Positions 1-21,891 of a DNA stretch of 21,891 nt are shown here, piece after piece. Each line of letters opens with the position of its first letter. The first letter of the stretch is position 1. The position numbers were made by a program, and so were the translations under genes. The notes under the pieces are model-generated. The model searched no databases. It saw only the letters and a program-made list of their open reading frames with translations, and was not told the DNA's origin. The stretch comes from a virus. The stretch is from the IMG/VR virus record IMGVR_UViG_3300049024_000044, positions 1 to 21,891 of that record. One strand, written 5' to 3'.

Positions 1-1518
1 CTGAATGAGAACGCCGATCTTGTTGCCGCCAGGAACGGCGCCGGTCCAGCGCATCGAGCTGTCGCGGAAAGTGCCGCGCGCGGTTTCGTCGGCGACCAGA
101 CAATTCTCATAATCGATGAAGGTCTCGTCCTCGATCGTCCAGTCTTCGGCGTGGAGCATGTAATGGCCGACCGGGGCGGTCCACGCCCTCTTGTCGGACT
201 TCCACCACTGGTTGCCGGTGATCTTGATGACCTTCGAGCGAATTCCTGCGGCGGCGATCAGGATGTCGCTCTGGATCGTCGAGGCCTGGATATTCTCGCC
301 GCGATTGTTCGCGATGGTGATCCGCTCGCAAGCCTGGCCCGAAACGTCGTAGCCCGACATGATCAGGAAATTTCGGACGTTGCGGACAAAATTGTGATGG
401 ACGAAGGTATCGCGATAGGTGCCAAGAACCAGGTGGCCGGCGTTCGTTAGACCCGGCCCCTCATCCAGTTCAGGATTGTCGACCAGCGAGCAGCTGGCGA
501 CCTCGAAGTCGAACGAGTTATAGATGCTGCCGCCGCCGCCGGTATAGCCGAGGTAGAAGCCATCGCAGAGGTCCGCGCCATGCAAGTTGATCAGCTTGCC
601 GGACGAATGGTGCGCCTGGACCATGTAGCTGTTGCGGGCGTGGCCGTTCCTGAATCGACCGCGGCGTATGTCGACGTCGCAGCGATAGAAGCTGAACGCG
701 GAGATCGCGAAGCCGCCGAGATCGAAGTGGAGCCGATCGATCTCGGCCTGCCCCAGGTCGTCGTCGCTCGTCCCGGCGAACTTGAAGATAGGGTTGCCGG
801 CATTGCCGGGCACATTGAGCTGGGTCGGCGCCTCGATCGCGATGATCGTCGCTCCGTTGCCATCGAGCCGAAGCCCAGTGTCGCCGAGCGCGAAAGAAAT
901 GTCTGTGTCGGTACCTACGCCGTAGCGCGCGCCTTGACCGAGCTGCAGGCCGAGTCCGTAGGTTATTGCGTCGTCTAACAGCTCGGCCAGTGCCGTGCTG
1001 TTATCGACCCCATCATCGTTCACGAGATTGCTCACCGCCGGGGTGAGCGGCAGATCGCGCAGCAGGGCGCGCGTCGTTGTGGGGATCGTGAACGTGCCGA
1101 GCGGCTTGTGCGCTACCAGAGACGTGCCCGCGGTAGGCGAACGCAGAGAGGTGATAAAGCTGGCTACAGATGTCCAGAGGCCCCCGTCCGCATCATCGTC
1201 GGACCCGATCAGAGTCGCGCCATTCGGGGCGCTGAGGGCGGCGATGATTTCGTCCGGCAATTCTGGGCCGGCACCGACCACCACCCGACGATCGCGAAGG
1301 ATCAGCTTGCCGCCGTAATAGTAATGGAGCTCGTAGATGCCGTCGGCGGCATTGAAGTAGAACCCGCCATATGCGTCGCTGGAAACGGGATTGGCGAGAT
1401 CCCCGCCCCCATCCTCTTCCAGCTCGGCGAGCGCGCCGGCGATGGTGTAGACATAGACCGAGACGCCGGGCAGGGGGGCCTCGAGCTGGTTGCGGATCGT
1501 ATCGGCATAGCGCGTCAT
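1..1518 (-). CDS. Tailspike/tail fibre with beta-helix, 3' end outside window
   Basis: An uninterrupted frame of 506 codons starts at the ATG at 1516-1518 and is still open at base 1, so the C-terminus lies outside the window. The ATG overlaps the TGA of the preceding gene (ATGA), which fixes the start. Residues about 1-80 (from MTRYADTIRNQLEAPLPGVS) look like a small N-terminal virion-attachment or beta-sandwich domain, with NPVSSDAYGGFYF and YELHYYYGG segments. From about residue 165 the sequence turns into short beta-strand repeats rich in Gly, Asn and Asp (GLRLDGNGATII, ITIANNRGENIQ, VIKITGNQWW), as in right-handed parallel beta-helix tailspikes that bind or cleave surface polysaccharide. 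It is the last of three overlapping genes that begin with a P22-tailspike-like head-binding protein, so it is probably the receptor-binding part. Enzymatic activity cannot be judged. All shorter frames in this stretch are shadows. Confidence 0.85.
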   Translation of the reverse strand, partial: MTRYADTIRNQLEAPLPGVSVYVYTIAGALAELEEDGGGDLANPVSSDAYGGFYFNAADGIYELHYYYGGKLILRDRRVVVGAGPELPDEIIAALSAPNGATLIGSDDDADGGLWTSVASFITSLRSPTAGTSLVAHKPLGTFTIPTTTRALLRDLPLTPAVSNLVNDDGVDNSTALAELLDDAITYGLGLQLGQGARYGVGTDTDISFALGDTGLRLDGNGATIIAIEAPTQLNVPGNAGNPIFKFAGTSDDDLGQAEIDRLHFDLGGFAISAFSFYRCDVDIRRGRFRNGHARNSYMVQAHHSSGKLINLHGADLCDGFYLGYTGGGGSIYNSFDFEVASCSLVDNPELDEGPGLTNAGHLVLGTYRDTFVHHNFVRNVRNFLIMSGYDVSGQACERITIANNRGENIQASTIQSDILIAAAGIRSKVIKITGNQWWKSDKRAWTAPVGHYMLHAEDWTIEDETFIDYENCLVADETARGTFRDSSMRWTGAVPGGNKIGVLIQ

Positions 1519-1973
1519 GGCGCGATCGCGAGATTTCGTGCCGAGCGCGCAATCACATTGGTCTCGGCGGTTGCGCCTGTCGCGTCAGTGACCGTGCATT
1601 TGAATTCCGCTTCAGCCGTGGTTCCAGGGTCGACAGCTTCTGCCGTGAAGGCGGTCGCAGCCGCCTCATCATTCACGATCGCCCAGTCTCCGGGATTGGC
1701 GTCGGAGCGTTCCCAGAGATATTCGAACGGCGCAACGCCGCCAGTGATCGTGACGGATGCCGCGGCGGTGGAGATGTCGACAGGTGAACTGCTGTTGCCG
1801 AAGCCGGTGTGAGACGTTGGCGCAGCTGCGGCCGTCATCGACGCGAAGAAGCTCTTGAGGCCTGTCGCCGTGCGAACCGCCCCGCTGGCGATCGGCTGCG
1901 GCACCTCGTCGACGTCTATGAACTGGAGCGAAGCCAGTTCGGCGAACGCGGTCTCGCCGCGGACGCCGCTCAC
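1515..1973 (-). CDS. Ig-like domain protein of the tailspike module
   Basis: This 152-residue protein starts at a GTG that overlaps the stop of the upstream tailspike-adaptor gene (GTGA) and ends with an ATGA overlap into the beta-helix spike, so the three genes look translationally coupled. Residues 1-45 contain FAELASLQFIDVDEVPQPIASG, which resembles short phage tail-fibre connector sequences. Residues about 60-150 alternate Thr/Ala/Val-rich strands (VDISTAAASVTITGG, APFEYLWERS, EFKCTVTDATGATAETNVI), the pattern of a single bacterial Ig-like or PKD-like beta-sandwich. Such domains commonly decorate virion surfaces and bind carbohydrate weakly. It is probably a virion component that links or accompanies the tailspike. 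The family assignment is by sequence pattern only. Confidence 0.7.
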   Translation of the reverse strand: MSGVRGETAFAELASLQFIDVDEVPQPIASGAVRTATGLKSFFASMTAAAAPTSHTGFGNSSSPVDISTAAASVTITGGVAPFEYLWERSDANPGDWAIVNDEAAATAFTAEAVDPGTTAEAEFKCTVTDATGATAETNVIARSARNLAIAP

Positions 1974-2575
1974 GTCGCGGTCCTCAGCAGGATGTCGCCG
2001 GGGAGCGAGGTCGGGTCAGCGTCAGCCGGACCCCGGACGAAAACCCGGCCGGAGGTGAAGTCAGCATCAGTGTGGTAGAGATGCGTACCGGCGCCTTGGC
2101 GGACGATATTACCAGTCATCGTGCCGCCGACGAGGGCAAGTGCGGCGGGGAGGCCGAGCGCAGCCTGGAGCGCGGCCTGATTCGCCAAGGTGAGAAGCGC
2201 GCGGCCGTAAGCGGTGGTCGCGAGGGCGGCGATGGCGGTCAGGTCACTGTCGAGAGGCTGGAACGATGGCCCCGTCTCCAGCGCGGCCGCGGCGCTCGGT
2301 GCATAGGCGACCAGCGTACCGGCCTTGTCCGTGACCCGGATCGAATAGTCGTCCTCCTCCATGAAGACGAGCACCGCGTTCATTCCGCTGACGATCATCC
2401 CGCCGAGCGTGCGCAGCGGCTGCGTGATCGGCTGGGTCAGATCGTCGTCGAGAAAGAGGTTGATAGGATCGGTCTCGGGGTCGGCATTTGCCTCGCCGAC
2501 GTAGACGAACCCCGCGTCGAGCAGTGCCCCGCGGCTATCAATGAAAAGCGGGAACGGGTTGACGAGACGCTGCAT
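1970..2575 (-). CDS. P22 tailspike-like head-binding (adaptor) protein
   Basis: This 201-residue protein resembles the N-terminal head-binding domain of P22 tailspike gp9. Shared features are NPFPLFIDSRG near the start, FVYVGEANADPETDPINLF (residues about 23-41), an ITQPLRTLGGMIVSG segment (about 50-64), then a beta-rich stretch ending LVAYAP (about 92). In P22 this domain, about 110 residues long, attaches the spike to the gp4/gp10/portal hub. Here a coiled or linker region (about 100-145) and a short tail follow, and the polypeptide stops, with the fibre body encoded by downstream genes. The ATG is preceded by AAGG six bases upstream. A late-promoter box lies 59 bases upstream. Homology to the head-binding fold is quite convincing; that it works as a separate anchor is an inference. 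Confidence 0.8.
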   Translation of the reverse strand: MQRLVNPFPLFIDSRGALLDAGFVYVGEANADPETDPINLFLDDDLTQPITQPLRTLGGMIVSGMNAVLVFMEEDDYSIRVTDKAGTLVAYAPSAAAALETGPSFQPLDSDLTAIAALATTAYGRALLTLANQAALQAALGLPAALALVGGTMTGNIVRQGAGTHLYHTDADFTSGRVFVRGPADADPTSLPGDILLRTAT

Positions 2576-2634
2576 TCGCCGCCTTGCGCTGAGGGTGCGC
2601 GGGCGAGTTTACGGGCAGCGGCGCAGAGGCGCAG

Positions 2635-2646
2635 TTGAACCTTATC
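2635..2646 (-). promoter_or_regulatory. Late-promoter box GATAAGGTTCAA, copy upstream of tailspike genes
   Basis: Exact copy of a 12-base motif found at four other gene junctions, all in the sense of late transcription. After a 23-base GC-rich gap comes TAAACT (2606-2611), a candidate -10 element, with no -35-like hexamer between. The predicted start near 2599 would give a leader of about 24 bases before the tailspike-adaptor ATG at 2575. The box also overlaps the far upstream region of the divergent plus-strand gene. Confidence 0.6.
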
Positions 2647-2670
2647 GGGAGGCGGAGTAGCTTGCCGGCT

Positions 2671-3072
2671 ATGAATCGGGAGCAGCGGGCGGCCGCCATT
2701 CGGCAGCGATTGCGTGACCAACAGCTCATTGACCTTGAAGCGGAGGGTCTTGGGCCTCCGTGCACATCGTGTATTCACGCGCCCATTAATGATTCAGGCA
2801 AGGGCCCGTGCACTCATGTCGCCTTCTGGCATTGGCGTTACGATCCGATCAATGGGAGGCGCAAAGGCGGGCACCGAGGAACGACCACTATGCAGGCGCG
2901 GGCCGCGGACGGAATGTGCGGTCCCGAAGGCTTACTCTTCGAGCCTTACACCGTTTTCAAGCGCAGCGCTCGGTGGCTCGCAAGGGCCAATCTGCTCACG
3001 CTGTATGCGCTAGCGCTCGGCACTCTGGTCGGCGCTTTAGTGATTGCGGGAACGCTACTCGGCCGCTGGTAG
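2671..3072 (+). CDS. Cys-rich membrane-anchored protein, lone plus-strand gene
   Basis: This is the only convincing plus-strand gene. From the ATG at 2671 it encodes 133 residues. An in-frame TTG at 2662 has GGAG four bases upstream and is a possible alternative start. An N-terminal basic/Gln-rich helix (REQRAAAIRQRLRDQQ) is followed by a Cys/His cluster (CTSCIH, then CTHV, then MCGPEG), which could be a small metal-binding knuckle. The C-terminus has one hydrophobic helix (LLTLYALALGTLVGALVIAGTLL), probably a tail anchor in the inner membrane. Its GC content looks lower than its flanks. It converges with the ejection-protein gene with 14 bases between stops. The position, between the last ejection gene and the tailspike, is that of the P22 immI/sieA module, so a moron role (lysogenic conversion or superinfection exclusion) is plausible but unproven. 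Confidence 0.75.
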   Translation: MNREQRAAAIRQRLRDQQLIDLEAEGLGPPCTSCIHAPINDSGKGPCTHVAFWHWRYDPINGRRKGGHRGTTTMQARAADGMCGPEGLLFEPYTVFKRSARWLARANLLTLYALALGTLVGALVIAGTLLGRW

Positions 3073-3086
3073 CCGGCTTCCCTGGC

Positions 3087-5990
3087 CTACTGCTCATCGG
3101 AGCCGACTGCGGGCGCAGTCGACGGAGTGCCGACGAGCGTCGTCACGCGCCCCGTAGCGCGCCCCGGTCGGCCAGTCGTCTGGGAACGCAGCCGTCTCTC
3201 CTCTTGCCGGAACTGCGCGATGAGGCGGCGGACGCGGGCCATGTCGGTTTCGCCAAGGAGCGATGCCACGCGCTGCTGAGCCCGGGTGGCTTGCCGGCCG
3301 CTGAGCGCCCGGGCAGCGAGGCGGAGCGCCGAAATGATCGGGATGCCGGATGTCGCCAGATCTCCAACTCCTATTGCGACGGCCAGCGAGGAATCGTCAG
3401 CGACGTTGGCCGCAGTCGGAGAACCGAGACGCGCCCTGCGGAAGGTCTGGAAACCTTCCTGCTCAGCCTCAAGCGTGCTGACGAAGCGATCGAACTGGCG
3501 ACGGTCGCCGAACAGGCGTGCCAGCATCGCCCTCTTTTTCCCCGTACCGGCGAGATGGGTCACGATGTTCGCAGTGTCGCCGCGGCTGTCAACCTGTTCT
3601 GCCATCGCCCTGCGAGCGCCGAGGCGTGCCATTTCAGTCTCAAAGGGCGTCATCCCGCGCATCTGAGCCTCGATGTCATCGGCATTCATGCCGATTAGAC
3701 GCCGACCGCGGTTCATCGCCTCAATGCCGCTCACCGGGCCGCCCCATGCCGCGCGGGCGGCAGCATAATCGGGATTTGCCTCGTCAAACTGACGCAGGAA
3801 CGAACGAAGCGTGTTGTTAACGGCGCGGCCCTCTGTGTCGAGATTCAGACGCCCTGTCGTGCTGTCGCGATAGGCTTCGACAACATCGTCCAGGCCGCGC
3901 TTGATGTAATCGAGCGTCTGCCACGTCGGCTGCGCCTCGACAACCGGAGCCATCTCCCCAGCTAGAGCCGTTCCTGGTGCGGCGCGCGCGAACAGGAGGT
4001 CGCCATTTTCGTCGAGCGCAAGCCCGATCTCGTCTGGATTACGTCCCTCCTCCGCGGCGATGCGACGCGCGCGTTGTAGCGCCCCCCGCATGGACGGACG
4101 CTGGAGAATGGGACGTACGCGGCCAATAAACTCCGGCGCTCCTTCAGCGGCATATGCTGCATCATAAAGCGGTGCGGCGTTGGTCTGAGCTTGCGTCATC
4201 AGAGCGTCGGCGATTTCATGCGGATTGGATACCGGACCAAGGTCCCGCTCGATTGCCGCCGTCAGACGGGTCCCGAGCTGGTTCTGACGCTCATCGAGCG
4301 CATTGACAGCCGCCGTTCTTCCTTCGCCGGGCTGCCTTGCCGCTGCCGACATGGCGCCACGCGCGTTCTCCCCGCTGTCCGCCAGCATATATGGCACGCC
4401 AGTTTCTTCGGCACGGTCGGCCTGCCGAGACAATGCGGCAGCATCGTTCCCGTCAGCCCGGATGGCGCGATAGACAATCCGACGCGCCAAGTCCGGGGAG
4501 CCACGCAAGCCGCGCCATAGCGCTCGACCCGCTTGGGCGCCATAAGGAAGCGTCCCGCCCGCAGCAGCGCCGAAAACACCTTCTACTGCGAGCTGAGCGG
4601 CGCGATCGACAATGCCGCTGTCACCGCTGCCAGCTCCGTGCGCTGCCCCGTATGCGCCGCCCTCCATCCCGAGACGGACCGCAGAGGCGCGGCGAGCGGC
4701 GGCGAGGGCGGCTTCACGCGTTCCGCCAGCGCGCAACGTCTGAACTGCTGCCGTGCGAGCATCGGCAGCAACGCCAGACGGAATGACTAGTGCTCCCGCG
4801 ACTTGCCCCACCGTCCGAGCCACTGGGTTATGTTCGGCGTCGAACTGGTCGATGCCCCTCTGACGATAGAGGTTTTCCTGATAGGTGCCGCCGTTGAATA
4901 CCGTGTCACCTACAGCGCCGATTTCATCAGCGAACCCAGCGGAGAGAACATCAGCTGCGCCGCGGACCCCGGCGTCAATATCCTGCGTCCCGACCGAGAG
5001 CGTGGGGCCACCTGGAATGGGGGTGATGCCAACGCGATAATCTGTCTGGCGTTCCGGTGGTGTGCCGCGTTCCGTAGGCTGTCGGGCGCCGCTTCCGCGC
5101 ACATACCCTGCCCCAGCGCCTCTGGCACGAATGATCTCATCCGCATTGCCTATGTCGCCAAGCCCGTTTTGGTGAGCGAAGGTGCGGAGCTGAGCGGCAG
5201 TCGCGCGCGGGTGTGCCGCCATCCACGCGTCGTAAAGCTGCTCCTGCTGCGGCGTCCAGGGGTCTGCCGGCTGAGGCGGTATGGGTTCGTCATTGAAAAC
5301 GAGATCAGTTCCGGCCGGTGCCCTGCCATTCCGTGCGGGCGGTTGCTGTCCTTCCTCCCCCTCGAACTGCGTCAGCCACTGTTCAAACTGCGTGCGATCC
5401 TCGGGCCGCATCGAACGCCCAGCGGCATTGACCAACCCTTCCAGTGCCCGCCGACGAGCACTGCGCTTCTGGGCGAGAACTTCCGGCCCATCGCCGGGCA
5501 TGGGGAAATAAATGCGGCGCTGCCGCTCCAGTTCTTCTTCAGGGATCGCGGCCCCCGAATCTTGGCGCAGCGTTGCGGCGATAAACTCGTCTTGCGCGCT
5601 GTCGGCTACCTGCCTCTCGGGACTGTTGCCAATTGAGCTCGGCAGTTGATTGAGCAAGCTGGGCGCATAATCGTGAATTGTCTCGCCGACATAAGAGCGA
5701 GGCCCAACGCCGGTTCCTTCATAAGATCGATTGGCGCCGAAAGCGCGCATGAAGAACGATGCGGCGCGCCGCTCCGCCTCGGCCGCTTGCGCCGCCGTCC
5801 CGGCCGCCGCGTCCCTGGCGCGCTGCTCGTTTTCCAGCGTCAGCCGGCGCAGGTTCGCAGCGTCAATCTCGGCCTGGGTCTGCGTCTGCGGCGAAGGCTG
5901 CCTAGTCGGCGGCACGATCTGCACGAGCGGCGCGCCCTGCCCCTGAGGGCCAGACACTACAGGGTCGTTATCCCAGGGCTGCGCCTGCAT
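3087..5990 (-). CDS. Large ejection (internal virion) protein, gp16-like position
   Basis: A 967-residue protein whose ATG overlaps the stop of the preceding gene (TGATG). Residues 1-90 are Gln/Ala/Arg-rich and partly coiled coil (EIDAANLRRLTLENEQRARDA). A Pro/Gln-rich low-complexity region follows (about 200-330). Residues about 340-500 hold Gly/Ala-rich amphipathic segments (VRGAADVLSAGFADEIGAVG, VGQVAGALVIPSG) of the kind found in ejected pore-forming proteins. The C-terminal half is helical, including DYIKRGLDDVVEAYRDSTTG and a FLRQFDEANPDYAAARAAWGG motif common in phage internal virion or DNA-transfer proteins. In P22 the three ejection proteins gp7, gp20 and gp16 occupy this place, and gp16 (609 residues) is last. 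Assignment rests on length, composition and gene order; no enzymatic motif was recognised. Confidence 0.75.
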   Translation of the reverse strand: MQAQPWDNDPVVSGPQGQGAPLVQIVPPTRQPSPQTQTQAEIDAANLRRLTLENEQRARDAAAGTAAQAAEAERRAASFFMRAFGANRSYEGTGVGPRSYVGETIHDYAPSLLNQLPSSIGNSPERQVADSAQDEFIAATLRQDSGAAIPEEELERQRRIYFPMPGDGPEVLAQKRSARRRALEGLVNAAGRSMRPEDRTQFEQWLTQFEGEEGQQPPARNGRAPAGTDLVFNDEPIPPQPADPWTPQQEQLYDAWMAAHPRATAAQLRTFAHQNGLGDIGNADEIIRARGAGAGYVRGSGARQPTERGTPPERQTDYRVGITPIPGGPTLSVGTQDIDAGVRGAADVLSAGFADEIGAVGDTVFNGGTYQENLYRQRGIDQFDAEHNPVARTVGQVAGALVIPSGVAADARTAAVQTLRAGGTREAALAAARRASAVRLGMEGGAYGAAHGAGSGDSGIVDRAAQLAVEGVFGAAAGGTLPYGAQAGRALWRGLRGSPDLARRIVYRAIRADGNDAAALSRQADRAEETGVPYMLADSGENARGAMSAAARQPGEGRTAAVNALDERQNQLGTRLTAAIERDLGPVSNPHEIADALMTQAQTNAAPLYDAAYAAEGAPEFIGRVRPILQRPSMRGALQRARRIAAEEGRNPDEIGLALDENGDLLFARAAPGTALAGEMAPVVEAQPTWQTLDYIKRGLDDVVEAYRDSTTGRLNLDTEGRAVNNTLRSFLRQFDEANPDYAAARAAWGGPVSGIEAMNRGRRLIGMNADDIEAQMRGMTPFETEMARLGARRAMAEQVDSRGDTANIVTHLAGTGKKRAMLARLFGDRRQFDRFVSTLEAEQEGFQTFRRARLGSPTAANVADDSSLAVAIGVGDLATSGIPIISALRLAARALSGRQATRAQQRVASLLGETDMARVRRLIAQFRQEERRLRSQTTGRPGRATGRVTTLVGTPSTAPAVGSDEQ

Positions 5991-7273
5991 CAGGGCTTCC
6001 TCCGGTGGACGCCGTTCGGGTCGATGTATTCCGTGCCACTGGGAAGGGCGGCATATTGCTGGCGAGAGCGAACGCGGACTGGGCCTCGGCCACTTTGCTG
6101 CTGGCCGGCCCGCCGACGCCAGCCTGGGCTTTCGACGTCGCGCATGGCAGCGGCGAGCTGACTGACGTGCTGAGGGCCAATTGGATCGTCCGGGGAGACG
6201 CCCATGCTGCGCGCGACGCGTGTGATGTAGTTGTTGATCTGCGCGTCGCTGTTATCGCCGCCATTCCGACGGCGCGGCGCATAGGTTTCGACCACGCTCC
6301 TGATCGTGCCGCCATTGGCGAGATAACGCGGCCCGGCGAGCAGCCGTTCTTGGGCCGCGATGCCATCTGCGAGTGTCTCAAACCGCCGAAAGCGGGTGCT
6401 TCCCCGCGCACGGAGCCCGCCCGGATTGTTCAGCGCGAGCGGACCTCTCCTTCCCGAGCCAGCACCGTCGGCCGGAGACTCGCCGCTGTCAGGCTGCGGC
6501 TGCCTACCGGTCTGGGGTGCCGTTGGTGTCGCTGCTGCCGTAGGTGCCGAACCCCCGCCGAGCATGGGAATACCCTGGATAGGCGGCACCTGATTGAACG
6601 AGCCGTTCGGTCCCGGAACGATGCGCCCGCGCGGATCCTGAAACAGCGGCTCCCCGGTGTGCCGGTCGTAGATGATGCCGTTCATTTCAGCGGTTTCGCG
6701 CTGGAATGTGCCATAGACCTGCGAATAGCGCTCCGGGTCGACGGCGGCCGTGCTGCGCTCGAGGAAATCGACCGCGTATTGCCGCTCGCGCGGATCGCTG
6801 GACCGAAGCCCTCGCAATACCGCTGTATCCATCGGGTCTTCGGGCTGGCCCGCCGCGCGATCTGCTTCGATGCGCCGCTCAAGCGCTTGAGCAGCAAGGT
6901 CGAACCGGCCACCCCTCGCGGCCTCTGTTACCTCGGCGAGCGCCTGGAATTCCGTGCGCCGACGGGCGCCGTCCATTGCGCCGAAGCCGCGGTTGATCGC
7001 CTCCGAAAATTGCGGGTAGCGGTACATGAGCTCGGCGAGCTGGGCGGCCGTCGGATTTTGGCCAAGGCCCTGCACCGCTCGCTGGAAAGCGTCCTGCTGC
7101 TCGTTTTCGCGGGTTTGCTGAGACTGAAGCCTGGTCTCGCGCGATGTGTCGATCTGCTGCGCCTGCTGACGAAGCTCCATCAGGCGCTGTTGCAGTTCCT
7201 GCTCGGCATAGTTTGGAATCAGCGCGGCGCCGCTGCGGAGAATGGCGCCATGATCTATGGGCTGGCTCGCCAT
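5990..7273 (-). CDS. Ejection protein with C-terminal muralytic-like domain
   Basis: The start chosen is the ATG at 7271-7273, overlapping the upstream stop (TGATG). A longer frame to 7366 would lie inside the upstream gene and has a basic nonsense-like N-terminus. The protein has 427 residues. Residues about 20-70 are a Gln/Glu/Arg-rich coiled coil (LQQRLMELRQQAQQIDTS). A helical middle is followed by a Pro/Thr/Gly linker (about 245-275). Residues about 280-380 contain LALNNPGGLRARGSTRFRRF, then GIAAQERLLAG, TIRSVVETYAP, INNYITRVARSMGV. This is the pattern of a virion-associated peptidoglycan-degrading domain (NNPGN...F...G..A...L...TI..ii..yAP...N...Yi..V). It may open the cell wall during DNA injection, a job P22 gives to gp4. 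The catalytic residue is not assigned. Confidence 0.75.
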   Translation of the reverse strand: MASQPIDHGAILRSGAALIPNYAEQELQQRLMELRQQAQQIDTSRETRLQSQQTRENEQQDAFQRAVQGLGQNPTAAQLAELMYRYPQFSEAINRGFGAMDGARRRTEFQALAEVTEAARGGRFDLAAQALERRIEADRAAGQPEDPMDTAVLRGLRSSDPRERQYAVDFLERSTAAVDPERYSQVYGTFQRETAEMNGIIYDRHTGEPLFQDPRGRIVPGPNGSFNQVPPIQGIPMLGGGSAPTAAATPTAPQTGRQPQPDSGESPADGAGSGRRGPLALNNPGGLRARGSTRFRRFETLADGIAAQERLLAGPRYLANGGTIRSVVETYAPRRRNGGDNSDAQINNYITRVARSMGVSPDDPIGPQHVSQLAAAMRDVESPGWRRRAGQQQSGRGPVRVRSRQQYAALPSGTEYIDPNGVHRRKP

Positions 7274-7926
7274 CAGAAGCCGCCGGCGGGCAGCCCACCG
7301 CCGCCAGTGAACATGCTGAGCACCTTGTTCACTGCGTCGTCTAGAAATGCGCCGCCATTGTTCCACATGCTGGAACTGATGCCGCCGCGCGTGAGAATGC
7401 CTCCGGCTCGGACCTGACCCTGCTGGCCGAGAATGTCGGCGATCGAACGCGTGCTGTTCTGTCCGGCGCCGCTTGCTCCACCGACCGCTTGCAGCCCCAT
7501 ATTGGAAATACCGCCGAGCCGGCCGATCTGGCGCTCAAGCTCCTGCGCGAAGGCGTCAGAGCGGAAGTCGGCAAGACCTCGTTGCGTGTCGCCGCCGCGA
7601 AGACCGCCGGTGGCAGAGGCATTCTGTAGCACCGACTCCTCGCCATTGCGGATGACACTCGCCAGCGCCGGTGAGGATTGGACTATGCCCATTGCGCGCT
7701 GCTGCGCCTCAGGGCCGTTGATACCGAGCAGGTCAAGCAGGCTGCTGAGGCCGGCACTACCGCCTTCGGTGAACGGGGCATAGGCTACACGGTCCTGATC
7801 GCGCTGGTTGCTGAACTCGCCGAGGGCGCGATCAAGGAATCCGATTTGCGCGGTTTCAGCGCTGCGGGAGGCTTTCTTCGCCGATCCCGCACCGAGCATT
7901 GAACCGATGAAGCTGAACAGGCCTAT
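7273..7926 (-). CDS. Virion/ejection-associated protein with possible ATA start
   Basis: The frame reads GLFSFIGSMLGAGSAKKASRSAETAQ at its N-terminus, a form typical of small phage ejection-region proteins that start MGLF. The codon where the initiator is expected (7924-7926) is ATA, five bases after a strong GGAGG, with no ATG, GTG or TTG just upstream. The first in-frame ATG (7897-7899) lacks a ribosome-binding site and would cut off the hydrophobic N-terminus. From the ATA it has 217 residues: Gly-rich N-terminal helix (1-20), a helical body (30-150), a Ser/Gly-rich part (QAVGGASGAGQNS) and a Gly-rich C-terminus (MFTGGGGLPAGGF). It is the first gene after a late-promoter box and overlaps the next gene by TGATG. 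By position it corresponds to P22 gp14/gp7; the function is otherwise unknown. Confidence 0.7.
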   Translation of the reverse strand: MGLFSFIGSMLGAGSAKKASRSAETAQIGFLDRALGEFSNQRDQDRVAYAPFTEGGSAGLSSLLDLLGINGPEAQQRAMGIVQSSPALASVIRNGEESVLQNASATGGLRGGDTQRGLADFRSDAFAQELERQIGRLGGISNMGLQAVGGASGAGQNSTRSIADILGQQGQVRAGGILTRGGISSSMWNNGGAFLDDAVNKVLSMFTGGGGLPAGGF

Positions 7927-7983
7927 GGCCGCCTCCTGACACGCGCGGGCGTGACTATACGAGACGGCTGCGCGGCTCGGCAG

Positions 7984-7995
7984 TTGAACCTTATC
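7984..7995 (-). promoter_or_regulatory. Late-promoter box GATAAGGTTCAA, copy upstream of ejection genes
   Basis: Exact copy overlapping the stop codon of the upstream gene (TGATAAGG). A 24-base gap follows, then TATAGT (7954-7959), the best -10 hexamer in the set. The predicted start near 7947 leaves a leader of about 20 bases that contains the GGAGG of the ejection-region gene starting at 7926. Confidence 0.65.
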
Positions 7996-8500
7996 AGGCC
8001 ACGCGCACCATCACGACCGAGCCGTTGCGATACACGCCCTCGACAGGAACTCCCCCTCCCGCCGCCGCCGCGTCGTTCGCATAATCGCTGAGGCCGGACA
8101 GCGTTGGTGTCGCAAGCGTCTTGCCGGAAAGTGTCTCTACGCCCTCGAGCGAAGCAAGAGTCCCAGCCAGCGGCAGGATCAGGTCAGTCGCCCCGGTGAT
8201 GATGAAATTGAGGCCGCCATCGCCAGAAACCCTGGCGGCGAGGTCGCTGATTCGCACGGTGAGCCGCGTTCCGTCATCGACGAGTTCAATGCCGTCGCCC
8301 GCGGTCACGATGCGCTCATTTTCGAACACGTCGTTAGCCGACAGAACGAGCACGGTGGCCACCGCGATCGAGGATGAAGTGTCCTTTGCCTCGGTTGCCG
8401 TTTGACTGGTCCGCTCGACCGCCGCCGCCTGCTCCTCGAAGGCCACAACGAGGCGGGGGTTGCCGAATACTGCAGCCAAGTCCTCGCGGCGGATGGTCAT
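7994..8500 (-). CDS. Candidate tail needle or plug protein (gp26 position)
   Basis: A 168-residue protein whose ATG overlaps the stop of the gp10-like gene (ATGA). The N-terminal 40 residues (FGNPRLVVAFEEQAAAVERTSQTATEA) form a predicted helix with heptad-like spacing, a sequence type frequent in phage tail proteins. The middle (IVTAGDGIELVDDGTRLTVRIS) is beta-rich, and the rest is Gly/Ala/Leu-rich ending VYRNGSVVMVRVA. P22 has its trimeric needle gp26 (233 residues) directly after gp10, so a trimeric tail tip or plug is the best positional guess. No needle-specific sequence signature is visible, and a small fibre or connector is equally possible. Confidence 0.65.
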   Translation of the reverse strand: MTIRREDLAAVFGNPRLVVAFEEQAAAVERTSQTATEAKDTSSSIAVATVLVLSANDVFENERIVTAGDGIELVDDGTRLTVRISDLAARVSGDGGLNFIITGATDLILPLAGTLASLEGVETLSGKTLATPTLSGLSDYANDAAAAGGGVPVEGVYRNGSVVMVRVA

Positions 8501-9888
8501 GCCGCAAGCGGTCTCAAGTCCGCCTCGATCTTGGCGAAGCCGGGCATGGCGCGATTGTAGCCGCGGAATCGTAACCCCAGATAATTGGTGAACCGGCTAT
8601 GCGGGCGCCACTGCAGGCGTTTCCGGCGATCTCCGGCCCGACCCATTGATATGGCCCGCTCCACACTGAACGTCTGGCCATCCCGGGTCATCGACAAGAA
8701 AACAGTCGCTTCGTCTTCAGGAGGAATTCGCCCGGGAAGCCCGATCAGCTCGATGCTGTGAACAAGCGCGCCCTTCCCTTCGTTGTAAACCAGGCCGGCA
8801 TCAAAGCCCCATTCAACCTTGTCGCCGAAGTGCGAGCTTACATCCTCGCTCAAGAGACCAAAGCCGCTACTGGCGTGGTCGCCCACATAGGCGCGCCCAT
8901 AAGCCAGAACGGCGTTGCGGACGCGATAGGGCTGGCCGGTTCCCGAGCGCGCGCGATACCAGACCGGCTGCCCGACCGTTTGCGAGGCGCTCTTGAGGTA
9001 GACCCAGCTCTCGGTCGGAAGATGGACAAACAGCCGCTCCTCGTCTCGATAGGTCCTGGCCTCCAGGTGAACGCAGCCGCAATCTTCGACATCACGGAGC
9101 GCATCGTCGATCGTCCGCGTGCTGATCTTGGCGGCCGACCCCTGCCCCGCAACATAGACGCCAAGCGCTTCGTTCCTCGCCGAGCCGACAAAGGCGAAGC
9201 TGCCGGCGAACAAACATTTGGCGTCCGCTCCGATGCAGCCGACCGGGATCGTGGCCCCGGGGATGGTCTGAAATGGAAAGCCCGAGCCGCCGACATTGCG
9301 GAAAACCTGAATTGTGTGGCGATTGAGGACATAGGCCTCGCCGCGCGCCTTGATCAGCCCGGTGACCTTGTCAGGGTCTTCCTCGGCCGAGCCATATTTG
9401 AGCGGCAGAATCTGAAATGGGTCAGTCAGCTCCGTGACCACGACCGAAGTTCCGTCGGTACTCATCCAATAGCCCGCGATCCACATGGCATCGACGACCG
9501 CGCCGAGATCGGCATCGGTGACCTGCGCGAGCGTGGTCAGGTCATAAAGCCATAGCGCAGTGCCGCTGCGGATTCCCAGTCGGTCGAACGAATAATCCAG
9601 TCTCGCCGGGCCCTCACCCCCGACGTCGCCAATGATGGTCAGCGTGTTCGATGCGTCGATCCTGACCAGCTTAGTCCCCATCACCCGAAAGTGCTGGTCG
9701 TTCCAAGTGATCCCGCCCCGGTCGACGCCAGGCCCGGTGCCGAGGGCGATGCTGCCTGAGGTCGGCCGTAACTGGCCGCGGGAGATATTGCTGTTGATCG
9801 CCACCGGCTCGAGATTGAGCGGATAGGTCTGGATGTTTTCGGCCTGCTCGGTCGCCGCCACGCCGGACAGGAGCGGAATCGCGACCAT
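8497..9888 (-). CDS. P22 gp10-like tail accessory factor (DNA stabilisation)
   Basis: At 463 residues, this closely matches the length of P22 gp10 (472). The start ATG overlaps the stop of the gp4-like gene (TAATG). The sequence has the repetitive beta-strand layout expected of this beta-propeller-like hub: ITWNDQHFRVMGTKLVRI (about 60-77), SGTALWLYD, DAMWIAGYWMSTDGTSVVVTEL, NRHTIQVFRNVG, FAGSFAFVGSARNEALGVYV, RTIDDALRDV, RLFVHLPTESWVYL, and a C-terminal part with ATVFLSMTRDGQTFS and KRLQWRPHSRFTNYLGLRFRG. The same order of elements (daily-use segments ERLFVHLP and RKRLQWR) can be matched by eye with gp10. Gp10 closes the portal channel together with gp4 and gp26 and anchors tailspikes. Confidence 0.85.
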   Translation of the reverse strand: MVAIPLLSGVAATEQAENIQTYPLNLEPVAINSNISRGQLRPTSGSIALGTGPGVDRGGITWNDQHFRVMGTKLVRIDASNTLTIIGDVGGEGPARLDYSFDRLGIRSGTALWLYDLTTLAQVTDADLGAVVDAMWIAGYWMSTDGTSVVVTELTDPFQILPLKYGSAEEDPDKVTGLIKARGEAYVLNRHTIQVFRNVGGSGFPFQTIPGATIPVGCIGADAKCLFAGSFAFVGSARNEALGVYVAGQGSAAKISTRTIDDALRDVEDCGCVHLEARTYRDEERLFVHLPTESWVYLKSASQTVGQPVWYRARSGTGQPYRVRNAVLAYGRAYVGDHASSGFGLLSEDVSSHFGDKVEWGFDAGLVYNEGKGALVHSIELIGLPGRIPPEDEATVFLSMTRDGQTFSVERAISMGRAGDRRKRLQWRPHSRFTNYLGLRFRGYNRAMPGFAKIEADLRPLAA

Positions 9889-10322
9889 TAGGGCGTCTCT
9901 TGGATGAACGGCACCCTGCGAGGATGGCCCGCGCCGCGCGGCGTGTTGGCGGCGATCAGGGCGGTCGGCATGACCGCGTTGCGCGAACAGACGGAATTGA
10001 AGGAGCGCGTGATGCTCGCCGCGGCCGCTGGCGACAGGCTCGCTCCCAGGCCCGGGGACAATCTAAGCGCCAGATGCATGAATGCTGCCGAGACATCTTC
10101 ATCGGCAAGGCCGCTCGGGTCTTCGGGCAGACCAGCACCGAGATCATAACCGAGCCTTACCCACGGTTCCTCGGTCATCATCAGGTCGAGCTGGCGAAGG
10201 GCGGCGCTCACTTCCTCGGGCGTGCGCTCAAACTCATACCCAGCCGACCCGCAGAACTCGAACGCCATTTCGATAATGTCGCGCTTCTGCCGACCGATGA
10301 TGATGGTGAGGGTAACGGGCAC
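9888..10322 (-). CDS. P22 gp4-like head-to-tail adaptor
   Basis: A 144-residue protein (P22 gp4 has 166), read from a GTG at 10320-10322 with GAGG seven to eight bases upstream. A helical N-terminus (DIIEMAFEFCGSAGYEFERTP) leads to a conserved-looking segment EEVSAALRQLDLMMTEEPWVRLGYDLG, followed by DVSAAFMHLALRLSPGLGASLSPAAAAS. P22 gp4 has the equivalent elements: a helix-rich start, [29 protein letters not shown], and a C-terminal extension ending in a basic/Pro-rich tail. It would form the dodecameric ring added below the portal after packaging. P22 gp4 is also muralytic; nothing here shows that activity. It is followed directly by the gp10-like gene (TAATG). Confidence 0.8.
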   Translation of the reverse strand: MPVTLTIIIGRQKRDIIEMAFEFCGSAGYEFERTPEEVSAALRQLDLMMTEEPWVRLGYDLGAGLPEDPSGLADEDVSAAFMHLALRLSPGLGASLSPAAAASITRSFNSVCSRNAVMPTALIAANTPRGAGHPRRVPFIQETP

Positions 10323-10335
10323 CGAACGTCCTCAA

Positions 10336-10986
10336 TTAGCCGATCAGCCGATAGATCAGAGTGGTCTGGAAATAGAACGAGCCGCCATCCACGGTCTCGG
10401 TCGGCGTGGCGACGAACAGCGGATAGGTGTCGGCAACGACTACGCTGAGGGGCGTCGTGCGAAGGCCCCTGTGCCCGGCGCCGAATGCGAAGGCCTGCGT
10501 GGTGATCGCCAGCTCCCCGCCTTCCGCCGTGATGGCGAGGGTCCATTCACCAGCGGTTTGCAGGAAATACCAGGTGACCGCCGCCTCGATGAGAACGCTG
10601 TGCGCGCCATATTCCGGGTTGACGCCCTCCATAAACCCGCCAGTGGCAGTGCGCGGGTTCACCCCGCCGCGCGTGTCGTGCAGGGCGACGGCGAATTTCT
10701 GCACCGAGAGCCAGCGTGTGCCGTCGTAGCGATATTCCATGCCTTGACGATCTGTGCGGATGAAATGATCACCGGAGACGGGCGGGACCGGAAACGAAGT
10801 GCCGCCTGATCGTGAAATCGTGATCATGTCGCCGCCGTCGTCCACCGTAGACGTGATGCCGAGGCCTGCGACCAGCGCTGTCCCGATCGCATCGCGCGCA
10901 AGTTCTGGGACTGCGCTCGTGTCGGCCTTCAGATCCAGCGCGGTCTGGACCGCCGGGATCACCCCTAACGGTGTGAAGCCGCTCAC
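10336..10986 (-). CDS. Unknown virion-region protein, 216 residues
   Basis: Starts at a GTG overlapping the upstream stop (GTGA). Residues 1-30 (GFTPLGVIPAVQTALDLKADTSAVPELARDAI) resemble the helical linker repeats seen at the base of phage tail fibres (LDLKAD). Then come GDMITISRSGGTSFP and a beta-rich body with EYRYDGTRWLSVQKFAVALHD, a segment typical of proteins that report a short tag-like beta sheet in virions. The C-terminal 100 residues (VLIEAAVTWYFLQTAGEWTLAIT to TTLIYRLIG) are strongly beta. It probably encodes a minor structural protein or a short fibre. I do not recognise a family; P22 has no gene in this place. Confidence 0.65.
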   Translation of the reverse strand: MSGFTPLGVIPAVQTALDLKADTSAVPELARDAIGTALVAGLGITSTVDDGGDMITISRSGGTSFPVPPVSGDHFIRTDRQGMEYRYDGTRWLSVQKFAVALHDTRGGVNPRTATGGFMEGVNPEYGAHSVLIEAAVTWYFLQTAGEWTLAITAEGGELAITTQAFAFGAGHRGLRTTPLSVVVADTYPLFVATPTETVDGGSFYFQTTLIYRLIG

Positions 10987-11348
10987 AGGGCATAGTCCAT
11001 GGCGAGGCAGGTGATGTCGGCGGCAGTGAGCGCGGCGGTGCTTGAGTCCGCGGCAGCGGTGGTCACCCGATAGCCCAGCCCCTTGCTGAACTGCATCGGC
11101 GCGACATAATCGTCGACAAGGGCCGTCGAACCTGGAATTTCGATTGTCTTGCGCGGCGTGTCGGTCTGTGAGGGCGCGGTCGCCTTGTCGTAGAGCTTCA
11201 GAAAGACGGATGTCGCGCGGTTGTTCCTGAGCGTGATCTTGTGAAGAGAAACACCGCCCTTCCTGACCAGCGTCGCATTGACGCTCGCCGCCGCGCTCAA
11301 CAGGCGATGCGTCTCCGTCGGCTGTTCCAGGCTAACTTGCTGCGCCAC
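10983..11348 (-). CDS. Unknown virion-region protein, 121 residues
   Basis: The chosen start is the GTG at 11346-11348, preceded by AGGAG at seven bases. A longer frame to 11396 reads into the upstream gene and begins with basic, unconvincing sequence. The gene overlaps the upstream stop by 17 bases and ends in a GTGA overlap with the next. The protein contains RLLSAAASVNATLVRKGGVSLHKITLRNNRATSVFLKLYDKA (residues about 15-55), a beta-rich pattern often seen in small phage head or tail proteins, then a hydrophobic DYVAPMQFSKGLGYRVTTAAADSST stretch. This looks like a compact beta-sandwich structural protein. The function is unknown. Confidence 0.7.
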   Translation of the reverse strand: MAQQVSLEQPTETHRLLSAAASVNATLVRKGGVSLHKITLRNNRATSVFLKLYDKATAPSQTDTPRKTIEIPGSTALVDDYVAPMQFSKGLGYRVTTAAADSSTAALTAADITCLAMDYAL

Positions 11349-11673
11349 TGCCGCTCTCCTGATGGCCGGCGATCTTCTCGCGCAGCACTGCCTCATTCCA
11401 TCCGTTGAACGGCCGCTTGCCGATCAGGCGCTGATATTCGGCGCGAAGGACCTGCACGGCTTCGCCAGACTGTGCTTCAGAGCCGCCCTTCGCGCCGTCG
11501 CGATCGTGATCGAGCGGGTCAGGGCCGGGCTCGCTGTCCGGTCGCAGCATCCACCCTTCCGCTACCGCTGCCTTCTGCTCCTCGACATCCCGCACGATCA
11601 GCGTATCGACGCTGATGCCCCAGACCCGGGTCTTGGTGCCGGGCCGATAGAGCATGCGGGGATATTCGCTCAT
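11332..11673 (-). CDS. Unknown virion-region protein, 113 residues
   Basis: The ATG overlaps the stop of the small membrane gene upstream (TGATG). The N-terminal half has the pattern PRMLYRPGTKTRVWGISVDTLIVRDVEEQKAAVAEGWML, a short domain I associate with small phage virion-cluster proteins (MLYRPG, then a tryptophan, then EQ..A..EGW). An acidic linker (residues about 45-70, PDSEPGPDPLDHDRDG) follows. The C-terminal part, RAEYQRLIGKRPFNGWNEAVLREKIAGH, looks like a small two-helix HeH/SAP-type motif. It may be an assembly chaperone or minor head protein; nothing more specific can be said. Confidence 0.7.
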   Translation of the reverse strand: MSEYPRMLYRPGTKTRVWGISVDTLIVRDVEEQKAAVAEGWMLRPDSEPGPDPLDHDRDGAKGGSEAQSGEAVQVLRAEYQRLIGKRPFNGWNEAVLREKIAGHQESGSGAAS

Positions 11674-11816
11674 CAGAGCGCGCCTCTGCTAACCATGAGC
11701 GCCAAGGTAAGGCATGCGAGGCCGGCGGACTGCAGGTTGATCTTCCCGCCCACGCCAACTGCGGCCAGCGTGAACAGAACCAGCGGCACGACCAGTAGGG
11801 CGGCGACGATTCCCAC
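11673..11816 (-). CDS. Small membrane protein, 47 residues
   Basis: A short frame from GTG (11814-11816), three bases after the stop of the beta-helix gene, to a TGA that overlaps the next ATG (TGATG). The peptide is very hydrophobic: IVAALLVVPLVLFTLAAVGV (residues 3-22), a short polar loop GGKINLQS, then AGLACLTLALMVS (residues 32-44). That gives one certain and one probable membrane segment. The perfect fit between two virion genes and the stop/start overlap support translation. It could be a holin-like or small membrane component, but holins usually sit with an endolysin, and none is nearby. Confidence 0.6.
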   Translation of the reverse strand: MGIVAALLVVPLVLFTLAAVGVGGKINLQSAGLACLTLALMVSRGAL

Positions 11817-11819
11817 GGC

Positions 11820-12704
11820 CTAGCTCGGCTGTGCGGCTGCGATACCGCCCGTGTGGCGGTTTCCGGTCCAGATCAGCCCAGTGGAGACCAGATTCTTGCC
11901 GCTGTTTATCGCGGTCGGGAAAATGCCATCGGCTATAAAACCGGTGTTGGAGTTGCTGTCGTTGAGGCTGAGGATCTTGGTCGGGACAGTTCCGTCCTCC
12001 ATCAGCCCAAACGTCGGGCGAACCATTTCGAGGTTGCGGAAATGCTCGGTGTTGGCGCCGCCGGCGACATGCGATTCCTCGAACGAGGCCGCGCTATGAT
12101 TGTGGTGGCGACAATCGACGAACCTCGCTTGCGTGACCGCCCCATAATCCGAACCGGTGAAAAGGACGCCGGTCGTGGCCCATGCGCTCTCGCAGTCTTC
12201 GAACAATACATCGCCGCACGTGCCGCGCGTGCCCGCCGTACGCTGCGCCACGGTGGCCACCAGAAGCTGAAGTGCGATGTCGTCACCCTCGATCTTGCAG
12301 CCCTTGGCACGGAAGCGAGCGCCGCTATTGATGAGGCCGGCGCCCGAGCCATCTCCGTCGCAGCCGACATTCACCAATGTCACGTCGTCGGCGTGGTTGG
12401 TGAGCGCAACGCCGTTTGTCGTCTCGGTCTCGATATAGACCGAGCCGCGGCCGCCAATGCCGACCAGCGTCAGATTGCCGCCATGGGTGCGCGGGATGGT
12501 GACCGCCTCATCGTACTGCCCGGGCGCGATATAGATCACCGTGCCGGCGCGCGAGGCGTCCACTGCTTTCTGGACGGTGCGGAAGCTGTTGGTGACGCCC
12601 TGCCGTCGCCAGTAGCGGCCGCTTACATCGACGAAGAGATTGGCCGCCGAACCGAAGAGGCCGCCGCCGAGACCGATATTGATCGAAATGTCCTGATTAG
12701 CCAT
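11820..12704 (-). CDS. Right-handed beta-helix (pectate-lyase-like) virion protein
   Basis: A 294-residue protein starting at ATG 12702-12704 with GAGG about eight bases upstream. Residues about 20-60 include a VSGRYWRRQGVTNSFRTVQKAVDAS segment and then AGTVIYIAPGQYDEAVTIPR. The pattern T.Q.AVDA....TIYIAPG.Y.E.V.I is the entry to pectate-lyase or pectin-methylesterase-like beta-helices. It continues with LTLVGIGGRGSVYIE, VTLVNVGCDGDGSGAGLINSG, RFRAKGCKIEGDDIALQLL and VLFEDCESAWATTGVLFTG, which are consecutive beta-helix coils. No catalytic set was identified, so polysaccharide binding or head decoration is as likely as lysis. It sits between the coat cluster and the adaptor, away from the tailspike genes. 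Confidence 0.75.
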   Translation of the reverse strand: MANQDISINIGLGGGLFGSAANLFVDVSGRYWRRQGVTNSFRTVQKAVDASRAGTVIYIAPGQYDEAVTIPRTHGGNLTLVGIGGRGSVYIETETTNGVALTNHADDVTLVNVGCDGDGSGAGLINSGARFRAKGCKIEGDDIALQLLVATVAQRTAGTRGTCGDVLFEDCESAWATTGVLFTGSDYGAVTQARFVDCRHHNHSAASFEESHVAGGANTEHFRNLEMVRPTFGLMEDGTVPTKILSLNDSNSNTGFIADGIFPTAINSGKNLVSTGLIWTGNRHTGGIAAAQPS

Positions 12705-12732
12705 TGCCTTGCACCTCTTCGTTCAGTCTCGG

Positions 12733-12756
12733 CGGGCGGGACCGAATCCCCGCCCG
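12733..12756 (-). terminator. GC-rich hairpin after the coat gene cluster
   Basis: On the minus strand CGGGCGGG and CCCGCCCG form a perfect 8-base-pair stem around an 8-base loop, seven bases past the stop of the small acidic gene (12763) and before the beta-helix gene. No U-tract follows, so it may be a leaky terminator, attenuator or RNA-stabilising structure that raises coat expression over the genes beyond. Confidence 0.55.
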
Positions 12757-12762
12757 TGGTGG

Positions 12763-13107
12763 TCAGACCGGCGTCACCGGCGTTGTGTCGTTGGTGTAGG
12801 CGGGCCCGGCCTTGGTCACCTCGTAGGGCGACTTCACGCCGAGCCGGGCCATCAGCACCTTCACATGGTCGGTGCGATTGGGACCGGAGCGTTCGAGAAT
12901 CAGGATGCCGGCGACCTGCTCTTCGCTGAGCAAATTGTCCGCATCCTCGGAGACTGCGGCCTCCAGGTCCTCAGCGCTGAGCTTCAGCAAGGGCTCGAGC
13001 GGCAGCACCTCGTCACAACCGGGATATTGGCGCGGCTCTCGGGTGGCGGCCGACTTGTCCTCGGTTTCGTCGACGGCTCCGGCGGCGTCTTCGGTCTTCT
13101 TGGTCAT
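12763..13107 (-). CDS. Small acidic protein downstream of coat
   Basis: A 114-residue protein starting at the ATG at 13105-13107. A GTG directly before it is equally possible, and GGGAG stands upstream of both. The N-terminal 45 residues are charged and disordered-looking (EDAAGAVDETEDKSAATREP). A helical part follows: LSAEDLEAAVSEDADNLLSEEQVAGILILERSG, then HVKVLMARLGVKSPYEVTKAGPAY. This helical region resembles small helix-extended-helix modules. It lies right after the coat gene, where many phages put head-completion or decoration proteins. The family is not recognised. Confidence 0.7.
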   Translation of the reverse strand: MTKKTEDAAGAVDETEDKSAATREPRQYPGCDEVLPLEPLLKLSAEDLEAAVSEDADNLLSEEQVAGILILERSGPNRTDHVKVLMARLGVKSPYEVTKAGPAYTNDTTPVTPV

Positions 13108-13132
13108 CACGTTAACTCCCTTCGTTACCGGC

Positions 13133-14401
13133 TCAGGCTTGGTCGAACGCCATGTCGCCCGCCATCAGGGGGTTCAGCAGGTTCGCGCCGAAATCGACTT
13201 CCCAGCGCGCCTTGACCGTGAGGTCGTTGATCTCGCCCTGCCTGGTGTAAGTGATCGCCAGCCCGAGTTCGGTGGTGGCGCGCAGAACCTCCCAGCCGTC
13301 GTCCGGGTCGACCACGAACGAGCCGGGGATCAGCTCCAGCGCATCGCGGACGAAGAACGGGTTGAGCGGCGCGTCGATCGTGTTGAGCCAGGTGATCGCG
13401 GCACCGTTGGCCGGAGTGGCCGAGACGTTCTGATATTCGCGCTCGGCGTCGGTGCCGCCCGCTCCCGAGATCAGCGCCGGCGCGATACGGATCACGTTGG
13501 AGCTGGGCTTGGAGATCACGCGGAAGGTCTGGAGCTGGCCGGTGTCCTGCTTTGAGATCGCGTTGACGCTGTTGACGCCCTCGATCGTGAACGCGTCGCC
13601 GGCCTTGATGTTGGCGTACGTCGCGGCGGCGATCGTCAGGTTCGAATAGCGGTTGTCGACGTTCGAAACTTCGCCGGTGGCGGCGGTGGAAGTCGCGACC
13701 GGGGTATATTCCTGATCCGCTCCGTTGACGGTGGTTGCCCCGCCAGTCGCCGCGGTCAGCCGGTAGGACTGGTCGTTCTTGAACGTCTCGAACCCGGCGA
13801 TCATGCCGAGACTCGCCCGCTCATAGGCGGAAAGCGATCGGCCGGTCGGCGGCCCGTTGCGCCCCGCAAGGTCCCCGGCCATCTTCAGATAATCGCGGGA
13901 CGACAGGAACATCTTGCGGTCTTCGCCCGATGGAATGCCGATCTCGGTGAAAATCGCATCGGCTTCGGCCAGATCATCGAAGCCCGATGCCTGTCCGGTG
14001 CGGGCGATGAAGTGCGCGCCCTCGAGCGCGACCTTCGTGAACAGCGCCATGTTGACGGCGGAGGCGAGGCCGAGCTTCGCCGCGCGTCCGAAGTTGGCGA
14101 GCTGCGATGGATCGCGAAGATCCTTGGAGGTCAGCTTCTTCGGGACCACCTTGTGGTAGCCGATCCGGGCCGGCACGCTGAGCGCGGTCAGGTCGCCGAA
14201 GTTCGATGACTGATCAAAGCCATCTTCGGTGACGGCGATGTAGGGCATCGGCCGCCAGATGATGTCGTTGTTGCGCTCTTGGGTCTGCGCATCGCCCATG
14301 TCGAACTTGCTCGCCGCCTTGGCGATCACAAGCTGGTCGTCGAAGCCCTCGATGACGTTGTCGAACATCACCGTTTCGGCTTTGGAAAAAGCATTCGCCA
14401 T
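13133..14401 (-). CDS. P22-like major capsid (coat) protein
   Basis: A 422-residue protein (P22 gp5 has 430) located between scaffold and adaptor genes, as in P22. The N-terminus (MANAFSKAETVMFDNVIEGFDDQLVIAKAA) is followed by NNDIIWRPMPYIAVTEDGFDQS (about 45-70), which corresponds to the P22-coat arm. LTALSVPARIGYHKVVPKKLTSKDL, MALFTKVALEGAHFI and EDRKMFLSSRDYLKMAGDLAGRNG (about 165-190) also match coat elements. A beta-rich inserted domain lies at about 225-330 (I-domain position), with DAFTIEGVNSVNA and FRVISKPSSNVIRIAP. The C-terminus has NPFFVRDALELIPGSFVV and a final KARWEVDFGANLLNP segment that suits the coat fold. There is no strong ribosome-binding site, only CGGGA at some distance. 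Confidence 0.88.
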   Translation of the reverse strand: MANAFSKAETVMFDNVIEGFDDQLVIAKAASKFDMGDAQTQERNNDIIWRPMPYIAVTEDGFDQSSNFGDLTALSVPARIGYHKVVPKKLTSKDLRDPSQLANFGRAAKLGLASAVNMALFTKVALEGAHFIARTGQASGFDDLAEADAIFTEIGIPSGEDRKMFLSSRDYLKMAGDLAGRNGPPTGRSLSAYERASLGMIAGFETFKNDQSYRLTAATGGATTVNGADQEYTPVATSTAATGEVSNVDNRYSNLTIAAATYANIKAGDAFTIEGVNSVNAISKQDTGQLQTFRVISKPSSNVIRIAPALISGAGGTDAEREYQNVSATPANGAAITWLNTIDAPLNPFFVRDALELIPGSFVVDPDDGWEVLRATTELGLAITYTRQGEINDLTVKARWEVDFGANLLNPLMAGDMAFDQA

Positions 14402-14427
14402 CGTTCAAAGTCCCGTGCAAGAGTGTG

Positions 14428-15252
14428 TCACGCGGCCGTGGCGAGCTTCTTGCGGTAGGCGATCAGCTTGGTGCGATCCCTGGTCCGCTCGGCTTCTGCT
14501 TCCAACCGCTCGAGCTGCTTGCCCGAACCGTGCTTCACGCTGGCGCTGCCGCTGGCGATCTCTTCGGGCTCGGGTGGCTTCCGCTTCGGCATGACCTTCA
14601 GGACTCCTTCCAGTCGCGCCACCGCGGCGGCCAGCTTCAGGGGATCAGTGATCTTGGAGAGCTCGGCGAGCTTCGCGGGATGCTTACCCAGCGCGTAGAG
14701 GACCTGGGCGGAGTTATCCGCCACCTTGACGATCACTGCCTGCTGAACTTCGCTCAGTGCGGCGGTGGCCGTTTCCTCTGCTTCCGCAGCATCCGGGAAC
14801 TTGAGGGCCGCCCGCTTGTCGGCGTGGGCCTGCAGCTCCTTCTGCCACTGCTCCTGCGACTGCATTGCGGCTTGCTGCTGAGCGGTTTGCGACTGCTCGG
14901 CTTGGGCCTTTCTTTCCCGCCACTGCTCCAGCTCTTCTTCGTAGCGCTCTTCGTCATATTCGCAGGTGGCGATGGTGGGCTTATCGCCGACCTCGATCGC
15001 TTGCGGCTGAGCCTTGGAGAGCTCGGCCAGACGCTTGTCGCGCTCGCGAAGTTCATGCCGGAGATGGCGGACCAGATCGGTGTCGCGCTCTCCTGAGGCC
15101 GGCGCCGCCTCGTCCCCGAAGGTGATTTCCAGTTCCTCGTTGGCCTCTTCTCCGGCCTCCTCGGAACCTTGCTTCTCCCTGTTCTCAGCTTCGGATTGCT
15201 CCGTTGCTTCGTTGCTCTGGATAAGCTCGTCGTCCTCCGGCTCTCCTGCCAT
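14428..15252 (-). CDS. Scaffolding protein
   Basis: A 274-residue, highly charged protein (P22 gp8 has 303) directly upstream of the coat gene. Residues 1-60 are very acidic (EDDELIQSNEATEQSEAENREKQGSEEAGEEA). Long coiled-coil helices follow (HLRHELRERDKRLAELSKAQ; EERYEEELEQWRERKAQAEQ). After a helical ALSEVQQAVIVKVADNSAQVLYALGKHPAKLAEL segment, the last 60 residues are strongly basic (PKRKPPEPEE, LERLEAEAERTRDRTKLIAYRKKLA), matching the basic C-terminal coat-binding helix-turn-helix of P22-type scaffolds. The ATG has GGGGA upstream. A late-promoter box lies 83 bases upstream. Composition and position make this assignment strong. Confidence 0.85.
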   Translation of the reverse strand: MAGEPEDDELIQSNEATEQSEAENREKQGSEEAGEEANEELEITFGDEAAPASGERDTDLVRHLRHELRERDKRLAELSKAQPQAIEVGDKPTIATCEYDEERYEEELEQWRERKAQAEQSQTAQQQAAMQSQEQWQKELQAHADKRAALKFPDAAEAEETATAALSEVQQAVIVKVADNSAQVLYALGKHPAKLAELSKITDPLKLAAAVARLEGVLKVMPKRKPPEPEEIASGSASVKHGSGKQLERLEAEAERTRDRTKLIAYRKKLATAA

Positions 15253-15335
15253 TCACAGTCCCCGTCACTCTCACCAGTTGCGGCCTGGCGGTTGCCGATG
15301 GGCGTGAATCTACGGGGTGGGCCGCGGCGGAGCGA

Positions 15336-15347
15336 TTGAACCTTATC
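15336..15347 (-). promoter_or_regulatory. Late-promoter box GATAAGGTTCAA, copy upstream of scaffold and coat
   Basis: Exact copy, nine bases past the stop of the HEAVH gene. A 23-base gap leads to TAGATT (15307-15312). The predicted start near 15300 gives a leader of about 48 bases to the scaffold ATG. In this copy only, GGTTCA is paired with an upstream TGAACC (15353-15358 with 15337-15342), a short inverted repeat. Confidence 0.6.
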
Positions 15348-15355
15348 GTGACGGT

Positions 15356-15694
15356 TCAGGCGACATCGAGATGTCGCAGCGAATGCCGAACGATATGCTC
15401 GATTAAGTAGGCCTCGGCCTCTTTGCTGGGCTCTTCCTCAGCGACGTAGTGGAAGAGAAATCTCGCAGCATGCACTGCCTCGTGCGCGATAATGCAGGCC
15501 AAGTCGTGGCCCTTGCTCTTCGGGCATATCGCTATGATGATGTGGCCGTTGCTGCCGTCTTCCGTCATCAACTCCGTGTATCCCGCGCCAGTCTTCGGGA
15601 ATGAAGCGTGCCTGACCCCCTGCTTGCCGCGCATAAAGCGGTTGAAGGCGCGGCGGTTATTGGTCACGCCGACCTGTGGCGGCCATTGCCCCAT
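15356..15694 (-). CDS. Small HEAVH-motif protein (metalloprotease-like), phage-conserved family
   Basis: A 112-residue protein between portal and scaffold. A HEAVH motif lies at residues 71-75 and is followed by FHYVAEEEPSKEAEAYLIEHIV, with Glu94 placed as a third ligand would be. This is the gluzincin-like HExxH...E pattern. Many phages carry a small uncharacterised protein of this type (HEAVH... GE..P..E.EAY.IQ.I) near portal or terminase genes. Zinc binding is plausible, but proteolysis is unproven. The ATG chosen (15692-15694) has no clear ribosome-binding site. The open frame continues upstream through GIHWIE into the end of portal without an ATG, GTG or TTG close by, so initiation could be at a nearby non-standard codon (CTG) overlapping the portal stop. 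Confidence 0.7.
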   Translation of the reverse strand: MGQWPPQVGVTNNRRAFNRFMRGKQGVRHASFPKTGAGYTELMTEDGSNGHIIIAICPKSKGHDLACIIAHEAVHAARFLFHYVAEEEPSKEAEAYLIEHIVRHSLRHLDVA

Positions 15695-15714
15695 CTCGAT
15701 CCAATGGATACCGC

Positions 15715-17835
15715 TCAGAAGTCCCGCCCCATCCTGATCTTCGGCCGCGGTGTCTCTGCGTCGTTGGCGGGCCTCATCGCCGCGAACCGGCGCGTCTCCG
15801 AATCCGCGCCCTTGGCCTTGGCATTCGCCAGCGTCTCGATGGTCTTCGCCTCGGTCAGCCCCACCTCGGCGTCGATCTTCTCAGCCTCCTTGACGTTCCT
15901 CCCGGCCTGCGCGTGAAGCGCCTCAGCTTGCGCCTCCAGCACCTTCTGCGACGCGTCGGGTTGCTGCCCCTGAGCGGCCTCGGCCATCGCCTCCTGCTCT
16001 TCCTCGTTCGGATCGATAAGCCCGATCGCGAGGCCCTTCTTGCGAGCGAAGCGCTGCATGTCGGCCATGCCCTCGCCGTCCTGGTTCATCACGGCGGTGA
16101 TGAGCGCGGCCTGGGCGAGCTCCATGTCCTGAACCTCAACCGCCTTCGCCGCGATGTTGAGGCTCGACCGCACCGTCTTGTCGCGCCGAGTGCTGGTCGC
16201 CTCGGTCACGTCCGCGATCACTTTGTAGCGGCCGTTGGTGAAGTCGTTCCTGATCCGATAGGCGCCGTTCTTGTCGTTCACGCCTTCCAGCAACGTCGCC
16301 TCGCCGTCGTCGCCGTCCTCGGTCATCGTCTCGACCTTGCGCCCCGGCTCCCAGTAGATTTCCTTGCACATGGACAGATAGATTTCGCCCTCGCGCTGGA
16401 CCGATTGGCGCATGTTATCGAGGTAGATGCCGGACTTGGCGTCGACTCGCGTTGCGGCGATGTCCATTGCCTCGGCGGACGTGTTGGCGACCACCTCGTC
16501 GGGGTCCGCCATGTCCTCGGTGAGGTCGCTGCCGGTGATCTGGAGCAGGACGGCAGACACTGGCGCGAGTTGCGGTGGGTCGATCTTGCCGATGGGTCCA
16601 AGCGCGACAACTTCGCCTGTCACCGGATTGATCAGCGGCTCGACCAGCGCATAGGGATGGCGGTTGATTTCCTGCGCGGCCCACTGTTCGGCCAGGTGCG
16701 GAGGCATCTGGGCGGCAGCAAAGATCGGCTTCTCGCGCGGGCTGAGCGCGCTGGTCTCGCTGAGCTTCGCGATCTGGGCGTTGTAGACCCTCTGGCGGTC
16801 CATCATCAGCTGGACGTAGCCGCGGAAGCGCTCCTGCCCGTCGATGTACCAGCGTTTGCCGTAGACCGGTACGACGGGGATGCACTCGCCGGCGATGAAG
16901 CCGTTATCGCGCAGCACCTCCGCCCCGCTCATCGTATATTTGTGGATGCGGCGGCGCTTCTGACGGCGAGAGCGCTGAACCCATCCCTTGGCGGTGAGAT
17001 CCTCGATCTCGGCCGCGTCAATATCGCTCGACCACCAGCGCTGGCTCTCGGTGGTCAGTCGGTGTTCGAATATCAGCAGTCTTTCGTCCTTGTCCTCGAC
17101 CTCGTAATACTCGCTGACCACCACGGCTTCGGGCGCGAACCAGTCATAGGTTGACACCCGCGGCAAACCGTCAGCCCATGACGTCTCCCGCTCCTCGCCG
17201 AATGCCTCACGAAACGCATCCGGCGTATAACCCGTGAGCACGAAGCAGAATCGCGCGTCCGACTTGTCATAGAGCTTTGAATTTCCATCGAAGAACACCC
17301 GCTGGTCGGCATCGACGATCGTCATCGCCGGATTGATGCGCTGGGCGTCCGATTCCTTGTCGTACGGGTCGGCCCATTCATTGGTCAGGCGATAGGCACC
17401 CATGCCGCCAGACGCCGCTTCCTCGAATGCGTTGTCGCGCGCTTGGCCTGCTTTGAAATAGTAGCTGTCGGCCCGATGGATGCCGTCCAGGGTATCGGCG
17501 GTGTCCTGGTCGCTGTCCTGTCCCGCCGGCCGGAAATCGGGAACGATGCGGTTTTCCCGATAGTCGCGGTATATTTTCTCCAGCCCGACCGCGACTTTGT
17601 TGATCTCCGGCTTGATCGAATTCTCGAACGGGTCACCCCATTCGCCTTCCCACTGAGCGCCCGGGATCGAAGCAAAGCGGCGAGCGGCCAGGCAGAGTGC
17701 GCGCTGCTCCTGCTGTGGCATGACCGTGTCATCGAATCGCTTGAGCGCGCGCTTGTGGACGACCTTCAGCTTCTCGCTGTCACCGTCGGCCTCGCGCTGG
17801 TCCAATGCCTCGTCGGGAACGGGGGCTGTTGCCAT
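15715..17835 (-). CDS. P22-type portal protein
   Basis: A 706-residue protein (P22 gp1 has 725) following the large terminase. The start region has KRFDDTVMPQQEQRALCLAARRFASIPGAQWEG (about 32-64), then PEINKVAVGLEKIYRDYRENRIVPDFRPAG (about 75-103). TLDGIHRADSYYFKAGQARDNAFEEAASGGMGAYRL (about 115-150) follows, all resembling the P22 portal family. Later come RWYIDGQERFRGYVQLMMDRQRVYNAQIAKLSETSALSPREKPI and a helical barrel-like C-terminus (QKVLEAQAEALHAQAGRNVKEAEKIDAEVGLTEAKT). It forms the dodecameric DNA channel and docks terminase and the gp4-like adaptor. No Shine-Dalgarno precedes the ATG. A late-promoter box sits 35 bases upstream, and its -10-like element ends six bases before the ATG. 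Confidence 0.88.
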   Translation of the reverse strand: MATAPVPDEALDQREADGDSEKLKVVHKRALKRFDDTVMPQQEQRALCLAARRFASIPGAQWEGEWGDPFENSIKPEINKVAVGLEKIYRDYRENRIVPDFRPAGQDSDQDTADTLDGIHRADSYYFKAGQARDNAFEEAASGGMGAYRLTNEWADPYDKESDAQRINPAMTIVDADQRVFFDGNSKLYDKSDARFCFVLTGYTPDAFREAFGEERETSWADGLPRVSTYDWFAPEAVVVSEYYEVEDKDERLLIFEHRLTTESQRWWSSDIDAAEIEDLTAKGWVQRSRRQKRRRIHKYTMSGAEVLRDNGFIAGECIPVVPVYGKRWYIDGQERFRGYVQLMMDRQRVYNAQIAKLSETSALSPREKPIFAAAQMPPHLAEQWAAQEINRHPYALVEPLINPVTGEVVALGPIGKIDPPQLAPVSAVLLQITGSDLTEDMADPDEVVANTSAEAMDIAATRVDAKSGIYLDNMRQSVQREGEIYLSMCKEIYWEPGRKVETMTEDGDDGEATLLEGVNDKNGAYRIRNDFTNGRYKVIADVTEATSTRRDKTVRSSLNIAAKAVEVQDMELAQAALITAVMNQDGEGMADMQRFARKKGLAIGLIDPNEEEQEAMAEAAQGQQPDASQKVLEAQAEALHAQAGRNVKEAEKIDAEVGLTEAKTIETLANAKAKGADSETRRFAAMRPANDAETPRPKIRMGRDF

Positions 17836-17870
17836 CGGCGCAGGATAACCGAGCGGGCACAGGCCATCGC

Positions 17871-17882
17871 TTGAACCTTATC
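17871..17882 (-). promoter_or_regulatory. Late-promoter box GATAAGGTTCAA, copy upstream of portal
   Basis: Exact copy overlapping the TAA stop of the large terminase gene. A 23-base gap is followed by TATCCT (17842-17847), a four-of-six match to TATAAT. Six bases then lead to the portal ATG at 17835, so the predicted transcript would begin at or next to the A of the start codon. Confidence 0.6.
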
Positions 17883-19161
17883 GTGAGCGTTGGGCAAGGC
17901 CAGGAATGCGCTGGCGGGTGGACCTGATGAGCGTCGGGATGTGGACGGGGCCAGGTTCAGGCCGCTTCATTGCCAGCGCGCGGCGGGCGCCCTCAACGGC
18001 ATAGCGCAGGGCGTCGATCATGTGATTGTCCTTGTCCTCAAGTGCCGCCGTGACCTGTCCGGTGAGGTTGTCGGCCTTGTAGCTGTAGAGCGTCAGTTCG
18101 GCGATCAGGCGCTCGCAACGGGGATGGATGACGAGATCATAGCTCTTCAGGAACTCCACGCCCTCTTCGAGCGAGCGCTTGCCTTTGATTGCCGACTGGA
18201 TGCGCGGGAAGCCATTGTTCCTGAGATGGCTGATCGTCTCTGGGCGCGAACTGTCGGCCGTCATCCAGTATCTTTCGGCCTCGGGAATGCTCTGGAACAA
18301 GCGCGGAAGGTTGATGATCTCGACCTGCAGACCCCACGCCTCGTAGTCGACGAATATCTGCGTGCCATCGATCCAGCACCTCAGCGCGCAGCTCGGATCA
18401 ATGCTGAAACCAAAGTCGGCGCCGAGGCGGTATTCGACGTTTGAGGGGCTTTCGAATGCCTCTACCCTCCAGTTCTTGAAGACTCGCGCCTCACTGTTGC
18501 GCCGATATTGGCCGAGCCAGATGTGATTGTACTTGTCGATATCGCGAGCGCGGTCCCATTCCATCTTCTCGCGCAGATCAGGCGGAAACCACGGATTCTG
18601 CTCATAGTTGACGTTGAGCACGACCGACCGCGGCGGTGGGCCAGGCCACTGCTCGGGGTCGTTTCTGCCCCTGAACATCGCGTCGACCGGGTCAGATTCA
18701 AGATCGGGGTTCCAACTCCAGATCAGGCGGGACCCGGGCACGCGAATAGTCGGCTCGAGCGTGTCGATGCTCGCCTGACTGACGGTCTGCGCTTCCTCAA
18801 TCCATGCGCCGGTCAGCCCCTCCAGACTGCGGACGCCAGTGGCATTGCCACGCAGGCCAGCGAAGATGAACAGGCTATCGTGCGGGCCCCTGATCTCCCG
18901 CTCGGTGCTTTCGTAGAGGTTGCCAAGGCCACAGCGGTCGATCGCGTCATCGAGAAGCTGCTTCACCGAGCCCTTGATGCTGTTTTGGATCTCCCGGCAG
19001 CATAGCCAGCGGTGGTGTTCGTCGGCGGCCTGAAGGACGAGCGCGGTGGCTATCGAACGGCTCTTAGCGCCGGCCCGTCCTCCCCACAGCGCGATATGGC
19101 GGGCATCCTTTCGCCACAGGCTCTCCGCCCAGTCAGGCAGTTCAAGCTCAGCTGCTGACAC
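17878..19161 (-). CDS. terL: Terminase large subunit
   Basis: A 427-residue DNA-packaging motor, starting at GTG (19159-19161) with GAGG upstream and overlapping terS by 14 bases. The ATPase domain shows Walker A GGRAGAKS (residues 27-34) and Walker B with catalytic Glu in AWIEEAQ (about 119-125). A coupling-type segment RLIWSWNPDLESDP lies at about 145-158. The nuclease domain has GADFGFSIDPS (Asp249), MTADSSRPETI (Asp303) and DNHMIDALRYA (Asp383), the three acidic positions expected for the RNaseH-like headful nuclease. The length is typical of PBSX/Terminase_3-type large subunits. It docks on the portal encoded next. Confidence 0.93.
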   Translation of the reverse strand: MSAAELELPDWAESLWRKDARHIALWGGRAGAKSRSIATALVLQAADEHHRWLCCREIQNSIKGSVKQLLDDAIDRCGLGNLYESTEREIRGPHDSLFIFAGLRGNATGVRSLEGLTGAWIEEAQTVSQASIDTLEPTIRVPGSRLIWSWNPDLESDPVDAMFRGRNDPEQWPGPPPRSVVLNVNYEQNPWFPPDLREKMEWDRARDIDKYNHIWLGQYRRNSEARVFKNWRVEAFESPSNVEYRLGADFGFSIDPSCALRCWIDGTQIFVDYEAWGLQVEIINLPRLFQSIPEAERYWMTADSSRPETISHLRNNGFPRIQSAIKGKRSLEEGVEFLKSYDLVIHPRCERLIAELTLYSYKADNLTGQVTAALEDKDNHMIDALRYAVEGARRALAMKRPEPGPVHIPTLIRSTRQRIPGLAQRSR

Positions 19162-19498
19162 TCGCCGCCTCGGTCCTCACGAACTTGACCAAGATCGGCT
19201 TCTGAGTTCCCGTCTCCTCGTTATCGACGCCACCTATCTGCAGCGGCAACAGCTTGGCGGCGATCCGGTAAAACTCTGTCGGGTTGTCGTTCGCCCACTT
19301 GGCGAAGTGTCCGTGATCTTCTTGATTCTCCTCGGCTTTCGCGTGATCACGCTGCAGCTTCTCGTAAACCGCAGCGATCGCCTGCTTCATCGTCGCTGTC
19401 GTCTTGTTGGGCGTGCCCTTCTGGCGGCCTCCACGGCGCTCGCCAGGCTTCGCACCACCACGACGGCGCGGTTGGCTAGTCTGCGCTAGTTCAGCCAT
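19148..19498 (-). CDS. terS: Terminase small subunit
   Basis: A 116-residue basic-then-helical protein directly before terL. Residues 1-35 carry PRRRGGAKPGERRGGRQKGTPNKTT, a GxRxGGRxxGTPNK signature widespread in small phage DNA-binding and terminase small-subunit proteins. The rest is helical (MKQAIAAVYEKLQRDHAKAEENQED; NPTEFYRIAAKLLPLQIGG), probably the oligomerisation core. It would recognise the packaging site and load TerL. The ATG at 19498 has no obvious Shine-Dalgarno sequence. A variant of the late-promoter box lies 35 bases upstream with a -10-like element ending six bases before the ATG, the same geometry as at the portal gene. Confidence 0.82.
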   Translation of the reverse strand: MAELAQTSQPRRRGGAKPGERRGGRQKGTPNKTTATMKQAIAAVYEKLQRDHAKAEENQEDHGHFAKWANDNPTEFYRIAAKLLPLQIGGVDNEETGTQKPILVKFVRTEAASVSS

Positions 19499-19507
19499 GC
19501 GCCATTC

Positions 19508-19699
19508 TCACCCAGGAGCCCCCGCCCGCGCCACTGAACCTTGTCCGCACGACAATCCGAGCTTGTACATGCGGCGATAAACGGCGCGAGGCGTGCGGTT
19601 CAGCTTGAGCGCGATCTGGGCGGGGCGCTTGCCGGCTTTCAGCATGCGCTTGAGCTTCGGATCATCGACCAGCCAGCCTCCGCGGACCCATGCCCTCAC
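19508..19699 (-). CDS. Small helix-turn-helix DNA-binding candidate
   Basis: A 63-residue frame from GTG (19697-19699). Residues about 12-48 (DDPKLKRMLKAGKRPAQIALKLNRTPRAVYRRMYKLGLS) have the pattern of a homeodomain-like helix-turn-helix: basic helix, AG.RPAQIA..L.RT..AV..R...LGL, as in GcrA-type or SANT-like alphaproteobacterial regulators. The C-terminal tail (CGQGSVARAGAPG) encodes the variant late-promoter box, GGA CAA GGT TCA. The gene lies at the boundary between small early genes and the late operon, a natural place for a late-gene activator, but that role is inferred. It overlaps the preceding small ORF by 38 bases in another frame. Confidence 0.65.
   Translation of the reverse strand: MRAWVRGGWLVDDPKLKRMLKAGKRPAQIALKLNRTPRAVYRRMYKLGLSCGQGSVARAGAPG
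19534..19545 (-). promoter_or_regulatory. Variant late-promoter box GACAAGGTTCAG upstream of terS
   Basis: Differs from the other four copies at two positions. It lies inside the 3' end of the helix-turn-helix gene. A 23-base gap leads to TGAGAA (19505-19510), the weakest -10 of the set, then six bases to the terS ATG at 19498. Spacing equals that of the portal copy exactly. Confidence 0.45.
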
Positions 19700-19793
19700 G
19701 GCGCAGGGCCTGCTCGAGCCAGTTGCTTTCGTCGTCGGTGAGCGAGCGGAAGCGGTTAAGCGACGTCGCCAGTTCCACCACTATCGCGTCCAT
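19662..19793 (-). CDS. Small ORF, 43 residues, with strong ribosome-binding site
   Basis: The ATG at 19791-19793 is preceded by AGGAGA at a good distance, one of the best Shine-Dalgarno sequences in the window. An in-frame ATG six codons upstream (19809-19811) would add MAGEFN. The peptide (MDAIVVELATSLNRFRSL, then TDDESNWLEQALRREGMG) is probably helical and amphipathic. It ends in the other frame of the downstream helix-turn-helix gene. It may be a real small phage protein or may mainly couple translation to the next ORF. No family is recognised. Confidence 0.55.
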   Translation of the reverse strand: MDAIVVELATSLNRFRSLTDDESNWLEQALRREGMGPRRLAGR

Positions 19794-19814
19794 GTTGAAT
19801 TCTCCTGCCATCGC

Positions 19815-19880
19815 TCACCAGCCTATCAGCCAACCTGCTTCACCCCGCATATCGCCTCGCCACGATTGGAGGCGCTTCAT
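19815..19880 (-). CDS. Possible 21-residue ORF
   Basis: A tiny frame whose ATG overlaps the stop of the 68-residue gene (TGATG), encoding MKRLQSWRGDMRGEAGWLIGW. Only the stop/start overlap and the way it fills the space up to the next small gene support it. It may equally be untranslated leader. Confidence 0.25.
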   Translation of the reverse strand: MKRLQSWRGDMRGEAGWLIGW

Positions 19881-20086
19881 CACGGCCTCCCCGTCGAAAT
19901 CTTCCGGTCCAGGAAATGCTTCGTTGAGCCGTCATCCTCGACTTTGCGGCCGACGAAATACGGCAGGCCGGAATCGCAGACGAAGGCGCTGCGGTTGAGG
20001 CTGTCGCGAAGCTGCTCAAGCATTTCGACCGTCACCTTGCCGGGGCGCGGCGTGCTGACAAAATCGTCTAGCGGGTTACGAGTCAT
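19880..20086 (-). CDS. Unknown 68-residue protein
   Basis: The ATG (20084-20086) overlaps the end of the replication-protein gene by 11 bases and has GGAAGG five bases upstream. The sequence reads TRNPLDDFVSTPRPGKVTVEMLEQLRDSL, then AFVCDSGLPYFVGRKVEDDGSTKHFLDRKI. The N-terminal part is helical and the second half beta-rich, with a single Cys. No motif is recognised. Its placement among replication-region genes suggests an early small protein, possibly regulatory. Confidence 0.6.
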   Translation of the reverse strand: MTRNPLDDFVSTPRPGKVTVEMLEQLRDSLNRSAFVCDSGLPYFVGRKVEDDGSTKHFLDRKISTGRP

Positions 20087-21071
20087 AATTGCCTTCCAAG
20101 ACCTTCTGGAAATTGCCTTTTTTCATCAGCCAGTCGAAGGTGAGCGGCGTTCGGCCGTTGTCACCTCGTAGGAACGGCGAGTCCCGGCACTTGGCGAAAA
20201 CCGTCTGGAAGTCGTCCAAGCCGCGCTGGGTGATCCGGCCACGAGCAAGCTGCCGGCGCTCAGCGGTGAAGTCTCTCGGCACCGGGCGGCCGATTGAGGC
20301 AGCCAGCTTCCGGTAACTTTCAAAAACATGTTCGGGCCGAAGCGAGGGCTCATCGCTAGATGGGCTATCGTCGTTAGACGATTCTACTTCTTCCTTTGGA
20401 GGTAGAGGTGGAGGGGCAGTCGTTCGGCAGGCGTTCGGCAGGCGTTCGAACAAGTCTTTACAGACACTTAGCCGATAATCTGTGTCGTCTGCGCTCTTGG
20501 AAGAGTTGCAAGAAACGCATAGCGGTTGGAGATTATTTAGCGCATCGGACCCGCCACGATAAATCGGGAGGATGTGATCCTTAACCAATTCGCACCCGCT
20601 GGCGTGGCACTTGACACATTGCGAGCCCGTCAGCCGAACTAGCTCTTCCCATTCCGCCGCGGTGTGTCTTCCCTTGGCTCGCGCCTCTGTAAGCCGGGCC
20701 GCGCGCTTCCTCGCTGCGGAAAGTCCATCCTCTTCTGGGCTGCTTTCCCACTTGCTGGCGGCCTTATCACGCTGCGCTTGGCGACGGCTCTCGACGTAGT
20801 TGCGCTCTTTGGTTAAACGGGCCTGTTTCCATGCCCCATTCTCAAGCGTCCAGAAGGCCATCACGGTCGGCTTGAGCTTGCGCCATTTGGCCGCAGTCGT
20901 GCCTAGCATCCGGGCAAGGCGGGCATCGTCGTCTGGGAGGCAGCATCCTTCGATGCGCCAAGCGATCATGATGAGCTGGAGATAGGCCCCGTGTTCCTCA
21001 AGACTGAGGTGGCGAGTATCGGCCAGGTAGGCATCGCCGAAGAACGGGATGGCGGGGACGGCGCTGCTCAC
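20076..21071 (-). CDS. DUF1376-type replication protein carrying an HNH endonuclease domain
   Basis: The start chosen is the GTG at 21069-21071, overlapping the upstream stop (GTGA) with GGAG upstream. An ATG 18 bases earlier is an alternative. The protein has 331 residues. Residues about 6-95 (PAIPFFGDAYLADTRHLSLEEHGAYLQL, ARMLGTTAAKWRKLKPTVM) are a DUF1376/YdaU-type domain found in phage replication initiators. Residues about 125-200 are an HNH nuclease: C152-x2-C155, DH165-166, GGSDALNNLQPLC185VSCN189 and K192. A low-complexity Pro/Ser/Glu linker (215-243) follows. The C-terminal 90 residues (VFESYRKLAASIGRPVP to WLMKKGNFQKVLEGNY) match the tail of phage replisome organisers. The HNH part seems inserted between the two halves and is visibly poorer in GC than its surroundings. 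Confidence 0.8.
   Translation of the reverse strand: MSSAVPAIPFFGDAYLADTRHLSLEEHGAYLQLIMIAWRIEGCCLPDDDARLARMLGTTAAKWRKLKPTVMAFWTLENGAWKQARLTKERNYVESRRQAQRDKAASKWESSPEEDGLSAARKRAARLTEARAKGRHTAAEWEELVRLTGSQCVKCHASGCELVKDHILPIYRGGSDALNNLQPLCVSCNSSKSADDTDYRLSVCKDLFERLPNACRTTAPPPLPPKEEVESSNDDSPSSDEPSLRPEHVFESYRKLAASIGRPVPRDFTAERRQLARGRITQRGLDDFQTVFAKCRDSPFLRGDNGRTPLTFDWLMKKGNFQKVLEGNYDS
20422..20448. repeat. 11-base tandem repeat in the linker of the HNH replication protein
   Basis: GTTCGGCAGGC is repeated twice directly (20422-20432, 20433-20443) and followed by a partial third unit GTTCG. Eleven is not a multiple of three, so gain or loss of a unit would shift the frame. It lies just after the HNH domain. 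Confidence 0.6.
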
Positions 21072-21295
21072 CAGCCCCACTCCGCGCAAATCTTGTCGGC
21101 AAGGGCGAGCTCGGCTTCGCGGGTGTCGCTGAGGATGCGCTCGCGTGCCGTTGGGCCAGGAAGGACGGTCCCTGCTCCGATCGCCCAGAGATAGGACTTG
21201 CTGAGCCCGAAACGCTTGTGCGCGACGTTCATTCCGCCGGGGAGGCAGACAGTGGCGTGAACGAGCGCGCGGGCTTGAGCGTGTGAGGTCGCCAT
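21068..21295 (-). CDS. Unknown 75-residue protein
   Basis: The ATG at 21293-21295 overlaps the stop of the nuclease gene (TGATG) and has AGAGG upstream. A six-codon longer frame is possible but lies inside the nuclease gene. The sequence has a helical first part (ATSHAQARALVHATVCLPGGMNVAHKRFGLSKSYLWAIGAG), where AHKRFGLSKSYLWAIGAG looks like a loose helix-turn-helix. It ends with an acidic helix (RERILSDTREAELALADKICAEW). It may be a small DNA-binding or replication accessory protein; the family is not recognised. Confidence 0.6.
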   Translation of the reverse strand: MATSHAQARALVHATVCLPGGMNVAHKRFGLSKSYLWAIGAGTVLPGPTARERILSDTREAELALADKICAEWGW

Positions 21296-21750
21296 CACGC
21301 CGCCTCTCGCCAAATCTGGACGCGACAGGGCGCTCCTCGAGCGATCAGGAACGCATGTGCTTCACCGGGCGAGGTGACGACCGCCGGCGCATAGCCTTTG
21401 CTCGCCAGATCGGCGTGCATGGCTTCCTGGGCGGGCGATAGCTTGCCGCCGGGGCGCTTTACCTCGATGAACGCGACGCCGCGGTTCCATACGCAGAGCA
21501 AATCTGGAAAGCCGATCTTGAGGCCGTCGCCCTTCAGCGCTCCCATCTGCATCGAGCGGGAGCGATCGTCGCCGCTGAGATGAGCGCCGTTCGGGACGTG
21601 GGCGATCAGCACTTCGGGAAAGCAGATGCCGGCCATTGCGAGGATCGATCGCTGCACTTGGCGCTCCGTAGGCACGGTCTTCCCGCTGCCGTGGGCGCCG
21701 TGGGGAATGCCGGACTGCTCGCGGCGCTTGCGGGGGCTGGATACCCTCAC
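21295..21750 (-). CDS. VRR-NUC domain nuclease
   Basis: A 151-residue protein from a GTG (21748-21750) overlapping the upstream stop (GTGA), with GGAGG seven bases upstream. It carries the PD-(D/E)xK nuclease pattern of the VRR-NUC family: GLKIGFPDLLCV (Pro82-Asp83), then FIEVKRPGGKLSPAQ (Glu96-Val-Lys98, Gln108), and the C-terminal GYAPAVVTSPGEAHAFL. The segment HVPNGAHLSGDDRSR before it is also typical of these stand-alone phage nucleases (N-G..R). They are found next to replication genes and are thought to process branched DNA or recombination intermediates. Confidence 0.88.
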   Translation of the reverse strand: MRVSSPRKRREQSGIPHGAHGSGKTVPTERQVQRSILAMAGICFPEVLIAHVPNGAHLSGDDRSRSMQMGALKGDGLKIGFPDLLCVWNRGVAFIEVKRPGGKLSPAQEAMHADLASKGYAPAVVTSPGEAHAFLIARGAPCRVQIWREAA

Positions 21751-21891
21751 CGCCCCACCTCCGACAGCCTGATGGCTTCAACGAGGGCGGCGTCGTTCTT
21801 CCTGGCGTAGAGAAGGAGGGCGTTTAGCATGGCGTTGCTGGCGAGCTCGGCCACCCTCTTTGCTTTGGTTGAGTCTGGAATGGGCTGGGGG
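21747..21891 (-). CDS. C-terminus of an unknown protein, 5' end outside window
   Basis: A frame open to the right edge and ending at the TGA at 21747-21749, which overlaps the GTG of the nuclease gene. The visible 47 residues (PDSTKAKRVAELASNAMLNALLLYARKN then AALVEAIRLSEVGR) are helical and Ala/Leu-rich. In-frame GTG or ATG codons within could also be internal starts, so a very short complete gene is possible. No family is recognised. Confidence 0.5.
   Translation of the reverse strand, partial: PQPIPDSTKAKRVAELASNAMLNALLLYARKNDAALVEAIRLSEVGR

What the first reader, a model, noticed from the sequence alone, without database searches (positions are those of the whole stretch)
2671..3072. Lone plus-strand membrane protein at the P22 immI/sieA position
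The only gene against the direction of the late operon lies between the last ejection gene and the tailspike. P22 keeps its immunity I region and the superinfection-exclusion gene sieA at that place. The protein is unrelated in sequence to SieA as far as I can see, but it has a C-terminal membrane helix and a Cys/His cluster. It converges with the upstream gene at only 14 bases and appears lower in GC. This suggests an independently expressed moron, possibly a new exclusion or conversion factor.
Basis: partly seen in the sequence, partly recalled or inferred. Interest (0 to 1): 0.65.

Follow-up and report, generated by a model that had tools for sequence, protein, structure and literature searches.

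The report
New membrane protein in phage sieA slot
A small, previously undescribed four-cysteine protein, usually with a membrane tail, sits with its own promoter-like signal at the exact spot where Salmonella phage P22 keeps its gene for keeping rival phages out, in two different families of temperate phages, so it is probably a new kind of phage-exclusion gene that can be tested directly.

Summary
Gene X (2671-3072, +) lies between the last ejection-protein gene (3087-5990, -) and the tailspike head-binding gene (1970-2575, -) of a P22-like phage fragment. This reproduces the geometry of P22 sieA: opposite strand, converging with gene 16 (14 bp apart here, 22 bp in P22). X has no match in Pfam, PHROGs, NCBIfam, PADLOC, PDB or annotated phages, and none to SieA itself. 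I found seven diverged relatives in the same slot and orientation. Two are in P22-like phages, where the slot is closed in 28 of 35 relatives. Five are in a second podovirus lineage with a different head-tail connector, where all five relatives have it. All eight keep four cysteines (CxxC...C...CGPE); seven of eight have one C-terminal membrane helix. All eight have TA 12-13 nt before the start codon and no Shine-Dalgarno match, five with an upstream TTG at promoter spacing, so a leaderless own promoter is likely. All five X-bearing records of 30 kb or more encode an integrase. Verdict: a new moron family in the known 'ant moron' slot, most likely a prophage-expressed inner-membrane exclusion factor that works like SieA without being SieA. 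The function is inferred, not shown.

The parts
2671..3072 (+). Gene X: 133-aa protein; N-terminal helix (3-24), four-cysteine domain (C31xxC34, C47, C83 of CGPE), one C-terminal membrane helix
   Evidence: seven relatives in the same slot
2635..2640 (+). Promoter -35-like TTGAAC
   Evidence: TTG 16-18 nt upstream of TA at -12/-13 in 5 of 8 family members vs 0.5% of background ORF starts; consensus inference
2658..2663 (+). Promoter -10-like TAGCTT, 7 nt before the ATG (leaderless start inferred)
   Evidence: TA at -12/-13 in 8 of 8 vs 7% background
2576..2670 (.). Divergent intergenic region between X and the head-binding tail gene (95 bp)
   Evidence: 28-83 bp in the relatives measured
3073..3086 (.). 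14-bp convergent gap between X and the ejection gene; overlap of 7-20 bp in six relatives, 0 bp in one
3087..5990 (-). Last ejection-protein gene (P22 gene 16 position), 967 aa, phrog_5880
   Evidence: homologue in X-bearing L100 44-52% identical
1970..2575 (-). Head-binding N-terminal tailspike protein, 59% identical to VSN-002, where the slot is closed

Best explanation
X is a prophage-expressed moron in the P22 'ant moron' slot. Its protein probably sits in the inner membrane by a C-terminal helix, with the four-cysteine, probably zinc-binding domain and the N-terminal helix in the cytoplasm. It is most likely a superinfection-exclusion factor that works like SieA: in a lysogen it blocks entry of DNA from related podoviruses at the inner membrane, where their ejection proteins arrive. 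Shown by computation: the gene, its position, orientation and insertion status, the family, the four cysteines, the membrane helix, the promoter-like signature, and presence in integrase-bearing phages. Inferred: zinc binding, topology, expression in the lysogen, the exclusion function and its target.
For: Same place, orientation and convergent spacing as P22 sieA; [quoted passage not shown] Eight diverged members in one slot in two podovirus lineages, closed in 28 of 35 P22-type relatives. Membrane helix in 7 of 8. Own promoter-like signature in 8 of 8. Integrase in all five X-bearing records of 30 kb or more. X relationships discordant with the adjacent ejection gene, as for an independently moving moron. 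Coding constraint.
Against: No sequence relation to SieA. One membrane segment instead of three or more, and no SieA motif. The L100 member has no membrane helix. No expression or infection data. The slot also holds non-exclusion genes in other phages (PMC2629481). Discordance with gp16 gives no sign of a matched X/gp16 pair. Soluble relatives occur elsewhere in phage genomes (P0005, L136, L141), so the cysteine domain alone is not specific to exclusion.
Confidence: 0.42

Rival explanations
1. A prophage-expressed moron with another role: lysogenic conversion, host physiology or anti-defence, anchored at the membrane but not acting on DNA entry.
For: Same moron evidence. Distant relatives of the cysteine domain lie in other phage contexts: near lysis genes, in a prophage accessory region and among head-tail genes.
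Against: Position is constant next to the ejection genes in two lineages, although the family could sit anywhere.
Confidence: 0.25
2. The transcript, not only the protein, matters: X mRNA runs into the 3' end of the ejection gene and acts as an antisense RNA or by transcriptional collision, excluding related phages or tuning tailspike synthesis, like STnc6030 of BTP1.
For: STnc6030 lies antisense to the same gene pair and excludes BTP1 (PMC7067206). X overlaps the ejection gene by 7-20 bp in 6 of 8 and no terminator-like site was found around it. The P22 moron affects tailspike level (PMC2629481).
Against: The protein is conserved at the amino-acid level with codon-position-3 divergence; STnc6030 has no ORF over 60 aa.
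Confidence: 0.13
3. A DNA- or RNA-binding regulator like Mnt/Arc of immI, the cysteine domain binding nucleic acid to control the divergent tailspike promoter or lysogeny.
For: Divergent 28-95 bp intergenic region. Mnt and Arc are encoded in the same slot of P22. The L100 member is soluble.
Against: Membrane helix in 7 of 8; no match to Arc/Mnt or any DNA-binding family.
Confidence: 0.1
4. A minor virion or late lytic protein that happens to be inverted.
For: It sits inside the late cluster and is present in 5 of 5 lineage-2 relatives.
Against: Opposite strand to late transcription, own promoter-like signal, absent in most P22-type relatives.
Confidence: 0.06

Closest known systems
P22 SieA (superinfection exclusion, inner membrane)
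   Same: Same slot, orientation and convergence with gene 16; own promoter; small membrane protein; temperate podovirus
   Different: No sequence similarity; one C-terminal helix instead of three or more; four-cysteine domain not reported for SieA; different phages and hosts; function untested
'ant moron' region of P22-like phages (Villafane et al. 2008, PMC2629481)
   Same: Variable, inserted, independently expressed gene between the gene 16 and gene 9 homologues, absent in many relatives
   Different: New gene family; also present in a second podovirus lineage outside the P22-like type; found in all five relatives there
STnc6030 antisense RNA of prophage BTP1 (PMC7067206)
   Same: Opposite strand at the ejection/tailspike junction
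   Different: X is a conserved protein gene; STnc6030 is a non-coding RNA
Small four-cysteine phage proteins (L136 protein, P0005, L141, L142)
   Same: CxxC...C...CG pattern, with AR..DG before the last cysteine in the nearer ones
   Different: Mostly stand-alone, other genomic positions; function also unknown

Membership tests
SieA | Located between gene 16 and gene 9 homologues, converging with gene 16 | tested here: met
SieA | Sequence homology to a SieA type | tested here: not met
   BLASTP and profile comparison against P22 SieA; no match in the phage collection; only type A compared directly
SieA | Three or more transmembrane segments | tested here: not met
   one segment in 7 members, none in L100
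SieA | Conserved motif FxRYPxEAxxFNK | tested here: not met
   best partial match 3 of 8 fixed positions
SieA | Necessary and sufficient for blocking DNA injection from a lysogen | not testable with these tools
   needs infection assays
Ant moron / moron | Inserted between late genes, absent in related phages | tested here: met
   closed in VSN-002 and 28 of 35 loci
Ant moron / moron | Own promoter | tested here: inconclusive
   strong sequence signature in 8 of 8, chosen after inspection; the stricter consensus scan found none
Ant moron / moron | Carried by temperate phages and expressed in the lysogen | tested here: inconclusive
   integrase in 5 of 5 X-bearing records of 30 kb or more; the window fragment itself is too short; expression not testable
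Zinc-binding domain | Four conserved metal-ligand residues | tested here: met
   four cysteines in all eight slot members; metal binding itself not testable
STnc6030-like antisense RNA | Non-coding transcript antisense to ejection and tailspike genes | tested here: not met
   conserved 108-141 aa coding frame; transcript ends unknown

The most novel reading that the evidence does not exclude
X defines a new class of superinfection exclusion: a membrane-tail-anchored four-cysteine (zinc) protein, made in lysogens from a leaderless promoter, that blocks the inner-membrane end of the ejection conduit and has settled in the same slot of two podovirus lineages.
Probability: 0.3. Interest if true: 0.7.

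Novelty: new variant of a known kind. Interest (0 to 1): 0.5.

Why it matters
[quoted passage not shown] A sequence-unrelated family in the same position, in phages related to a Sphingopyxis phage and in a second podovirus lineage, suggests that this junction is a general docking site for genes acting at DNA entry, and gives a compact test case. The own-promoter signature also gives a simple way to spot such genes from sequence.

Tried and rejected
Family libraries with X and its relatives: nothing above cut-off. Solved structures by sequence: nothing useful. Single-query scans for X in viral and genome contigs and annotated phages: nothing, so I found relatives through conserved neighbours and motif patterns. 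A broader motif pattern gave only chance frames besides known members and L136. Genome searches in Sphingomonadaceae gave only distant relatives, and the class-level search none. First AlphaFold model poor (pLDDT 60); the ten-row model is better (82, pTM 0.45) but has no significant fold match. Tested whether X goes with one gp16 type: no, X-less gp16s share the same segments and X and gp16 relationships conflict. Low GC as a sign of foreign origin rejected.

Full report
What is there. The window is a 21,891-base virus record carrying the late genes of a P22-like podovirus: portal and coat match the P22 models, and the closest isolate by the gp10/Hc3 protein is Sphingopyxis phage VSN-002 (56%). 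Gene X (2671-3072 +, 133 aa) lies between the 967-aa ejection gene (3087-5990 -) and the head-binding tail gene (1970-2575 -). X and the ejection gene converge at 14 bp; X and the tail gene diverge over 95 bp. The GC of X is not unusual.

Comparison of the slot. In VSN-002 the head-binding protein is 59% identical, yet the slot is only about 25 bp. I collected relatives with an alignment of the gp10-like protein and measured the gap before the tail gene in 35 loci: 28 have 80 bp or less. One of the others, L011, has an X relative (28% identity, E 4e-6) in the same slot and orientation, again with a C-terminal helix and the ending GKW (window: GRW). A search with both sequences gave L100 (38% over residues 5-98), again in the slot, but ending before any membrane helix.

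A second lineage. A DNA pattern for DG-x-CGPE-xx-LFE found L117, L119 and L122, and relatives of their neighbouring 834-894-aa protein added L148 and L150. These phages have an SU10-type adaptor and the phrog_3287 structural protein instead of the P22-type set, so they are a different podovirus lineage. All five distinct genomes carry X in the equivalent place: opposite strand, overlapping the end of the large ejection-position gene by 7-17 bp, next to a tail gene. That the 834-894-aa protein is an ejection protein is inferred from position and a weak match to the L100 ejection protein.

The protein. All eight slot members keep four cysteines, CxxC...C...C, the last in the motif CGPE preceded by R..DG or a close variant. 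Seven have one C-terminal hydrophobic helix. The residues before it are net positive in five of these seven, which in them favours a cytoplasmic domain with a short outside tail (inference). The ten-row AlphaFold model (pLDDT 82, pTM 0.45) shows an N-terminal helix 3-24, a mostly irregular cysteine region and a helix 95-131; fold searches gave nothing significant. Codon position 3 diverges most in all pairs examined, so the protein is under selection.

Promoter. In all eight, TA stands 12 or 13 nt before the start codon (background 7% of 6,055 ORF starts in the same loci), and in five a TTG lies 16-18 nt further upstream (background 0.5%); none has a Shine-Dalgarno-like match against 15% of background starts. 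The upstream regions are otherwise little alike, 18-51% identical without gaps. The pattern was noticed before it was tested, and the lineage-2 sequences are partly related, so the binomial values (under 1e-9) overstate the case. The plain consensus scan found no promoter. A leaderless own promoter is the best reading.

Lifestyle and inheritance. All five X-bearing records of 30 kb or more match the phage-integrase family. In lineage 2, the X of L122 is closest to L117 and L119 (57-59%) while its ejection gene is closest to L148 and L150 (56-59%), so X and the ejection gene have been exchanged independently.

Comparison with the known. In P22, sieA lies on the strand opposite to gene 16, 22 bp from its end, with its own promoter, followed by the immI genes and the tailspike. 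The literature calls this variable region the 'ant moron' (PMC2629481). [quoted passage not shown] The BTP1 antisense RNA STnc6030 at the same junction also excludes phage (PMC7067206). X is unrelated to SieA in sequence, has one helix instead of three or more and lacks the SieA motif. It is therefore not a SieA, but it sits where SieA sits and probably works at the same place.

Mechanism and confidence. That X is an independently expressed moron family I hold at about 0.85. That it is an exclusion factor acting on DNA entry is inference from position, anchoring and two precedents, about 0.42. The L100 member without a helix, and soluble relatives elsewhere in phage genomes, are the main facts that do not fit neatly.

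Noticed in passing
window 1-2575 (-): The tailspike is split into three consecutive genes (head-binding 1970-2575, Ig-like 1515-1973, a third tail protein, tailspike body by position, 1-1518 running off the edge); VSN-002 has a corresponding three-gene arrangement, its Ig-like gene similar to the window's.
   Followed up: partly
L098:1489-1809 (-): The genome behind L014, whose X slot is closed, has a soluble relative of the cysteine domain on the opposite strand beside its lysozyme-like gene.
   Followed up: partly
L142:1429-2001 (-) and L141:1285-1839 (+): Two Sphingomonadaceae genomes hold distant relatives: one with C-terminal hydrophobic segments in a probable prophage accessory region, one short cysteine protein among probable phage head-tail genes.
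   Followed up: partly
L136:1691-1897 (+): A stand-alone four-cysteine-type protein of about 69 aa in a 106-kb virus matches the X profile (E 7.6e-6 in the fetched loci), suggesting a wider unnamed phage domain.
   Followed up: partly
L018 and L019, gp10-like gene to head-binding tail gene: In these two relatives the tail gene comes within about 500 bp of the gp10-like gene, so the ejection genes must lie elsewhere or be missing.
   Followed up: no
window 20076-21089 (-): One ORF joins a DUF1376 match with an HNH endonuclease match at the edge of the late region.
   Followed up: no
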